A stretch of 64,000 nucleotides of DNA, from assembly GCF_003014495.1 (NCBI RefSeq), contig NZ_PYGC01000003.1, forward strand, positions 124,001 through 188,000, in the 5' to 3' direction. The stretch comes from Prolixibacter denitrificans. GTDB lineage: Bacteria > Bacteroidota > Bacteroidia > Bacteroidales > Prolixibacteraceae. A program made the position numbers and the translations under genes. Within the stretch, counting starts at the first letter, position 1. Each line of letters starts with the position of its first letter. This document shows, one piece after another, positions 1 through 64,000 of this stretch. The notes below the pieces were generated by a model. The model saw nothing but the letters and a program-made list of their open reading frames with translations. It made no database searches and was not told the origin of the DNA.

Positions 1-56
1 ACAACATCCTGCAGAACGATAAAAACAACAGGAACTATAGGAACAATAGGAACCTT
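1..56. repeat. 9-bp AAC-type tandem repeat (locus 1)
   Basis: Positions 15-53 are four consecutive 9-bp units of the form AACnAnAGn (AACGATAAA, AACAACAGG, AACTATAGG, AACAATAGG). The same 9-bp unit recurs at about ten intergenic places in this window, so it is a dispersed repeat family. It lies just downstream of the minus-strand ketopantoate reductase gene. Confidence 0.75.
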
Positions 57-983
57 TTATTCCTTTCGCGCTTTGAGCTCGGCGGGAACCAAACAGGAAT
101 AGACAAACTGATTGACCGGCACATCGACATTGAACTGGCTGGCGAGTTTAACCACTGTGCCGTTCTGGTATTCCAGTTCTGAAGGATTGCCGGCCCAGAT
201 ATCACGAGCTAGTGACGTTGTGGAATCAGGAGCGAGTGAGTCGATAAAACCAACATTCTTTTTCACGAAATCTTCACCGAAAGGAATTCCCGCTTCACGC
301 GCCAGGGTCACAATCTCGTTGAGCAAGTCGACCATGAGTTTTCGCGTTTCGGGTATCGAACGAAGCTCACCGTAGTTGGTATTGGTGATGGCCATCAGGC
401 CGCTCACACAAATAAAGATGAACTTTTTCCATAGCTCCATTTGAATATTTTCAGCAACGGTTGCCTGGATGCCGGCTTTCTGCATCACTTCCTTTAGTTG
501 CTGTACCCGTTTCGATTTGGTATTATCAGCCTCACCGAATATAATTTCGGGGGTATGCGCAAAGTGATTGATGACTCCGGGAGCCTCCACCTTACTGATG
601 ATTTTGCATAAACCGCAGATTACCGGTTCTGCTCCGATGGCTTCGCGCAGTTCGTCGTACGTTAGTAAACCATTTTGCAAGGGCAAAATGACCGTCTGTT
701 CGCCAATGAGACCATCCAGCTGAACCGCCATATCTTTCACCTGCCAGGCTTTCAGTCCGATGATAATGAGATCGACTTTCCCGATTGTTTCGATATCGTC
801 TGTAGCCTGCACATTGTCTAAGTGAAAATCGCCCAGCACACTTTTCACCGTCAGACCAACGGTCCGCATGGCTTCGAGATGGGCGCCCCGGACCAGAAAG
901 GTTACCTCATTACCGGCCTGGGCCAGCCTTCCACCAAAATATCCTCCAACTCCTCCTGCTCCGATTACCGCAATCTTCATCAC
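57..983 (-). CDS. panE: 2-dehydropantoate 2-reductase (ketopantoate reductase, ApbA/PanE family)
   Basis: Predicted cytosolic NADPH-dependent enzyme that reduces ketopantoate to pantoate for coenzyme A synthesis. The N terminus carries a Rossmann dinucleotide-binding motif, GAGGVGGYFGGRLA, at about residues 8-21. The PLQNGL stretch near residue 100 is a family signature. The 308-residue length is normal for PanE. Two adjacent ATG codons are possible starts. No other pantothenate gene is next to it, and Bacteroidota often carry several ApbA paralogues, so a different 2-oxoacid substrate is possible. It lies 16 bp downstream of the HAD phosphatase gene on the same strand, so the two may be co-transcribed. 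Confidence 0.85.
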   Translation of the reverse strand: MMKIAVIGAGGVGGYFGGRLAQAGNEVTFLVRGAHLEAMRTVGLTVKSVLGDFHLDNVQATDDIETIGKVDLIIIGLKAWQVKDMAVQLDGLIGEQTVILPLQNGLLTYDELREAIGAEPVICGLCKIISKVEAPGVINHFAHTPEIIFGEADNTKSKRVQQLKEVMQKAGIQATVAENIQMELWKKFIFICVSGLMAITNTNYGELRSIPETRKLMVDLLNEIVTLAREAGIPFGEDFVKKNVGFIDSLAPDSTTSLARDIWAGNPSELEYQNGTVVKLASQFNVDVPVNQFVYSCLVPAELKARKE

Positions 984-999
984 AGCTGTCCTTTCTGTT

Positions 1000-2001
1000 T
1001 TACTTATTTGGTTGGTTAAATACCACTTTGAAATCTTTTTTCATACTAACAATGTTCCATCCGTGTGTCGACATGGAATCTTTCCAAGCGGGACAAGGTG
1101 TACCGTGCCATGGACTATATTTATATTCCCGTTTGGCATCGTCGTGGTTCAACATGAACGAAATGTTGGGCAACGGATTGGCCGAAGCCATGCGGAACAT
1201 GCCCCAATCACCGGTGGTATTTCCAAAAGCAAAAACAGGGGCCTTCCCAATGTGACGATAGATGTTTACCGCTTTGCCGTTGTTATTATTCGATGGCTTA
1301 AATATGGCAGGTTCCAAAACAAACTCTGTTCCTTTTCCGGGGTGAAAGACGGGCTGCATCGCCTGGCTGGTACCAATCAAATGGTTGCGATCGAAGCCCA
1401 GCGCTTTGGGACAAACGCTCCACATGAGTCCCTGCAGTGAGCCCGAAACGACATACACGTTAAACTGGTTAACTTTCAAATACGAAATCAGTTCCAACAT
1501 AGGTGGATAAAACATTTTGGCCAGCGGAATATGATAATCGCGATTCATGGCCGTATCCAGGTAGGCTTTGGTGAACTTCACATACTTTTCATTATCCCAA
1601 CCTTTAAAGGCATTCATGATCATGGGCTGAATAGTTGGTCCCCAATGATTGGTTACAGATGTATCTTTCGGATTGACTCTCAGTTTTTCAGCATAACGAT
1701 ACACCGGATTTTGCAGGAGCGAACTGTCTTTGTCTGCCTGTAGGCATAAGCCCTGTACAGCACTGTACATCTCAAACCAAAGTGGAGCCTCACAAGCGAG
1801 CGTTCCGTCCATGTCGAAAACCGCAATACGATCCTTTACCGGAATTTGCGGCACTTTATTCGTGACAAAGTCAATAATTTTCGCTTTTTCGGGAGTGTTG
1901 TTCCACGATGGCAGCGGATCGGTTTTGGTTGGTGCACAACTAGTGGCCATTCCTAGTAGCAGGATGAATATCCAGGCATTTCGGTACATCAAAGTTTTCA
2001 T
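1000..2001 (-). CDS. Exported HAD-superfamily phosphatase, lipoprotein
   Basis: The protein starts with a lipoprotein signal (MATSCAPT, Cys about residue 22), so it is probably membrane-anchored outside the cytoplasm. HAD motif I is visible as FDMDGTL (about residues 63-69), with the nucleophile and acid/base aspartates in the DxD form. Motif II is VVSGS, and motif IV is probably the NTTGDWGMF stretch. This arrangement resembles phosphoserine-phosphatase-like HAD hydrolases, of which exported forms are common in Bacteroidota. The substrate cannot be told from sequence. At 333 residues it is somewhat longer than a bare HAD domain, with a C-terminal extension. Confidence 0.75.
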   Translation of the reverse strand: MKTLMYRNAWIFILLLGMATSCAPTKTDPLPSWNNTPEKAKIIDFVTNKVPQIPVKDRIAVFDMDGTLACEAPLWFEMYSAVQGLCLQADKDSSLLQNPVYRYAEKLRVNPKDTSVTNHWGPTIQPMIMNAFKGWDNEKYVKFTKAYLDTAMNRDYHIPLAKMFYPPMLELISYLKVNQFNVYVVSGSLQGLMWSVCPKALGFDRNHLIGTSQAMQPVFHPGKGTEFVLEPAIFKPSNNNNGKAVNIYRHIGKAPVFAFGNTTGDWGMFRMASANPLPNISFMLNHDDAKREYKYSPWHGTPCPAWKDSMSTHGWNIVSMKKDFKVVFNQPNK

Positions 2002-2325
2002 ATGTTATATACTTATCTGATTTCTTTAGTCTCTTATTTTTGCTAAAATACAGATACACGTAAAGATTGACAGACCTTTTATGTAAAATTTATATAAATA
2101 ATCATGCACCGGCCGCGGGCGGGTATTTCCTAACGGAATAAGAATGAAATTATCACATTTTTCTCGGATTGTTTCTATACTTCGGGTAGCTTTCCACCCA
2201 TGTTTCCCGGAAGAAACATTCATTTTAACCGGTTATAAATAGCCGAAAGTTTTTGTCTGGCTGAGCGTTCTCTCATATTTAATACTATTTTTGATCGTGT
2301 TACTAATTACCTAATTGTTGTTACC
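2002..2325. promoter_or_regulatory. Divergent intergenic region upstream of the nikR-like gene
   Basis: No convincing gene is present; a 65-codon minus-strand reading frame at 2026-2223 has no recognisable features. On the + strand, TATTTTTG at 2286-2293 matches the Bacteroidota -7 consensus TAnnTTTG exactly. It is followed at 2297-2306 by GTGTTACTAA, the same word found in one arm of the inverted repeat upstream of larE. This suggests that the nikR-like gene is itself controlled at this site. A good -33 TTTG at the usual distance was not found. Confidence 0.5.
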
Positions 2326-2727
2326 ATGGGAGTTTCTCGTTTTGGCATATCTATCGAACAGGATTTGCTCGATTCACTCGATGAGTACGTGAAGGAAAAT
2401 CAGTTTTCGAACCGTTCGCAAGCGATCCGTCATCTGATAAGCAAAAGCATGGTGGAACATAAATGGCAATGCAACAACAACGTGGCTGGTTCGGTCACCT
2501 TAATTTATGATCCGCATAAGCGGGAACTTCTGCAGCTGTTATCAGCCATTCAGGAAGAATTTTTTGACGAAATCTTATCAACGCAACGTTTCATGCTGGA
2601 AAAAGATAAGTGTCTCGAAATTGTAGCAGTGAAAGGGATTGCCCGACGATTGACTGAGTTGTCAGATAAGCTTATTAGTATCAAAGGGATGCAACATGGG
2701 AAATTAACGATGACCCGCGCCGATTAA
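2326..2727 (+). CDS. nikR: NikR-family ribbon-helix-helix regulator lacking the usual nickel ligands
   Basis: The first 45 residues form a ribbon-helix-helix DNA-binding domain (RFGISIEQDLLDSLDEYV, then SNRSQAIRHLI). The C-terminal half is the ACT-like NikR domain, recognisable by SVTLIYDPHKREL and DKCLEIVAVKG. Length (133 aa) is normal for NikR. By gapless alignment to remembered E. coli NikR, the nickel ligands His76, His87 and His89 are replaced by Glu, Arg and Met; only the Cys95 equivalent is present. It lies directly upstream of the lar genes, so it most likely regulates them, but it may sense something other than Ni(II) in the standard square-planar site. Confidence 0.85.
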   Translation: MGVSRFGISIEQDLLDSLDEYVKENQFSNRSQAIRHLISKSMVEHKWQCNNNVAGSVTLIYDPHKRELLQLLSAIQEEFFDEILSTQRFMLEKDKCLEIVAVKGIARRLTELSDKLISIKGMQHGKLTMTRAD

Positions 2728-2744
2728 TTATTTTTTTGCTCCAA

Positions 2745-2776
2745 TAGTAACACGTTTTCACAAAAGAGTATTACTA
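2745..2776. promoter_or_regulatory. Inverted-repeat operator candidate upstream of larE
   Basis: TAGTAACAC (2745-2753) and GTATTACTA (2768-2776) form an inverted repeat matching at 8 of 9 positions with a 14-bp spacer. NikR operators are known to be long dyads with about 21-22 bp between half-site centres, which this fits. One arm (GTGTTACTAA on the other strand) also occurs at 2297-2306 before the nikR-like gene. The site lies 18 bp before the larE start, where binding would block transcription. Confidence 0.6.
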
Positions 2777-2793
2777 ACTAAATTATAACCCGA

Positions 2794-3615
2794 ATGACAT
2801 TATCGCATAAAACAGTTGAAAAGCTCGAGGCACTGGAACAATGGTTTCGAAAACGGGAAGGCTCTATTGTAGCCTTTTCAGGAGGAATTGATTCTTCGCT
2901 GGTGCTTTTCCTTGCCCGAAAATTTCAGGAAAAAGAAAAAGCTATTGGAGTGATTTCCAATTCCGAAAGCCTGAAGAAGAAGGATTTCCTGTTAGCCAAA
3001 GATTTTTGTGAACAGTTTGATATTCATCTGGAAATCATCAAAACGGAAGAACTGGTTGACGAACGCTATAACCAGAATCCGGTTAACCGATGCTTTTTCT
3101 GTAAAGAGCATCTCTTTCACGACTTAAGTCAAATCTGTGAAAAATACCCCGGTTATCAGGTTTTGAGTGGTACCAATTATGACGATTTGGGTGATTTTCG
3201 TCCGGGAATTGACGCGGCTAAAAAATATGAGGTGCTGTCGCCCATGGTTGATTGCCAGGTAACGAAGGAAGAGTTGCGCGAAATAGCCCGGCATTTTGAA
3301 TTACCAAACTGGGATAAACCCGCCAGTCCTTGTTTGAGCTCCCGTATTCCTTATAACCAAACGGTTACACTGGAGAAATTGAAACAGATTGAAGCTGCTG
3401 AAGATATTCTGAACGGCTATGGTTTCGAAGATGTGCGGGTACGCCATTACGGAAATTACGGGAAGATTGAGGTTAGACCGGATGATTTGCAGAAACTCAC
3501 ACTTGTTCAGGACGAGGTGGTGGAGAAAATCACTGCTCTGGGGTTTGAACGCTGTGAAGTCGATCCGGAAGGACTTGTTTCAGGCAAACTGAACCGGGGA
3601 GTAGCCCGCCAATAA
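2794..3615 (+). CDS. larE: ATP-dependent sacrificial sulfur transferase LarE
   Basis: LarE adenylates and then thiolates the carboxylates of pyridinium-3,5-biscarboxylic acid mononucleotide during synthesis of the nickel-pincer cofactor. The PP-loop ATP-binding motif AFSGGIDSSL is at about residues 27-36. The SPCLSSR motif near residue 180 holds the cysteine equivalent to the sacrificial sulfur donor of Lactobacillus LarE. Further cysteines at NRCFFCKEH may matter in iron-sulfur-using variants of the family. Length (273 aa) is typical. It is the first gene after the regulator, with larC 35 bp downstream. Confidence 0.93.
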   Translation: MTLSHKTVEKLEALEQWFRKREGSIVAFSGGIDSSLVLFLARKFQEKEKAIGVISNSESLKKKDFLLAKDFCEQFDIHLEIIKTEELVDERYNQNPVNRCFFCKEHLFHDLSQICEKYPGYQVLSGTNYDDLGDFRPGIDAAKKYEVLSPMVDCQVTKEELREIARHFELPNWDKPASPCLSSRIPYNQTVTLEKLKQIEAAEDILNGYGFEDVRVRHYGNYGKIEVRPDDLQKLTLVQDEVVEKITALGFERCEVDPEGLVSGKLNRGVARQ

Positions 3616-3650
3616 AAACACGACAATAATACATTGATAAAAATCCAACC

Positions 3651-4823
3651 ATGAAGATTCTATATTACGATTGTTTTGCCGGAATCAGCGGCGACATGAA
3701 CCTGGGGGCGATGATCGATTTGGGGGTCGATGCCGGTTACCTGACAAGTGAACTGGAAAAGCTTCACATCGATGGGTTTCACCTGGAAATTACAAAGGAT
3801 ATTCGCCGGGGAATTTCAGGAACCAAAGCAACCGTGGTTATTGAAAATCCGGAAAATGAGAAGCATCGTCACTTGCGGCATATTGAAGAGCTTGTGAATC
3901 AATCTTCCCTTTCGGAGAACGTGAAAAAGAATGCGCTGAATATTTTCAGGAGAGTAGCCGAAGCCGAGGCCAAAGTGCACAATATCGATATCCAGAAAGT
4001 TCACTTTCATGAAGTGGGAGCACTCGATTCCATTGCGGACATTGTCGGAGCGGCTATTTGCCTCGACTATCTGAATGTAGACAAGGTGCTTTCATCACCA
4101 ATCCAGCTGGGGGGTGGAATGGTTCAATGTGCGCATGGTTTAATGCCGGTCCCGGCGCCGGCAACTGCACTTATTGTGGAAAATATTCCAGTGAAAACCG
4201 GATTGGTGCAGCATGAGGCCACAACCCCAACCGGAGCAGCGATTCTCGCTGCCATGGTAGACGAATTTACGGAGAAGATTGATTTTCCGGTTACCCGAAC
4301 CGGTTACGGTATTGGTCAGCGCGATGTGCCGGACGTACCTAATGCCTTGCGTTTGTACCTATCGGAAACGAAAGGCGACATGACTGATGTAAAAGTGGAA
4401 ACGGCTACCATGCTGGAATGCAACATTGATGACATGAATCCTGAGCGGTATGGTCATCTGCTGGATTTGCTCTTCGAAGCCGGTGCCAGTGATGCCTGGC
4501 TAACCTCACTGATCATGAAGAAGTCAAGACCGGCCACGCAGTTGTCGGTGTTATGCCCCGAAAATCTGGGTATGGATATGAAGCAAATCATCTTCGAAAA
4601 TACCACATCGATCGGGTTGCGTGAATATACTGTTCAAAAAAGCATGTTGCGGCGTGAAGAGCGAAACATGGAGACAGAAATCGGAACGATTCGGGTGAAA
4701 GAAAGTTTCTACAACGGAAAAAGGATTCATGCCAAGCCCGAATTCGAAGACTGTAAGAAGCTGGCGGTCCAGCATAATATCTCTATCAGCGAAGTAGAAA
4801 AAGTAGTAGCTAAACATCTTTGA
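3651..4823 (+). CDS. larC: Nickel insertion protein LarC (pyridinium-3,5-bisthiocarboxylate nickel chelatase)
   Basis: CTP-dependent nickel insertase of NPN cofactor synthesis. The N terminus (YYDCFAGISGDMNLGAM) is the conserved LarC start. The KVHFHEVGALDSIADIVGAA stretch and the EATTPTGAAIL motif are family signatures, and ECNIDDMNPE begins the C-terminal LarC2 domain. In Lactobacillus plantarum LarC is made by programmed frameshifting of larC1/larC2; here both halves are in one uninterrupted frame of 390 codons. The stop codon is followed after one base by the larB ATG, which indicates translational coupling. Confidence 0.95.
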   Translation: MKILYYDCFAGISGDMNLGAMIDLGVDAGYLTSELEKLHIDGFHLEITKDIRRGISGTKATVVIENPENEKHRHLRHIEELVNQSSLSENVKKNALNIFRRVAEAEAKVHNIDIQKVHFHEVGALDSIADIVGAAICLDYLNVDKVLSSPIQLGGGMVQCAHGLMPVPAPATALIVENIPVKTGLVQHEATTPTGAAILAAMVDEFTEKIDFPVTRTGYGIGQRDVPDVPNALRLYLSETKGDMTDVKVETATMLECNIDDMNPERYGHLLDLLFEAGASDAWLTSLIMKKSRPATQLSVLCPENLGMDMKQIIFENTTSIGLREYTVQKSMLRREERNMETEIGTIRVKESFYNGKRIHAKPEFEDCKKLAVQHNISISEVEKVVAKHL

Positions 4824-4824
4824 T

Positions 4825-5565
4825 ATGACAACAACCGAGATTCTCGAACAATATAAAAGCGGCAACCTCGAACTGGAAGATGCGCTCAGGCATCTTTCCG
4901 GGAACGGGATCGATGAGATGGGATTTGCCACGTTGGATACCGACCGTATGCGGCGTACCGGACTTCCCGAAGTGATTTATTCTTCGGGGAAAACAGTTAA
5001 GCAGGTAGCCCAAATTGCTAAGAGAATGTATCAGAATGGGATGGATATTCTGGCGACCCGTGTTACCGATGCCATGTTTGATGCGGTGAAAGAGGTTGTG
5101 CCCGGGGCGCAATACAATCCATTGGCAAAAACCATTACTTACAAGCACTCGGAAAAGAAAACAGGGAAAGGTTATGTTGCCATTGTGGCTGCCGGCACAT
5201 CGGATATGCCTGTTGCCGAGGAAGCGGCAGAAACGGCCCGTTTTCTTGACCAAAAAGTAGAAACGGTATACGATGTCGGGGTGGCTGGTATTCACCGGCT
5301 ATTTCACAAGCTTGAAGTGATTCGTGAGGCTCGTGTAATTATTGTGGTGGCCGGGATGGAAGGAGCGTTAGCCAGTGTGGTTGGTGGATTGGTCGATAAG
5401 CCGGTTATCGGGGTTCCTTCCAGCGTTGGCTACGGTGCCAACTTCGATGGTCTGTCGGCTTTGCTTTCGATGCTGAACAGTTGTGCCAGCGGTGTTTCGG
5501 TGGTGAATATTGACAACGGTTTCGGAGCAGCTTGTCAGGCTGCACTAATCAACAAACTTAACTAA
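4825..5565 (+). CDS. larB: NPN cofactor biosynthesis carboxylase LarB
   Basis: LarB carboxylates and hydrolyses nicotinic acid adenine dinucleotide to give pyridinium-3,5-biscarboxylic acid mononucleotide, the first step of the pathway. The C-terminal half is PurE/AIR-carboxylase-like (VAAGTSDMPVAEEAAETA; GVPSSVGYGANFDGLSALL). The N-terminal region has the conserved FATLDTDRMRRTGLPEVIY stretch. Length (246 aa) is typical. With larE and larC immediately upstream the whole cofactor pathway is present in the order E-C-B. Confidence 0.95.
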   Translation: MTTTEILEQYKSGNLELEDALRHLSGNGIDEMGFATLDTDRMRRTGLPEVIYSSGKTVKQVAQIAKRMYQNGMDILATRVTDAMFDAVKEVVPGAQYNPLAKTITYKHSEKKTGKGYVAIVAAGTSDMPVAEEAAETARFLDQKVETVYDVGVAGIHRLFHKLEVIREARVIIVVAGMEGALASVVGGLVDKPVIGVPSSVGYGANFDGLSALLSMLNSCASGVSVVNIDNGFGAACQAALINKLN

Positions 5566-5573
5566 TTTTGAAA

Positions 5574-6278
5574 ATGGATGGGTTACATCTGCTTCTGATT
5601 ACAGCTGCGACACTGGGTTTTGTTCACACGGCTCTGGGTCCCGATCACTATCTGCCGTTTATCGTATTGAGCAAGGCTCGAAACTGGTCGCAGACCAAAA
5701 CGCTTTGGCTCACCTTCATTGGTGGTGTAGGACACATCAGTGGCTCGGTGGTTCTGGGTATTGCCGGCGTGGCGTTAGGCATTAGTGTCCATAAGCTGGA
5801 AGCCATTGAATCTTATCGTGGAAACATGGTTGGCTGGTTGCTGATTGCTTTCGGAGTACTTTATTCCCTTTACGGGATATACAAATACCTCAAAAACGGT
5901 GGACACATACATCTGCCACACTTCCTTGTTCCTAAAAAAATCAGGGAACTGCCCCATCTACCCATGTCTGACGGACAAAATAAGGAAGACAACACCAAAT
6001 TAACGCCGTGGATTCTCTTTCTCATTTTTGTTTTTGGCCCATGCGAGGTACTGATTCCTTTACTTATCTATCCGGCCTCTCAACACAATGCCTTCGGAGT
6101 GTTTGCGGTTAGTATTATTTTCGGTGTTGCTACTATTATTACCATGCTTACGGTTGTTTTATTAGGATACAAAGGAAGTTCGCTGATCAAAATTAAAAAC
6201 CGCGAGAAATACCTTCACCTTTTTGCCGGCGTGATTATCCTGATAGCCGGACTGGGCATGCAATTTATGGGATGGTAA
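5574..6278 (+). CDS. Integral membrane protein, likely nickel permease (NicO/UreH-like)
   Basis: A multi-spanning membrane protein of about 234 residues with six or so hydrophobic segments. The first segment contains HTALGPDHYLPF, which resembles the metal-binding histidine/aspartate signature of NicO/UreH and NiCoT transporters. It starts 8 bp after larB and ends the operon, so nickel supply to LarC is the most economical role. A TTG six bases upstream could extend it by two residues, but the ATG at 5574 is the better start. Transport of another substrate (TauE-like export) cannot be excluded from sequence alone. Confidence 0.7.
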   Translation: MDGLHLLLITAATLGFVHTALGPDHYLPFIVLSKARNWSQTKTLWLTFIGGVGHISGSVVLGIAGVALGISVHKLEAIESYRGNMVGWLLIAFGVLYSLYGIYKYLKNGGHIHLPHFLVPKKIRELPHLPMSDGQNKEDNTKLTPWILFLIFVFGPCEVLIPLLIYPASQHNAFGVFAVSIIFGVATIITMLTVVLLGYKGSSLIKIKNREKYLHLFAGVIILIAGLGMQFMGW

Positions 6279-6334
6279 GTAACTGTTGACTAAAACGATG
6301 AGCATTCAAGTTCAAGCTACGATGATTAATCAAA

Positions 6335-9190
6335 TTAATACTGCAATATCAAATCGATTAGATTATCGTCGTGGCTGAGTCCCATTTTCTTCCTCAGCCG
6401 GTAGCGATGATTTTCAACGCCTCGAACGGTAATTCCCAAAAGCGGGGCAATCTCTTTGGAAGATAAGTTCATTCGCAGGTAGGCGCACATCCGCAAATCC
6501 TTGGTCGTTAAATCCGGGAAATCGTCTTTGATCTTCCGCAAGAACTGCTCATGCGCCTGCTCGAAGTTGGTTTCAAAAATCTGCCAGTCATCATGACTCG
6601 AAATATTCTTGTCAATCTTCTTCACGATGTCGTTAAAATACTTATCCGGATAACGGGTGCCCAACTGCTCTTTCTGACGCGTCAGCAATTGCTTCAGGTC
6701 GAGCAGAAACTCGTTCTTTTTAATCATCGACATAGTAGAGTTCGCCAGCTCTTTGCTTTTGTGCTCTACCTCTGTCCGCAAGTTTTTGTTCCGGAGCAAA
6801 ATCAACTCGCGTTCCCTCTTTTCGATATGGATGCGCTGCTTTTTCTTGGTACGCCTTGCTCCCCACGCCTGGAATAGAATGGAAAAGACCACCAGCAAAA
6901 CAAAATACCCGACCTTCGCCAGCGTAGTACTGTACCAGGGTTCCTGCACTTCCAGTGTAAGCGAATTAACCCGGCTTTCGTTGTTCCACAAATCGGTTGC
7001 TTTTACCTGTAACTGATAGGTTCCCGCCGGCAGACGGTCGAAACGGAAGACAGACGATTCGGACTTATCGGACCACTTTTGATCGATTCCTTTCAAAAAA
7101 GCCTGGTAAAAAACCGGTTCGGCGGAGTAATGCGGAAATGAATAGCGAACCTCGATGCTGTTGCGGCTGTAAGTCACTTCCAGCGCATGGTTAACCGGAA
7201 CCTCATTGATGGCGTCGTTCCTTCGGTTGATGAGTTGGAGTTCGCGTATTCTCGGTGCAAAATTGGCAATGGTTTGCAGTGTGTCGTTCTGGGATGCATT
7301 CAACCAGGCGATACCGTTTTCCAAACAAAGAATCCCTTTATCTGCCGTTACCGGCAAAATATTCTCAAAATCATCGAATAACGGGTTTTGTTTGAAATAG
7401 GAAGTCGGATAGGACTTGATCAAATGCACCTCGTTCATGGTAATATAGAACAAGCCAATCTTTTTCGATGAAATCAACCAATAGTGATGATCGGGAGCTT
7501 TGACAATTTTGTGCGCTTCGCGGTAATCTCCGATGCGCTGATTCAGATAGGTATAAGGGATAATCGTATCGTTCAAATCATCATAGGTAAACAACTTCTC
7601 CTTGGTCGTGAATACAATCCGGTCTTCCACTTTAAACACATTCAGCGAATGCTCCTTTCCAAACACCGATGATTCGCCGTAATACTTCTGCCCGACCACT
7701 TTGTCGCGTTTATCATTCAACTCCAGTTTGTATATCCCGCGGTGCATATGACTGGCCCAGACATTTCCCAAATGATCGATTTCGATGTACCGGATTAAAT
7801 CGGTAAATCCCTGAATGATATTTTCCATCACAAGGTGACGGTTCACTTCCTTATAGGAAATTAAGCTATTGTATGTCGACTGGATATAATGGTCTCTTCT
7901 CTTGATGTCTTCCTTAATGGAGAAACCACCCGAATTACGGGAGATAAATCGCTCCTTTCCGTTCTCAACAACAATGGTCCCTTCGTTATGCCCAACCACT
8001 AACTGGTCACCAATAACGCGCAGATCCCAGTTTTGCGACTGTGTGTTAGGGACCAACTTATACTTCGCGTCAGAATCGGATAAATCTTTGGAGAAAAGGC
8101 CCTGGTTGGTACCTAAATAAATGTGATTCTGAAAGATAGCCGCCGAATAAACCGCCCCAATATTCGGGATACTTTCAATCCGGACGCCATTACTATGCCG
8201 GTTCCCGATAAAATCAATTCCATGATCAAGTGCCAGCCAGATATTGTTGAACTGATCGCCGGCGATTCCCAAAACAGTGTTATTCTGGAGGCCATTGGAA
8301 TGGTTGTACTTTCGAATTAGGTTCTCCGACTTATCGAACACCACAATTCCATCGACGATGGTTCCGATGACCAGGTTCCCGTTCGGCATAAAAAACCCAC
8401 GGTTCAACTCATTTTCTCGGAAGTAAGGGGTCAGGTTGGGTTTCCATTGTGTTAATTGCTTACCATTCCATATAACGATACCGCCGGAAGCGGTTCCAAT
8501 CATCAGTTGATCCTCTTTGTAGGGAAGAATAAACCGGATAATCTTACCAGCAAAAAACGGATCGATGGCTACAGGAGAAATTTTCAACCCGGATAATTGG
8601 TAAATTCCTTTATCTCTCACTCCTATCAATATCTTGTCCCGAACCCGGTTCATCACATTCGTGAACCCAGGCAGACTGACGGATGTAACCGAATCATGTT
8701 GATATAGAAGAATCCGGTTAAACGAATGAAAATAAATCCGATGCTTATCACTGGCTATATTCCAAAATTCCTCGTTCTTGGAGAAATAATGCTCTGCCTG
8801 CGGATTGAGAGAGTGATAAACCAATTCACCCGATGGTTGTCTTTTCCAAACTCCCATTTCGCGGTAGCCGCTGGTATAAATCAGGCTATCGTTCACTGCG
8901 AGCACAGCCCGTAAAATCGTTTCGTTTGGCAGCCGATGCAGCCTCCAGCTCGTACCGTCGAATTCCAGCAAACCATTGTTGTTGGCAAAGTACATCATCC
9001 CATCGCGCCCCGCACTTACCCCCCAGTTTTGTGCAGCGGCACCGTATTCCATCTTGCTAAAGTTATTGATATCTTCCACCACCATATGTCGCTGACTGGC
9101 AGCGGTCCATATAGAATCCTGTTCCTGACAGTATACAGATAGGTGAGGTAAAAACATCAAACAAAACAGAAAAAAGCAAGTTCTTCCCAT
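6335..9190 (-). CDS. Membrane-spanning PUL regulator: beta-propeller, Y_Y_Y domain, LuxR-type HTH
   Basis: Residues 1-21 are a signal peptide (ends SVYCQ). About residues 40-670 are periplasmic beta-propeller repeats of the two-component-regulator type. A Y_Y_Y domain follows (about 680-750, SFPHYSAEPVFYQAFLKG). One transmembrane segment (about 760-780, VGYFVLLVVFSILFQAW) leads to a charged coiled coil. The C terminus is a LuxR-type HTH (LSSKEIAPLLGITVRGVE). There is no histidine kinase or receiver, so unlike hybrid two-component regulators it would carry a periplasmic glycan signal directly to a cytoplasmic DNA-binding domain. It is divergent from susC and most likely activates the locus. 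Confidence 0.88.
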   Translation of the reverse strand: MGRTCFFLFCLMFLPHLSVYCQEQDSIWTAASQRHMVVEDINNFSKMEYGAAAQNWGVSAGRDGMMYFANNNGLLEFDGTSWRLHRLPNETILRAVLAVNDSLIYTSGYREMGVWKRQPSGELVYHSLNPQAEHYFSKNEEFWNIASDKHRIYFHSFNRILLYQHDSVTSVSLPGFTNVMNRVRDKILIGVRDKGIYQLSGLKISPVAIDPFFAGKIIRFILPYKEDQLMIGTASGGIVIWNGKQLTQWKPNLTPYFRENELNRGFFMPNGNLVIGTIVDGIVVFDKSENLIRKYNHSNGLQNNTVLGIAGDQFNNIWLALDHGIDFIGNRHSNGVRIESIPNIGAVYSAAIFQNHIYLGTNQGLFSKDLSDSDAKYKLVPNTQSQNWDLRVIGDQLVVGHNEGTIVVENGKERFISRNSGGFSIKEDIKRRDHYIQSTYNSLISYKEVNRHLVMENIIQGFTDLIRYIEIDHLGNVWASHMHRGIYKLELNDKRDKVVGQKYYGESSVFGKEHSLNVFKVEDRIVFTTKEKLFTYDDLNDTIIPYTYLNQRIGDYREAHKIVKAPDHHYWLISSKKIGLFYITMNEVHLIKSYPTSYFKQNPLFDDFENILPVTADKGILCLENGIAWLNASQNDTLQTIANFAPRIRELQLINRRNDAINEVPVNHALEVTYSRNSIEVRYSFPHYSAEPVFYQAFLKGIDQKWSDKSESSVFRFDRLPAGTYQLQVKATDLWNNESRVNSLTLEVQEPWYSTTLAKVGYFVLLVVFSILFQAWGARRTKKKQRIHIEKRERELILLRNKNLRTEVEHKSKELANSTMSMIKKNEFLLDLKQLLTRQKEQLGTRYPDKYFNDIVKKIDKNISSHDDWQIFETNFEQAHEQFLRKIKDDFPDLTTKDLRMCAYLRMNLSSKEIAPLLGITVRGVENHRYRLRKKMGLSHDDNLIDLILQY

Positions 9191-9534
9191 CGCCTGTCAT
9201 TTAAATTCTTATTGCTTTCAAATGCCTGTTATTCCCCCGTTTCTGCCCAAATATAACGATGTAACAAGCTCCTTTTATCATCATTCTGCATGATTTTATC
9301 AAAACATGTTGTACATCATATTAACATTTTTTTACATGTTTTAATAATTAGGAACACACTTAAACCCTGACTATAAGACACTTAATCATTTAAACATTAT
9401 GATATGAGTAGCAATGATGAGGCGATTTTTACACTTCACTTCACGATGAGAATAAGTAGTGTGGAAAGATTTTAAACAGCTAAAGAGAACCGGCCTAATT
9501 TTAATTCCACAAACTGTTACAAAAAAGTGAACCT
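9191..9534. promoter_or_regulatory. Regulator/susC divergent control region with long inverted repeat
   Basis: The 344-bp gap separates the divergently transcribed regulator and susC. AAAACATGT (9301-9309) and ACATGTTTT (9334-9342) are a perfect 9-bp inverted repeat 24 bp apart, centres about three helical turns apart. This is a good candidate site for a dimer of dimers of the LuxR-type regulator. On the minus strand, the complement of 9248-9255 reads TATATTTG, a match to the TAnnTTTG -7 box of the regulator gene. No equally good -7 box was recognised for susC. Confidence 0.5.
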
Positions 9535-12500
9535 ATGAAAAAATTAACGATTCTCTTTTCTTTATTAATTTCGGTTGCAACAGTTTTCGCCCAACAGCGA
9601 ATAACTGTCTCCGGTACGATTACCGAAGCTGCCACCGGAAACCCCATCCCGGGGGTAACTGTTCTGGTCAAGGGGACGACCACAGGAACTGTTACTAATG
9701 TCGATGGCCAATATACCATCGAGGCAACCGGTGATGCTGTACTGACTTTCAGCTTTGTCGGAATGGAAAGTCAGGATATTGCCGTTAATAACCGAACGAA
9801 TATCGATGTTTCGATGCAGCCTTCCACCCAACAGGTCGACGAGGTTGTAGTAGTAGGTTACGGTAAATTAAATGTAAAAGACCTGACTTCATCTATCGCT
9901 ACCGTGAAGTCAGATGAGTTGGTCAAAACACCCACAGGACAGGCCATGCAGGCTTTGCAGGGGAAGGTTGCCGGTGTACAGATTATCAACTCGGGAGCTC
10001 CGGGTGGTGCACCAACCGTTCGAATCAGGGGAATTGGTTCTTTCCCCGGCAGCAGTGATTCAAGTCCTTTATACGTTGTCGATGGAGTATATTTTGACAA
10101 CATCGACTTCCTTAACCCGTCTGACATACAAACTTTATCGGTATTGAAAGATGCTTCAGCTGCTGCAATCTATGGTGTAAGAGCAGCCAATGGCGTTGTA
10201 TTGATTACAACCAAAAAAGGTACTTTGAATACCAAATCGCAGGTAAGTTACGACGGCTACATCGGGGTTCAGGTACCTCAGAATGTATTGAAAATGGCCA
10301 ATGCAGAGCAGTTTGTCAACTACGTTAATCAAACGGGAGCAGCTGCTGATATAAGTTATATCGCCAATGCCATGCAGCGCTACGGCAGAAGCCGTATCAA
10401 CCCGAATGTACCGGATGTCAACACAGACTGGTATAAAGAGATCATGCATTCAGCATCACGCCAGCAAAATCATTCTCTCTCTATCACCGGAGGTGACAAA
10501 AACACCGATTATTCACTGGGAATGAGCTACTTTGAACAACAGGGACTGTTAAAAACCAAAAACTCGTATGAACGACTGAACCTCAGGGGTAACCTGGATC
10601 AGGAGGTCAACAACTGGTTGAAAGTTGGACTGAACCTGAATTTAAGTAATGGAATTAAATATATAGCGGATGACGGAGCCTGGTTTGCAGCCTATCACGC
10701 TGTCCCGGTCTTACCTGTATATGATCAGGATAATTACGATCAGCTGACAGCAGATAATGTTGCCTATGCAAGCAATTATGCAAGTGCACAATTGTTAGGT
10801 TATCGTGGGGCACAAAACCCGTTCTTTAACCTTGCTTATACGAACCACCGGCAAGATATTAAGAAGGTATACGCAGGCGCTTACAGTGAAATATCCATCA
10901 TACCCCAAAAACTAACATTCAAAACAGATTACAACGTGTCGTGGATGTTCTTGAGGGACCGTAACGTTGGATTACCGTATTATGTTACTACGAACACGAA
11001 CAGACCTCTTTCAACTCTGACTACTTCCAGAACGTTGCAAGCCAATAAATATTTAGACAACGTACTGACCTACACGGATAAATTCGGTCGTCATAACGTC
11101 ACGGCCATGGCAGGAACCTCATACCGCGACGAGTGGTACGACTGGTTGAAAGGATATGCGGAAGACGTACCGCTCCAGCCTAATTCATGGTATATTGGTC
11201 AGTCCCGTTCCGAAGACTCCAAAACTGTTGATGACAATGCAGAAAGAATTTACGGAATGTCCTATTTTGGCCGTATTGCCTATAATTACGGAGGTAAATA
11301 CCTGGCATACTTCACGCTTCGTAGAGAAGGCACCTCCAAGTACCAGGAGAAATGGGGTACATTCCCTGCGTTCGGACTCGGTTGGGTCGTTTCTGAAGAA
11401 AACTTCTTCAAAAATGTGAGATTCATTAATTACCTCAAACTTAGAGGTGGTTGGGGCCGACTCGGAAATGACAAAATTGCCCGTCAGGATGGAGCCAATA
11501 CGACTACTCCTGTTTACATCGCTGTCGACGACACCAAAACTGATGGTACCACAACGACCAGTACATTTGGTTACCTGGGATGGGAAATCGTCGAAGGTAA
11601 AAACGCTGGTCTGAGTGCCCGTTTATTCGACAGCCGTCTGAATATTGAGTCTGACTACTATATCAGGGATACCAAAGACGCAGCCATTCCCGTTCTCCTC
11701 AAACTGCAGCCCGGAAGTGTTCTGAAGAATGTGGGTGTTATCCGGAACTCAGGATTTGAACTCTCGTTAACCTGGAATGATCAAATATCAAAAGACTTAA
11801 GCTATACAATCGGTGCCAATATATCCACACTGAAAAATGAAGTACGAGACCTTTACGGACAGCAATATCTAGATGGTGGAAGTGCTGAATTCCGTCAACG
11901 GTCGCAGGTGGGTGAACCGCTGCTCTCATTCTACGGATATCAGGTTGCCGGTGTATACCAAAACCAAGCCGAAATAGATGCCGATCCGATCGCAACGGAT
12001 AATGGTCTTGTTCCCGGGGACTTCAAATTTGTTGACCAGAACAACGACCAGGTAATCGACGATAATGACAAAGTATTCTTAGGCTCTTATTTCCCGGATT
12101 TGACATACGGTGCAAATCTTGGCTTAACTTATAAGAACATCGAATTCTCGATGAGCATCATGGGACAAAGAGGAAATAAAATCCTGAACCGAAAAAGAGG
12201 CGAGATCATTTGGACCAATGACACGAACATCGATGCTGACCTTGCCAACGGACTATGGCATGGAGAAGGAACTTCCAATAAGTATCCTTCAGCTGCAGCC
12301 CTCAGACGTGGTTGGGACCAGAACTTCAGCGATTACCTCCTTGAAGATGGCTCATTCTTCCGGATTCAAAATGTCCAGCTTGCCTACAATATCAAAGGCT
12401 CGAAATTGTTAGGTGCCGGTATGCCCGATGCAAGGGTTTATGTAACCGCAGAGAAACCTCTGACTGTATTTAACTACAACGGCTTTAGCCCGGAAGTTCC

Positions 12501-12570
12501 CAACGGTATCGACCGTCAGTTCTACCCGGTTCCGGCAGTTTATACGATTGGACTTAATCTTAAATTCTAA
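9535..12570 (+). CDS. susC: SusC/RagA-family TonB-dependent outer-membrane transporter
   Basis: Outer-membrane barrel that imports oligosaccharides with its SusD lid. Residues 1-19 are a signal peptide (ends TVFAQ). About 22-105 form a carboxypeptidase-regulatory-like domain ending in the VDEVVVVGYG TonB-box region. The plug follows (GVQIINSGAPGGAPTVRIRG; SPLYVVDGVY; LKDASAAAIYGVRAANGVVL). The remainder is the 22-strand barrel, ending in the aromatic C terminus LNLKF. Length 1011 is normal. The susD gene follows after 12 bp. The substrate is inferred from the downstream enzymes to be a beta-1,2-glucan. Confidence 0.96.
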   Translation: MKKLTILFSLLISVATVFAQQRITVSGTITEAATGNPIPGVTVLVKGTTTGTVTNVDGQYTIEATGDAVLTFSFVGMESQDIAVNNRTNIDVSMQPSTQQVDEVVVVGYGKLNVKDLTSSIATVKSDELVKTPTGQAMQALQGKVAGVQIINSGAPGGAPTVRIRGIGSFPGSSDSSPLYVVDGVYFDNIDFLNPSDIQTLSVLKDASAAAIYGVRAANGVVLITTKKGTLNTKSQVSYDGYIGVQVPQNVLKMANAEQFVNYVNQTGAAADISYIANAMQRYGRSRINPNVPDVNTDWYKEIMHSASRQQNHSLSITGGDKNTDYSLGMSYFEQQGLLKTKNSYERLNLRGNLDQEVNNWLKVGLNLNLSNGIKYIADDGAWFAAYHAVPVLPVYDQDNYDQLTADNVAYASNYASAQLLGYRGAQNPFFNLAYTNHRQDIKKVYAGAYSEISIIPQKLTFKTDYNVSWMFLRDRNVGLPYYVTTNTNRPLSTLTTSRTLQANKYLDNVLTYTDKFGRHNVTAMAGTSYRDEWYDWLKGYAEDVPLQPNSWYIGQSRSEDSKTVDDNAERIYGMSYFGRIAYNYGGKYLAYFTLRREGTSKYQEKWGTFPAFGLGWVVSEENFFKNVRFINYLKLRGGWGRLGNDKIARQDGANTTTPVYIAVDDTKTDGTTTTSTFGYLGWEIVEGKNAGLSARLFDSRLNIESDYYIRDTKDAAIPVLLKLQPGSVLKNVGVIRNSGFELSLTWNDQISKDLSYTIGANISTLKNEVRDLYGQQYLDGGSAEFRQRSQVGEPLLSFYGYQVAGVYQNQAEIDADPIATDNGLVPGDFKFVDQNNDQVIDDNDKVFLGSYFPDLTYGANLGLTYKNIEFSMSIMGQRGNKILNRKRGEIIWTNDTNIDADLANGLWHGEGTSNKYPSAAALRRGWDQNFSDYLLEDGSFFRIQNVQLAYNIKGSKLLGAGMPDARVYVTAEKPLTVFNYNGFSPEVPNGIDRQFYPVPAVYTIGLNLKF

Positions 12571-12582
12571 ATTCTCCGAAAG

Positions 12583-14121
12583 ATGAAATTAAACAAGATA
12601 AAAATACGCTATTATCTGCCTGTTCTTCTCAGCGGGCTGTTAATGCTACCGGTATCCAGTTGTACCGACAAATTAAATGCACCTTTTGAAGATGAATCAT
12701 TTACAAGTGATGTGGATTACTCGAAAGGGCAAGACATGATTTTGCCGCTCATTGGGGCATATTCCAAATTCTATGATCAGTCATGGGATGGAGCTATCAC
12801 CTACAGTTTACGCGGTGACGATGTTGATGCAGCTGGTGACCAGGCTCCTATGCAGGAGCAGGACAACTATAGCTACCAGGCCAGTCACTGGAATATCAAT
12901 GCATTATGGCAACACCAGTATGATGCCATTGTGAATATTTTCACCGAAATCGATGAAATCAACAAGTACCGGCCTGCTGCCAACAATGATGCGCTGGCAG
13001 ATCAGTATATTGCTGAATGCCGCGTCATGAGAGCGTGGGAATACCTGACGCTGGCCAAAACCTTCGGTGGCTGTATTATCATCGACCAACTGGATAACAT
13101 TCAGAATACGCCGGTGAGCAACAAGCAGGAAGTAATGCAGTACATCGTGGATGAGATGAACGAAGTGATTCCGGATTTACCGGCGGTAAGACCTAACGAG
13201 CGCACCGACGTAAAAGGTGGAATTACTCAATTCACAGCATACGCCATCCAGGCAATGGCTTACCAGGAAATGGAAAATTACCAGGGAGTTGTTGATGCCA
13301 CTTCGGCTATCATCAATTCCGGTAAGTTCAGTTTGTCAAATGACTTTTACCACCTGTTTAAAACAGCCGGTAAATTGAACGATGAAAACATTCTGGAATT
13401 CCAGTTCTCAGACTTTGGACAAGGACAGGGCGATAGTTTTAATCACCTGTTTGCGCCATATGGTACCGGAGCCTGGACACCTGTAGTTGCTGGAGCTGGA
13501 GCTGGATGGGGATTCTATGCACCATCGCTGAAATACGTCGAATTCATGCTCGACAGAGGTGAAACCGTTCGCTTGGAAACATCCGTTGTTTTCACACCGG
13601 ACGGCATCACTCAACTTCAAAACGACTACGGTACACTTCCCAGTTGGATTAGTAATACAAACAGGGAAGGCGACGTGTTTAACAATACTCCCCGTTTGAA
13701 TTTCGGAAGTGGTAAGTTTATCCAACCGTCTACTGAATTGATACCTGGAAGAACTTCTCCGGGAAGCAATAAGAATTTTATTGTTATCCGGTATTCCGAA
13801 ATGTTGCTGATGTATGCAGAAGCCCTGACCAGGGGTGCGTCGAGCAATATTAGCATGACCGCCGACCAGGCCGTGAATATGGTAAGAGAACGTGCAAATT
13901 TGGGAGATCTGAGCGGTGTAACCACACAACAGGTTCTCGATGAGAAATTTGCAGAGCTTGCCACTGAGTGGGGTATCCGTTTCTTCGACATGGTACGGAC
14001 TAAAAATACAGCTGAACTGAGCTATGGAGGCAGAACATTTACCATGGACAAGGCTTATTTGCCTTTCCCGGCAGCTCAGGTGTCTACACTGCCGCAATTG
14101 GCAGACGGAGTCCAAAACTAA
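12583..14121 (+). CDS. susD: SusD/RagB-family surface glycan-binding lipoprotein
   Basis: A lipoprotein signal (LPVSSC, Cys27) puts the protein on the outer membrane, where it acts as the lid of SusC. The TPR-like SusD fold is indicated by the family stretches CRVMRAWEYLTLAKTFGG and YSEMLLMYAEAL, and the C terminus FAELATEWGIRFFDMVR is typical of RagB/SusD. Length 512 fits. It is transcribed with susC and is followed after 13 bp by a LamG surface protein. Confidence 0.95.
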   Translation: MKLNKIKIRYYLPVLLSGLLMLPVSSCTDKLNAPFEDESFTSDVDYSKGQDMILPLIGAYSKFYDQSWDGAITYSLRGDDVDAAGDQAPMQEQDNYSYQASHWNINALWQHQYDAIVNIFTEIDEINKYRPAANNDALADQYIAECRVMRAWEYLTLAKTFGGCIIIDQLDNIQNTPVSNKQEVMQYIVDEMNEVIPDLPAVRPNERTDVKGGITQFTAYAIQAMAYQEMENYQGVVDATSAIINSGKFSLSNDFYHLFKTAGKLNDENILEFQFSDFGQGQGDSFNHLFAPYGTGAWTPVVAGAGAGWGFYAPSLKYVEFMLDRGETVRLETSVVFTPDGITQLQNDYGTLPSWISNTNREGDVFNNTPRLNFGSGKFIQPSTELIPGRTSPGSNKNFIVIRYSEMLLMYAEALTRGASSNISMTADQAVNMVRERANLGDLSGVTTQQVLDEKFAELATEWGIRFFDMVRTKNTAELSYGGRTFTMDKAYLPFPAAQVSTLPQLADGVQN

Positions 14122-14134
14122 AAAACGAACCGAA

Positions 14135-15889
14135 ATGAAAATATACAGTAAATTAATCGTTTTTGCATTGACACTCTTCCTGTTCAATGCATGTACGCAA
14201 GACTATATCGACTCAATCACTAAGGTAGATCCGGGAACCGATGAGTCGGCACCGCAGATAACGGTAAACTTTCCACCGGACGGATACGAGCTCCAGACAA
14301 ATGAAGCGGTTACTTCTATCGATATTGATTTTAAGGTAACAGATGACATTGAAATCAAATCGATATCTCTGAAGGTTGACGGAGCTGAAATCAACAATTA
14401 CAGCGAGTTCAAAGACTACCGGGTAGCTATGGAGAAGTATACATACGATAATGTAACGACTGGCTCGCACGTTCTTACCGTTGAAGCAACCGATACGGAT
14501 GGAAAAACGTCAACGACGAATGTCAATTTCACCAAAGCTCCGCCTTACGTTCCAAAGTATGCTGGAGAGACATTCTACATGCCGTTTAACAACGAATACC
14601 GGGAGATGAACAGCCTGACACTGGCAACTGCTGTTGGTATGCCTGGCTTCACCGATGGTATTCAGCAAGGAACAGCTTACCAGGGAGCGGCTGATTCGTA
14701 TCTGACGTTCCCGGCAACAAGTTTACAGGGAGACGAATTCAGTGCGACATTCTGGCTGAAGCTTCCTTCTACGATCGATGGTCCAGCCGGACTTTTGGTA
14801 ATGAGTCCGGAAGACACGAATAATCCGGATGCACAAAATGTGAGAACCAGTGGTTTCCGACTCTTCTATGACAATTCTGGAGGACTGGCCCAAATTAAAG
14901 GTAATGTGGGCACCGGCGACGGCGAAACCTGGGTTGACGGTGGCGATGCTGCCAAGTTCGACCCGGCAGTCAATAACGGTTGGCTTCATGTTGCGTTCAC
15001 GATTTCCAAAACAGCAGCTACCCTTTATGTGAATGGTCAGCTCATTAAGCAAAGTGCTACTACCGGAGTTGATTGGACCGGTTGCGATCTGCTTTCTATC
15101 ATGTCGGGTGCTCCGCGATTCACCGGTTGGGGACATTATTCCTGCACGGGAGATATGGACGAGTTACGACTCTACAACAAAGCACTTTCCCAGGCGGAAA
15201 TTCAAACCATGATGTTGAAAGAGGAATCAATGTTCCACATGGGCTTTGACGGAAATTACAAAGATGCCGTGAGCGGCGATGCTGCAACAGTCGTGGGCTC
15301 ACCTGACTATGCCTATGGCGACGGTGTTTCCGGCGATGCTTACCAGGGAGCGACTGATTCTTATCTGACATTCCCGACAACCGGCTTGCAGCAAAGTAAT
15401 GAATTCAGTGCGAGCTGCTGGCTGAAACTGCCGTCAACCATTGATAGTAACGCTGGTATTTTGGTGATGGGACCGGAAGACACCGCAAATCCGGATGCAC
15501 AGAACGACAGAACAAGTGGTTTCCGCTTCTTCTATGATAATTCGGGTGGTCTGGCCTATTTCAAGGTAAATGTCGGTACCGGTTCCGGAGAAACCTGGGT
15601 TGATGGTGGCGATGCAGCTAAAGTTGACCCGGCTGTTAACAGTGGCTGGATCCATCTGGCGATGACGATTTCAGGAACGGACGTGGCCTATTACATCAAC
15701 GGGCAACAGGTAGGAACCGCTACGACTACCGGAATTGACTGGACGGGTTGCGATTTGTTCTCCATTATGTCAGGAGCGCCCCGGTTCACCGGATGGGGAC
15801 ACTTGTCATGTACAGGAGAGATGGATGAATTGTACCTGTTCAATAAAGCACTTTCAGCTGATGAAGTAACACTACTGGCAAATGAGTAG
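14135..15889 (+). CDS. Surface lipoprotein with Ig-like domain and two tandem LamG domains
   Basis: The start at 14135 gives a lipoprotein signal (LFLFNAC, Cys20); upstream in-frame codons belong to the overlap with susD. About residues 35-125 look like an Ig-like domain. Two LamG/concanavalin-like domains follow (about 145-365 and 367-584) that are strikingly similar to each other: both contain FYDNSGGLA, GETWVDGGDAAK and SIMSGAPRFTGWGH, offset by 222 residues. The position right after susD is that of the SusE/F-type surface glycan-binding protein. The most likely job is binding the target polysaccharide at the cell surface. No catalytic residues are apparent. Confidence 0.82.
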   Translation: MKIYSKLIVFALTLFLFNACTQDYIDSITKVDPGTDESAPQITVNFPPDGYELQTNEAVTSIDIDFKVTDDIEIKSISLKVDGAEINNYSEFKDYRVAMEKYTYDNVTTGSHVLTVEATDTDGKTSTTNVNFTKAPPYVPKYAGETFYMPFNNEYREMNSLTLATAVGMPGFTDGIQQGTAYQGAADSYLTFPATSLQGDEFSATFWLKLPSTIDGPAGLLVMSPEDTNNPDAQNVRTSGFRLFYDNSGGLAQIKGNVGTGDGETWVDGGDAAKFDPAVNNGWLHVAFTISKTAATLYVNGQLIKQSATTGVDWTGCDLLSIMSGAPRFTGWGHYSCTGDMDELRLYNKALSQAEIQTMMLKEESMFHMGFDGNYKDAVSGDAATVVGSPDYAYGDGVSGDAYQGATDSYLTFPTTGLQQSNEFSASCWLKLPSTIDSNAGILVMGPEDTANPDAQNDRTSGFRFFYDNSGGLAYFKVNVGTGSGETWVDGGDAAKVDPAVNSGWIHLAMTISGTDVAYYINGQQVGTATTTGIDWTGCDLFSIMSGAPRFTGWGHLSCTGEMDELYLFNKALSADEVTLLANE

Positions 15890-15991
15890 CAGCAATACAG
15901 TGGTATTTTATACTTACACCAACTGTAAATCCGCTGCGTTCTCAAACGTCATTTTTCATAGATTAGATAGGTTCTTCTGACAGTGGGAATG

Positions 15992-16020
15992 GCTGCCCGG
16001 AAGCATCCGGGCAGCTTTTT
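15992..16020 (+). terminator. Rho-independent terminator after the susCD-LamG unit
   Basis: GCTGCCCGGA (15992-16001) and TCCGGGCAGC (16006-16015) form a perfect 10-bp GC-rich stem with a 4-base loop, followed by five T. It separates the binding and import genes from the enzyme genes that follow, so the latter need their own promoter or depend on read-through. Confidence 0.93.
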
Positions 16021-16145
16021 CTATCTAAACAACCTGCCAGACAAGGCATGATCTGTCTCTTCTATCCTTTTGGAAACAATCTTTTTTTGACATCCGAATA
16101 AACCAAACAAACAGGGATTCTCTGCCCTGAAAGAGCACCGAGCAT

Positions 16146-17522
16146 ATGAAAATATTGATGACAAGCCTACTCCTGCTCCTAATGGCTGGATGCGTTCATT
16201 CCGGTAAAAAAGATGGGAAACAGGAAGCAAAAAAGGGGAGATATGCTGACCTGACCGACAATCAACTGCTGGATACAGTTCAATACCAAACCTTTCAATA
16301 TTTCTGGGACGGAGCCGAGCCCAATTCCGGGATGGCCCGCGAACGGATTCACATGGACAATGAATATCCGCAGAACGATCAAAACGTGGTAACATTGGGA
16401 GGTTCCGGCTTTGGAGTGATGGCTATCCTGGTAGGCGTCGATCGTGGTTTCATTACCCGCGAAGAAGCGTTTGCCCGTTACCGGAAGATTGTCGATTTTC
16501 TGGCAAAAGCCGACCGGTTCCATGGCGCGTGGCCGCACTGGTTACATGGCGAAACGGGAAAGGTAAAGCCTTTCAGCAAAAAAGACGATGGCGGCGATCT
16601 GGTCGAAACGGCTTTTATGATACAAGGCTTACTGACAGTCGCTCAATACTTTAAACATGGCGATGCCGCCGAGCAACAACTCGCTTCTGATATTCAGAAA
16701 TTGTGGGAAGAAGTGGACTGGAACTGGTACACCAAAGGTGGCGAAAACGTTTTGTACTGGCACTGGTCGCCCGATTACGGCTGGGACATGAACTTCCCGG
16801 TAGGCGGTTACAACGAATGCCTGATTATGTATGTGCTGGCAGCTTCGTCACCCACCCACCCTATTCAGCCGGCCGTGTATCACGAAGGCTGGACCTGCCA
16901 CAGAGCCATCGAAAAAGACACAGTGTACTACGGACTTCATACTGTCCTCAATCATTACGAACACAACAATGATCCGGTGGGGCCGCTGTTCTGGGCACAT
17001 TACTCATACCTGGGACTCAATCCACATGGATTATCCGACGAGTACGCCGATTACTGGAAACTCAACCGCAACCACGCGCTAATCAATTACCGTTATGCGC
17101 TCGACAATCCGAAAGGATACAAAGGATACGGAAAAGATCAATGGGGACTTACCTCCAGCTATTCCATGAAAGGATATGCTGGCCATCATCCCGGTGAAGC
17201 GGATCTAGGTGTGATTTCTCCAACCGCTGCACTTTCGTCCTTCCCATACACGCCCAAAGAGTCAATGCAATTCCTGAAATATCTCTACCTGAAAGCCGAT
17301 TCATTGGTTGGAGAGTACGGTCCGTACGACGCCTACAGCGACACCTATCATTGGTATACGCCTCACTACCTGGCTATCGACCAGGGACCGATTCCGGTGA
17401 TGATTGAAAACTACCGGACCGGTTTGCTCTGGAAATTATTCATGCAAAATGAAGATGTTCAAAATGGACTGAAGAGACTCGGCTTTACCGTCGCACCCGA
17501 TTCCGCAAAAGCGGAAGATTGA
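16146..17522 (+). CDS. GH144-type (glycoamylase-like) endo-beta-1,2-glucanase, lipoprotein
   Basis: A lipoprotein signal (LLLLLMAGC, Cys16) precedes an (alpha/alpha)6-barrel catalytic domain of the Pfam 'Glycoamylase' type. Recognisable stretches are YQTFQYFWDGAEPNSGMARER, KDDGGDLVETAFMIQGLL, ENVLYWHWSPDYGWDMN and DQGPIPVMIENYRTGLLW. Characterised Bacteroidota members with these motifs are GH144 endo-beta-1,2-glucanases that cut linear beta-1,2-glucan to sophoro-oligosaccharides. Length 458 equals a single catalytic domain. A membrane-anchored copy would act at the surface or in the periplasm. A related GH family with the same fold is the main alternative. Confidence 0.8.
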   Translation: MKILMTSLLLLLMAGCVHSGKKDGKQEAKKGRYADLTDNQLLDTVQYQTFQYFWDGAEPNSGMARERIHMDNEYPQNDQNVVTLGGSGFGVMAILVGVDRGFITREEAFARYRKIVDFLAKADRFHGAWPHWLHGETGKVKPFSKKDDGGDLVETAFMIQGLLTVAQYFKHGDAAEQQLASDIQKLWEEVDWNWYTKGGENVLYWHWSPDYGWDMNFPVGGYNECLIMYVLAASSPTHPIQPAVYHEGWTCHRAIEKDTVYYGLHTVLNHYEHNNDPVGPLFWAHYSYLGLNPHGLSDEYADYWKLNRNHALINYRYALDNPKGYKGYGKDQWGLTSSYSMKGYAGHHPGEADLGVISPTAALSSFPYTPKESMQFLKYLYLKADSLVGEYGPYDAYSDTYHWYTPHYLAIDQGPIPVMIENYRTGLLWKLFMQNEDVQNGLKRLGFTVAPDSAKAED

Positions 17523-17547
17523 ATTACAACCATTAACTGAACCGAAA

Positions 17548-19956
17548 ATGAATAAAAGCAGGCTAGTCGTTCTCATCATTTTAATCGGACTTTTCCGCAC
17601 CGGATGGGCGCAGGAAGTAACCTTCTTTTCGGAAGGAACGGACGCAACTTACTATGACCAGGGACTGGTGGATGTGGCCAATCTGGGCGAAAGTACCTTC
17701 GAGCATACCTATCCGCCGGGAGCACCGCAATACGACGATAAAGTTCCCTGCTCAACCACGGCTTACCAGGGAGCTACTTCGCTGAAATTTAACTACACCT
17801 CCTCTCCTAACGGAAACTGGAAAGCAACGATCTTCCGTAACGATTGGTCCACAGCCGATATCTCGGGAATGGATTCCATTTCGTTTTACGTTTACACGGA
17901 TAATGCTTTCCCGGCTTCGGCCTTACCGCTAATTGGCATCAGAGCCATTCAGGCTGGTGGCACTTCCGAAGTTTCTTCCCAGTTATACCCGTTAGCCGAT
18001 TACAACAACGACCTGCAAACCGGACAATGGAACCGGGTTACCTTTCCGCTAAGCGTAATCTTTAACGATTCAAACAACAGCACACTCGATTTCACGAAAG
18101 CAAAAGGAATTATTTTCAATCAATCGGAGAACGATAACAGCTCGAGGCTGATCCTGATTGACCAAATTACCACTTTTAAAAGCATCACTGACGTACCGGC
18201 AGTCACCGGACTTACTGCTACCGGTTATGACAGCCATGCCGAGCTGACCTGGACAATTCCCATGAACGATTTGTCCTACCGGGTTTATGCTTCATTCGAT
18301 GGCGGGCAGAACTTCGAACTCCGGGGCGAAACGACAAAGAATTACTACCTGGACTTCGTTCCCGCAAGTGCAAAAAATTCAACCATTACGTACCGTGTCA
18401 CTGCTACGACCCAAGGAAAGGAGTCTACCCCTGTTGAACAAACCGCTACCCTCAGGGACTTTACCGATGATGAATTGCTGGATATGACCGAACGGTATGC
18501 CTTCCGCTATTTCTGGGAAGGTGCGCACCAGGCGACCGGGATGGCACTCGAACGCTCCAATGGTAATGGAACAACAGCTGCTTCAGGTGCTACCGGGATG
18601 GGATTGATGGCCCTGATAGTGGCTTATGAACGGGAATACCGTCCACGCGACGAAATCAAAGACCGGATTCTAAAAATCCTGAATTTTCTCGAAAACTGCG
18701 ATCGACATCATGGAGCCTGGTCGCACTGGTATAATGCCGATACATACAAAACGCAGCCGTTCACTACCGATGATGATGGTGGCGATTTGGTCGAAACGTC
18801 GTATGTAGTGCAGGGACTGATTGCCCTGAAAAACTACTTCACGGGAACGGATGACAAATCGGTTCAAATCAGGCAAAAGGCTGACCTGCTATGGAAAGGC
18901 GTTGACTGGGACTGGTACCGGCAGGATGGACAAAACGTACTGTATTGGCACTGGTCGCCCAACTACGGCTTTGCCAAAAACATGAAAGTGCAGGGCTGGA
19001 ATGAGTGCGTCACAACATACCTGATGGCTGCCGCCTCTCCTACACATGGCATTCCCAAAGAAGTGTATGAACAGGGCTGGGCCCGCAACGGTAGTATCGT
19101 TAACCCACGCACATTCTACAATTTTCCCATCAGTTTGTCACCCGACTGGGGCGGTCCGTTGTTCTGGATTCACTACTCTTTCCTGGGAATCAATCCGCAC
19201 GGGTTGAAAGACCGGTATGCCGATTACTGGCTGGAAAATGTCAATACGGCAAAGATTCATCACGCCTACGCGGTCGACAATCCAAAGAATTTCCCGAATT
19301 ACAGCGACAAGTGTTGGGGTCTCACCGCCAGCGACGACCCGGACGGCTACACTGCGCACAGACCATACGATAACGACAATGGAACCATTAGTCCGACGGC
19401 TGCTCTGGCCAGCATGCCATACACGCCCGAAGAATCTTTGAAGGCATTAAAATATTTCTATCGCGAACGCGGACAGGAACTGTTTGGCTTGTACGGACCT
19501 TACGATGCATTCAATGATGTTGTAAACTGGGTTCAGCCAGCCTACATTGGAATTGACCAAGGCCCGATTGTGGCGATGATTGAAAACTACCGGACCGGTT
19601 TGCTTTGGAACACCCTGATGAAGGACAGCGACGTGCAGGCCGGATTGGATAAGCTCGGCTTCCAGTACGAAACCTCAACCGACGTTAACGATATTCTCAG
19701 CAACAGACAGGAATTCGGTGCATATCCCAATCCGGGAAACGGACAGGTATATATTGACTTTCCGGCTATCAATACACAGCGCGCTGTAGGAGTGAATGTT
19801 TTCTCTCTCGACGGCCGGTTGGTTTTGAAGAAGAACATAACAAGCTCCGGTGCTGAGATTTTTGTCGACTGTTCTGCTTTGCCCGACGGAATGTATATCC
19901 TGCAGCTAGTCAACGGCAACAACTATGGCCAAACCAAACTGGTCATTCGGAAATAA
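17548..19956 (+). CDS. Multidomain GH144-type glucanase with T9SS C-terminal tag
   Basis: Signal peptide (ends TGWAQ, about residue 22). About residues 25-210 are a beta-sandwich-like region of carbohydrate-binding-module size, followed by a fibronectin-III-like domain (about 215-305). The catalytic domain (about 310-715) is homologous to the upstream lipoprotein (YAFRYFWEGAHQATGMALER; DDDGGDLVETSYVVQGL; QNVLYWHWSPNYG; IENYRTGLLW). The C terminus (YPNPGNGQVYIDF ... LPDGMYILQLVNG) is a type A T9SS sorting domain. The protein is therefore predicted to be secreted or displayed on the cell surface, so that this locus has one anchored and one exported version of the same enzyme. Confidence 0.82.
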   Translation: MNKSRLVVLIILIGLFRTGWAQEVTFFSEGTDATYYDQGLVDVANLGESTFEHTYPPGAPQYDDKVPCSTTAYQGATSLKFNYTSSPNGNWKATIFRNDWSTADISGMDSISFYVYTDNAFPASALPLIGIRAIQAGGTSEVSSQLYPLADYNNDLQTGQWNRVTFPLSVIFNDSNNSTLDFTKAKGIIFNQSENDNSSRLILIDQITTFKSITDVPAVTGLTATGYDSHAELTWTIPMNDLSYRVYASFDGGQNFELRGETTKNYYLDFVPASAKNSTITYRVTATTQGKESTPVEQTATLRDFTDDELLDMTERYAFRYFWEGAHQATGMALERSNGNGTTAASGATGMGLMALIVAYEREYRPRDEIKDRILKILNFLENCDRHHGAWSHWYNADTYKTQPFTTDDDGGDLVETSYVVQGLIALKNYFTGTDDKSVQIRQKADLLWKGVDWDWYRQDGQNVLYWHWSPNYGFAKNMKVQGWNECVTTYLMAAASPTHGIPKEVYEQGWARNGSIVNPRTFYNFPISLSPDWGGPLFWIHYSFLGINPHGLKDRYADYWLENVNTAKIHHAYAVDNPKNFPNYSDKCWGLTASDDPDGYTAHRPYDNDNGTISPTAALASMPYTPEESLKALKYFYRERGQELFGLYGPYDAFNDVVNWVQPAYIGIDQGPIVAMIENYRTGLLWNTLMKDSDVQAGLDKLGFQYETSTDVNDILSNRQEFGAYPNPGNGQVYIDFPAINTQRAVGVNVFSLDGRLVLKKNITSSGAEIFVDCSALPDGMYILQLVNGNNYGQTKLVIRK

Positions 19957-20009
19957 GCCAAAAAACATAGTTTGATAAATAAGGAAAACCGATAAAGACC
20001 CAATAAACA

Positions 20010-22355
20010 ATGAAGCAACGAGTGAACATGCCCATATCGCTTTTGATATGGCTAACGCGATGGACGAAACAGTTAAAACGGAAACTTTATCTGCCGGTAA
20101 TGCTGCCAATTCTGGTAGCAGCCTGCACGTCGACAAATCATCAGTCTCCCATGGACCGGAAGATTGATGGTCTGATGAAGCAGATGACACTGGAGGAGAA
20201 GATTGGCCAGTTGAACTTACCCGGAGCGGGTGATATCACCACCGGCGAAGCAACCAATTCCGACATCGCCTCTAAAATAAAGGCTGGTGAAGTGGGCGGT
20301 CTTTTCAACATCAAAACGGCCGAAAAAATTCTGGAAGTACAAAAAATAGCTGTTGAGCAAAGCCGGTTGAAAATTCCGTTGATTTTTGGGATGGATGTCA
20401 TTCATGGTTACCAAACGGTATTTCCCATTCCGTTGGGACTGTCCTGTAGCTGGGATATGCCGCTGATTGAACAGTCGGCTCGCATTGCAGCGATTGAGGC
20501 CAGTGCCGACGGGATCTGCTGGACTTTCTCTCCAATGGTGGATATTTCCCGCGACCCGCGCTGGGGACGAATGGCAGAAGGAAGTGGAGAAGACCCGTAT
20601 CTGGGTTCTGAAATCGCCAAAGCCATGGTCAAAGGCTACCAGGGTGACTCGCTGACCAAAAACAACACCATCATGGCGTGTGTAAAGCATTTTGCTTTGT
20701 ATGGTGCTGTAGAAGCCGGACGTGATTATAACACCACCGATATGAGCCGTATCCGGATGTACAACGAATATTTTCCGCCCTACAAGGCAGCGGTGGACGC
20801 CGGCGCGGGAAGTGTGATGACGTCCTTCAACGAAGTCGATGGCATCCCAGCCAGCGGCAATAAATGGCTGATGACCGATGTTCTGCGCAAGCAATGGGGC
20901 TTCAAAGGATTCGTGGTAACCGATTTTACAGCGATTAATGAAATGACCGCCCACGGAATGGGTGACCTGCAAACGGTTTCAGCACTGGCTTTGAAAGCCG
21001 GAGTCGACATGGACATGGTAGGTGAAGGCTTCGTCAAAACGCTCAAAAAGTCGCTGGAAGAAGGAAAAGTCACACAGGAGGAGATCGACCGGGCCTGTCG
21101 CCTTGTTCTCGAAGCGAAATACAAGCTGGGACTGTTCGACGAACCGTATCGCTACTGCGACACGCAGAGAGCAAAAACAGAGATCTTCACACCTGAACAC
21201 CGCAAAATTGCCCGCGAAACAGCAGCCCAAAGTTTTGTTCTGCTCAAAAATGAAAAACAGGTTCTGCCCTTGCCGAAAAAAGGCACCATCGCCCTGATTG
21301 GACCATTGGCAGCGAACCGCGAAAACATGGATGGTACCTGGAGCGTCGCCGGCGATTTCAAAAAATCGGTTTCGTTGTTGGATGGTATCCGAAATGTGGC
21401 TGGCGACAAGGTGAAAGTGATTTACGCTAAAGGTGCTAACGTGGTTGCGGACTCAGCGCTGGAAGCACGCGTAAGCATATTTGGCAAACCCACCTACCGG
21501 GATAACCGCCCGGCTGATGTAATGATTCGTGAAGCGGTGAATGCTGCCCGCAAAGCCGATGTGGTGGTGGCCGCTCTGGGCGAAGCCGCAGAGATGAGCG
21601 GTGAAAGCTCCAGCATGTCGCACATTGAACTGCCGGAGAACCAGCGTGAATTGCTCAAAGCACTGCTTAAAACCGGAAAGCCGGTCGTCATGGTACTCTT
21701 CAACGGACGACCGATGGCCATCAAATGGGAACAGGAACATGTTCCTACCATCCTCGATGCATGGTTTGGTGGAACCGAAGCGGGTAACGCCATTGCTGAT
21801 GTGCTGTTCGGCGATGTCAATCCTTCCGGGAAACTGACTGCCACCTTCCCGCAAAACATGGGACAGGTGCCCATTTTCTACAACCACAAAAACACCGGCC
21901 GTCCGCTTCCGAAAGGAAAATGGTTCACCAAATTCCGCTCCAACTACCTGGACGTTTCCAATGCTCCGCTGTATCCGTTTGGATTTGGATTAAGCTATAC
22001 GACTTTCGACTACGGTAAACTAAAACTGAGCAGCGCTTCCCTTACCGGAAACGAGACGCTCACTGTTTCGGTTCCGGTCACGAACTCCGGTAACCGGGAA
22101 GGAAAAGAAGTAGTTCAGCTTTACATCCGCGATATGGTGGGAAGTGTTACCCGTCCGGTGAAGGAACTCAAAGGATTTCAGAAGATCGACCTGAAAGCCG
22201 GCGAAACAAAAACAGTGACCTTCCACATCACGCCCGACGACCTGAAATTTTACAACTACGATTTGAATTACGACTGGGAACCGGGTGATTTTGAAATCAT
22301 GGTGGGCGGTAACTCACGCGATGTACAAACCTCAACAGTCAACTGGAAAAAGTAA
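20010..22355 (+). CDS. GH3-family beta-glucosidase, probable lipoprotein
   Basis: Two-domain GH3 enzyme with a C-terminal fibronectin-III-like domain. The N-terminal barrel contains KIGQLN, IFGMDVIHG, GRMAEGSGEDPYL and ACVKHFALYGA. The catalytic nucleophile is the Asp in GFVVTDFTA, a TDF variant of the more usual SDW. The acid/base glutamate is expected in the ALGEAAEMSGESSS region. A lipobox (ILVAAC) sits at about residue 39 of the frame used; a shorter start is possible. Next to GH144 glucanases, the likely role is release of glucose from sophorose and short beta-1,2-oligosaccharides. Confidence 0.87.
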   Translation: MKQRVNMPISLLIWLTRWTKQLKRKLYLPVMLPILVAACTSTNHQSPMDRKIDGLMKQMTLEEKIGQLNLPGAGDITTGEATNSDIASKIKAGEVGGLFNIKTAEKILEVQKIAVEQSRLKIPLIFGMDVIHGYQTVFPIPLGLSCSWDMPLIEQSARIAAIEASADGICWTFSPMVDISRDPRWGRMAEGSGEDPYLGSEIAKAMVKGYQGDSLTKNNTIMACVKHFALYGAVEAGRDYNTTDMSRIRMYNEYFPPYKAAVDAGAGSVMTSFNEVDGIPASGNKWLMTDVLRKQWGFKGFVVTDFTAINEMTAHGMGDLQTVSALALKAGVDMDMVGEGFVKTLKKSLEEGKVTQEEIDRACRLVLEAKYKLGLFDEPYRYCDTQRAKTEIFTPEHRKIARETAAQSFVLLKNEKQVLPLPKKGTIALIGPLAANRENMDGTWSVAGDFKKSVSLLDGIRNVAGDKVKVIYAKGANVVADSALEARVSIFGKPTYRDNRPADVMIREAVNAARKADVVVAALGEAAEMSGESSSMSHIELPENQRELLKALLKTGKPVVMVLFNGRPMAIKWEQEHVPTILDAWFGGTEAGNAIADVLFGDVNPSGKLTATFPQNMGQVPIFYNHKNTGRPLPKGKWFTKFRSNYLDVSNAPLYPFGFGLSYTTFDYGKLKLSSASLTGNETLTVSVPVTNSGNREGKEVVQLYIRDMVGSVTRPVKELKGFQKIDLKAGETKTVTFHITPDDLKFYNYDLNYDWEPGDFEIMVGGNSRDVQTSTVNWKK

Positions 22356-22425
22356 CAAGAAAAAAATATAAATCGGAGATTATTCACAACATAGAAATAG
22401 ATTGTCCTAATCAATCTTCATAGAA

Positions 22426-22466
22426 GATTCACGGCTGTTCCGGTGCATCCGGAATGGTCGTGAATC
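22426..22466 (+). terminator. Long hairpin between GH3 and sulfatase genes
   Basis: GATTCACG and TTCCGG (22426-22433, 22438-22443) pair with CCGGAA and CGTGAATC (22449-22454, 22459-22466), giving a 14-bp stem interrupted by a symmetric 4-base internal loop, with a 5-base terminal loop. No T-tract follows, so it may be an RNA processing or stabilising element instead of a classical terminator. The remaining gap to 22650 shows nothing else clear. Confidence 0.6.
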
Positions 22467-22650
22467 ATGCCATCGTGCAGAACTGTTAATTTCTTCATTT
22501 TAAATACAGAAAGAAAGATGTTAAATTAGGAAGGTTGTGACGTGACGAAACAAGGGACAAACCGGGGAACAACTCCCTTTAGCACACGTGACTATTTGCA
22601 GAAGCCTATCTGAAAGCAAACCGCTGTCTAACGAACGAAAAGATTCCATC

Positions 22651-24366
22651 ATGAAACTAAAAACCAACCTTACCTGGATTTTACCTTCCGTTTCTTTGTT
22701 GTTTTCGTCATGCCAGCATCAGCAGAAGGAGGAAAAGCTCAACTTTCTTCTCCTGACGTGTGAAGATATCAGCCCTGACTTAATCATGTACGGCGACTCC
22801 ACAGCCAACACGCCCAATCTGGACAAGTTGGCAAGCGAAAGCATGATATTCACACACGCGTATACTACGGTTGGCGTTTGTGCTCCTTCACGTTCGTCTA
22901 TCATCACCGGGATGTATCCCATTTCCATCGGGACCCAAAACATGCGTACCGGCAAAGACTACGTCGGCTGGGGAATGAGAAAATATGGCGCCCCGTCGAA
23001 TGCAACGGATTTGGAAGGAAACCATGTACCGCTTTACTCGGCGGTGATACCTCCCTACGTGAAATGTTTTACCCAATATCTTCGAAAAGCGGGCTACTAC
23101 TGCACCAACAACTTCAAAACCGACTATCAGTTCGCTGCGCCGGTCACCGCGTGGGATGCCAACAGCAGAACAGCCAGCTGGAAGAATCGAAAGCCGGGAC
23201 AACCTTTCTTCGCGGTTTTTAACGATATGGTGACCCACGAGTCCCGAATCTGGATGAATGCCGATCTGGAGCAAACCGTGAATCCGCAGGCCGTCGCTGT
23301 TCCATCGTTTTTCCCCGATAATGAAATTGTAAGGACCGATATGGCCCGCAACTATTCGAACATTGAATTACTGGACAAACACATTGGAAAGAAACTGGAA
23401 GAACTGAAAAAGGCAGGCTTGCTGGACAAAACCGTTATCTTCTTTTTCAGCGACCACGGCGGTCCGCTTCCGAAAGAAAAACGGGAATATACCGAAGACG
23501 GTCTGCACGTGCCCTTCATGGTCCGCTTTCCGCATGGCAAAGGAGCCGGTTACGTCAACGACATGATTTCGTTTGTGGACATTGCCCCTACTATTTTGTC
23601 GCTGGCCGGTACCCCGATACCGGATTATATGCAGGGACAAGCCTTTTTAGGTGACCAGAAAGCGAAAACTCCCCGCAAATACATCTTTGGTTCTGCCGAC
23701 CGCTTCGATGAAATTGCGGACCGGTGCAGAAGTGTTTCCGATGGCCGTTTTTACCTCGTCAAAAACTTCCATCCCGAATTGCCGGCTTACAAAGACCTGG
23801 CCTACCGGAAAAACATCCCGATGATGCGGGAACTTCTTCGGGAAAGAGATAACGGAGAATTAAATGCCGATCAGATGTACTGGTTTCGGAAACACAAAAC
23901 ACCGGAAGAGCTATATGACACGAAAACCGATCCGCATTGTATTCATAATTTGATTGACGACCCGCAATACGCTGCCAAAATTGAAGAATTAAGGCCGGTG
24001 TTACTAAAATGGATAAAAGAGTCGCATGACCTCGGCGCCATGCCGGAAGCCCAAATGGTTGAGAGCATGTGGCCTGATTTCGTTCAGCCAGTCACACTGT
24101 CGCCCCGGGTGAATATGGAAAACGGAAAAGTCTCGATAACCTGCCAGACCAAAGGGGCGTCGCTGGCTTACATTCTCTCTGACGAGGAGATACAACCCAA
24201 TCTGAACAGCGATTGGTTACTTTATTCCCAACCCATTGAGAAACCCAAACACAAATATTTGTACGCTCTGGCTACCCGCATTGGTTATCGCGATAGCAAA
24301 GTGCTGGAGGTAAAAGCAAATAAAATGAAAGTAGACACGCTCGACGCAATGAAGCCAATACAATGA
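22651..24366 (+). CDS. Sulfatase (formylglycine-dependent, type I), lipoprotein
   Basis: The start at 22651 gives a lipoprotein signal (LLFSSC, Cys21). The maturation motif is VCAPSRSS with CxPSR, whose Cys becomes formylglycine. The first metal site reads LLTCEDISPDL, with Glu-Asp where most sulfatases have Asp-Asp; some subfamilies use this variant. The metal-site FSDHGGPLP near residue 270 and the alkaline-phosphatase-like fold are intact, and a beta-rich C-terminal subdomain is present. Its place after the glucan enzymes suggests removal of sulfate from the target glycan. No sulfatase-maturating enzyme is in the window. Confidence 0.88.
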   Translation: MKLKTNLTWILPSVSLLFSSCQHQQKEEKLNFLLLTCEDISPDLIMYGDSTANTPNLDKLASESMIFTHAYTTVGVCAPSRSSIITGMYPISIGTQNMRTGKDYVGWGMRKYGAPSNATDLEGNHVPLYSAVIPPYVKCFTQYLRKAGYYCTNNFKTDYQFAAPVTAWDANSRTASWKNRKPGQPFFAVFNDMVTHESRIWMNADLEQTVNPQAVAVPSFFPDNEIVRTDMARNYSNIELLDKHIGKKLEELKKAGLLDKTVIFFFSDHGGPLPKEKREYTEDGLHVPFMVRFPHGKGAGYVNDMISFVDIAPTILSLAGTPIPDYMQGQAFLGDQKAKTPRKYIFGSADRFDEIADRCRSVSDGRFYLVKNFHPELPAYKDLAYRKNIPMMRELLRERDNGELNADQMYWFRKHKTPEELYDTKTDPHCIHNLIDDPQYAAKIEELRPVLLKWIKESHDLGAMPEAQMVESMWPDFVQPVTLSPRVNMENGKVSITCQTKGASLAYILSDEEIQPNLNSDWLLYSQPIEKPKHKYLYALATRIGYRDSKVLEVKANKMKVDTLDAMKPIQ

Positions 24367-24405
24367 ACACCCAAAATAAATTTATACAACTTAATCTAGG
24401 AGACT

Positions 24406-26025
24406 ATGAATAAATCAAGACTCTCAACCGTTGCACTGACTTCGGTTGGGTTGGGAGCTTTAAGTTTGTTTTCTGCCTGCAACCAAAAGGCACCGGCGCC
24501 TAAAAAGCCCAACATCATTTTCATCATGAGTGATGATCATGCTTACCAGGCGATTAGTGCGTACGATCAAAAGTTGATTCAAACGCCCAACATTGACCAG
24601 ATTGCCAACCAGGGAGCGCGTTTCGATCATTGCTTCGTCACGAATTCGTTGTGTAGTCCCAGCCGTGCGGTAATTCTAACGGGGCAGTACAGCCACCGGA
24701 CCGGTGCGCGGGACAACTCCTTTTCAATGAGAATCAAACCGGACATTACGACTTTCCCCATGCTGTTGCAAAAAGCCGGTTATCAAACAGCCATTGTTGG
24801 GAAATGGCACCTCCTCAACAAACCGAAAGGTTTCAACTACTCTTCCATCCTGATTGGACAGGGAAATTATTATAATCCCGATTTTATTACGAATGGCGAC
24901 ACGGCCCGGGCGCATGGTTATGCGACTGACATTACCATGGATAAGGCGCTTAACTGGCTTTCGAATATGCGGGACAAAAGCAGTCCATTCTGTCTGATGA
25001 TTCACAACAAGGCGCCGCACCGCGATTGGCTGCCCGATACGACCGATTTCCAGGAATTCAGCAAAGACCTTCCTTTGCCGGCCACGTTGTTCGACGACTA
25101 TTCCGGACGGGGGAAAGCCGCCCACGAGCAGATGATGGAAATCGACAAAAACATGCACCTGTATAATGATTTGAAATATAATGCATCGGGGCCGATACCC
25201 AACGACGCACCTACCGACCTTCGTCGTGAGCTTGACCGCATGGATAGTGCTCAACGCGCCACCGTACTTAAATTCTACGCTAGCGAAGATGCAAAGGTAG
25301 ATACGTCCAAAATGACGCACCGGGAATTCGTTATCTGGAAATATCAGCGGTACGTAAAAGATTACCTCCGCTGTATTCGTTCGGTTGACCGGAACGTAGG
25401 CCGGTTGCTCGATTATTTGAAACAGGCGGGATTGCTCGACAATACCCTGATTGTTTATACTTCGGACCAGGGAATGTATCTTGGAGAGCATGGCTGGTTT
25501 GACAAACGGTTCATGTACAAACAGTCGTTCCGGACGCCGTTGTTGATGCGCTATCCGCCGAAAATCAAGCCCGGCACCGTAGTTGATGCGATGGCCATGA
25601 ATCTCGATTTTGGTCCAACCTTCCTTGACCTGGCTGGTGTTCCGAAACCTGATTACATGCAAGGCACTTCACTGGTGCCGTTGTTCGGTGGACAAACGCC
25701 GCCAGACTGGAGAAAGGCAGTTTACTATCATTTCTATGAATACCCCGGCTGGCATGCGGTAAAACGTCATTATGGTATCCGGACACAGCGATATAAGCTC
25801 ATCCATTTTTATTACAATGTGAACGAGTGGGAGTTATACGATCTGAAAAACGATCCGGAAGAGATGCAGAATGTTTATGACAAGCCGGATTACAGGCTAG
25901 TCAGAGATTCGTTGACGACACAGCTGCGCTTGCTGCAGAAGAAATACGGGGATTCCGATTCACTGGCAGAGAAATTTTTGGAGCATGATAAACCCATGAT
26001 GGATAGATTTAAGAACGTCTATTAA
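24406..26025 (+). CDS. Sulfatase (formylglycine-dependent, type I), lipoprotein
   Basis: Lipoprotein signal (LSLFSAC, Cys25). The N-terminal metal site is FIMSDDHAYQAISAYD, with the usual Asp-Asp. The maturation motif is CSPSRAVILTGQ. The C-terminal half has TSDQGMYLGEHGWFDKR, a second metal/sulfate-binding signature. The DDHAYQAIS form resembles sulfatases acting on the 6-sulfate of amino sugars, but substrate prediction from this alone is weak. It follows the first sulfatase by 39 bp and is probably co-transcribed with it. The two are not close copies of each other. Confidence 0.9.
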   Translation: MNKSRLSTVALTSVGLGALSLFSACNQKAPAPKKPNIIFIMSDDHAYQAISAYDQKLIQTPNIDQIANQGARFDHCFVTNSLCSPSRAVILTGQYSHRTGARDNSFSMRIKPDITTFPMLLQKAGYQTAIVGKWHLLNKPKGFNYSSILIGQGNYYNPDFITNGDTARAHGYATDITMDKALNWLSNMRDKSSPFCLMIHNKAPHRDWLPDTTDFQEFSKDLPLPATLFDDYSGRGKAAHEQMMEIDKNMHLYNDLKYNASGPIPNDAPTDLRRELDRMDSAQRATVLKFYASEDAKVDTSKMTHREFVIWKYQRYVKDYLRCIRSVDRNVGRLLDYLKQAGLLDNTLIVYTSDQGMYLGEHGWFDKRFMYKQSFRTPLLMRYPPKIKPGTVVDAMAMNLDFGPTFLDLAGVPKPDYMQGTSLVPLFGGQTPPDWRKAVYYHFYEYPGWHAVKRHYGIRTQRYKLIHFYYNVNEWELYDLKNDPEEMQNVYDKPDYRLVRDSLTTQLRLLQKKYGDSDSLAEKFLEHDKPMMDRFKNVY

Positions 26026-26123
26026 TGACGATGAGACATTGGACTGATTCTAACTGAAAGCGAACTATCCATCCAAATGTAGAGTTCCCCGCCTGATGCT
26101 AAGCAACGGGCGAGGATATTCTT
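26026..26123. other. Convergent intergenic region with weak hairpin
   Basis: This gap lies between the + strand sulfatase and a minus-strand gene. The stretch around 26087-26116 can form an imperfect GC-rich hairpin (CCCCGCC ... GGGCGAGG), which may end one or both transcripts. Nothing else is recognisable. Confidence 0.35.
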
Positions 26124-27923
26124 TTATTTCAAACTTTCAATTTCGCCTACGAGACGTTGCAGTGCTTTTTTGCTGTTTTCCAGCTCCGCTAAAATGCCGG
26201 CTTTGGTGTCTTCAAATTTCTCTTTCGCTGAACTGAACAGTCCCTGGTAGTAATTAATTCCCTTTTCGAGGTTACCGGCAAACGACGACAGGTATTTTTC
26301 CTGCTTAACGGTCACCGATTTTTTAGTTTCTTCTACCTTATCCTTCAGGTAATCGATGTAAATCTTCAGCTCTTTCACAAACATATTGGGACGATCGGCG
26401 CGGGCCATCATGTTGCCGCGGCCATAAATGTGATCGGTAATTTCCTTCAGACTAACCACTTTATTGAAATAAGCCATGTTAGGTCCGGGACAAACGGATA
26501 CGCCCTCCCCTTCGTCTTTGGTATCCATATGATGCGCTTTCAGGGCCGATGTTCCCAGTCCGACGCAAATGCAGGATTTATCAATCACCGCGTTCACTTT
26601 TTCCTGGTAGGTCTCTTCGGACATTCCTTCTTTTTTCAGCTCTTTCAATTTCAGCAGCTGGTAATGCCGCGAAGCCGGACAAATTCCCTTTTCGGTGAAT
26701 TCGTTGTTCAACGCCACGTATTTCTTCGGGCACGGACTTCCCGGCTTTCCACCCTGGGCCCAGGCCATTTTCTCTACGTCTTTCGTGTTACCACGAAGAT
26801 TATTAAACGGCACGCCCAGCGGAGAAATGTTACTCAGGTACAAATCGTCTTCTTTGGCTTCCGCCAGTTTATTCATGGTTTCATCATCCACGGTAGTGGC
26901 TTCCGGAACCAACAAAAACGGGGAGCCCCAACCGACGGAATCAATCTGGTAATGCTCGATAAGGAACTGGTGCTCTTCAGCCGTTCCAACACCTCCTTGT
27001 GCGGTAATTTTCAGCGGAAGCGTATGTTCAGGAACAACCCGGTTCTTCGCGGCCAGCGCCTGTACCATGATGTCATGTACTTCCTGAATTAGTTTTTCCC
27101 GGTTATCCCGGAATTCGGCGAGAATCGGTCCCATCAGGTTACCTTCGGTGGCAAAAGCATGCCCCCCGCAGTTCAGGCCCGATTCAATCCGGTACTCCGA
27201 AACCCACAGTCCTTTCTTAGCCAAGAACTTTCCCTGGATAAATGCCGAACGGAAATCGCTGACTTTTAAAACGATTTTCTTTTTGACGTACCCATTTTCA
27301 TCGGGAAAGAAGTCGTCGAAATGTTCCAGGTAACTGTACAAGCGCGGGTTCATTCCGGCCGAAAGCACGATACTCGAATGCAAATCGCTGTTGGCAAAAC
27401 CGCGCAACGCAGCGTGCGCATCGTTAAACTCAACCGGTAATTTCTCTTTATGCTGATAGTTGTCCTTATCAATTTTGGTCATGATGTTGACATCGATGCT
27501 ACCCATCGAGAGGTTTTCCCGGAGCCAGTTACCAACTTCATCCCAATTGATGTACTTTGCCGTCCGCTTCTTGAACTCCTGTTTAATCATCGAGCTATCG
27601 GGCAGCATATTGATGTATTCCCTGATTTCGTCTTTCTTTTCCAGTGCAGCGCTCTTCAGCTCTTCGAGCTTGCGTTCGGCCACGCTGTTCATCAGGTTAA
27701 GATAGGACGTGATCCGCTTGGCACGAAAGTCCTCAATCTTTTCGGAAATTTCCTGGTAAGGCATTTCGAACTTTTCGCAATACATCTTCCGCAGTTTCTC
27801 AAGCAGCATGTCATCTACCAGCGAAATGACAGAATCGATGCCCAAATGCGCAACCTTCAGCGGTGTGTCAATGGTATATCCGATTCCCATAACGGGAATA
27901 TGAAACGAGTGAGTGTTGGCCAT
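26124..27923 (-). CDS. Conserved hypothetical protein, possible TIM-barrel flavoprotein-like fold
   Basis: A 599-residue cytosolic protein with no signal peptide. Residues about 310-370 (KITAQGGVGTAEEHQFLIEH, then SVGWGSPFLLVPEATT) resemble the phosphate-binding end of nitronate-monooxygenase/IMP-dehydrogenase-like barrels. Several conserved-looking cysteines follow (PCPKKY, GICPASR, CICVGLG, VCPGPN), which could bind an iron-sulfur cluster or zinc. The last 90 residues are a lysine/glutamate-rich coiled coil. It is monocistronic. I do not know its function; the barrel assignment is an inference from short motifs. Confidence 0.55.
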   Translation of the reverse strand: MANTHSFHIPVMGIGYTIDTPLKVAHLGIDSVISLVDDMLLEKLRKMYCEKFEMPYQEISEKIEDFRAKRITSYLNLMNSVAERKLEELKSAALEKKDEIREYINMLPDSSMIKQEFKKRTAKYINWDEVGNWLRENLSMGSIDVNIMTKIDKDNYQHKEKLPVEFNDAHAALRGFANSDLHSSIVLSAGMNPRLYSYLEHFDDFFPDENGYVKKKIVLKVSDFRSAFIQGKFLAKKGLWVSEYRIESGLNCGGHAFATEGNLMGPILAEFRDNREKLIQEVHDIMVQALAAKNRVVPEHTLPLKITAQGGVGTAEEHQFLIEHYQIDSVGWGSPFLLVPEATTVDDETMNKLAEAKEDDLYLSNISPLGVPFNNLRGNTKDVEKMAWAQGGKPGSPCPKKYVALNNEFTEKGICPASRHYQLLKLKELKKEGMSEETYQEKVNAVIDKSCICVGLGTSALKAHHMDTKDEGEGVSVCPGPNMAYFNKVVSLKEITDHIYGRGNMMARADRPNMFVKELKIYIDYLKDKVEETKKSVTVKQEKYLSSFAGNLEKGINYYQGLFSSAKEKFEDTKAGILAELENSKKALQRLVGEIESLK

Positions 27924-28228
27924 AATGATATTTGTTATTCGGTAAACGCTGGAATGGGCTGCAGTGGCTTGCGGGTATTTTTTTCGACCTTGGGAAAGTT
28001 CCGGCCGGCGGGAGATTATCTGTTCTTCCTCTTCAAATCCTTCTCGTCATTGCTGCCTCGAAGGCAACGTTTAACTCTTATTTTCTCATGCTATTGTCAT
28101 TCAATCGGCACAAGATAACGGAAATTTGAGGGCTTCGACGATATGGGGCCTTATATAGATTTCTTCTGTATTACGCTTAAAGGTTTCAGGTTGGAGCTAA
28201 GATGTTCCGTTAGATGCTGGTCTGGGAG

Positions 28229-28248
28229 GGTCACGATATATCGTGACC
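28229..28248. repeat. Dispersed 20-bp palindrome, copy 1
   Basis: GGTCACGATATATCGTGACC is a perfect palindrome. Close relatives occur at 42358, 42730, 42963 and 45086, and a variant with a different core at 42305, all intergenic. It is a REP/MITE-like hairpin unit. Confidence 0.85.
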
Positions 28249-28320
28249 GGGCATTAACCCGTTACAGGTTGTACGACGATATATTCATTGTGAAGGATTG
28301 ACGAAGACTTTAGGTATAAA

Positions 28321-28358
28321 AAAAGGATGTCATCACTCAGAGTGACAGACATCCTTTT
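28321..28358 (-). terminator. Rho-independent terminator of the acyl-CoA dehydrogenase gene
   Basis: AAAAGGATGTC (28321-28331) and GACATCCTTTT (28348-28358) are perfect 11-bp inverted arms. On the minus strand the stem is followed by a run of seven T. It lies 21 bp after the acyl-CoA dehydrogenase stop codon. Confidence 0.9.
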
Positions 28359-28379
28359 GCATATTTTAGAATAAACGTT

Positions 28380-29891
28380 CTAGCTGAACTTCAGCCACGA
28401 ACTGTCTTCACGGTAGTCGACTACCGGAACGGTTTTCATTTCGAATTTGTATGAACTGACCAGCATCGCGATGTCGTGCCGGATGGTTTCGATGCTTTCT
28501 TTAATCAAATCACCACGGAAACCTTTTGTTCCCAGATCGACCACGTGATTGGCTGCAATCACCTTGCTGATAATCTTACCCAAATCAACAACCTTCCGTT
28601 GCGGTAAATCGAAATCGACTTTGAAATTGACCAGCGACTTGAAATAGTCGGCTGCCCGCTCGGTCAGATTATACGACTGGAAGAAATCCAACAGGTTCAC
28701 CTCTTTCTTCTTCCGCATCATCTTCAGAACACCTTCCGATATCTGCGTGTACAGCATGTCGTTCGAGCCTTCGAAAATCTGGAAGGGCCGTGAGTCCATG
28801 ATTCCCCGCGAACCTACGTTCTCGGCCTTGTAGCCGTTCGCTCCCAGCAGCTGTGTGAGCGTCTGTGCCGACTCCTGCATCAGGTCGGTAATGAAAGCTT
28901 TCATGCTACCGGCTTCCACAGCATCGGGCGACAGGTCATGTTCGATACCACTGTGTTCTGCACTGCGCGAGCACATGGCGGAACTAATGGTAAATGCACT
29001 TTGAATCCGCGTAATCTGGTGTTTCACCTGGTCGAGGGACATCAGCGATTTCCCTCCGACAAAACGCGAAGTCACCTGCTCAATCGCCTCATCCATCATC
29101 CGGTGAATAAAGCCCATACCCATTCCCGGGAACTGGAACCGGCTACGGTGCAACAGGTCCATCATCAACTTCAATCCGGTGGTTTCCGGCTTCAGTTTAT
29201 TCTCTTCAGGGACTTTAATATCGACGATATTCTTCCCGTAAGGAATCGGGTACAACCCGATGTTGTTATAGTATTCCTGGACTTCGATACGTTGTTCGGG
29301 CTGGTGCGCGTCGCAAACAAAAAAGTCGATGTCGCGTCCTAACCGGCCGTCTGCCGTTTTGGGCCGCGAGGTCATCAGCCAGTAATCGGCCATCCCGGTC
29401 AGGCCTTGCCAGTGCTTGGTCCCCTGAATATGATAGTGTGAGCCTTCTTTTACATTAAAAGTCTGCATATTCAATGCATCGCTGCCATAATCCGGTTCCG
29501 TAATCATCAGTCCCCCCATGTTTTGCTTATTCAGGAACCGTTTGAAGATATCGCCTTTGACCGAATCCTGGGCATACTTAACCACCGGTTCCAGAAAAAG
29601 AGCGATGTTGATGCCAAAAATCAACGACAATGGCAACGACTCGTACGACGCAGTTTCCAATACGCCCAGACACTCCTTTACCTTCACTCCCCTGCCTCCA
29701 TAGGCTTCGGGAATGGCAACCGATAACGGATTCCGGGACATGATGTCGCGCAATACGACGGCAGGAAATCCCCTCTGCTGAATAAATTTCTCAATGTCAT
29801 CCCGCTCATAAAAAACACTCTTCAATGTCTCTTTCAACGAGTTGAGAAACGTGCTAAACGGAATTTGACCTGTACTTTCAGAAATAGTCAT
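28380..29891 (-). CDS. Acyl-CoA dehydrogenase family protein
   Basis: FAD-dependent acyl-CoA dehydrogenase of 503 residues, longer than the usual 380-400. The AIPEAYGGRGVKVKE segment and the GLMITEPDYGSDALNMQTF segment are the standard substrate and FAD-contact regions. ILEGSNDMLY-like EGSNDMLYTQISEG near residue 375 is the flavin-binding C-terminal motif. The C-terminal ~110 residues form an added helical region. The reaction is probably alpha,beta-dehydrogenation of an acyl-CoA. The chain-length preference and electron acceptor are unknown. Confidence 0.88.
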   Translation of the reverse strand: MTISESTGQIPFSTFLNSLKETLKSVFYERDDIEKFIQQRGFPAVVLRDIMSRNPLSVAIPEAYGGRGVKVKECLGVLETASYESLPLSLIFGINIALFLEPVVKYAQDSVKGDIFKRFLNKQNMGGLMITEPDYGSDALNMQTFNVKEGSHYHIQGTKHWQGLTGMADYWLMTSRPKTADGRLGRDIDFFVCDAHQPEQRIEVQEYYNNIGLYPIPYGKNIVDIKVPEENKLKPETTGLKLMMDLLHRSRFQFPGMGMGFIHRMMDEAIEQVTSRFVGGKSLMSLDQVKHQITRIQSAFTISSAMCSRSAEHSGIEHDLSPDAVEAGSMKAFITDLMQESAQTLTQLLGANGYKAENVGSRGIMDSRPFQIFEGSNDMLYTQISEGVLKMMRKKKEVNLLDFFQSYNLTERAADYFKSLVNFKVDFDLPQRKVVDLGKIISKVIAANHVVDLGTKGFRGDLIKESIETIRHDIAMLVSSYKFEMKTVPVVDYREDSSWLKFS

Positions 29892-30073
29892 TATTGTATT
29901 TTGTTTGATGTAAATGCCATGCTATTTAAAACGTCTCTAAATTTACGCTTAATCATGCAGATTCCATAAAGGAATATCAACATACAACAGCAAGCAAAGG
30001 GCAAATAATGTTCACAGGTGGGAATAAAAAACAGTATAACTGTCGTTATGATCAATACAATCGTCTTGTTCAA
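29891..30073 (-). CDS. Possible small hydrophobic protein coupled to acyl-CoA dehydrogenase
   Basis: A 60-codon frame with two hydrophobic segments and a basic C terminus. Its TAA stop overlaps the ATG of the acyl-CoA dehydrogenase by one base (TAATG), an arrangement typical of translational coupling. It has no recognisable homology and a cysteine-rich middle (FACCCM). The overlap could be coincidence, so the call is tentative. Confidence 0.3.
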   Translation of the reverse strand: MNKTIVLIITTVILFFIPTCEHYLPFACCCMLIFLYGICMIKRKFRDVLNSMAFTSNKIQ

Positions 30074-30105
30074 TCACCGCAACAAGCTCTTCGCTCCTGA
30101 TCCTT

Positions 30106-30579
30106 CTACTTGACCGATATATAAATATCGACTTCAGCCTTGTTCCAATCCAAACTGCGCTCATCATATATTTCGTAGTCGGCATTGTACGCCCGGTCCA
30201 TATCCGAACGCCAGATATATTGCCAGGCTTCTGCTATGCAAGCCGGCATCTGTCCCCGGGCAGTCACTTTCTCAAAAGGTCCACCCGGAATCACCAACTC
30301 ATCCATCTCTTCAGGGACCGGAACTCCTTCTTCCACGGGGCAGCCAATAAAATAGGAAAATGCCTGCGTGTAATCGCCATCGTATTGATGATATACCGCT
30401 ATAACATTCTCGTTTACCTTTCCGGGAACACGACTGGCTACCGCTTCTTTTTCAAAACGCTGCCAGAGACTTCCGCAATCGACCATCGACTGGCCATTGT
30501 CGTTGGTGGTTTTTCCGGGCAATGCCAGCCCAATCAACCGTATTGGTGTCTTCACCGTATACTCTGTCACTTTCATCAT
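30106..30579 (-). CDS. GyrI-like / AraC effector-binding-domain protein
   Basis: A stand-alone 157-residue GyrI-like small-molecule-binding domain. The pattern EYTVKTPIRLIGLALPGKT at the start, the YHQYDGDYTQAFSYFIGCPV middle, and the repeated strand toward the end match the SOUL/GyrI duplicated fold. The family includes DNA-gyrase inhibitors and multidrug-binding regulator domains. No DNA-binding domain is attached. It follows the DUF4937 gene by 36 bp on the same strand and may share its promoter. Confidence 0.75.
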   Translation of the reverse strand: MMKVTEYTVKTPIRLIGLALPGKTTNDNGQSMVDCGSLWQRFEKEAVASRVPGKVNENVIAVYHQYDGDYTQAFSYFIGCPVEEGVPVPEEMDELVIPGGPFEKVTARGQMPACIAEAWQYIWRSDMDRAYNADYEIYDERSLDWNKAEVDIYISVK

Positions 30580-30615
30580 GGTCTTTAAGGTTAAATGTAC
30601 CAGATGGTACGAATT

Positions 30616-31254
30616 TTAGGCAAGGACGTTCCACGATTTGACCAAACGAACCTGTTTCCCGGTAATCGCATGAAGATCATCGGTTACCGAAGCCCTTTCC
30701 CGAAGAAGCGGGACCTGTTCGGTTTGATAATGGTCATGATGCACTGCTGTGTCCCAGAAAGTGGAAACCAGGTAACGATTGGATCCATCCTCTGCTTTGG
30801 AGAACATTCCACGTAACATGCCCTCCGCTTGTTGCATCGCCGGCAACCAAACCGATTGTTGTACCGACTCGAAATGTTCGGTTCGCCCGGAATGTACCTC
30901 ACAGTCAGCAATACGTAACAACTCGCCGGTTCTCACGGCTTCAACCAACGAAGCCGCTTGTCCTTCCATTTCCAACAGGCCATCGAAATAAGCAACGTTA
31001 ATAGCGTGATAAGTTTCCGATTGCCGGTTTTCCTCAACGACCCGGTCATGCAGACTGACCATGAACCGTTCGGCGTGCCCCCGGCTCTCCCAAAAGGCAA
31101 TGATGCAGGCTTCATTCTCCGACTGGACATTCCATCCACCCACCTGCGCAATAAAACCTTCAGCTTGTCCAGTCGATATCCATTGCTCCTGCGCACGGGA
31201 AAAAGCGTCCTTCATTCCCTCCTTCACCTGGCAAACAATCCATTTGATGTACAT
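30616..31254 (-). CDS. DUF4937 domain protein (YdbC-like, dimeric alpha/beta barrel)
   Basis: The first ~95 residues (MYIKWIVCQVKEGMKDAFSR; GGWNVQSENEACIIAFW) match the Bacillus YdbC/DUF4937 family, a ferredoxin-like monooxygenase-type fold. The second half (GELLRIADCEVHSGRTEHFE onward) appears to repeat the same fold, giving 212 residues. The function is unknown; related folds bind small hydrophobic or haem-like ligands. Confidence 0.7.
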   Translation of the reverse strand: MYIKWIVCQVKEGMKDAFSRAQEQWISTGQAEGFIAQVGGWNVQSENEACIIAFWESRGHAERFMVSLHDRVVEENRQSETYHAINVAYFDGLLEMEGQAASLVEAVRTGELLRIADCEVHSGRTEHFESVQQSVWLPAMQQAEGMLRGMFSKAEDGSNRYLVSTFWDTAVHHDHYQTEQVPLLRERASVTDDLHAITGKQVRLVKSWNVLA

Positions 31255-31408
31255 AAGCTTGCTTTTATCGAAGCATCACTTGATACTAAGTTATTATGGG
31301 AACAGAATTTATTACCATTCAGTTCTTGTTTAATGCATCTCCCGGTGGAAAGTGAAGGAACCCAGCCGAAGAAAATTTCATAACTTTACTTAGATAAAAA
31401 CAGAGACT

Positions 31409-31645
31409 ATGGATATTCAGGCTTTAAAACTCGAACTGGTTGAAAAGATATTGCAGACCGATGAACCATCTCTTTTGCTGAAGATTGAAAAGCTATTTCG
31501 CAAAAATGAGAATGATGATTGGTGGGAACAACTTCCCCCGGAAGTTCAGGATGCTATCGCTGAAAGCCTGGATGAAATAGAGGAGGGCAAAGTTTTTACG
31601 CACGAGCAAGTGATTCGGGAAGCAAAAGAACGTTATGGATTCTGA
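31409..31645 (+). CDS. Antitoxin of a RelE/ParE-type toxin-antitoxin pair
   Basis: A 78-residue acidic protein with an N-terminal helical region and the C-terminal stretch VQDAIAESLDEIEEGKVFTHEQVIREAKERYGF, typical of short Bacteroidota antitoxins that wrap around ParE/RelE toxins. It overlaps the toxin gene by 11 bp, the usual sign of coupled translation. It presumably also represses its own promoter. Confidence 0.8.
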   Translation: MDIQALKLELVEKILQTDEPSLLLKIEKLFRKNENDDWWEQLPPEVQDAIAESLDEIEEGKVFTHEQVIREAKERYGF

Positions 31646-31949
31646 TATCCAAATTATCTGGACATCCAAAGCAAAGCATACCTATTTCAAGGTATTGGAT
31701 TACCTCGAACAGAATTGGACTCAAAAAGAAATCATTCAATTTAACCGGAGAATATCTATTGTCTTACGAGCCATTCAAAAAAATCCGTCCATTTTCAAAG
31801 CTTCCACCAAGTATCCCAACATCCGAAAAGCAATTGTCGATAAGAATAATTCAATCTTCTATACATACGACAGTTATCGATATACCATTTTTCTGTTGAC
31901 TTTTTTCGACAATCGTCAAAATCCGAAAACTTTAAGATTTAATAGCTGA
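31635..31949 (+). CDS. ParE/RelE-superfamily toxin
   Basis: A basic 104-residue protein with the RelE/ParE fold pattern: IIWTSKAKHTYFKVLDYLEQNW at the start, a central helix RRISIVLRAIQKNP, and the strands IRKAIVDKNNSIFYTYD and YTIFLLTFFDNRQNP. The conserved arginine of PxxR-type ParE proteins and the C-terminal DNRQNP are present. The target, ribosome-bound mRNA or DNA gyrase, cannot be decided. Its gene follows and overlaps the antitoxin gene. Confidence 0.82.
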   Translation: MDSDIQIIWTSKAKHTYFKVLDYLEQNWTQKEIIQFNRRISIVLRAIQKNPSIFKASTKYPNIRKAIVDKNNSIFYTYDSYRYTIFLLTFFDNRQNPKTLRFNS

Positions 31950-31965
31950 GACCGCGAAGCCAAAC

Positions 31966-32105
31966 CTGAAACTTAAAACTTATTTAACTCCACGCAAAGA
32001 CCGTAAAGATTCCTACAGAGAACGCAAAGACGATACCTTATCGAAGCCTAACAACAGTAACTATAGTAACAACAGAAACAGCAAACCTGAAACATGAAAC
32101 CTGTC
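31966..32105. repeat. Dispersed intergenic repeats (CGCAAAGA type and 9-bp AAC type)
   Basis: 31986-32040 is a copy of a repeat with the pattern CCACGCAAAGACC ... GAGAACGCAAAGA, also present at 42613-42668 and, inverted, at 40919-40965. It is followed by TCGAAGCC and by a 9-bp tandem repeat at 32050-32079 (AACAACAGT, AACTATAGT, AACAACAGA). The same order of modules occurs at several other loci, so they travel together. Confidence 0.75.
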
Positions 32106-32110
32106 CCTCT

Positions 32111-33019
32111 TTACTCGTTTCCCTCCTCATTGACCACCACAGCTGCTTCAGGAGTCGTTCGTCGTTGCTGGTGCCAAACCACGAGAACGATGGCTGGGAT
32201 AATCAACATCGTGCAAATGAGCGAGCCTTCGAAACCGAAACTGCCGCCGTTAATCAATTGGTTCCCCGTATCGACAACCTTGAAGATTCCGTTTGAAGCA
32301 CTTCCGCTTACTTCGTATCCGATAACAGGCCCCTGAATGAAGTTCCAGAACAGGTGCAGACTGATGGGAAACCAAAGATTCCGGGTGTAGATGTATGAAG
32401 CTCCCAACAGGATTCCCGCCAGGAAAATATTCGTTAATCCCAGGAACGAAACATTCGGATTAAGCGAATGAGCAGCGGCAAACAGAACCGCACTGATGAC
32501 CAGGGCCAGAAATTTGTTCATAGCTCCCATCAGGGTATTCAAAACATATCCGCGCATTACTACCTCCTCGTTGAGTGCTACCAGGATAAAGAGCAGAAAA
32601 CTTAATCCCAGGCTTTCCGTTCCGCTTCCGGCCTGTTGCAGGCTAATATGACCGGTTGCATAAAGCAGTAAGGTGCCGCCGCCAATAATAACAACGGCAA
32701 ACAACAATCCGTAGAGGAGCGAACGGGGTCCATTCTGAAACGAAAAACCCAGCGACTTAATACTTTTCTTATCGATCGCTTTCCTGAAAATCCATACAAC
32801 CAGGAACACTCCGATGACGGTCAAGCCCATGATCACCAGATTTTGCCCCGTACTCAACGATTGCATCGCATCTTGGTCGGTAAAGGGAACCTGCATGGCC
32901 AGCAGTCCCATCGCCTGCATAAATACGCTGGCAACGATGTAAAGAACAAGAAACAATACAATTTTCCCGACCACCAGAAAGGTGTTGGCGGTTTTACTTT
33001 TGGCAGACTTTTCGTTCAT
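32111..33019 (-). CDS. CPBP-family intramembrane glutamic protease (CAAX/Abi)
   Basis: A polytopic membrane protein of 302 residues with about eight hydrophobic segments. The catalytic motifs are visible: NEEVVMRGY (EExxxR) near residue 165, AAAHSLNPN (motif 2 His) near 195, and HLFWNF (HxxxN) near 235. Relatives include Rce1-type CAAX proteases and bacteriocin-immunity proteins. The native substrate is unknown. Confidence 0.88.
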   Translation of the reverse strand: MNEKSAKSKTANTFLVVGKIVLFLVLYIVASVFMQAMGLLAMQVPFTDQDAMQSLSTGQNLVIMGLTVIGVFLVVWIFRKAIDKKSIKSLGFSFQNGPRSLLYGLLFAVVIIGGGTLLLYATGHISLQQAGSGTESLGLSFLLFILVALNEEVVMRGYVLNTLMGAMNKFLALVISAVLFAAAHSLNPNVSFLGLTNIFLAGILLGASYIYTRNLWFPISLHLFWNFIQGPVIGYEVSGSASNGIFKVVDTGNQLINGGSFGFEGSLICTMLIIPAIVLVVWHQQRRTTPEAAVVVNEEGNE

Positions 33020-33075
33020 AACGTCACTATGTTTCTGATTGTATAATTATCTAAGAAAATGAAAATTTTAATTGG

Positions 33076-33663
33076 TCACACTACCTTCTCTTCGCTACGG
33101 TATATGTAACACCCCGTTTCCGATGGATGATCCTGTACCCAACTCTCACGACTCTCCTTCCGGAGCAGATGCACCATCAGGAAATCGCCGGCTGCGGCCA
33201 CCGTGAAGAAGATAGCAAAGATTAATAACGGCAGATTACCTTTAATCAATGCAATGATGGCGGGCAAGACTCCCACCAACAGCCCAGGCATAATAGCACC
33301 CAACACGTAATGTTTTACTTTGAGTGGCTCTTTGCAATGACAATAAGGAGTGATCATTTTCCACATCACACCAAACCGGATCGATTTAAAACCGCGCTTT
33401 GTAAAAAATGACCAGGTGATGCCGTGAATCAGTTCGTGCAAGATTATACCTGCCAAGATTATTAAAACTAACGGCATAATATGAACCGAAAGATTATCCA
33501 TATACTCGCCAATCCGATCTGCTGGGTATTGATGCCGCCAGATGAAATAAAAAGGAATTCCGTAAACAAATACGACGGGTGCGAGCATTAAGAAGCCAAA
33601 CAGGTTGGCCCAAACAATATTGATAGTGAGGTTTTCTTTCGTGAGATTTTCGAGTTCTTTCAT
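33076..33663 (-). CDS. DUF3267-type membrane metalloprotease-like protein
   Basis: A 195-residue protein with four or five hydrophobic segments. HELIHG near residue 72 is a zinc-binding HExxH motif within a membrane segment (ILAGIILHELIHGITW), as in the DUF3267 family. A possible third ligand was not identified. It is adjacent to the CPBP protease on the same strand (about 56 bp apart), so two putative membrane proteases may be co-expressed. Confidence 0.72.
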   Translation of the reverse strand: MKELENLTKENLTINIVWANLFGFLMLAPVVFVYGIPFYFIWRHQYPADRIGEYMDNLSVHIMPLVLIILAGIILHELIHGITWSFFTKRGFKSIRFGVMWKMITPYCHCKEPLKVKHYVLGAIMPGLLVGVLPAIIALIKGNLPLLIFAIFFTVAAAGDFLMVHLLRKESRESWVQDHPSETGCYIYRSEEKVV

Positions 33664-33799
33664 AATGTTTAGTTGTGGTTAATCTGTTGATTGGTGCCCG
33701 AGAGTGGTCAGGCGTTACACGATGATTCAAAAAAAAAGGCATAGCTGTTTCTTTCTGTTATTGAAACAAAAATCCTGACAGACAACCGTACATGCCAAG

Positions 33800-34135
33800 C
33801 TAATGTTTAGCCGAATCAGGTTCTGCGCGAAGCAATGTGTTCTTGTGATAATCCGACTTCCAAACACAAAAAAGATCCTCGTTTTCGGGCAAATTCAATA
33901 GCCTGACAACGTCTTTAAAATCCTTTTTGCGAATATTGGCAATGCGGTTGTCGATGATTTTGTAATTCTTCAGAAAATACTGAACGGATAACGAATCATT
34001 CTGCACCTGCCTCCGGATATGATTTAAAACCACATGACACTCGCCTTCCATCATGAAAACAATGTTATTCTTCTTCTGTCCAAAACCAAAATGCACAGAG
34101 AAGACAACCAATAAAGCTAATACTATTCTTTTCAT
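33800..34135 (-). CDS. Small exported protein of unknown function
   Basis: A 111-residue product with a clear signal peptide (ends HFGFGQ, about residue 20). The mature part is mixed charged and contains two cysteines (GECHVV and DLFCVW) that could pair. No family was recognised. It is the third gene of a minus-strand cluster of small envelope proteins, 11 bp after the barrel-like protein gene. Confidence 0.65.
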   Translation of the reverse strand: MKRIVLALLVVFSVHFGFGQKKNNIVFMMEGECHVVLNHIRRQVQNDSLSVQYFLKNYKIIDNRIANIRKKDFKDVVRLLNLPENEDLFCVWKSDYHKNTLLRAEPDSAKH

Positions 34136-34146
34136 CTTCGTTAGGT

Positions 34147-34590
34147 TTATTGGAAAGTATATCGCAAGCCAATCAAACTCCGGAGTTTGACATCATCGTC
34201 GAAGACATACTCCGGTGCCAACTCGAGTACAACCGAGAGTCGCTTGAATTCCTGTAACGGGAAGACTTCCAACTCCATTGGAAACACCAACGTGTTGCCT
34301 ACACCGCCATCGGTGAACAGATCGGTTTTAAAACCAACCCCAACCGAGAAACGATGGTACTCCCGCGCTTTCAACCGGTAGAACAAATCCAGTTCCGTGG
34401 AAACATCTTTGATAGCCCGGTTAGCAAAAACCTTCAATTCACCCGCGATAGCTTTACCATTCAGGGTACGGACGGGCAGGTTGACCGATATAATACCGGT
34501 GTTGTAGTACGTTAGTCCCACCTGGGAATAGGCGCTCCCGCCTGCCAGGAGACTAACCAACAAGCTGGTCAGTAAGAGGAGTCGTTTCAT
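34147..34590 (-). CDS. Outer-membrane beta-barrel-like protein
   Basis: The start at 34590 gives a good signal peptide (LLAGGSAYSQ). The 125-residue mature region alternates hydrophobic and polar residues, with strands such as VGLTYYNTGIISVNLPV and a C-terminal aromatic end (LIGLRYTFQ), as in small OmpA/OmpW-like barrels. Function unknown. The start codon lies 3 bp after the stop of the upstream membrane protein gene, so they are an operon. Confidence 0.65.
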   Translation of the reverse strand: MKRLLLLTSLLVSLLAGGSAYSQVGLTYYNTGIISVNLPVRTLNGKAIAGELKVFANRAIKDVSTELDLFYRLKAREYHRFSVGVGFKTDLFTDGGVGNTLVFPMELEVFPLQEFKRLSVVLELAPEYVFDDDVKLRSLIGLRYTFQ

Positions 34591-34592
34591 TT

Positions 34593-35069
34593 TCACGACT
34601 CCGTTGGTGACACCCAATGTATCTTCGTCGTTTCGTGTTTGACCCGTTGGGCCCGGTAACTACGGATATACAGGACCAACCCCAGCAGGAACAACACCGG
34701 CCCCATCCGCAGATGCTGGCCCGCATAGGTTAAATTGATGTCCTGCATCAGCGACGTCCACTCGAAGTACGTAGCATATAAGGTGATGAACAGAAAACCC
34801 AACCACAGCCTTCTCTGTAGCTTATTTTTTCTGGTTTCGAGGAACCATAACACACCTGACAGCAGGAAAAACAGGTAGCCAATAATGGTCGAAGTCAACG
34901 ATAAGTCGCCCGATTGTCCTTCGTAATCGAAGAGCGGCAACGGGATGAATTTGGTCATTACGCCGTGGGAGACAAACCCGTCGGAGAGGTTAAACTGTAG
35001 CCGTACGAGGCTGGAAAAGACGAGGCCCAGTATCAGGAGGGCGAGTAAGATTTTTGGTTTGGTATTCAT
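34593..35069 (-). CDS. Small polytopic membrane protein of unknown function
   Basis: A 158-residue protein with four predicted transmembrane segments (LLALLILGLVFSSLV; IIGYLFFLLSGVLWFL; WLGFLFITLYATYF; MGPVLFLLGLVLYI). It heads a three-gene minus-strand cluster with the barrel-like and small exported proteins. No family was recognised. Confidence 0.65.
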   Translation of the reverse strand: MNTKPKILLALLILGLVFSSLVRLQFNLSDGFVSHGVMTKFIPLPLFDYEGQSGDLSLTSTIIGYLFFLLSGVLWFLETRKNKLQRRLWLGFLFITLYATYFEWTSLMQDINLTYAGQHLRMGPVLFLLGLVLYIRSYRAQRVKHETTKIHWVSPTES

Positions 35070-35109
35070 GGTAGTTTGGATTTAAAGGTTCCCGTTGTGT
35101 GAGACAATT

Positions 35110-35232
35110 CGAAGTGGAGAAAAATCTAAGTTTGATACCCTTCCCCGGGAATTCGGAGGTAAAGGAACACTTTGATTTTTCAGGATTCACCCTTTAGGGC
35201 CGGGGTGAAAAAGACTGAAAAATCTTCACCTC
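35110..35232. repeat. Dispersed ~120-bp repeat, copy A (inverted partner at 57056-57176)
   Basis: This stretch, including ACCCTTTAGGGCCGGGGT and two ATTTTTCAG-type words, recurs as its reverse complement at 57056-57176 with high identity over about 115 bp. Both copies are intergenic. The element contains short internal inverted repeats and no ORF. Confidence 0.8.
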
Positions 35233-35301
35233 ATTCATTCTCACACAACGGTTCACATAATTCATTAGTTGGTTATTGAGTCAACCGGTTGTTGCCGGTT
35301 G

Positions 35302-36225
35302 TTATTTATCAGTAAAGGTCATATCGTTGTGCATGGTCATCGGAATTTGCATGTCGTTCGGCATTTGTGCATTGGCTTTCACGGTGGTGGTGCCCTGCAT
35401 TTCCTGCTTCAGTTTGGCTTCCTTTATCCAGCCCGTTGTTTTGTCAACGCGTATCTCCGATGTCATGGTCCCGTCCATGTTGTATTTCATCTGCATCCCG
35501 TTGTTTTCGACAAACTGGTCGGGATTCGACGTCTGGAGCTTCGAATCACCCGTAATCAGGTAATCGTTGGCCTCGTCGGCTTTGTAGGTGTAGGTCGTGG
35601 TGATTTCCACCGGCATGCCCGATTTCTGTTTGTTCTCCACCACCCACGTATCGCCTTTCGATACCGGCTTGTCGGGATAAATCGCCAGGGTCATCTCCAC
35701 ATTGCCTTTAAAGGCATCCTCACCGTACGAGCGCACCAGCTGCGCTTTCATTTGCGCCTTCTGTTGCTCGGGAAGCTGCGGAAAATCGGCAAACATCGAT
35801 TCGAACAGCTTGTCGAGGTTCTTCACCTCGGTAATTTTTCCCTTCGGCGTCATCTTCACCTGGAACGGACGGTTCTTCATCGACTTGAGAATCGACGAGA
35901 AGATATCCGACGGATCATTGCTTTCCGAGCTGAAACTCCGGTTTCCCATGGGCATCTGCATCGACATGCTCAGGCTGTCGTATTGCACATCCATGTCGTA
36001 GCCGGCAGCCGTTACCGCCGTTACATGGTAGGTCATGCTGCCTTTGATGTCCATCTGGATTTTCATTTGCCGGCCCTGCACCTGCTGGTCGATGTTGATG
36101 TGCGAGTTCATCACCTGCGTGTACGACTTCCCCTGCTGCAGGTGAAGCGACAATTCCGTTTTCTTCGCCTGGCAGCTAAACGCTACCGACAGGGCTACAA
36201 TCGTTGATAAAATCAGTTTCTTCAT
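35302..36225 (-). CDS. DUF6263-family exported protein
   Basis: A 307-residue protein with a signal peptide whose end (VAFSCQAK) could also be a lipobox. The mature part is an all-beta, methionine-rich protein (SLSMSMQMPMG; MQMKYNMDGTMTSEIR), matching the DUF6263 family of Bacteroidota. Function unknown. A decayed copy of its 5' end lies upstream at 36931-36996 beyond the ORF6N gene, which indicates a local duplication. Confidence 0.75.
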   Translation of the reverse strand: MKKLILSTIVALSVAFSCQAKKTELSLHLQQGKSYTQVMNSHINIDQQVQGRQMKIQMDIKGSMTYHVTAVTAAGYDMDVQYDSLSMSMQMPMGNRSFSSESNDPSDIFSSILKSMKNRPFQVKMTPKGKITEVKNLDKLFESMFADFPQLPEQQKAQMKAQLVRSYGEDAFKGNVEMTLAIYPDKPVSKGDTWVVENKQKSGMPVEITTTYTYKADEANDYLITGDSKLQTSNPDQFVENNGMQMKYNMDGTMTSEIRVDKTTGWIKEAKLKQEMQGTTTVKANAQMPNDMQIPMTMHNDMTFTDK

Positions 36226-36347
36226 GGTATTTAATTTATGTTATTCAAAGTTAATGACGTTGCCGGATTAAGAGACCGACCGCGGTAATATCAGGCGTTG
36301 TTATCCTTGCTTTCCATGTTTGCCGGTATCGCTTTTATCCTTTGCAT

Positions 36348-36878
36348 TTATTTTTCTTTGTTGATTTTAAAGCCAATTCTTGGCCTGTTTTTATCAAGCA
36401 GTTCCCGCTTCATTAGTTCTCTTATTGCTTCAAAAACCAATTTGAATTGACTGTCGTATTTTGATTCAAGTTCAAAAATTTTGCGTTCAATTTCTTTATG
36501 ATTTGAAAGAAATTCCCTCAACTTAACAAAAGCACGGACAATGAGCACACTGGTCTCTATTGCAGTAGGTGTATTCAAAACATTCGCCAGCATAATTGTT
36601 CCGTGTTCAGTAAAAGCATATGGATTTGTACTCGAGAACTTCAATTTCTCGAGGTGATCGCAATTTGCGATCACCTCTTGTTTCTCTTCGTTGGTCAACT
36701 GAAACATGAAGTCTTCCGGAAATCGCTCTCTATTCCTTTTTACCTGTTCATTTAACCTACTCGTTCTCACCCCGTATATTTCAGCCAGGTCGCTATCGAG
36801 CATCACTTTTTGTCCTCGGATGACCAGAATTGCCCTGTCAATTTTCTCTACCGGTATGATACTTTTATTTTTCATCAT
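36348..36878 (-). CDS. ORF6N-domain DNA-binding protein
   Basis: About residues 5-90 are an ORF6N domain of the KilA-N/phage-regulator type (RAILVIRGQKVMLDSDLAEI; RFPEDFMFQLTNEE; NPYAFTEHGTIMLANVLNT). The remainder is a helical tail. Such proteins are common in Bacteroidota accessory DNA and phages and are thought to bind DNA. A 27-bp perfect palindrome lies inside the gene, and a close copy covers its start region. The start is uncertain: ATG at 36893 (within the upstream palindrome), 36878 or 36875. Confidence 0.82.
   Translation of the reverse strand: MMKNKSIIPVEKIDRAILVIRGQKVMLDSDLAEIYGVRTSRLNEQVKRNRERFPEDFMFQLTNEEKQEVIANCDHLEKLKFSSTNPYAFTEHGTIMLANVLNTPTAIETSVLIVRAFVKLREFLSNHKEIERKIFELESKYDSQFKLVFEAIRELMKRELLDKNRPRIGFKINKEK
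36651..36677. repeat. 27-bp perfect palindrome inside the ORF6N gene
   Basis: GAGGTGATCGCAA, a central T, then TTGCGATCACCTC: 13-bp arms. It encodes the conserved EVIANCDHLEK part of the ORF6N domain. A 23/27 match occurs at 36881-36907 just upstream of the coding region. Confidence 0.9.
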
Positions 36879-36880
36879 AT

Positions 36881-36907
36881 AAGGTGATCGCATTTTGCGA
36901 TATCCTC
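36881..36907. promoter_or_regulatory. Palindrome at the ORF6N gene start, candidate autoregulatory operator
   Basis: AAGGTGATCGCATTTTGCGATATCCTC on the + strand matches the intragenic palindrome at 23 of 27 positions but is slightly imperfect. It overlaps the probable ribosome-binding site or start codon of the ORF6N gene, so protein binding there would repress it. Confidence 0.5.
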
Positions 36908-36930
36908 TGAAAATTTAATGAACTTCTCTT

Positions 36931-36996
36931 CTAAAATGCCTGGCAGGTAAACACTACCGACAAGGTTACAAGCGTTGATAAAACAAGTTTCTTCAT
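36931..36996 (-). pseudogene. Remnant of the 5' end of a DUF6263-type gene
   Basis: On the minus strand, ATG at 36996 starts a 21-codon frame reading MKKLVLSTLVTLSVVFTCQA and then Phe-stop. It closely matches the signal peptide MKKLILSTIVALSVAFSCQA of the intact gene at 36225. The similarity continues upstream of the ATG (TTTCTAATTT versus TATTTAATTT). The ORF6N gene lies between the intact gene and this fragment. Confidence 0.8.
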
Positions 36997-37204
36997 TGTG
37001 TTTCTAATTTGTATGCTTATTTATCTGTTTTTGCAAACTGCCTCTTTTAAAGATGAAAACTTGCATGAACTAAGTTCGGAAAAGCGGGCCTATACTCAAT
37101 AATCCAAATAAGTTTTTTTATTTACTATTCATTTGGATCTTAGTTGTGCTACCAATAGAACTATTTTTGTAATTCCCATTGCAATGTTTATCATTTAAAT
37201 CTAC
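36997..37204. other. AT-rich intergenic gap
   Basis: About 200 bp of AT-rich DNA between the pseudogene fragment and the end of the next lipoprotein gene. No gene, strong hairpin or repeat was seen. Confidence 0.4.
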
Positions 37205-37648
37205 TTACCACCAAATTTCTTTTGAACTCTCTTCCCATTTATCAGCCTTTTCCAATAGTTTTTTTGCAGACTCTTTATCTCCATTACCCAATGGGTCATC
37301 GTCATACTGAGAGAAATAAGTTGCACAGAATGTCCATTTGCCATCTACTTTTCTAAACCATTGGGCTCTTTTCTTTATTTGTGACGCAACAGAATATGAA
37401 AAAAGCACAAGACATAAATCTGAACCTTTAACTTCAATCTTTTCTTCGACTTTCAATGTTTTTAAAATCTCATCTCTATGTTGATGCCTAAAATAATCTA
37501 CGTCATTCCAAAAATATCCGTTGATTGGGACCAAACCTGTTTTTAGCGTTTGTTCTATAGTGTCCTGTGGAAATTGTGTTCTAAGATAATCACAACTAGA
37601 TAAAAGGAGAATAACTCCTACCAGATTAATGAATAATAGTTTCTTCAT
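37205..37648 (-). CDS. Lipoprotein of unknown function
   Basis: A 147-residue product with a lipoprotein signal (VILLLSSC, Cys19). The mature part is tryptophan-rich at its C terminus (KADKWEESSKEIWW) and resembles small NTF2-like exported proteins only in general (a curved-sheet pattern QWFRKVDGKWTFCATYF). Its base composition is AT-rich like the neighbouring three-gene operon upstream, from which it is separated by 18 bp, so it may be that operon's last gene. Confidence 0.6.
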   Translation of the reverse strand: MKKLLFINLVGVILLLSSCDYLRTQFPQDTIEQTLKTGLVPINGYFWNDVDYFRHQHRDEILKTLKVEEKIEVKGSDLCLVLFSYSVASQIKKRAQWFRKVDGKWTFCATYFSQYDDDPLGNGDKESAKKLLEKADKWEESSKEIWW

Positions 37649-37666
37649 TCCTATATAATATTTGAT

Positions 37667-38521
37667 TTAGTTATAATTTATTTTCCTATTTTCGCCAACT
37701 ATACGCTCCGAATGGATCAACAATTTCTCAGCGTCAGAAATTGTTGAAACAAAATCCTTCCATTCTAAATTTTCAGTAATGGAACTCTGACTATGAGCCA
37801 ATTGATTTCTTATATCTTCAATGTGCCTCATTAGTTTTTCAAATCGTCTAACTGAGAATGTGAATTTTTCTAAGAATTCTTTTGTCGAACTTAAAATCGT
37901 CCTTTTGTCACAGAATTGCAAGCATTCAAGAAGAGATAGTTCGTCGTTCCTTTTCTTTCTACTTTTATATATTCGCAAAGCCTCATCAATACGTGATTCT
38001 TTTATTATTCCCTTCCAACCTTCATCTTTATAAAGTTCATTTATCCAAAAATTCAAATGAAGTTCAACCTGAGAGATTATTCCAAATAGATATATCCTAA
38101 CTATTGGTTTATTAATATCTGCTCTTGTAACAATTCCAGCAATACTATTTCTATAGAGAACAAAGACAAATGAATTTTCAGATAAAATGTTAAGTAAAGC
38201 TGAAATTGGGGTTGAATCCGAAATCAAATGCTCTACACTAATTTCATGTGTGTGAGATCTAATTATGTCGTCTTCAAGTTCTTCTCTTTGGGCGTAACCA
38301 ATAATGTTTTTATCATCATCCATAACGCCAACAATATCGAAATCTCGATCTTCCAACGCATATCTAACATGGTATGCAGAATCTTCAAGCTTACAGCAAT
38401 AAATCGGTTCAAAAATAAATTTTGTCGTTATATTCTCGATAAATAAACTCTGTAACTCTTTAAAGGTCGTTCCTTTTCTCCTAATTCCTGTTTTCGATGA
38501 TATCCAAAGTTCGTATCCCAT
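37667..38521 (-). CDS. CBS-pair protein with C-terminal HEPN-like domain
   Basis: Residues about 35-140 look like two CBS motifs (FDIVGVMDDDKNIIGYAQRE; VFVLYRNSIAGIVTRADINK), which usually bind adenosine nucleotides. Residues about 145-275 are a helical domain with RNQLAH, a perfect Rx4H HEPN ribonuclease motif with the typical Asn after Arg. A nucleotide-sensing domain fused to a HEPN domain is the layout of many abortive-infection effectors. It is the last gene of a tight operon with DUF2188 (12 bp upstream) and HNH genes. RNase activity is inferred, not shown. Confidence 0.68.
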   Translation of the reverse strand: MGYELWISSKTGIRRKGTTFKELQSLFIENITTKFIFEPIYCCKLEDSAYHVRYALEDRDFDIVGVMDDDKNIIGYAQREELEDDIIRSHTHEISVEHLISDSTPISALLNILSENSFVFVLYRNSIAGIVTRADINKPIVRIYLFGIISQVELHLNFWINELYKDEGWKGIIKESRIDEALRIYKSRKKRNDELSLLECLQFCDKRTILSSTKEFLEKFTFSVRRFEKLMRHIEDIRNQLAHSQSSITENLEWKDFVSTISDAEKLLIHSERIVGENRKINYN

Positions 38522-38533
38522 ATTTTTAGTGAT

Positions 38534-38770
38534 TTAACCTTTAGGAGGAAAAGGATCTGACTTCTTAGGATATGTCCTCTCCTCTTGAAAATTTCCATTT
38601 CCTTTATGAATCTTTACAGCAGCTTTTCCTTGTCTTTTAGCTAACTCAATCGTTTTCTTTACTACCTCAGTTTTTGTCTTTCCTGTAACAGACGCCCTTT
38701 CTCCTCCTTCTAGTTTTCCCTGCCATCCATCCTCGGTCTTTGTCACATCATATGTTTTTCTCTTTTTCAT
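38534..38770 (-). CDS. DUF2188 domain protein
   Basis: A small basic 78-residue protein with the DUF2188 pattern (YDVTKTEDGWQGKLEGGERAS, then KTKTEVVKKTIELAKRQG and a C-terminal strand). The family is small and widespread with no agreed function. It lies 5 bp after the HNH gene and 12 bp before the CBS-HEPN gene, so all three are almost certainly one transcript. Confidence 0.78.
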   Translation of the reverse strand: MKKRKTYDVTKTEDGWQGKLEGGERASVTGKTKTEVVKKTIELAKRQGKAAVKIHKGNGNFQEERTYPKKSDPFPPKG

Positions 38771-38775
38771 GATAT

Positions 38776-39099
38776 TTAATTTTTAGCTTTTACGATACAA
38801 AAATTTGAGGCAGGATAATTGTCACCTTTCTCTCTGTTGTTCTGCCATTGGAGAGGTTGCAAATTCGAAAGTTCATCCCCACCTCCTTTAGCTACAGGTC
38901 TTATATGGTCAATCTCCCAACCAGTGCCATTGTGATTAGTAACGCCATAGTGGTTCCATTCGATCCAAGCTCCACAACGATCTTTTCTTTTTCTGTGAGA
39001 ATCTATACCAGAAACAACAAAAGCTTTTTCCCAAACTTGTTGTTTGGTATGTTCTGAAAAATGATTCCCATTTCTGTCTGTACTATGTTTTCTTGCCAT
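38776..39099 (-). CDS. HNH-family endonuclease-like protein
   Basis: A 107-residue HNH protein (start at MARKHSTDRNG; an upstream ATG would add nine residues). The betabetaalpha-metal motif is GWEIDHIRPVAKGGGDELSN followed by LQPLQWQNNREKGD, with the catalytic His in the DH pair and the second Asn conserved. The N-terminal part includes a zinc-finger-like CGAWIEW with only one Cys, so no zinc knuckle. It is the first gene of the HNH / DUF2188 / CBS-HEPN operon. Confidence 0.85.
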   Translation of the reverse strand: MARKHSTDRNGNHFSEHTKQQVWEKAFVVSGIDSHRKRKDRCGAWIEWNHYGVTNHNGTGWEIDHIRPVAKGGGDELSNLQPLQWQNNREKGDNYPASNFCIVKAKN

Positions 39100-39149
39100 G
39101 ATTTTAGTCTTTTGATAATTTGTCATTCATCCCACTCCTCACATTCCTC

Positions 39150-39432
39150 GCCCAACCGTCCGCGGAGTTCATCCAACACCTGCCGGAGTGCTTCCAACCG
39201 TCGCAGTTGATGTTCCAACGACCGGCGGAGTAGTTCCAACACCTGCCAGAGTAGTTCCAACGACCATAGAAGTAGTTCCAACCGCTTGCGAAGTAGTTCC
39301 AACGGGGTGCCGGGTTCGTCCAACTGCCGACGGAGTAGTTCCAACGGCTTGCCGGGTTCGTCCAACCGCGGACTGAGTAGTTCCAACCAATGTCTGAGAT
39401 GTTCCAACGCCCCGGCTACCTCTTCCAACCGT
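39150..39432. repeat. 21-bp tandem array, about 14 units (array 1)
   Basis: The word CCAAC occurs 14 times at exactly 21-bp steps from 39152 to 39425, with a looser consensus GnGTAGTTCCAACnnnnTGCC. Because 21 is a multiple of three and stops are absent, long frames stay open in several registers, each a heptad repeat (for example LELLRRx on the minus strand). Units differ by several substitutions, but none has an indel. It sits directly upstream of the HNH operon, and the first units may contain its promoter. Confidence 0.92.
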
Positions 39433-39559
39433 TCGTCGGGTAGTTAAAAACCCCCGGTGACTGTCTCCGGCACAGCACCGGGAGAATCCTTCTCTCCTGT
39501 TCGTTCGTCCTGTCGGGGCCGGGAAGGGGCTTTACTCGTTTCACCTCATGCGGCGGACA

Positions 39560-40201
39560 CTAATCAACAATTACCCGCGCACGGGTGTACTCCTCATAAA
39601 AATCCTGGTCTGTAAACTGGAACCGAATCATCAGCTTGTCGAGCTGGTTATTCAGCAGGTTATTCGCTTCGTCGAACAAGTCGCCCAACACCGTTTTAGC
39701 AGCAAACGCCTGGTTGCGAATGGTGCGCGGCTTCCCAATGAGCGCCTTGAAATTATCGAGGCTCGTTTCCACCTCCACTATCATATCCTCGGTGAGCATG
39801 TAATCGGTCAGGTTCGCCAGATTGTTCCGGGCCTCGGCTATCACCGGCGTAACCATGGTTTCCACTTCCGTCTCGCGGCAATTGCGCAATTCCGAAGCAG
39901 TTATTTTCACTTTGTCGGCCAGCACCGGGTCGTCGTTCATGGCGGCGTAAGCCTGCAAAATACCCGATATAATAATGGCTTTCCCTGCTAATCCGTTACG
40001 CACATCGCCTTTGTTCTCGGTGACCGCTACACTGGCGGGGTTGGTTTTTTCGTTCTGGGCAACAATCCGCTGAATAATTTCGTCGAACTCGTTCTTCCGG
40101 GCTAAAAACACGGGAATCGCGTTCCATTTTACGGAATGGTTGTCCATCGCCGTCTGCGTATTGATGAACATGCGCAGATGACTGTTTTGCTTTGCATCCA
40201 T
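39560..40201 (-). CDS. Conserved hypothetical protein, helical
   Basis: A 213-residue, soluble, mostly helical protein (DEIIQRIVAQNEKTNP; ITASELRNCRETEVETMVTP; DNFKALIGKPRTIRNQAF). There is no signal peptide, membrane segment or recognised motif. Codon use is GC-richer than the preceding accessory genes. It is isolated between a tandem array and a long repeat block. I do not recognise the family. Confidence 0.6.
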   Translation of the reverse strand: MDAKQNSHLRMFINTQTAMDNHSVKWNAIPVFLARKNEFDEIIQRIVAQNEKTNPASVAVTENKGDVRNGLAGKAIIISGILQAYAAMNDDPVLADKVKITASELRNCRETEVETMVTPVIAEARNNLANLTDYMLTEDMIVEVETSLDNFKALIGKPRTIRNQAFAAKTVLGDLFDEANNLLNNQLDKLMIRFQFTDQDFYEEYTRARVIVD

Positions 40202-40982
40202 AGGCTAAATCATTTTTATGGTTTGATATTAGGTTAATCCCGGTTGCCTGTATTTTGACAGTTTGTTTTCCCCTACTGCCGGCGGCAAATCCGGAGGTTT
40301 AATCGTCTCGGTTAATGAACACGGATTTCTCTTTTTCCACCTAATGAATGCACAATGGTATCGAAGATAATACATTATGATCAGGAATCATAACATTTGA
40401 AAGCTGTTTTACAATAGAAGAAAGTGTTAAGTGTTAAGATTTAAGTTTTAAGACTGACCATGCCAGACCAGAAGCAAAAGGGAGAGGACAGTGTACTCCA
40501 CTCTTTAATGCGTTTGTGGACTTTGCGCTCGCTTTGTGTTCATTGTGGTTTAATTTTCTACCATTAAGGACACAAGGATTTTTCACGAAGAACACAGAGA
40601 ATCCCATCATCGAAGCTGAACAGCGGTTACAGGTTAGAAGGGTTTCTGTGGTTTCTGTAGTTCCTATTGTCAGGCTTCGATGTTCCTTTAGCGGCAAGTC
40701 ATTCATTAATGCGTTTGTGGACTTTGCGCTTGCTTTGTGTTCATTGTGGTTTAATTTTCTACCACTAAGAACACCAGGATTTTTCACGAAGAACACAAAG
40801 AATCCCATCATCGAAGCTGAACAGCGGTTACAGGTTAGAAGGGTTTCTGTGGTTGGGCTTCGCGGTTTCAGGTTTCAGATTTCAGGTTTCAGGTTTCAGG
40901 TTCGGCTTCGATGAAGTTACTCCCTTTGCGTTCTCAGCGAAAATCTTTGCGGCCTTTGCGTGGAATAAATGAAACTCTCGGG
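40202..40982. repeat. Repeat-rich intergenic region with a tandem ~201-bp duplication
   Basis: Two ~147-bp copies of one sequence (40507-40653 and 40708-40854) are offset by 201 bp; both run from AATGCGTTTGTGGACTTTGC to GGGTTTCTGTGG. Related single copies are at 42417-42540 and 42787-42911. 40642-40668 is a reverse-oriented 9-bp AAC repeat, and 40919-40965 an inverted copy of the CGCAAAGA repeat. 40869-40903 is a short tandem AGGTTTCAG repeat. No gene is seen; reading frames here are by-products of the repeats. Confidence 0.8.
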
Positions 40983-41660
40983 CTACGGTTGCGCGTTTTC
41001 GTACGGCCTATCGAAACGCTTCTCCCAGGCCCCGTTTTTCTTCAGATGGCTATTCCAATAGAAGTTGGTGAGTCCGGTATGTTTTAGCAGGTTGAACATC
41101 ATCCGGCGCCTGCCCGACAAGGTGTAAGGCTTTCGCAGGACTTCCATGATTTCCGGCGAGAACTCGTCGTGTTCGGCAAAGTACCGTCCCAGCTCTTCGA
41201 AGTGGCTGAACAACTTCCGCGTCATTCCCGGGGGCATGATTTGTATCCCCTCGACGCCGCCCCGGATAACCGTTCCCAGGTATTCCCGTTTCAGGCGCTT
41301 CACGAATTTGGCGAGGTAACGCTCCACATACACCGAGTGAATGGCTTCGGGGAACCCCGACTGCACGATGAACCCGATACGCCGCGGACGGATAATCCCC
41401 GGTTTCGACACCTCTTCGAAAAACTCCTTCACCATTCCCGGCATGCAATCGGTGTACAGCGGGAAAACGACCAGCACCGTTTCGGCCTGTTCGAACAACG
41501 ACAGCGCTTCCTCTTTCCGTTTCTGTCCGGCCAGGTAATGAACCGGCACTTCGTCGGTGCATTCCCGGTAGTAGCCTTTCAGGAAGCGCTCGATTAATAT
41601 CTTCGAATTGCTCTTCTTACGCCTCGGCGACCCGTTGATAATGGCTAGTTTCATGGACAA
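40983..41660 (-). CDS. Flavodoxin-like NAD(P)H-dependent oxidoreductase
   Basis: A 225-residue protein (start MKLAIINGSPRRKKSNS, two codons into the frame). The INGSPR(R)xxSNS phosphate loop is the FMN-binding signature of the NADPH-dependent FMN reductase/flavodoxin-like fold, and VLVFPLYTDCMPGMVKEFFE is the second FMN-contact segment. It overlaps the upstream gene, another flavodoxin-like protein, by about 44 bp. The two may form a heteromer or act in sequence. Substrate unknown. Confidence 0.82.
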   Translation of the reverse strand: MSMKLAIINGSPRRKKSNSKILIERFLKGYYRECTDEVPVHYLAGQKRKEEALSLFEQAETVLVVFPLYTDCMPGMVKEFFEEVSKPGIIRPRRIGFIVQSGFPEAIHSVYVERYLAKFVKRLKREYLGTVIRGGVEGIQIMPPGMTRKLFSHFEELGRYFAEHDEFSPEIMEVLRKPYTLSGRRRMMFNLLKHTGLTNFYWNSHLKKNGAWEKRFDRPYENAQP

Positions 41661-42189
41661 CCTCCTTCACGTTACTGGTTTCAATGCATTTCAGGTATCG
41701 CTGCTGCGCATGGAAGTTCAGGGCAAACCGATCGTAGATATCACGAACAATTGCCAGGTCTTCTTCATCGGTATCGGGCTCTTTGGCCAGAATCACCCCA
41801 AAGTCGGGATAGTGTGGGTACCGCTTGATGTGATGCGACTCGCCGTTCCGCATTTCGATGTACGGATGAAGCAATCCGACAAACCGGTCGGTCATCCGCT
41901 TCAGCAACGAGCTGACGAAGCCGGCCATCAGTGGCGATGCGAAAATCACAAAGTCGGAATTGATGACCGCCCGAAGAACCTGTTCGGCGTCATCGTTGGT
42001 ATTGCATCTGCCGGGCGTTTTCCACCAGCAGTTCCAGCATCCCGAGCAATGCTGAATATTCATTTGGTTCAGGAGAAAGAGGTTGACCCGGTGCTCTTCG
42101 CGAAGCTTCCTGGCCAGCTTTTGGATATAAGCTGAGAAGTCGCCCGAAGTGTCCGACATATCTCCGTTCAGGATGGTAATATTCATCAC
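41617..42189 (-). CDS. Flavodoxin-family protein with cysteine motif
   Basis: A 190-residue NADPH-dependent FMN reductase-like protein. After the FMN loop (ITILNGDMSDTSGDF) it has CSGCWNCWWKTPGRC, a cysteine arrangement like that of iron-sulfur flavoproteins and related quinone reductases. SDFVIFASPLMAGFVSSLLK is the conserved second FMN-binding region. Its 3' end overlaps the next flavodoxin-like gene, so translation is coupled. Confidence 0.82.
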   Translation of the reverse strand: MMNITILNGDMSDTSGDFSAYIQKLARKLREEHRVNLFLLNQMNIQHCSGCWNCWWKTPGRCNTNDDAEQVLRAVINSDFVIFASPLMAGFVSSLLKRMTDRFVGLLHPYIEMRNGESHHIKRYPHYPDFGVILAKEPDTDEEDLAIVRDIYDRFALNFHAQQRYLKCIETSNVKEVVHETSHYQRVAEA

Positions 42190-42304
42190 AGGAAATTGAA
42201 CAGGTTAAAAGCCAATCGATTTTGCTGTTCAAGTTACGCAATTCCCTGAAGGTCATCAATGCTGTAACCGAAATGTAACATCGGGTAGAGCTCCCAACTG
42301 GTAG

Positions 42305-42324
42305 GGTCAGGACATGTCCTGACC
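42305..42324. repeat. Dispersed 20-bp palindrome, variant core
   Basis: GGTCAGGACATGTCCTGACC is a perfect palindrome sharing the outer GGTCA/TGACC arms with the GGTCACGATATATCGTGACC copies but with a different, still self-complementary core. Confidence 0.85.
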
Positions 42325-42357
42325 GTGCTTTCCTCCCCTGTTGCGCCTTCTGCGTGC

Positions 42358-42377
42358 GGCCACGATATATCGTGCCC
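42358..42377. repeat. Dispersed 20-bp palindrome, copy 2
   Basis: GGCCACGATATATCGTGCCC, one arm position mismatched; followed by CTAC as in copies 3 and 4. Confidence 0.8.
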
Positions 42378-42729
42378 CTACTACCCCGGCAGCTAACGGA
42401 ACTGTGAGCAGCAAGTCATTCATTAATGCCTTTGTGAACTTTGTGCTTACGTTGTGTTCATTGTGGTTTAATTTTTTACCACGAAGAACACTAAGGACTT
42501 TTCACGAAGAACACAAAGAATCCCCTCATCGAAGCAGAACAATAGTAACCATAGAAACAACAGAAACGGTGTAGTCCAACCTGTAACCGCTCAGCGTAAC
42601 TGGAACCTTTCTTTATTCCACGCAGAGGCCGCAAAGATATTTGCTGAGAACGCAAAGAGCCTACTTTCATCGAAGCCCAACAATAGAAACGATAGGAACA
42701 TTTCTAACCACAGAGACTGGTTAGCAGGC

Positions 42730-42749
42730 AGCCACGATATATCGTGACC
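42730..42749. repeat. Dispersed 20-bp palindrome, copy 3
   Basis: AGCCACGATATATCGTGACC; inner 14 bp perfectly self-complementary; followed by CTACC. Confidence 0.78.
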
Positions 42750-42962
42750 CTACCGCCGCAGCAGCTAACGGAACTGTGAGCAGCAAGTCATTCGTTGATG
42801 CCTTTGTGAACTTTGTGCTTACTTTGTGTTCTTTGCGGTTTAATTTTTTACCACGAAGGACACTAAGGACTTTTCACGAAGAACACAAAGAGTGTACCTT
42901 CATCGAAGCCCAACAACAGTAACCATAGAAACATTTCTAACCACAAAAACTGGTTAGCACAC

Positions 42963-42982
42963 GGTCACGATATATCGTGACC
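42963..42982. repeat. Dispersed 20-bp palindrome, copy 4
   Basis: GGTCACGATATATCGTGACC, identical to copy 1 at 28229 although 14.7 kb away; followed by CTAC. Confidence 0.85.
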
Positions 42983-43052
42983 CTACAGCCACAGCAGCGA
43001 ATAGCTCATCGAAGCCAAACAACAGAAACAATATTAACGGCGAAGCCGAACC

Positions 43053-44351
43053 TTAATCCTTCTTTATCCCAAAATTCCTGTCAATCTTAATCAGTTTGGC
43101 CATGATGAATCCGGGGATGGTACACAACATCACCCATACGAAGAAGTGCTGATAGCCGACTGTTTCCTGTATCCAGCCCGACACCATGCCCGGCACCATC
43201 ATTCCCAGGGCCATGATTCCGGTGCTGAAAGCAAAATGCGCCGTCTGGTATTTCCCGGCCGACACGTACAACATGTACAGCGTGTAGGCCGTAAATCCGA
43301 ATCCGTAACCCAGCTGTTCCACTCCCACTGACGAAATGATGATCCATGTAGCCGACGGCTGAACATACGACAGGTACACGTACACCAGGTTCGGCAGGTT
43401 CATCGATAATACGAAGATCCACAGCAACCGGCCAAATCCCATTCGGGAAGCCAGCCAGCCTCCGAGTATTCCACCAACCGTCAGAGCAATGATACCCACC
43501 GTTCCGTAGGCCAGTCCCACCTGCTCGGTCGACAGCCCCAGGCCGCCCACACTCTTCGCGTCCAGCAAAAACGGCGACGCCATCTTCACGAGCTGCGATT
43601 CTCCCAGGCGAAACAACAACAAAAATCCAAGGATGGTCCAGATTTCCTTTTTCACGAAATAAGCCCGGATGGTTTCTCCGAACCCGGATAAAATCGTTTC
43701 AATACTCACCGATGCCTTCTGAACATCCTCATCGGGATGCGGCAGGAAGAACTTGTGATAAATGGCAAACAGCACAAACAGGATGGCCAGTACGATAAAG
43801 GTAAATGCCCAGGCATAAGCGATGCTCTTCTGCGACTCCGGTTCCCCAAAGTACGACGAGCCCTCGAGGTAGCCGGCCAGGATAACCAGTATCCCCTGCC
43901 CTGTCACCATGGCTATCCGGTAAAAGGTATTCCGGATACCCACAAAAAAGGCCTGCTCGTTTTCGGTCAGTCCCATCATGTAGAAGCCGTCCACCGAGAT
44001 GTCGTGCGTGGCCGAGCTAAACGCCAGCAACCAGAAAAATGCCAGTGTTCCTTTGAAGAAAAAAGTGGTGGGAAGCGTAAACGCCACGCCGGCCAGTCCC
44101 GCCCCGATGAACAGCTGCATGGTGACAATCCACCAACGCTTGCTCTTCAGCAGTTCCACGATGGGGCTCCAAAAGGGTTTAATCACCCACGGGAGATAGA
44201 GCCAGCTGGTATAAAAAGCAATTTCGGTGTTCGAAATATTCAGACGTTTATACATGATAACCGACACGGTCATCACAACGATGTACGGCATCCCCTCAGC
44301 GAAATAGACGGTAGGAATCCAGCTCCAGGGGTTTTTCTTTTTCTGCGGCAT
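43053..44351 (-). CDS. AmpG-like MFS transporter
   Basis: A 432-residue protein with about twelve transmembrane segments. The start (WSWIPTVYFAEGMPYIVVMT) and the ATHDISVDGFYMMGL segment are typical of the AmpG/PAT branch of the major facilitator superfamily, which in other bacteria imports muropeptides. Bacteroidota relatives may carry other sugars. Its start lies 1 bp after the stop of the GNAT gene, so both are translated from one message. Confidence 0.82.
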   Translation of the reverse strand: MPQKKKNPWSWIPTVYFAEGMPYIVVMTVSVIMYKRLNISNTEIAFYTSWLYLPWVIKPFWSPIVELLKSKRWWIVTMQLFIGAGLAGVAFTLPTTFFFKGTLAFFWLLAFSSATHDISVDGFYMMGLTENEQAFFVGIRNTFYRIAMVTGQGILVILAGYLEGSSYFGEPESQKSIAYAWAFTFIVLAILFVLFAIYHKFFLPHPDEDVQKASVSIETILSGFGETIRAYFVKKEIWTILGFLLLFRLGESQLVKMASPFLLDAKSVGGLGLSTEQVGLAYGTVGIIALTVGGILGGWLASRMGFGRLLWIFVLSMNLPNLVYVYLSYVQPSATWIIISSVGVEQLGYGFGFTAYTLYMLYVSAGKYQTAHFAFSTGIMALGMMVPGMVSGWIQETVGYQHFFVWVMLCTIPGFIMAKLIKIDRNFGIKKD

Positions 44352-44352
44352 G

Positions 44353-44850
44353 CTATTCTTCGGTATTAATGGGCCGTTCGAGGTACGGATAAACAGGTTC
44401 GGTGAAGTGATATTTCCGGTACAGCTTCTCGCCGTCCTTCGACGTGTGCAGCGCCACCTTGCTGATGCCCCGTATCTTTGCTTCGTCGAGCAACGCCTCC
44501 AGAATAACCGACGATACCCCCTGCCGGCGGGCTTCCGGAACGGTATACATGTTCAGGATATCGCCCTCGAGGTACATGGTTTTGTATCTGTCGCCCGGAA
44601 TCTCCTTGATGACCATCCCGCCAAAACTCACAACCCGTTCCTCCAGCTCGGCATAAAAGGCAATGAACCGGCCTTCGGTCAACGCCCGGTCAAAATAGCG
44701 CGTAAGGTCTTCCAGCAGTTTCAGTTTGTACCGCTCGTCCATTTCTCCCTGGAGCTCGGTGAGGTACCTCATCCGGTAAGCAACCAACAGCGGCACATCG
44801 CTGACGTCTGCTCTCCGGACAATCAGTTGGGCAGGATCGATTTTCATCAT
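44353..44850 (-). CDS. GNAT-family N-acetyltransferase
   Basis: A 165-residue GNAT protein. The acetyl-CoA-binding motif A is VPEARRQGVSSVILEALLDEA (Q/RxxGxG/S type), preceded by the beta4 strand and followed by ISKVALHTSKDGEKLYRKYHF, the motif B region. The start at the second ATG is also possible. It is the first gene of an operon with the AmpG-like transporter; acetylation of the transporter's substrate would be a natural but unproven link. Confidence 0.85.
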   Translation of the reverse strand: MMKIDPAQLIVRRADVSDVPLLVAYRMRYLTELQGEMDERYKLKLLEDLTRYFDRALTEGRFIAFYAELEERVVSFGGMVIKEIPGDRYKTMYLEGDILNMYTVPEARRQGVSSVILEALLDEAKIRGISKVALHTSKDGEKLYRKYHFTEPVYPYLERPINTEE

Positions 44851-45015
44851 ATTTGGGTTCAGATTCCGTAAGTTTTGTTAAACACATAAATGTAACACAG
44901 TTTTTCGGATGTAGGAGGAAGGATGGTATTCAATTTTCGCACAATAACGATTTCATTAGATTGACAGAAAAGCGAGATGGATTTCAAACTGCTCATCCCA
45001 AACCTCAAGCTCGTC

Positions 45016-45054
45016 AACAATAGAAACATCAGGAACCACAGGAACAACAGAAAC
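45016..45054. repeat. 9-bp AAC-type tandem repeat
   Basis: AACAATAGA, AACATCAGG, AACCACAGG, AACAACAGA, four units in exact 9-bp phase. Confidence 0.78.
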
Positions 45055-45085
45055 CTCTTCCCAACCTGAAACCTGGATACTGCAC

Positions 45086-45105
45086 GGCCACGATATATCG
45101 TGGCC
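45086..45105. repeat. Dispersed 20-bp palindrome, copy 5, with compensatory change
   Basis: GGCCACGATATATCGTGGCC. Relative to GGTCACGATATATCGTGACC both partners of the third base pair are changed (T-A to C-G), so self-complementarity is kept. This suggests selection on the hairpin or copying through a folded intermediate. Confidence 0.85.
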
Positions 45106-45139
45106 CCACTCAACCAGCACCAGCGGAACATCGAAGCCG

Positions 45140-45179
45140 AACAACAGTAACGATAGAAACAATAGCAACAACAGTAACG
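45140..45179. repeat. 9-bp AAC-type tandem repeat
   Basis: AACAACAGT, AACGATAGA, AACAATAGC, AACAACAGT in exact 9-bp phase, preceded by CATCGAAGCCG as at the 32.0, 42.5, 42.7, 42.9 and 43.0 kb loci. Confidence 0.8.
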
Positions 45180-45200
45180 GCTCAGTGTAACCTGAAACTT

Positions 45201-45538
45201 CTGCCATCTAACGCATCTCTTGAACCATCTAACCCGTCTCTTGAGCCAACTGCGGCGCTCCTTGAACCAACTCACCCCCCATCCTTGAACCAGTTGCGGT
45301 GGTCCTTACGCCGGTTAAGCTACGACTTGAGGTCACTAAATAGAAACTTGAGCGAACTAACCTATTCCTGACGCCGGAAACTTTTAGCCTTATGCAGGAA
45401 ACATTTAGCCTTACGCCGACAAAAATTAGCCCGGAGCAAAGAGAATTTAGCTTTATGCCAACTGGTTTTATCCTTATGACGGTAAAAATTATCACAAACA
45501 CGGAAAAATATAGCCTTGAATGGGTTGCGGAAAGCATT
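45201..45538. repeat. 21-bp tandem array, about 16 units (array 2)
   Basis: Units of 21 bp ending in CTT or similar and beginning GAACC, ACGCC or ATGCC run from 45201 to 45538; examples are ACGCCGGAAACTTTTAGCCT(T) at 45371 and ATGCAGGAAACATTTAGCCT(T) at 45392. One unit (45264-45286) is 23 bp, with an extra two bases in a C run. The sequence of the units differs from array 1 at 39.2 kb, but the period is the same. The first units are GC-rich and the later ones AT-rich, so the array has drifted along its length. Confidence 0.85.
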
Positions 45539-45667
45539 TGGGGTGTTGTTCTTTTCCCCGGGGGCATTGACCGGGAAATTACCAGGCATGGGTTGGTCGG
45601 TGAAGGTGAAGAAACGTTTCTTCCGTCGTCCGGAGATTGCCGGGGCATTTGGTGGGATACCGCTAAG

Positions 45668-45909
45668 ATTCTGTCACCCCTTCGGGGTTCGGAATGATTA
45701 ATTCCAGCCGTTTGTCCAACAACCCTGCCATCCCTTCGGGATTGTGCAGTTGCAAAGATTTGTTCCTTTGAAGGATGAAACAATTACAGAAACTAAATAT
45801 TCATTTAGCTTTTTCTATGCTGGGATATTTTAAAATCCCGAAGGGATGACATGATTGTAGCAGAGCGATGATAGCGATTGGGCATGAACCCCGAGGGGGT
45901 GACAGAATA
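45668..45909. repeat. Inverted pair of an ~80-bp dispersed repeat
   Basis: CTGTCACCCCTTCGGGGTT (from 45670) and CCATCCCTTCGGGATT (from 45728) recur in reverse order and orientation as AATCCCGAAGGGATG (45834) and AACCCCGAGGGGGTGACAG (45888). A third, direct copy lies at 59107-59191. The paired copies could fold into a ~240-base hairpin. Confidence 0.75.
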
Positions 45910-46180
45910 TCCAACAATCCGCTAAAACTTCACAATCGGATAGTGCCCGCAGCCTGCGAGGCTTTGATACCATGCATTCCATAAGTTTTATTGGGTAAAC
46001 AATAAGTTCTGAGAAATATTTTCTAACTTGAAAAACCCTAACGCTCAATAAAGATGGACAAATATTTACATACAAAGCGTTCTCTACAGGTGTGTTTTCC
46101 ACCCTATATCGGTTGGAAAGAACACCTTTTCGTGAAGCTAAAAGAAAAATAAACGTATTACGCATACAACAACATTCTGC
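45907..46180. repeat. Cassette-associated long repeat, copy 1
   Basis: Matches copy 3 (49115-49387) over its whole length and copy 2 (47418-47563) over the last ~145 bp. The core runs from CCCTAACGCTCAA (46036) through a hairpin-forming middle (GGTGTGTTTTCC ... GGAAAGAACACC around ATATCGG) to ACAACAACATTCTGC. The position equivalent to GTTAGAT of copy 3 is degenerate here. Confidence 0.75.
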
Positions 46181-46215
46181 ATAATTTAAACGAATCGAAG
46201 CAAACTAAACTTAGA

Positions 46216-46854
46216 ATGAGAAATTTAATCTGTTTGATTTTTTTAATTATTTCATTGACAACGCAAGCGCAAGAACCTAAAAAGATTTCTTATGACTTGT
46301 ATTTGAAATATTCTTGCGACAGCATGATGATTAAATCGAATGGATTTTGGTTAACAAAAAATGAGAACGATTCTACTTATAGCTTCATGCCTGATTCAGA
46401 TGGGACATGCATACTTCCAGAGAAAGGGATTTATAATTTAGAGTTATATTCTCCAAAGGGAAATTTAAGGAGAAGTATTGAAATTGATTCCGATAAAATT
46501 GACACCTTGATTATTCCTCCAATTTATCTTTCCTCAACATCAGAACATATTGGACCAACTTATTATTTCTATGTTTATTGTGGTGAAAAATGTCATGGAA
46601 AATACATGATTTATAGAAATACTGGAGAATTATGGCAAAAAGGAAGATTTAAAAATGGGCAATTAGGAAAGTTGACAACTTATCTAAAGAATGGACAAAT
46701 TGAATCCTTAAAAAAGAACGGATTTCTAAACGATAAAAATATTGAGTACGATGAAAATGGGAAACTACTGATGGAGTTTAAGTTCTTCCTGCTTTATTCA
46801 AAAGTTAAACTATATAACCCAAAGACAAATGATTATTTATCAAGAAGTTTTTGA
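46216..46854 (+). CDS. Exported protein with MORN/YwqK-like repeats (cassette gene 1)
   Basis: Signal peptide (ends LTTQAQ, residue 19). The C-terminal half has short beta-hairpin repeats of the YwqK/MORN type (GKYMIYRNTGELWQKGRFKN; GKLTTYLKNGQIESLKKNG; IEYDENGKLLMEFKF). Such repeats occur in surface proteins and in putative immunity proteins of polymorphic toxin systems. It is AT-rich compared with the genes before 45 kb. No partner toxin gene is adjacent. Confidence 0.7.
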   Translation: MRNLICLIFLIISLTTQAQEPKKISYDLYLKYSCDSMMIKSNGFWLTKNENDSTYSFMPDSDGTCILPEKGIYNLELYSPKGNLRRSIEIDSDKIDTLIIPPIYLSSTSEHIGPTYYFYVYCGEKCHGKYMIYRNTGELWQKGRFKNGQLGKLTTYLKNGQIESLKKNGFLNDKNIEYDENGKLLMEFKFFLLYSKVKLYNPKTNDYLSRSF

Positions 46855-46922
46855 GGACATTATTAATAAAATACGTTTGCTAATACATTGTAAAAGGCAT
46901 TTAAGCCAAACTCAAACGAACA

Positions 46923-47423
46923 ATGAATCCTGGTATGACAAACCATCAACCTGACATAAAACTTAGACCAACGAAGATTCCGGACTTAGATATTTTGTTT
47001 CAATTTCAAACTGACAAAGAAAGTGGATACTTAGCTGCATTTATGCCAAAAGACCCAACGGACAAAGCTGCTTACATCAGCAAATACACAAAATTGCTGG
47101 ATGACCCAACCGTCAATAATCAAACCATCACCCTTAATAATATTATCGTAGGAAGCGTTGCTAAGTTTGTCATGGAAGGTCATACCGAAATTACTTATTG
47201 GATTGACCGAAAATTTTGGGGACAAGGCATTGCCACAAAAGCACTAAAAGAATTTCTGACCATTGAAACCACCAGACCAATTTTCGGACGAGTTGCATTT
47301 GACAATTTGGGTTCACAGAGAGTATTGGAAAAATGTGGTTTTTACAAAGTCGGCACCGATAAGGGATTTGCCAATGCCCGACAAATGGAAATAGAAGAAT
47401 TTATTTATAAACTTGAATCCTAA
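46923..47423 (+). CDS. GNAT-family N-acetyltransferase (cassette gene 2)
   Basis: A RimJ/RimL-like GNAT of 166 residues (the ATG at 46935 is an alternative start). Motif A is FWGQGIATKALKEFLTIE, and GRVAFDNLGSQRVLEKCGF is the typical C-terminal half with the conserved Asn. Its stop codon TAA lies inside TCCTAAC, the first bases of copy 2 of the long repeat, as expected for a gene fitted to a cassette-type recombination site. GNAT genes are frequent integron cassettes. Confidence 0.88.
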   Translation: MNPGMTNHQPDIKLRPTKIPDLDILFQFQTDKESGYLAAFMPKDPTDKAAYISKYTKLLDDPTVNNQTITLNNIIVGSVAKFVMEGHTEITYWIDRKFWGQGIATKALKEFLTIETTRPIFGRVAFDNLGSQRVLEKCGFYKVGTDKGFANARQMEIEEFIYKLES

Positions 47424-47563
47424 CGCTCAATGAAGATGGACAAAGACTTACATACGAAGCGTTCTCTGAAAGTGTGTTTTCCGCCCCATATGGGTATGGA
47501 AAGAACACCTTTTCATGAAGCTCAAAGAAAAATAAACGTATTACGCTTACAACAACGTTAACG
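47418..47563. repeat. Cassette-associated long repeat, copy 2 (possible long attC)
   Basis: 146 bp from TCCTAAC, which includes the GNAT stop codon, to GTTAACG. Ends resemble the R'' (RYYYAAC) and R' (GTTRRRY) boxes of attC sites. The middle contains GTGTGTTTTCC and GGAAAGAACAC, which can pair around CCCCATATGGG. Confidence 0.5.
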
Positions 47564-47589
47564 TTCATTTTAAAAGACAAGAAATTAGC

Positions 47590-48042
47590 ATGATTGAGAA
47601 ACTGAAAATATTCAAGAATAAACTATTCATATTAATGATTGTGTCTTTTGCAGTGACTTATCTTGGCGGACAAGATGCAATAACTTCAACAATTTTATAC
47701 AATAAATTGGATTTGACTAATCCAATCAAATTTCAAATCGAGGATAAATACAATAAAAAAGAGAACGGACAGAGTTTCCCTGACTTGAATTTTAGAGGTA
47801 AAATTGTAGGAACAGACGATGAAAAAGAAATTAAAGTTAGTAAAGGAGATTTTGACAAACATGAGATTGGACAAATCATAAAAGTATACAAAACAAAATC
47901 CGACGAATTTATGACAGAACATGAAATTGACAATCAAGGGATAATTCATATTGGAAAAACAGGATTTTCATTTGTATTTATTCCTACTATTATCTTTTTC
48001 ACGTTAGGACTTTTTTGTTTGATAGTAATTTTAAAAAAATAA
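47590..48042 (+). CDS. Small membrane protein of unknown function (cassette gene 3)
   Basis: A 150-residue protein with one N-terminal and one C-terminal transmembrane segment (LFILMIVSFAVTYLGG; FVFIPTIIFFTLGLFCLIVI) and a hydrophilic middle of beta character. The layout is that of DUF3592-like proteins, but the match is not firm. AT-rich. Confidence 0.6.
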   Translation: MIEKLKIFKNKLFILMIVSFAVTYLGGQDAITSTILYNKLDLTNPIKFQIEDKYNKKENGQSFPDLNFRGKIVGTDDEKEIKVSKGDFDKHEIGQIIKVYKTKSDEFMTEHEIDNQGIIHIGKTGFSFVFIPTIIFFTLGLFCLIVILKK

Positions 48043-48196
48043 AAAAACGAAACGCTGACACAGTACATATTGCAGGGCGGGTTCAGTGGTGCGGCATCCT
48101 CGGATTCTCTCATCGCCGTTCAGTCCTACCGGATGTAAACACGCTCCGAAATCCGCCCCGACAACATTATCAGACATGTCAACTTAAAACTCAACG
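48043..48196. other. Long imperfect palindrome between cassette genes
   Basis: The gap contains TGACA ... TTGCAGGGCGG on the left and CCGCCCCGACAA ... TGTCA on the right, nested inverted repeats that give a long interrupted stem. It is in the place of a recombination site but its ends do not match the attC consensus well. Confidence 0.4.
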
Positions 48197-48598
48197 ATGA
48201 AATTTAATAGAAAATCGATATTGAATTTATTAGTGGTTTTATTAATGCTTGCAGCTATTTATCTATATGATAGCCACAAATTGCATAGTGTTAAGAGAAA
48301 TTCTCTATATTCGATAGGCATCGTAACAGGTGTCCATGGTTTGGCACGAGGAGGAAAAGCAATAGAATATGGATTTTCATACCAGAAAAGGAATTATAAA
48401 GGAGATTTTCCAACAAACCTTCCAGATGAACAAACATCAAGATTAATTGACAAAAGATTTTTAGTTGTTTTTGATTCAATTCGTCCATCATGGAATAGGA
48501 TAATTTTAAAGTATGAAATAAACGATAGTAGTAAGAATCCTACCAATGGGTGGAAAAAGATTCCATCACAAGTAATAAAAACAACACATAACAATTAA
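48197..48598 (+). CDS. Small membrane-anchored protein of unknown function (cassette gene 4)
   Basis: A 133-residue protein with a single N-terminal membrane segment (ILNLLVVLLMLAAIYLYD). The rest (GIVTGVHGLARGGKAIEYGF; NYKGDFPTNLPDEQTSRLID) is a small beta domain of the kind found in single-pass envelope proteins of Bacteroidota. The stop codon falls within the following attC-like site. Confidence 0.6.
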   Translation: MKFNRKSILNLLVVLLMLAAIYLYDSHKLHSVKRNSLYSIGIVTGVHGLARGGKAIEYGFSYQKRNYKGDFPTNLPDEQTSRLIDKRFLVVFDSIRPSWNRIILKYEINDSSKNPTNGWKKIPSQVIKTTHNN

Positions 48599-48667
48599 TC
48601 AACGGCATAGCGGGCTGATAAGTTTGCATTTCAAAATGCGCAACGTTTCATACCACCGCCGTTGGGC
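48586..48667. repeat. attC-like site following cassette gene 4
   Basis: 82 bp from ACATAAC to GTTGGGC, which fits the GTTRRRY end box. Internal arms CAACGGC (48600-48606) and GCCGTTG (48658-48664) pair perfectly, and TTGCATTT/AAAATGCGCAA forms the tip. The TAA stop of the gene lies inside it. Confidence 0.5.
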
Positions 48668-48681
48668 ATAACCTAAGAAAA

Positions 48682-49059
48682 ATGAAAACTACGTTTTACA
48701 TATCAACCTTTTTGATTTTCCTTTATTCTTGTTCAACTTCAAGAAAAGAGACGAATCGCGTTAATGACATAGAACCAGGAATGACAGTTGAAAACGTTAT
48801 TGAAACCTTGAATATTGAAACCTCTGATTTATACATCATTCAGGAACCACCTTTAATCTATCGTGGAATTACTGCGACTTTAGATGACTCAACAGAAATC
48901 GCAATTTCATTTGAGAGAACGCCAGCCAATCACCATGACATTTCAAAAGAAAAAGCGTTGGAAACAATAAAGAAATTGAAAATAGATGGATTCGCCTGGA
49001 AAGAGAAAAATGGAAATGGTGGAATAAAAGGAAATAGACCAATATTCTGGGTTGAATAA
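48682..49059 (+). CDS. Small lipoprotein of unknown function (cassette gene 5)
   Basis: A 125-residue lipoprotein (IFLYSC, Cys17). The mature region begins with VNDIEPGMTVENVIETLNIE, a pattern seen in SmpA/OmlA-like (BamE) folds, followed by two or three strands. The family resemblance is weak. AT-rich; + strand like all its neighbours. Confidence 0.6.
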   Translation: MKTTFYISTFLIFLYSCSTSRKETNRVNDIEPGMTVENVIETLNIETSDLYIIQEPPLIYRGITATLDDSTEIAISFERTPANHHDISKEKALETIKKLKIDGFAWKEKNGNGGIKGNRPIFWVE

Positions 49060-49385
49060 AGAACGTGTAAAACAAACAGCCGCAATCAATCCTCCCGCCC
49101 CCGAAAGGGAAATAGGACATCAAACAATCCGTTAAAATTACGCAACCGGATGGTGCCCTCCCCGAACTATTGTCCCTTGAATTTACAGTTGCTCCAAACA
49201 TGATTTTCACAGGTGAACAATAAGTTTTAAGGAAATATTTTCTAACTTGAAAAGCCTAACGCTCAATGAAGATGGACAACAATTTACATACGATACGTTC
49301 TCTGCAGGTGTGTTTTCCACCCCATATGGGTATGGAAAGAGGACCTTTTCCTGAGGTAAACGTACTGCATTTACAACTACGTTAG
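49060..49385. other. 326-bp gap filled mostly by the long repeat, copy 3
   Basis: Apart from about 55 bp after gene 5 the gap consists of copy 3 of the cassette-associated repeat. The first part (CAATCCGTTAAAATTACG, then CCGGATGGTGCCC) also matches 45915-45950. No gene is seen. Confidence 0.7.
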
Positions 49386-49387
49386 AT
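49115..49387. repeat. Cassette-associated long repeat, copy 3 (attC-like 3' part)
   Basis: The 134-bp 3' part, 49254-49387, begins GCCTAAC (a perfect RYYYAAC box) and ends GTTAGAT, close to GTTRRRY and identical to the R' box of the well-known aadA1 attC. The ATG of the next frame begins within the end box (GTTAGATGGC). Central arms GGTGTGTTTTCC and GGAAAGAGGACC flank CCCATATGGG. Confidence 0.55.
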
Positions 49388-49397
49388 GGCATTTAAA

Positions 49398-50099
49398 ATG
49401 AAACAAATCGTATCAATCATACTTTTAATTTTAGTATTGACTTCTTGCCAAAATGGAGACGCCAAAAAAGTACGTCCTGAAATTCAAAAATCAGAAAAAA
49501 AGGTATTTCCATATTCTGGCATAGTGCTTTATGACCACTTTGACAATGAACTGCTTCTTGATACAATTACAAACCATTTCGAAGCACAATTTTCACCAGT
49601 TTACATTGGAAATTTAAAGGACTCAATACAATTGACTTATAAACCTTCCAAAATTGAAAATCGAACACCTGATTGGGATAAATACAAAAGACCAGCCCCA
49701 AATGATTTGCAAATCTATATAGACACTACTAAAACAATAGGTTTTCCAATGAGCGTTTGGGAATACTACAAAAAACCAGAATATCGAGTGGGTAAAAAAT
49801 CCTATCCTATTTTTATTGAAAACAAAAGTTCTGACACTTTAAGTATTGGTCTTGGAGATATTTTGCCAATGATTACGGAGACCAAAGACACCCTTGGAGA
49901 ATGGACAGAAATTGAAAGACCTTTTATTTACGACTGTGGAACAGGACTAACTGAGCTTTATCTGCCACCAAATGAAATTGTTATAACAGCATTAAGACAG
50001 AACTTTGGAACGACAAATACTAAGTTTAGAGTAAAATATGAACTCGCTGATAGTGCTGTTTATTCGAATGAAATAAATGGAAAAATACAAATTGAATAA
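49398..50099 (+). CDS. Lipoprotein of unknown function (cassette gene 6)
   Basis: The start at 49398 gives a lipoprotein signal (LVLTSC, Cys17); the ATG at 49386 would add four residues. The 230-residue mature domain is beta-rich (FPYSGIVLYDHFDN; YRVGKKSYPIFIENKSSDTL; PNEIVITALRQNFGTTNTKF), resembling an immunoglobulin-like sandwich. No family was recognised. Confidence 0.65.
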   Translation: MKQIVSIILLILVLTSCQNGDAKKVRPEIQKSEKKVFPYSGIVLYDHFDNELLLDTITNHFEAQFSPVYIGNLKDSIQLTYKPSKIENRTPDWDKYKRPAPNDLQIYIDTTKTIGFPMSVWEYYKKPEYRVGKKSYPIFIENKSSDTLSIGLGDILPMITETKDTLGEWTEIERPFIYDCGTGLTELYLPPNEIVITALRQNFGTTNTKFRVKYELADSAVYSNEINGKIQIE

Positions 50100-50111
50100 A
50101 AAAACGACAAC

Positions 50112-50180
50112 CGCTAACATATTGTCAGATGGCAGGCGGGAGATCGGGACCGTCCGACCACATACAAGTGAACGTTATGG
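50112..50180. repeat. attC-like site following cassette gene 6
   Basis: 69 bp from CGCTAAC to GTTATGG. The TAAC/GTTA ends pair, and inside them ATTGTCA and the word CCACATACAAGTG, shared with the sites at 53805 and 54232, form the next arms. Length is normal for an attC. Confidence 0.6.
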
Positions 50181-50233
50181 GCATTAAACTACACAACAAA
50201 AATCGTCTTCAGAATAATTAATAAAAACAGGCC

Positions 50234-50848
50234 ATGAGAAAACTAATCATCCTTTTAATAGCTAGTTTATTATTCTCTTGTAGCAGTAAAAAAGAAAATA
50301 ACAAAGGAAATTCGACCAAAACAATAAAATCTGAAAATATTAAAATTAAGAAGCATATTACGAATAAAAAGTTTGCAGCACTTTTAGATAAACTCGACAC
50401 ATTAAGTCTGCCATATAAAAATGGCTGCTTTGGAGAATATAAAGGCAATAATATACTTGATACATCAGAATATTCATTCCTGGTCAGAAATGTTTGGGAA
50501 TGCCCATATAGGAAAATACCTACTAAAAACAACTTTGAAATTATAATGTACCTTGTTCCTGCAGATGTATTATTACCAGTAATTAGGACTTATGACCTAA
50601 ATGGTAAAGAAATTGATTCAGAACAAATGTTTTTTGGTTATTGTGGTGGTGAACCTAGTTATTATCATACGGAACACTTTGAAATAGATAAGCGTTTAAA
50701 TATACACCACATTGATTCAACCTGGACTTGTGAGGTAGATTCATTATATAACGATATTGACAGCACGAGAGTTTTAAAAGTCAAAACATATCAATGGAAA
50801 ATCCAGGAAGACGGTCAAATAGTAAAAGAAAAAAATAACGCCCCATAA
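50234..50848 (+). CDS. Lipoprotein of unknown function (cassette gene 7)
   Basis: A 204-residue lipoprotein (LIASLLFSC, Cys16). After a lysine/asparagine-rich linker the body contains FVLVRNVWECPYRKIP-like and GYCGGEPSYYHTEHFEID segments with several aromatic strands. Its stop codon (CCATAAC) would be the R'' box of an attC site that is cut by the IS110-family element next to it. No family recognised. Confidence 0.65.
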   Translation: MRKLIILLIASLLFSCSSKKENNKGNSTKTIKSENIKIKKHITNKKFAALLDKLDTLSLPYKNGCFGEYKGNNILDTSEYSFLVRNVWECPYRKIPTKNNFEIIMYLVPADVLLPVIRTYDLNGKEIDSEQMFFGYCGGEPSYYHTEHFEIDKRLNIHHIDSTWTCEVDSLYNDIDSTRVLKVKTYQWKIQEDGQIVKEKNNAP

Positions 50849-50881
50849 CAAAGAACTGAGCTAAAAAGCAAGCCTCACCCC

Positions 50882-50938
50882 ATAATTTTTCTTTTAAAAC
50901 AACCTGTTTTTTGGGGGCTGTTCCAAAAGAAAAATTAT
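50882..50938. terminator. Bidirectional terminator-like hairpin
   Basis: ATAATTTTTCTTTT (50882-50895) and AAAAGAAAAATTAT (50925-50938) are perfect 14-bp arms with a 29-base loop. It overlaps the transposase stop codon and lies just after cassette gene 7, and could stop transcription from both sides. As it lies at the transposase 3' end it may also mark the end of the IS. Confidence 0.65.
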
Positions 50939-51909
50939 TGACAAACAATACGACTTCGATAGGCCGGATCGTATGGTATTCCTGATTGGGCAACGGCAAA
51001 TGATTGCTTTATCAGTTTATTGCACACTGCAATCAGGGCTAGTTTTTTCGACTTTCCTTTATTTACCAGGCGTTGATAAAGCAACTGACACTGCGGATTA
51101 CATTGACTCGCTGTAAAACTACACATAAACAACTGGTTGCGGATATAAGGATTACCTCGTTTACTGATACGTGAACGACCTTTTATGCTGGTCCCCGATG
51201 AATGCTCTGTGGGAGATAAGCCACAAAATGAAGACACCTGCCGATAATTATCAAAATCACGGAAGCCATTGGTTAAAATGATAAGAAAAGCTGCTGTCTT
51301 CTTACCTATACCCGGGATGCTCGATAAATTAACAAACAAATCTCCATCGTATTGATGAATCAACGATTGCATTTCAGCTTCCATCAACGCAATTTCCTGG
51401 CGCACTTGTTTTAGCTGCCGTTTGAGCGAACGAATCAGTACTCCACTTTTAACTCCCCGACTTTCCAAACTCTGGATATGGTTCTTTAACGAGGTATTCT
51501 GTTTTAAATAAATAACAATCACCCGCTGAAGCTGCTTGCATTGAGTGATGTACTCCGGTGCCGGAATCCATGGTGATAATCCGGGCTGTTCCTGTCCATA
51601 TAAAGCAATCATGCGCGCATCACTTTTGTCGGTCTTGTTTTGCTGTAACTTCATCTGGATAAAACGCTTGATGGAAATAGGATTAACTACGGCCAGGCTG
51701 ATCTTGTGCCCATATAAATACATAGCAAGCTGCTGATAGTAGCTGCCGGTAGCTTCCATAACGCAAAAACTATTGGATGATAATTGTTTGGTAAACTCTC
51801 GAAACCCTTTGGGTTGATTAGCAAAAGAACGATGTCCGGCTTTACTGTCCCAAACATCAAATTTGTCTTTCGATATATCAACTCCCACAAAATGATTAAT
51901 TTTATTCAT
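50935..51909 (-). CDS. IS110-family transposase
   Basis: The start at MNKINHFVGVDISKDKFDVW gives 324 residues; the longer frame upstream is non-coding. The N-terminal DEDD RuvC-like domain shows the first Asp in GVDIS, the Glu in MEATGSY and Asps in KTDKSDARMIA. The C-terminal Transposase_20 domain has SIPGIGKKTAAFL and FCGLSPTEHSSGTSIKGRSR, with its catalytic serine region. It looks intact. It is the only minus-strand gene between 46 and 56 kb and interrupts the cassette-like array. Confidence 0.95.
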   Translation of the reverse strand: MNKINHFVGVDISKDKFDVWDSKAGHRSFANQPKGFREFTKQLSSNSFCVMEATGSYYQQLAMYLYGHKISLAVVNPISIKRFIQMKLQQNKTDKSDARMIALYGQEQPGLSPWIPAPEYITQCKQLQRVIVIYLKQNTSLKNHIQSLESRGVKSGVLIRSLKRQLKQVRQEIALMEAEMQSLIHQYDGDLFVNLSSIPGIGKKTAAFLIILTNGFRDFDNYRQVSSFCGLSPTEHSSGTSIKGRSRISKRGNPYIRNQLFMCSFTASQCNPQCQLLYQRLVNKGKSKKLALIAVCNKLIKQSFAVAQSGIPYDPAYRSRIVCQ

Positions 51910-52156
51910 AATATTTTGATTGCGAAGGAACGAAACTACGGTAATATAACTTCCTAAAAGCAGGCTTAACGGCCCAGAGAACTGACCATATTTCTGTAGT
52001 AAAAGAGTGGGGATAATCTTTGTTGACAGGCTCTGGTGGCCTAAATTGCATCTCAACCTTATTCCACTCTTTCGTTCTTTCTGTTAATTTTAAAAAGATA
52101 AGAAAATGTAAACTTAGGAATTGTCAAATGCCATGGCGAGCGTAGCACAAAGTTTA
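51910..52156 (-). ncRNA. Possible bridge RNA region of the IS110 element
   Basis: About 200-250 bp of non-coding DNA 5' of the transposase. In IS110-group elements this position encodes a structured bridge (seek) RNA that pairs with donor and target DNA. The presence here is inferred from position only; I could not confirm a fold or guide loops by eye. Confidence 0.3.
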
Positions 52157-52245
52157 GGGTATCGGTTCTCGTCTGATTCCCGTGTCCTTCGGACAGCAGG
52201 AAATCAAAAGAAAATCCGCCACAACTCATACACGAGCCGTTAGTC
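52157..52245. repeat. attC-like site upstream of the methyltransferase gene
   Basis: About 89 bp from GGGTATC to GTTAGTC. CTCGT (52168-52172) pairs with ACGAG (52232-52236), and a CCGTGTCC TTCG GGACAG-type hairpin lies in the middle. It would be the end of a cassette whose gene was lost or destroyed by the IS. Confidence 0.4.
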
Positions 52246-52270
52246 ACCATAAGAAGAGAAATCATCAAAA

Positions 52271-53164
52271 ATGAAAAGCAATCAAATCAATACAGATGCA
52301 GCTTCAAAAACGGGAGACCAACCCACCTTGACAGTGGCTATTGAGCAGAGTTTCCCCAAAAGCGAACGGGTTATCAACGACGAGCTGGCTCCTCTTCTTT
52401 TCACGGGTCTGAACCGCTTTTGGATACGGTTGTCCAAATTGCCGTTTATTCGAAACGGCTTCGTGAAATTGACTGAAAAATATATGACCGGTGGTTGGAG
52501 TAGCTTCCTGGTTCGTAAGCGATACATTGATGAAAGACTTGTTGAAACCATTCAAAAACAAAACATCAAAAGTATTGTGAACCTCGGAGCAGGATTCGAC
52601 ACTCGTTTATTTCGTCTTCCGGAAGTTCAAAACATGAAAAGCTGGGAAGTCGACCAGCCTGAGAATATCAAGGCAAAGCGAAGTGCTATTGAAAGAGCTT
52701 TGGGATCTTTCCCGGTTCATGTACAACAAGTAAGCATCAACTTCATCGAACAAGACATCACCAGCAAGCTGAAGGAAAATGGCTATCAACCGGAAGAGAA
52801 GACCTTTTTCATATGGGAAGCTGTATCTCAATATGTGGATGAATCATCGATTCAGAAAATGTTTGAATTCTTTTCCCATGCGCCTACCGGAAGCTACCTG
52901 GCATTTACCTATGTACCCATAGACTTTATCAAAGGTGAGAATCTCTATGGCCAGGAATTCTTGTTCAAAAAAACAGTGAAAGGTAATATCTGGCATTTCG
53001 GATTTGACCCAAAAGAAATAGGACCACAGCTTGACAAGTACGGTTGGAATTTAATCGAGGATTTAGGCTATGAAGAGCTGAATAATCGATATGTAAAGCC
53101 AACCGGAAGAAAACTGGGCGTAATGGAAGTAGAACGAGTGGTTTTTGCAGAAAAAATGAAATAA
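52271..53164 (+). CDS. SAM-dependent methyltransferase, LCMT/TcmP-like (cassette gene 8)
   Basis: A 297-residue class I methyltransferase of the leucine-carboxyl-methyltransferase-like family. SAM motif I is SIVNLGAGFDTRLFRLP (about residues 99-115), followed by the acidic VDQPENIKAKR of motif II and FFIWEAVSQYVDESSIQKM. The N terminus QFNxxAxxT-like stretch and YMTGGWSSFLVRKRYIDERL are typical. The substrate is unknown. A second member of the same family is encoded at 58224, with little close identity. It is GC-richer than adjacent cassettes, as expected if each cassette has its own history. Confidence 0.85.
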   Translation: MKSNQINTDAASKTGDQPTLTVAIEQSFPKSERVINDELAPLLFTGLNRFWIRLSKLPFIRNGFVKLTEKYMTGGWSSFLVRKRYIDERLVETIQKQNIKSIVNLGAGFDTRLFRLPEVQNMKSWEVDQPENIKAKRSAIERALGSFPVHVQQVSINFIEQDITSKLKENGYQPEEKTFFIWEAVSQYVDESSIQKMFEFFSHAPTGSYLAFTYVPIDFIKGENLYGQEFLFKKTVKGNIWHFGFDPKEIGPQLDKYGWNLIEDLGYEELNNRYVKPTGRKLGVMEVERVVFAEKMK

Positions 53165-53171
53165 GAACAGG

Positions 53172-53238
53172 GCCTGACAATGTGTTAAGTGCATAGCACC
53201 GTAGGTGATGCGACGAAACCATACACCAACCGTTATCA
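53172..53238. repeat. attC-like site following cassette gene 8
   Basis: 67 bp from GCCTGAC to GTTATCA. The end GTTATCAGC also occurs at 55496, before cassette gene 13. The middle contains GTGCATAGCAC. Confidence 0.4.
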
Positions 53239-53249
53239 GCAACTAAACA

Positions 53250-53798
53250 ATGATAAAGATGCCATACATAATTATGAGTTTATTGATACTAGGATTCAAT
53301 TCTATTATCAATGATGAAAAATCTGCGGCTTTTGATTTAAGAAAAGACTTAACACACTTTTCGTATAGTATGAATGAATCCGACTCAATGATAATTGTTG
53401 CTAATTTATCAGCCTGTTCTTCCAGGTGGCATGAGACGAATATATTGACAAAGAAGAATAATCAAATTTTAATTTCTACCTCAGCTAAAGGTGATTTTGT
53501 TGAAGATGATGAGAAACAATTAAAGTCTACATTTTATCATTTCGCCCAAAATGATTCATTAAATTTCGAAAATCTCTTTTCGTATATGGAGAAAAAAAAT
53601 GTACAAGGCAAAAAAACAAAGTCTAACGTTTTTACAATCATCTTCAAACAGGATACAGTCACATTTTATTCTTACGGACTAAATGACCATTTGAATAATA
53701 TTAATTATTACATAAAAATTAAAAGGAGAATTTATCCTAGCGTTAAGATGTATCAGCCGTTGGAAATTCCGCCAAAACCAGATGAACAAAAAGAGTAA
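53250..53798 (+). CDS. Exported protein of unknown function (cassette gene 9)
   Basis: A 182-residue product with an N-terminal hydrophobic segment (MPYIIMSLLILGFNSII) acting as signal or anchor. The body has alternating strands (FSYSMNESDSMIIVANLSAC; NVFTIIFKQDTVTFYSYG) and a Lys/Pro-rich C terminus. No family recognised. AT-rich. Confidence 0.6.
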   Translation: MIKMPYIIMSLLILGFNSIINDEKSAAFDLRKDLTHFSYSMNESDSMIIVANLSACSSRWHETNILTKKNNQILISTSAKGDFVEDDEKQLKSTFYHFAQNDSLNFENLFSYMEKKNVQGKKTKSNVFTIIFKQDTVTFYSYGLNDHLNNINYYIKIKRRIYPSVKMYQPLEIPPKPDEQKE

Positions 53799-53804
53799 AA
53801 CTGC

Positions 53805-53888
53805 TGGTAACAAATTGCCACTTCTTGCAGGTTTGGCAACCCCGATTCGCATCGGGACCGCCCGGCCACATACAAGTGGCTGTTAGGG
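53805..53888. repeat. attC-like site following cassette gene 9 (best example)
   Basis: 84 bp from TGGTAAC to GTTAGGG. The L-like arms GCCACTT (53817-53823) and AAGTGGC (53874-53880) are perfectly complementary, inside the pairing TAAC and GTTA ends. Spacers are 5 and 1 bp, so the folded site is asymmetric, as required for strand choice in attC. CCCGATTCGCATCGGG forms the tip. Confidence 0.65.
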
Positions 53889-53894
53889 GTAATT

Positions 53895-54209
53895 ATGGAA
53901 AAACCAAACAACAATATGACTATTCCGGAAAGCGAGACACTGAAACAAAAAAGAAATCGAAGAGAAAGGATAATAATCGGTGGACTGTTTCTGATTTCTT
54001 TTATCATTCAACTCGTTTTGACTGATTTTGAACTTAAACAAAGCTTTTTGAGTGCATTGGTTCAATTGCTCTCATCTTGGATACTGAGTTTCGTTTTCGT
54101 TCAGTTTCGTAGAAAATATTTTGAAACGAATCTGTTAATTGCGTGGAGAAACTGGTACATAGCAATAATGGTTATTTCTATTATTTCATCCTTATTTCTT
54201 GAGTCATGA
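53895..54209 (+). CDS. Small membrane protein of unknown function (cassette gene 10)
   Basis: A 104-residue protein with a charged N terminus and three hydrophobic segments (IIIGGLFLISFIIQLVL; LVQLLSSWILSFVFVQF; WYIAIMVISIISSLFL). No family recognised. The start lies 7 bp after the end box of the preceding site, as usual in cassettes. Confidence 0.6.
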   Translation: MEKPNNNMTIPESETLKQKRNRRERIIIGGLFLISFIIQLVLTDFELKQSFLSALVQLLSSWILSFVFVQFRRKYFETNLLIAWRNWYIAIMVISIISSLFLES

Positions 54210-54231
54210 TAAAAAAATTTAAAAATCGAAC

Positions 54232-54290
54232 GCATAAGAATTTGTCATATGGCAGACTTTCGCTCGCCACATGCAAGTGACCGTTGTACG
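54232..54290. repeat. attC-like site following cassette gene 10
   Basis: 59 bp from CGCATAAG to GTTGTAC. GTCA and TGAC pair, as do GGCAG and the CTCGCC side. The word CCACATGCAAGTGACCGTTG is close to CCACATACAAGTG of the sites at 50112 and 53805. Confidence 0.5.
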
Positions 54291-54358
54291 CAACGATTAA
54301 AAGCATAATTACACATCAATAAACGACTATAAATTTGAAAAATGGAGGTTCTTGTCAT

Positions 54359-55117
54359 ATGAATAGCAAACTTATTGAAGCGTTGAAATTGAAAATGCAA
54401 CCAGTGGCGATTATACTGACTGACGATAACCCGGAAGACGGACTTCACTTCAAGGAAGGAAATATGCGCGGCTGTGTGGCTTCCATGTTGGTGTCGGCAA
54501 GTAAGAAAAACCGCCTGGCCTTTTTTGATCGTAAAACCTTCGGTTGTCCCGGAGGGGGCACCGGTCTGGGATTTGGCGACCGATACGGAAAATTTCCGAT
54601 TGATTGCCTCCTCTCCACGGGGAATGAGGAGATGGCCAACCAAATGGGCCGCCAAAGCTCATACATGCTGGAGGGTGAACGGTTTTACAAAAGTCCTGAA
54701 CAGGCAAGAAAATGGGTTGATTCGCTCCCGATGACCGATGTTCCTACTCAATATGTCGTGTTTAAACCCTGGGAACTGCTCACGGAAGAGGATAAACCCG
54801 AATTGATTGTCTTTTTTGCCAATGCAGATCAGTTGTCGGCCCTGGTGGTGATGGCAGATTATGACCGTGGTACCAATCGGAGTATTACAGCGCCTTTTGG
54901 TGCGGCATGTCAACCCATACTCTTTGGCTATGAAGAGGCAAAGAAAGAAAATCCCAGGGCTGTGATAGGCTTTTTTGATATTTCAAAGCGTTCTATTGTC
55001 GACAGGGAGACTTTGACGTTTACGGTTCCATTCAAGATGTTTCAGGAGATGGAAGGTAATGTGGAAGGCAGTTTCCTGGAGTTGCACGCCTGGCAAAAAT
55101 TGCAGGAGCGCCAGTGA
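54359..55117 (+). CDS. DUF169 domain protein (cassette gene 11)
   Basis: A DUF169-family protein of 252 residues; the ATG at 54359 follows a GGAGG ribosome-binding site and is preferred over 54335. KMQPVAIILTDDNPEDGLHF, RGCVASMLVSASKKNRLAFF and CPGGGTGLGFGDRY are family segments with conserved cysteines. The function is not established; some members are near iron-sulfur or molybdenum genes. GC content is higher than in adjacent cassettes. Confidence 0.85.
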   Translation: MNSKLIEALKLKMQPVAIILTDDNPEDGLHFKEGNMRGCVASMLVSASKKNRLAFFDRKTFGCPGGGTGLGFGDRYGKFPIDCLLSTGNEEMANQMGRQSSYMLEGERFYKSPEQARKWVDSLPMTDVPTQYVVFKPWELLTEEDKPELIVFFANADQLSALVVMADYDRGTNRSITAPFGAACQPILFGYEEAKKENPRAVIGFFDISKRSIVDRETLTFTVPFKMFQEMEGNVEGSFLELHAWQKLQERQ

Positions 55118-55184
55118 TTTCATCTCGTTCTATGGATGAAAAGAGATGCTCTGCCTTCTTCACAACCGACTAGTCACTAGTAAT

Positions 55185-55475
55185 ATGAAAGCGAAAATTG
55201 TTGAATTCTTAAGTAAAGGTCGGGGCGGATATATCATATATAAAGATGAAACTGGGCATATAAAGTTCTTTTTTGAATTTGGAGGTGGAGATTGTATTGC
55301 AATCATTTACGTACCGACAACCGATGAATGGAAGTCGAAAACAAACCGTGAAATTGCACAGCGACAATCAATATTAACCTTCATAGCAGAACAGTCAATA
55401 AAAGTTCAGGCGCCCGACTGTTATTACGAGATATCGGAAAACTATATTGAAATATTAAATAAAAAGACCAGCTAA
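55185..55475 (+). CDS. Small protein of unknown function (cassette gene 12)
   Basis: A soluble 96-residue protein (start at MKAKIVEFLSKGRGGYIIYK; an upstream in-frame ATG at 55146 is less likely). The FFFEFGGGDCIAIIYVPTTDEW stretch suggests a small alpha/beta domain. No family recognised. Confidence 0.6.
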   Translation: MKAKIVEFLSKGRGGYIIYKDETGHIKFFFEFGGGDCIAIIYVPTTDEWKSKTNREIAQRQSILTFIAEQSIKVQAPDCYYEISENYIEILNKKTS

Positions 55476-55531
55476 AAGATGCTATATTAAATAGCGTTAT
55501 CAGCCGCAATGGCAACTAACAACCTACCGAT

Positions 55532-55942
55532 ATGAACAATATTCAGAAAAAGACAAATGGCAACAAAGACATGAAATGGTATGGGCTACCTTTTATTGTT
55601 GTGGGGCTCTTAATTACGGTAACAATCATATATACATCGGATAAAAAGTCGAGTGAAATACAGATAAGAATCAACGACTTAGTTAACGAACAAATAAGTG
55701 GCATCGTTTCCTCTGTTTCTCAAAATAGAGGCACCATTACATTGAGGCTAAAAAACAAAGTAAACATACCTTACTACTTTGAAATCACAAGAAATTACTC
55801 TCTGTCACCTTATGATTTAAATGAATTTCTTCAAAGAGGAGACTCAATATACAAAGCCAAAAACTCAATGCGACTGGAAGTTTTCAGAGGAAACAAGAGT
55901 TTCTACTTTATCTTAAATGAAAGAATAAATCAAGGGAATTAA
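55532..55942 (+). CDS. Small membrane-anchored protein of unknown function (cassette gene 13)
   Basis: A 136-residue protein with one transmembrane segment (YGLPFIVVGLLITVTIIY) near the N terminus and a beta domain (ISGIVSSVSQNRGTITLRLK; LEVFRGNKSFYFIL) of the same style as cassette gene 4. It is the last gene of the array; the following 230 bp hold no site as clear as the earlier ones. Confidence 0.6.
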   Translation: MNNIQKKTNGNKDMKWYGLPFIVVGLLITVTIIYTSDKKSSEIQIRINDLVNEQISGIVSSVSQNRGTITLRLKNKVNIPYYFEITRNYSLSPYDLNEFLQRGDSIYKAKNSMRLEVFRGNKSFYFILNERINQGN

Positions 55943-56105
55943 AAAAGCATCTGCTCATTACATTGTACAAATAACATTGCTGAATCCGCTCATTTCTCTG
56001 ATAATAAATTGAATCCCTACCTAAAGCCCATTACTATAGCAACCTCTATATAACAATCAATTAGTGCCCTCCGTCCCCTCTTCCACTTCTTTTTCTTTCA
56101 AAACA

Positions 56106-56153
56106 TTTGCGTAGTTAAATGACTACACATATATTTGTAGTCAAATAGCTACA
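56106..56153 (+). promoter_or_regulatory. Promoter and operator of the ArsR-family gene
   Basis: TTTG at 56106-56109 and TATATTTG at 56130-56137 match the Bacteroidota -33 and -7 boxes (TTTG, TAnnTTTG) with a 20-bp spacer. The -7 box lies between perfect inverted arms TGACTAC (56120-56126) and GTAGTCA (56137-56143); TGTAG/CTACA at 56136-56153 adds a second dyad. Binding of the ArsR protein here would block the promoter. Confidence 0.8.
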
Positions 56154-56177
56154 CAATAAACACCAAAGGATGTACCG

Positions 56178-56501
56178 ATGAACTTAAGACGAGACGTATT
56201 TCAAGCCATAGCCGATCCCACCCGCAGGGCGATACTCCTGCTGGTGGCATCGCAATCGCTCACCGCAGGTGCCATTGCCTCCAACTTCGATACGGCCCGA
56301 CCGACCGTTTCGAAACACCTGCAAATCCTAACCGAGTGCGAACTGCTGACGCAAGAGCAAAACGGCAGGGCCATCTATTATCATCTGAATCCGCAAAAGA
56401 TGAAAGAGATTGCCGACTTCATCGAGCCATTCAGAAAGCTATGGGACGACCGGTTTAACAAGCTGGAATCGATCATGAAGAACTATAAATCTGATAAATA
56501 A
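56178..56501 (+). CDS. ArsR-family winged-helix transcriptional regulator
   Basis: A 107-residue ArsR-type repressor: [19 protein letters not shown], then the recognition helix [20 protein letters not shown] and the wing [13 protein letters not shown]. No metal-binding Cys pair (CVC) is present, so it belongs to the non-metal branch that commonly precedes SRPBCC genes. It is 3 bp ahead of such a gene, and a dyad covers its promoter, so autoregulation is likely. Confidence 0.92.
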
Positions 56502-56504
56502 CCA

Positions 56505-56975
56505 ATGATGGAGAGAAAGACAAAAGTCGATGCTAAAGAGGGCAAACACGACATTCTGATTACACGGGAATTTGATTTGCCGGTAGAACTGCTTTTCAAA
56601 GCTTACGAAAAACCCGACATTTTAGCGCAGTGGATGGGAACCAACGTGCTGAAACTGGAAAGCAAAAAGCATGGCAGCTACCAGTTCGAAACAACCGATG
56701 CCCAGGGGAACGTTGTTTTCCGTGCCAACGGGACCATCCATGAGTTTACTCCGAACCGGCGAATCATCCGCACATTTGAAATGGAAAATACACCTTTCCC
56801 AGTTCAGCTGGAGTTCCTGGAATTCAAAAGCCTCACTGACGAAACCAGCCAACTCACCATGCACATGGTGTTTCGCTCAGTTGCCGATAGGAACCAGTTG
56901 CTGCAGATGCCGTTTGCTCAAGGCATCAACATGGCACACGACCGGTTACAGGATATTGTCAGCCAATTAAAATAG
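56505..56975 (+). CDS. SRPBCC/AHSA1-family protein
   Basis: A 156-residue START-like (Bet v1/AHSA1) domain: ILITREFDLPVELLFKAYE at the start, WMGTNVLKLESKKHGSY in the middle, and the long C-terminal helix LLQMPFAQGINMAHDRLQDIV. The fold has a hydrophobic pocket for an unknown ligand. ArsR plus SRPBCC operons are common, and the regulator presumably controls it. Confidence 0.88.
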   Translation: MMERKTKVDAKEGKHDILITREFDLPVELLFKAYEKPDILAQWMGTNVLKLESKKHGSYQFETTDAQGNVVFRANGTIHEFTPNRRIIRTFEMENTPFPVQLEFLEFKSLTDETSQLTMHMVFRSVADRNQLLQMPFAQGINMAHDRLQDIVSQLK

Positions 56976-57055
56976 CCGTCTATCGCCTTAAGAGCTAAGA
57001 CACTCGTATGCAAGTCTTGAAAAGACAAAAATGATTCAATCATTGTGTGAAACGA

Positions 57056-57176
57056 ATCAAGTGAAGATTTTTCAGTCTTTTTACCCCGGCCCTAAAGGGT
57101 GAATCCTAAAAAATCAAAGTTTCCCTTTAGCCCCGAATTCTCAGGGAAGGGTAAAAAATCTGGGTTTTCTTCACGA
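57056..57176. repeat. Dispersed ~120-bp repeat, copy B (inverse of 35110-35232)
   Basis: Reads as the reverse complement of the copy at 35.1 kb, with CCCCGGCCCTAAAGGGTGAA and ATTTTTCAGTCTTTTT conserved. No coding potential. Confidence 0.8.
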
Positions 57177-57234
57177 CAGCTTGTTTCACGCAAAATATAT
57201 AATTCGTAAATCTAACATTCAAAAGAGATAAGCT

Positions 57235-57600
57235 ATGAATATTCTATTATGGGTTCTTCAAATACTGCTCGCCCTGCACACTATCATGGGCGCCATCTGG
57301 AAATTTACCAATCCCGAACAAACCGTACCTTCTTTGCAGGCGATTCCTCACGGGGTCTGGCTCGCATTGAGCGTCGTTGAGTTTCTTTGTGCCCTGGGGC
57401 TCATCCTTCCGGCATTTATGAAACGCCTGACTATCCTCACTCCCATCGCCGCACTCGTTATCGTTGCTGAAATGCTATTGTATATCGGATTGAATCTTTT
57501 CTCGGGCAATGCAGTATACAGTGAAATAGTCTACTGGCTGGTGGTAGCAGTTATCAGTGCATTTATCGCTTACGGCAGGCTGGTGCTCAAACCGCTTTAA
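57235..57600 (+). CDS. DoxX-like small membrane protein
   Basis: A 121-residue protein with four transmembrane segments and the DoxX-type layout (ILLWVLQILLALHTIMGAIWK; ALSVVEFLCALGLILPAF). Function unknown; relatives are found next to redox and stress genes. It sits between ArsR/SRPBCC and YdeI-like genes. Confidence 0.72.
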   Translation: MNILLWVLQILLALHTIMGAIWKFTNPEQTVPSLQAIPHGVWLALSVVEFLCALGLILPAFMKRLTILTPIAALVIVAEMLLYIGLNLFSGNAVYSEIVYWLVVAVISAFIAYGRLVLKPL

Positions 57601-57652
57601 TATTTTTCAGGAATAAAAAATCATTGAATCAGAAGATTGTAAACAGACCGAC

Positions 57653-58234
57653 ATGAATCCGAAAGTTGACGAGTTTTTAAGCAAAGCCAGGAAATGGCAG
57701 GACGAGATGACCAAATTGAGAAGCATCGTGCTCGATTGCGGACTGAACGAAGAAGTGAAATGGATGCATCCCTGCTATACGTACCAGAACAGTAATGTGG
57801 TGTTGATACATGGCTTTAAGGAATACTGTGCGCTGCTGTTTTTCAAAGGCGCATTGCTGAAAGACACCAACGGCATTCTCATTCAGCAAACGGAGAATGT
57901 ACAGGCAGGACGCCAGATTCGGTTCACCAACCTGCAGGATATCGTCGAACAGCAAGCGACCATCAAAGCCTACATCTTCGAAGCGATTGAAGCGGAGAAA
58001 GCCGGCCTGAAAGTGGAGATGAAAAAGACGAAGGATTATCCGGTTCCGGAAGAACTCCAAACAAAGCTGGATGAAAGCCCGGCCCTGAAAACTGCTTTCG
58101 AGGCTTTAACTCCCGGAAGGCAACGGGCCTATCTTTTTCATTTCGCTCAACCCAAGCAATCGAAAACCCGGACGGCCAGAGTGGAGAAATGCATTCCGCA
58201 GATTCTGGATGGGAAGGGATTGAATGATCGGTAG
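57653..58234 (+). CDS. YdeI/OmpD-associated family protein (DUF1801 + YdeI C terminus)
   Basis: A 193-residue protein. The N-terminal ~115 residues are a DUF1801 domain (LNEEVKWMHPCYTYQNSNVV; CALLFFKGALLKD). The C-terminal part (PVPEELQTKLDESPALKTAF; LTPGRQRAYLFHFAQPKQSKTR) is the YdeI-type bacteriocin/OmpD-associated domain. The biochemical role is unclear. The 3' end overlaps the methyltransferase gene by 11 bp, so the two are translationally coupled. Confidence 0.85.
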   Translation: MNPKVDEFLSKARKWQDEMTKLRSIVLDCGLNEEVKWMHPCYTYQNSNVVLIHGFKEYCALLFFKGALLKDTNGILIQQTENVQAGRQIRFTNLQDIVEQQATIKAYIFEAIEAEKAGLKVEMKKTKDYPVPEELQTKLDESPALKTAFEALTPGRQRAYLFHFAQPKQSKTRTARVEKCIPQILDGKGLNDR

Positions 58235-59087
58235 TATGACACAAAAAAAGCAAACAAAAGAGCCGGATAACACTGCCGTCAGAACAGCACTTTGGAGAGC
58301 CTTGCATGTGCAGGTAGATGCTGAACCTCATATCCTCGAAGATGGAATCGGATTGAAATTGGTCGCTCCGCCCGACGGCTGGCAGGAACGCCCTGATATG
58401 AAATATACACAACGCCTTCGGGCTTCGGTGGTAGCCCGTGCCCGTCTGATTGAAGACTTCGTTGTGGAACAGAATCAACAAGGAATTGAGCAGTATGTTA
58501 TTCTGGGCGCCGGCCTCGACACCTTCGCCCAACGCAGACAGGAGGCTGTTTCCCCGCTTCATATATTTGAAATCGATCAGCCCGACACGATGACGTGGAA
58601 AGAACAACGTTTAAATGAAATTGGATTGGACGTTCCGGACAATTTGCATTTTGTACCCGTCGATTTTGAGACTTCTTCGTGGTGGGAGCAACTCCTGGCG
58701 GCAGGATTTAACATCAGCCAACCGGCAGTTGTCGCCTGTACCGGTGTGAGTTTGTACCTGACCGAAGAGGCCATCGTGGCGATGTTGAAACAACTGGCGG
58801 GGCTGGTAGCAAACTCTCAGTTGATCATGTCATTTTATCTTCCGCTGGAGTTACTGGATGAAGAAGACCAGCAGATGCAGCAAATGGCTGAGAAAGGTGC
58901 CCGCGAAGCCGGAACACCCATGGTGAGTTTCTTTAACCCGGATAAAATATTGAACCTGGCCCGTGAAGCCGGCTTTAAGAAGGCAAAAACATTATCGACA
59001 AAAGATATCGTAGAAGCCTATTTTGCCAACCGCACCGACGACCTGGTGCCTGCCAGCGGTGAGGTCTTTCTCATTGCAACAATCTAA
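58224..59087 (+). CDS. SAM-dependent methyltransferase, LCMT/TcmP-like
   Basis: A 287-residue class I methyltransferase. YVILGAGLDTFAQRR is SAM motif I, with FEIDQPDTMTWKEQRL as the acidic loop, and VACTGVSLYLTEEAIVAML the post-motif helix typical of the family. It belongs to the same broad family as the cassette-borne enzyme at 52271 but is only distantly similar. It may start 9 bp later at the second ATG. Confidence 0.87.
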   Translation: MIGSMTQKKQTKEPDNTAVRTALWRALHVQVDAEPHILEDGIGLKLVAPPDGWQERPDMKYTQRLRASVVARARLIEDFVVEQNQQGIEQYVILGAGLDTFAQRRQEAVSPLHIFEIDQPDTMTWKEQRLNEIGLDVPDNLHFVPVDFETSSWWEQLLAAGFNISQPAVVACTGVSLYLTEEAIVAMLKQLAGLVANSQLIMSFYLPLELLDEEDQQMQQMAEKGAREAGTPMVSFFNPDKILNLAREAGFKKAKTLSTKDIVEAYFANRTDDLVPASGEVFLIATI

Positions 59088-59781
59088 ATAAAACAGGTCA
59101 GTTTTATGTCACCCCCTCGGGGTTTGGGAACAATATTGTGATTCCCATTCTACTCGATATTCTCTACAATCCTGCCATCCCTTCGGGATTGTTTCTCTTA
59201 GCCACGCATCCTGGCTTTAAAAGGCAACACTTCAATCACGAATCAGATGGGGTGAGTAAAAAACATAAGATATCTACTCACCCAACCCTCTCGAACATAG
59301 AGAGGGTTTTGCCGCTGCAAGTAATCAGCAAAAAATCTAAAAAATGCCGTCTGGCAAACCTATTACCTATTGTGAACAAACGTTGATGCTATCGCCAGCA
59401 TCGCCCCTCTTTACTTGTAGAGAGGGGAAATCTGACCGCAGCTCGGATGGGGGAGTAAAAAACACGAAATATCTACTCACCCAACCCTCTCTAACATAGA
59501 GAGGGCTTTGCCGCTGCAAGTATTCAGCAAAAAATATAAAAAAATTCCTTCCAGTAAAGCGATTGTGTGCAAACGTTGATTCTACCACCACACTGCCGCT
59601 CTTTACTCGCAGAGAGGGGAAATTCAGACACAGTCTGAATGGGGTGAGTAGTCTGAGTCTTGATGACACTAGGAACAACAGAAACAATCGATAGAAACCA
59701 CAGTAACCACCACCCAACTGCTGATACCCTGGGGAACAATACCGGTCGTTGTAACACTGAATTTAGTGCCGTTTTTACCCA
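59088..59781. repeat. 694-bp gene-free block of dispersed and tandem repeats
   Basis: Contains a direct copy of the TGTCACCCCCTCGGGGTT / CCATCCCTTCGGGATT repeat (59107-59191), then two ~199-bp tandem copies (about 59260-59458 and 59459-59650) that each carry AACCCTCTCnAACATAGAGA hairpins, GCCGCTGCAAG and AACGTTGAT. 59665-59708 is an interrupted 9-bp AAC repeat. The hairpins could end both the methyltransferase and antiporter transcripts, which converge here. No gene is seen. Confidence 0.8.
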
Positions 59782-61041
59782 TCATTTTATTTCCTTCTCC
59801 GCTTCGGAATGGCCGTTTAGTTTAAACGCCAGTTTGTCGATGGTAAGTCCCTGAACCATTATTGAGAATACAACGACCATGTAGGTTAATACCACCCACA
59901 GATGGTTGTGTAATCCTTTGGGCAGCGAAAGTGCCATGGCAATTGAAATACCTCCCCGTAACCCACCCCAGGTGAGCAGGAAAACACTCGAACGACTGTA
60001 TCGTCCCTGCAAACGAGTGAGTTGCCCGGGAATCCAAATACTAATGTACCGGCTGGTTAATACGACGAGTACAGAAATAGCTCCAAGAATAAGATAATTT
60101 GTACTAAATGGTATCACCAGTAATTCGAGACCAATAAGTACAAACAGGACAGCATTTAGTATATCATCGATTAATTCCCAGAAACCACTTACATAATTCC
60201 AGGTATTGTCAGACATTGCGCTTACTCTGCCTTTGTTTCCCACAATGATGCCGGCGGCTACCATGGCAAGCGGGCCGCTTAGTCCGAGTTTACTGGCCAG
60301 GGTGTAACCGCCCATTACTACGGCCACCGTGAGCAGTACTTCAACCTTGTAATTATCGATGCTCTTCATTAGTAAATACGCACCATAACCGATAACGACT
60401 CCAAGTAAAAGCCCCCCCATGGCCTCCCGTAGAAAAATTAGTCCAATATTCCACCACAATAGCTCTTTAGAATGATTGGCTATTTTCAATATGGTAAGAA
60501 AAATAACGACAGCCACGCCATCGTTAAAAAGCGATTCGCCTGTTATTTTGGTTTCAGTTGATTTTTTAATGCCTGCCTCTTTTAAAATAGCAAGAACTGC
60601 GATTGGATCGGTAGGGGAAATGATAATACCAAATAAAAGGCATTGTACATATGAAACATGGAGATGGAACAATGGCAGAATCAAGTGCAAACCGGTTCCA
60701 ATAATAAAGGTGGAAAGTAACAATCCAAGGATAACGTAAACCGATATGCTGAACCGTTCCTTTTTCATTTCCGAGGCTTTTACATGAATGGCCCCGGCAA
60801 AAAGAATAAAACTCAGCATGGACCCCAACAACAACTCTGAAAAATCAAAATTGTGCAACAGTTTAGTTGTATCTTTCATGACCACCGGGAAAAAGGTAGC
60901 CACCACAAACAGGATGAGTGAAGTGATGATAGCGATCAGCATTAAACCTATGGTAGAAGGTAATTTTATAAACCTTAAATTGATATAGGCAAACATCGCA
61001 GACACGACAATAAGTATAGAGAAGGTATCGTAAAGTGTCAT
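59782..61041 (-). CDS. Na+/H+ antiporter, CPA1 family
   Basis: A 419-residue protein with about twelve transmembrane segments. The ion-binding region FGIIISPTDPIAVLAILKEAG and the following ESLFNDGVAVVIFLTIL contain the Asn-Asp pair of electroneutral CPA1 exchangers. GGLRGGISIAMALSLP near residue 370 is also conserved. Role: sodium or potassium expulsion in exchange for protons. It follows the SDR gene by 29 bp. Confidence 0.92.
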   Translation of the reverse strand: MTLYDTFSILIVVSAMFAYINLRFIKLPSTIGLMLIAIITSLILFVVATFFPVVMKDTTKLLHNFDFSELLLGSMLSFILFAGAIHVKASEMKKERFSISVYVILGLLLSTFIIGTGLHLILPLFHLHVSYVQCLLFGIIISPTDPIAVLAILKEAGIKKSTETKITGESLFNDGVAVVIFLTILKIANHSKELLWWNIGLIFLREAMGGLLLGVVIGYGAYLLMKSIDNYKVEVLLTVAVVMGGYTLASKLGLSGPLAMVAAGIIVGNKGRVSAMSDNTWNYVSGFWELIDDILNAVLFVLIGLELLVIPFSTNYLILGAISVLVVLTSRYISIWIPGQLTRLQGRYSRSSVFLLTWGGLRGGISIAMALSLPKGLHNHLWVVLTYMVVVFSIMVQGLTIDKLAFKLNGHSEAEKEIK

Positions 61042-61070
61042 ATTTCGTTCATTATAACGACTCTATTGGT

Positions 61071-61871
61071 CTAGCCACCATGCGCAAAATCCGCAAAAAG
61101 TTCCATCCCCCCATCAACAAACAGGGTTTCACCCGTTATGTATTCCGCCTCTTCGGAAGCAAGCCAGGCGACTGCCGAAGCGATGTCTTCGACTTTTCCC
61201 GGACGGCCGAAAGGAATCTTCCGCATAATTTTTGCCCTGGCTTCGGCATCTTCAAAATTTTCCCTGTTTATGGCGGTTTTTACAGCTCCCGGTGCAACTG
61301 CATTGGCCCGAATTTTATAGGGAGCCAGCTCTTGTGCAATGGTTTCCATCAACATGGCGGCACCTGCTTTGGCTGCACAATAATTCGCCCGCCTGGCCCA
61401 CGGAATATTCTGGTGGACAGAAGTGATAAATACCATCGCCCCCGGCGACTGACTCTCACTGTCAGCCTGTTGTTCCATAAAAATACGGGCAGCTTCGCGG
61501 GCACACAAAAAATGACCGGTTAAATCCACCCCAACAACAGCATTCCAGTCGTCTAAGGTCATATCAACAAATTTTTTATCCTTCTGGCGTCCTGCATTGT
61601 TCACTAAAATGTCGAGCCGTCCAAACTGATTTTTTATCCGCGAAAACATATTTTCAACTTCCTCTTCGCGACTGATATCCGCCAGAAATTTGGAAGCACT
61701 GCCTCCTTTCTCCTTGATCTTCTGAACAACCTCATCAACCGCCTCACTATCCTTAAGGTCGTTAATGATTACGTGGCTTCCTTCATCACCAAAACGCAGA
61801 GCGATGGCTTTTCCAATACCCGATGATGCACCGGTTATCAGTGCTATTTTATTTTCAAGTCGTTTCATCAT
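61071..61871 (-). CDS. SDR-family oxidoreductase (glucose 1-dehydrogenase-like)
   Basis: A classical short-chain dehydrogenase of 266 residues: TGASSGIGKAIA (NAD(P)-binding), LVNNAGR, catalytic Ser in FITSVHQN, YCAAK (YxxxK) and PGAVKT. The C-terminal end DGGMELFADF matches glucose 1-dehydrogenase-like SDRs. It lies 4 bp after a GH15 enzyme gene, which would release glucose, so oxidation of glucose or a related sugar is plausible. Confidence 0.9.
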   Translation of the reverse strand: MMKRLENKIALITGASSGIGKAIALRFGDEGSHVIINDLKDSEAVDEVVQKIKEKGGSASKFLADISREEEVENMFSRIKNQFGRLDILVNNAGRQKDKKFVDMTLDDWNAVVGVDLTGHFLCAREAARIFMEQQADSESQSPGAMVFITSVHQNIPWARRANYCAAKAGAAMLMETIAQELAPYKIRANAVAPGAVKTAINRENFEDAEARAKIMRKIPFGRPGKVEDIASAVAWLASEEAEYITGETLFVDGGMELFADFAHGG

Positions 61872-61875
61872 TCCT

Positions 61876-63726
61876 TTAATTTATCCGTCCTGTTCCTTTT
61901 AACATGTTGTTTTGTGCCATCAACATTCGGAGCTGATGTGCTGCACTAATGAGTCCGAGGTGCGTAAATGCCTGTGGAAAGTTACCGAGAAGTTCTCCTT
62001 TTAAACTGATTTGCTCGGAATACAAACCGACGTGATTGGCATATCCCAGCATTTTTTCGAAATAAAGAATGGCTTTGTCCATTTCACCCGATTTGGCCAA
62101 ACACTCGATATACCAAAATGAACACATCGAAAATGTTCCCTCTTCGCCGGAAAAACCATCACTTCCTCCGTCCTCCAGTTTGTATCGATACACCAGCGAA
62201 TCGGTTACCAGCTCTTCTTCAATAGCCCGTAATGTGGAAATCCAGCGCGGCTCTTTCGGACTAAGCATACGCACCAGTGGAATAAGGAGTGCCGATGCAT
62301 CGAGTGTGTCACCCCCCCGATATTGGACAAAGGCTTTTCGCTTCTCACTCCAGAAGTTGTTAAAAACATCATTGAAAATTTCGTTCCGCGTTTTGCGCCA
62401 ACGTTCAAGGGGAGCAGGGAACGAACGGTCTTCGGCAATCAAAATTCCCCGATCGAGAGCTACCCATGACATCACTTTTGAAATCAAAAACTCTCTTTTA
62501 TCATCCCGTACCTCCCAAATGCCCCGATCTTTTTCTTTCCAGTTTTCACCTACAAAGTCGATAAATTTCATCAAGCTTTTCCAAAATTCATAACTAATCG
62601 GTTCGGCATTTTTGTTATAAATGTATATGGTGTCAACCAATTCTCCGTAAATATCGAGTTGAAACTGGCTGAACGCGCCGTTCCCGATGCGAACAGGGGC
62701 CGATTTTTTATATCCCTCGAGGTGTTTTAGCTGAATTTCCCGGAGGTCGGTTGAACCGTCGACCCGGTACATCAGTTTAAGATCGCTGGCTGATTCGATT
62801 TCGAGACTGCGTTGCTGAATCCACGAAATAAAACGACGTGCTTCTTCGGTGTAGCCCAGTTGCAGGAAACTGTACATGGTAAAAGCAGCATCGCGAATCC
62901 AGGTAAACCGGTAGTCCCAGTTTCGTTCACCGCCAATGAGTTCGGGTAATCCAAAAGTAGCCGCTGCCACTGTTGAACCGTATTTCCCCGAGCTAAGCAG
63001 TTTCAACGTAATTGCCGAGCGGTTTACGACATCCTGCCAGCGTCCGCTGTAGGTTGATTTGTTAATCCAGTTTCGCCAAAAACGAACGGTTTTTTCAAAA
63101 CTCTTTTCCGCATAATATTCCAGACTTTTGGTTTTTGCCCTATTATCCGATTCTTCATCCGCTACCAATGCGATATTGAGTTCGTCTTTCGATTCTAACT
63201 CTACTTCGGCCCAGATAAGATTGTTCTCAATATTGAAATTCAATTCACTATGCAGCTGAAAAGCGGATCTTTCTTCGCCTTTGCTTTTAACCACAAGCAC
63301 TCCGTTCTCATTCTCAGCCGTAAAACCATTCTTTCCGTAGTTGAACTGAGGATTTATTTCGATGCGGAACGTATGTTTTCCTTTAATTATTTTAAGTTTT
63401 CGAACCAGAACCAACCGCTTTTCTTCTTCAGCCAGCGGCATAAAATCAGTCAGTTCGGCTATTCCGTCTTTGGTATGGTAACGAGTAAGCAGTACGGCGG
63501 TGTCGGGCAAATACAACTGTTTATGATTCACTTCGCCATCTTTCACCTCAATCGAGAAGAATCCCCCTTTTTCTTTGTCAAGTAACGCGCCAAATACCGT
63601 GGGCGAATCGAACCGGGAAAAGGGCATAAAGTCAATTGAACCTTGTTTGGACACCAGCGCAGTGGTATTCAGGTTTCCGATCAATCCGTAATCTTCAATC
63701 GGAGAATAATTTTTTGTTGTGCTCAT
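61876..63726 (-). CDS. Glycoside hydrolase family 15 protein (glucoamylase/trehalase-like)
   Basis: A 616-residue cytosolic protein with an N-terminal beta domain (YSPIEDYGLIGNLNTTALVS) and a C-terminal (alpha/alpha)6 barrel. IGGERNWDYRFTWIRDAAFT and the following helices are the substrate-site signature of bacterial GH15, and DRGIWEVRDDKREF contains a catalytic-glutamate candidate region. There is no signal peptide. Family members hydrolyse alpha-glucosidic bonds, including trehalose. It is upstream of the SDR and antiporter genes in one operon, a setting reminiscent of osmolyte or trehalose turnover. Confidence 0.9.
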   Translation of the reverse strand: MSTTKNYSPIEDYGLIGNLNTTALVSKQGSIDFMPFSRFDSPTVFGALLDKEKGGFFSIEVKDGEVNHKQLYLPDTAVLLTRYHTKDGIAELTDFMPLAEEEKRLVLVRKLKIIKGKHTFRIEINPQFNYGKNGFTAENENGVLVVKSKGEERSAFQLHSELNFNIENNLIWAEVELESKDELNIALVADEESDNRAKTKSLEYYAEKSFEKTVRFWRNWINKSTYSGRWQDVVNRSAITLKLLSSGKYGSTVAAATFGLPELIGGERNWDYRFTWIRDAAFTMYSFLQLGYTEEARRFISWIQQRSLEIESASDLKLMYRVDGSTDLREIQLKHLEGYKKSAPVRIGNGAFSQFQLDIYGELVDTIYIYNKNAEPISYEFWKSLMKFIDFVGENWKEKDRGIWEVRDDKREFLISKVMSWVALDRGILIAEDRSFPAPLERWRKTRNEIFNDVFNNFWSEKRKAFVQYRGGDTLDASALLIPLVRMLSPKEPRWISTLRAIEEELVTDSLVYRYKLEDGGSDGFSGEEGTFSMCSFWYIECLAKSGEMDKAILYFEKMLGYANHVGLYSEQISLKGELLGNFPQAFTHLGLISAAHQLRMLMAQNNMLKGTGRIN

Positions 63727-63890
63727 GATGAATCAATTTAATGAGTAGAGAGAAAACGATTGTTTCCGAACCTCGATGTTGCTGATTCCTGCTTACTATT
63801 GATTTTGCAGATCGTTTTGGAAATGCATCACAATCTATTTTACAAAATCTATTGTATTGCCTTTTCGCCAACACGTCACCAAACTTTTTA
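63727..63890. promoter_or_regulatory. Intergenic region upstream of the GH15 gene
   Basis: 164 bp between the end of the partial minus-strand gene and the GH15 start. AT-rich, including CACAATCTATTTTACAAAAT around 63830. It probably carries the promoter of the GH15-SDR-antiporter operon, though no exact -7/-33 pair was identified. Confidence 0.35.
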
Positions 63891-64000
63891 TTAACTCTGC
63901 TTTTTGGCTAGTGATGGTGCATTCGGGTTAATATCCAACGGTTCGGTAAAAGTATGCCAGTAAAAACCATCGTGTGCAATCAGTGCTTCAGCTTCCGGCG
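63891..64000 (-). CDS. C-terminal fragment of a gene running off the window
   Basis: On the minus strand a frame enters from the window edge and ends at the TAA at 63891-63893 after 36 codons; the translated end contains ALIAHDGFYWHTFTEPLDIN and finishes APSLAKKQS. It is too short to identify. The smooth codon use and its place ahead of the GH15 operon support a real gene. Confidence 0.6.
   Translation of the reverse strand, partial: PEAEALIAHDGFYWHTFTEPLDINPNAPSLAKKQS

Follow-up and report, generated by a model that had tools for sequence, protein, structure and literature searches.

The window analysed here, 64,000 nucleotides of contig NZ_PYGC01000003.1 of Prolixibacter denitrificans, contains a gene for a NikR-like regulator that is flanked by two predicted operators and followed by a lar operon and a gene for a membrane protein (Table 1). 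The original prediction held that the regulator heads a complete nickel-cofactor operon. The lar genes do follow it, but the operon is complete only as regards synthesis of the cofactor: the genome's one Lar_N (LarA-like) match (34.8 bits; L002:754-2037, minus strand) lies on a different contig, far from these genes. The membrane protein has no NCBIfam match at E 0.01. Near its start stands the stretch GFVHTALGPDHY, which we take to resemble the HX4DH signature of nickel/cobalt permeases, and homologues of the protein are encoded within 1.5 kb of eight regulators that keep the three histidines and the cysteine of the nickel site (His3Cys). Among named records, the close relatives are Prolixibacteraceae such as Sunxiuqinia, in the phylum Bacteroidota.

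Table 1 Features of the regulator locus, in positions of the window
Feature	Position	Strand	Basis
NikR-type operator GTGTTAC-N14-TTGTTAC, directly before the regulator start codon (predicted)	2297..2324	.	One mismatch to GTRWYAC-N14-GTRWYAC
NikR-like regulator, 133 aa, RHH + NikR_C/ACT-like, without His3Cys site	2326..2727	+	Intact ORF, profiles, model
Ribbon-helix-helix (RHH) DNA-binding domain, residues 5-39	2338..2442	+	Pfam RHH_1, 24.3 bits (cut-off 20.5)
Codons of the hinge motif Trp47-Gln48-Cys49, with W47 and C49 fixed in 126/126 distinct site-less homologues	2464..2472	+	
NikR_C regulatory domain, residues 54-130	2485..2715	+	Pfam NikR_C, 82.7 bits, over cut-off; superposition on 2bj7
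Glu77 codon, position of EcNikR His76	2554..2556	+	Alignment
Arg88-Phe89-Met90 codons; 88 and 90 at positions of EcNikR His87 and His89	2587..2595	+	Alignment
Cys96 codon, position of EcNikR Cys95, sole retained ligand	2611..2613	+	Alignment
Thr110 codon, invariant in 126/126 distinct site-less homologues	2653..2655	+	
NikR-type operator GTAACAC-N14-GTATTAC, between regulator and larE (predicted)	2747..2774	.	Exact pattern match
larE	2794..3615	+	TIGR00268, 277.5 bits, over cut-off
larC, C1 and C2 domains in a single ORF	3651..4823	+	TIGR00299 and NF052512, over cut-offs
larB	4825..5565	+	NF033503, 301.8 bits, over cut-off
Membrane protein, putative nickel permease	5568..6278	+	Weak DsbD_2 match (Pfam PF13386, 34.1 bits)

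Fold and metal site of the regulator

The ribbon-helix-helix domain is normal, as originally described, with RHH_1 above its Pfam cut-off. Against the NCBIfam models, the regulator passes the NikR equivalog NF003381 (132.3 bits, cut-off 105) and NF002815 (86.3 bits, cut-off 83), and reaches 73.8 bits with TIGR02793, below the cut-off of 175.45. NF003381 is also passed by all ten other homologues without the nickel site that were scanned (11/11 with this regulator), so the model says nothing about the nickel site.

A phmmer comparison with solved structures aligned the regulator over its full length with Pyrococcus horikoshii NikR (2bj1, 2bj7; 6e-31 for 2bj1), and also with Helicobacter pylori NikR (2ca9, 6mrj), which has the same domains. 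The ligand region is free of gaps against both. The His-His-His-Cys positions are occupied by Glu77, Arg88, Met90 and Cys96, which at an offset of 11 correspond to His88, His99, His101 and Cys107, given as the nickel ligands of the H. pylori protein (PMC9860126). Unlike the regulator, P. horikoshii NikR carries histidines at the first three of these positions and a valine where the regulator has Cys49, and the linker of H. pylori NikR is four residues longer in the phmmer alignment. An AlphaFold2 monomer model built from eight aligned sequences has a mean pLDDT of 78.6, and 87 residues of its regulatory domain fit onto nickel-bound 2bj7 (Z 15.9, rmsd 1.5 A). The superposed spans, residues 47-133 of the model and 48-134 of the 2bj7 chain (register read from the span ends), are equal in length and therefore imply a single constant offset, in the same register as the sequence alignment. 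Neither the sequence alignment nor the superposition places a histidine at any ligand position of the regulator. The substitution of Glu, Arg and Met for His76, His87 and His89 of Escherichia coli NikR (EcNikR), with only Cys95 kept, was read correctly in the original prediction and also holds in this structure-based comparison.

The second (K+) site of EcNikR, whose ligands are given as Glu30 and Asp34 in PMC7055735, is likewise absent, the aligned columns of the regulator being Gln32 and His36. The regulator has the RHH and NikR_C domains, the equivalog score, the operator sequence and the linkage to nickel genes that mark a NikR, and lacks the square-planar His3Cys nickel site. Judged on its sequence, it fits the name NikR for fold and DNA recognition only, because the defining site was looked for and is missing.

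Distribution and history of the loss

The survey for NikR_C covered 140 genomes of the same family, 393 drawn from the order and 392 drawn from the phylum, all within one phylum and with one draw per rank; 108, 101 and 63 of these genomes, respectively, have a match. Of the 64 matches of the phylum draw, 24 were left out of the survey. One locus (L009) repeated another (L140) and was removed. The completed set comprises 247 proteins, 243 of them distinct, or 242 after removal of a broken fragment (L358), a second, stop-interrupted nikR-like copy in one family genome (G053) of which the N-terminal fragment was read. Two proteins, L228 and L350, are N-terminally short, and L350, which does not extend as far as residue 49, was counted as His3Cys without Cys49. 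Seven weak loci without a full homologue (L351-L357) were excluded. L352 gave no match at all; the six others, weak NikR_C matches, align with the NikR profile at 13-19 bits over the ACT-like part only, without an RHH part in the match, and apparently represent a different small protein family, presumably TM1266-like. Neighbour classes, operators, entropy and dN/dS refer to a 214-row set that preceded the addition of the last 40 loci, and in the 3.2-kb loci L197-L256 neighbours are visible only to about 1.5 kb.

The complete site is absent from 126 of the 242 distinct homologues and present in 116. We call a protein site-less when it does not have all four of HHHC; among 129 such rows, 70 keep none of the ligands, 49 keep one, eight keep two and two keep three. 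Within the family, His3Cys occurs in 6 of 113 loci (7 of 115 with L008 and L009 counted). Our search of the open-access literature found no report of this site-less group, a large one whose scanned members (11/11) score as 'nickel-responsive transcriptional regulator NikR' without the site that defines the name. Because that site is absent, a nickel response predicted from the name may not hold for this group.

None of the 35 lar-linked rows has a complete site, and among receptor-linked copies 74 are without it and 23 have it. A TonB receptor, not lar, thus adjoins 74 of the 129 incomplete-site rows, and loss as a lar-specific event is rejected, the receptor-linked copies having lost the site as well. 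The original prediction had raised the possibility of a Glu/Arg/Met/Cys pattern shared by NikR proteins next to lar genes in Bacteroidota. The survey speaks against it: the combination occurs in just three lar-linked copies out of 35, and in the 214-row set none of the 179 other rows has it, which leads us to reject it as a conserved alternative site. The ligand columns are variable after site loss, with 19 different combinations among the 35 lar-linked copies. In the 34 distinct proteins of this class no column varies more than position 96 (His 9, Cys 8, Ser 4, Trp 4, Thr 3, plus further residues).

For the history of the loss, 104 representatives were placed on a tree built without the ligand columns and those of the hinge residues (126-128 columns kept, with many weak forks). 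On it, site loss amounts to four changes, with four to five in the bootstrap trees and at least three forced by well-supported branches, and a single site-less clade is rejected by the AU test (p 0.0015). The tree thus indicates that the nickel site is lost more than once, and a single event is rejected. Among ten close site-less pairs, dN/dS was 0.015-0.067 in the eight where dS could be computed; dS was saturated in two, including the pair formed by the present regulator and its nearest relative (pN 0.075, pS 0.754). By these measures the site-less proteins are not decaying.

Operators and gene neighbourhoods

The operator at 2747-2774 is the only exact pattern match in the 4.73-Mb genome. 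Sites with at most one mismatch, among them 2297-2324, number 20, compared with 23 for a control pattern, which is chance level, so that only the exact match stands out. In many relatives, half-sites of the form GTRTTAC/GTAAYAC stand at -29 and -8 relative to the start codon, and they are repeated in the gap before the next gene. They match the consensus predicted for delta-proteobacterial NikR, GTGTTAC-N13/14-GTAACAC, which is described in reversed orientation also (PMC545781). Most targets described in that source are nickel transporters, together with one hydrogenase operon, whereas here the regulator adjoins a lar operon and its relatives a TonB receptor.

We counted operator pairs before or after each gene (at most one mismatch, half-site spacing 20 or 21) and compared them with mononucleotide shuffles, 20 per region; the shuffled expectation was at most 0.3 per class. 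Pairs were found at 73 of 74 receptor-linked site-less loci (expectation 0.3), at 22 of 35 lar-linked site-less loci (expectation 0.15) and at 3 of 19 'other' site-less loci, and at this threshold are absent from 13 lar-linked and 16 'other' loci. Among His3Cys loci they occur in 14 of 15 with Cys49 and in 33 of 70 others; by neighbour class, the loci without Cys49 have operator-like sites in 5/8 to 13/15, with 15/47 in the rest. DNA recognition looks unchanged in the site-less proteins. For lar operons apart from the regulator, 30 listed LarC matches were read as loci, of which six have the regulator elsewhere and a readable region upstream of larE. An operator lies shortly upstream of larE in two of these six (G109, G110), and no such site in the other four (G009, G020, G097, G120). 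Left out of this comparison were G018, G019, G103 and G129, which end at a contig edge, and G089 and G103, which have no NikR_C match.

The receptor beside site-less regulators forms one orthologous group, 73 of 74 reaching 300 bits or more against a single reference; other receptor matches in the eight genomes searched reach at most 92 bits. The same receptor adjoins His3Cys regulators: among those with a receptor neighbour, 12 of 15 that have no Cys49 and 6 of 8 that have it. The source genome keeps an orthologue (L303; G000 C2:303289-305094; 486 bits), apart from the regulator. The stretch examined there contains no operator pair at a spacing of 20-21 and has scattered single half-sites with at most one mismatch. 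The idea of cobalamin riboswitches close to the receptor was considered and rejected: Rfam gathering matches in 11 loci are three tRNAs only, and there is none in positions 1-14000 of the window. In the 140 family genomes LarC is found in 61 and NikR_C in 108, and the regulator therefore often occurs without the cofactor genes. The same genus has three further listed genomes, and in two of them (G112 and G113) NikR_C and LarC are absent together.

Hinge residues and the probable signal

Constraint is distributed differently in the two groups. Among 84 distinct His3Cys proteins, entropy is zero at all four ligands, and positions 49 and 110 are variable, with ranks 16 and 4 among the 133 columns. 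In the 126 distinct site-less proteins it is Trp47, Cys49 and Thr110 that have zero entropy, and the former ligand columns rank 1, 17, 11 and 16 of 133. In the completed set, Cys49 and Thr110 occur together in 126 of 126 site-less and in 25 of 116 His3Cys proteins, so the new residues can coexist with an intact site. The AlphaFold2 model is weak at the hinge (mean pLDDT 52 for residues 41-50, with values below 50 for 42-47). It places Cys49 just before the first ACT strand (52-61), and Thr110 within the helix 106-117 that follows the third strand (95-105). Assuming ferredoxin-like topology, Cys49 and Thr110 presumably lie where the sheet comes closest to the DNA-binding domain, at a distance from the nickel site. 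In the alignments, Thr110 corresponds to E. coli Gln109, the neighbour of His110, and Trp47 to Trp54 of H. pylori NikR, a residue reported to sit at the interface between the domains, through which the nickel signal is relayed (PMC9860126).

The reading we favour, at a probability of roughly 0.5, is that the protein is a functional, autoregulated NikR-type regulator, likely a repressor, which has lost the His3Cys site and whose sensing site has moved to the hinge around Cys49. It would bind both predicted operators, the one ahead of its start codon and the one that separates its gene from larE, and would control itself, larE-larC-larB and the putative nickel permease; repression is suggested by the position of the operators. 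The effector site would most likely have left the subunit interface for the hinge that joins the DNA-binding domain to the ACT-like domain. The relocated site may lie around Trp47-x-Cys49 and Thr110, which makes Cys49 with Thr110 a specific candidate sensing site. The signal is probably still nickel-linked, because the operator and the TonB-receptor neighbour are common to relatives with the nickel site; it could be a soft metal bound by the Cys49 thiolate, Ni(II) or another, or else a compound formed in nickel metabolism. Several points stand against this reading, among them the site-less loci and the unlinked lar operons that have no operator, and the chance-level count of one-mismatch sites in this genome. 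Cys49 as one clean clade is rejected (AU test, p 0.008), and the residue has therefore been gained or lost more than once. A hinge site would also be without precedent in H. pylori NikR, because changes to its inter-domain linker are described as leaving nickel-activated DNA binding unaffected (PMC9860126).

Feedback on cofactor synthesis, with the nickel-pincer nucleotide or a precursor sensed through the ACT-like domain, would suit a regulator that heads a cofactor operon, the lack of a complete site in all lar-linked rows, and a fold resembling the small-ligand ACT domains of phosphoglycerate dehydrogenase, acetohydroxyacid synthase and RelA-type proteins (Z about 10-11). We nevertheless consider it unlikely, since the receptor-linked incomplete-site rows carry the same invariant residues and the regulator so often occurs without cofactor genes. 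It is also improbable that there is no effector, a packed, metal-free interface fixing the DNA-binding form to give an autoregulated repressor that is constitutive and governed by its dosage. Positions 77 and 88 covary as if still packed together (F/Y-G 30, E-R 14 and L-Q 9 of 126, uncorrected for kinship), but the invariance of Cys49 and its presence in 26 of 116 intact-site proteins would go unexplained. An invariant cysteine beside the DNA-binding domain might instead be a thiol redox or electrophile switch at the hinge, tying the operon to oxidative state. The neighbours make this quite improbable: the lar genes, the orthologous receptor group and the putative permease are no known redox-stress genes, and the receptor is common to relatives with the nickel site.

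Glu77, Arg88, Met90 and Cys96 might themselves form a new metal site, given Cys96 and two further possible donors. Arginine is, however, an unusual metal ligand, and with the combination so rare and position 96 so variable among lar-linked copies, this idea is very unlikely. Equally hard to credit is a relic, a decaying and no longer relevant gene: loss of the defining site would fit, but the ORFs are intact, dN/dS is low and operators recur.

More broadly, and more tentatively, a metalloregulator family may have dropped its defining metal site repeatedly and in parallel after gaining a hinge effector site (Cys49/Thr110), with operator and neighbours kept and intermediates that have both sites still alive; this would be a transcription factor caught swapping its sensor. 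His3Cys homologues from the order and phylum resemble the site-less proteins in their operator-like sites and orthologous receptor; they differ in keeping the metal ligands, and in 91 of the 116 at least one of Cys49 and Thr110 is missing. Proteins with the nickel site only, with both and with the new residues only thus make up a natural series for a change of signal with the regulon kept.
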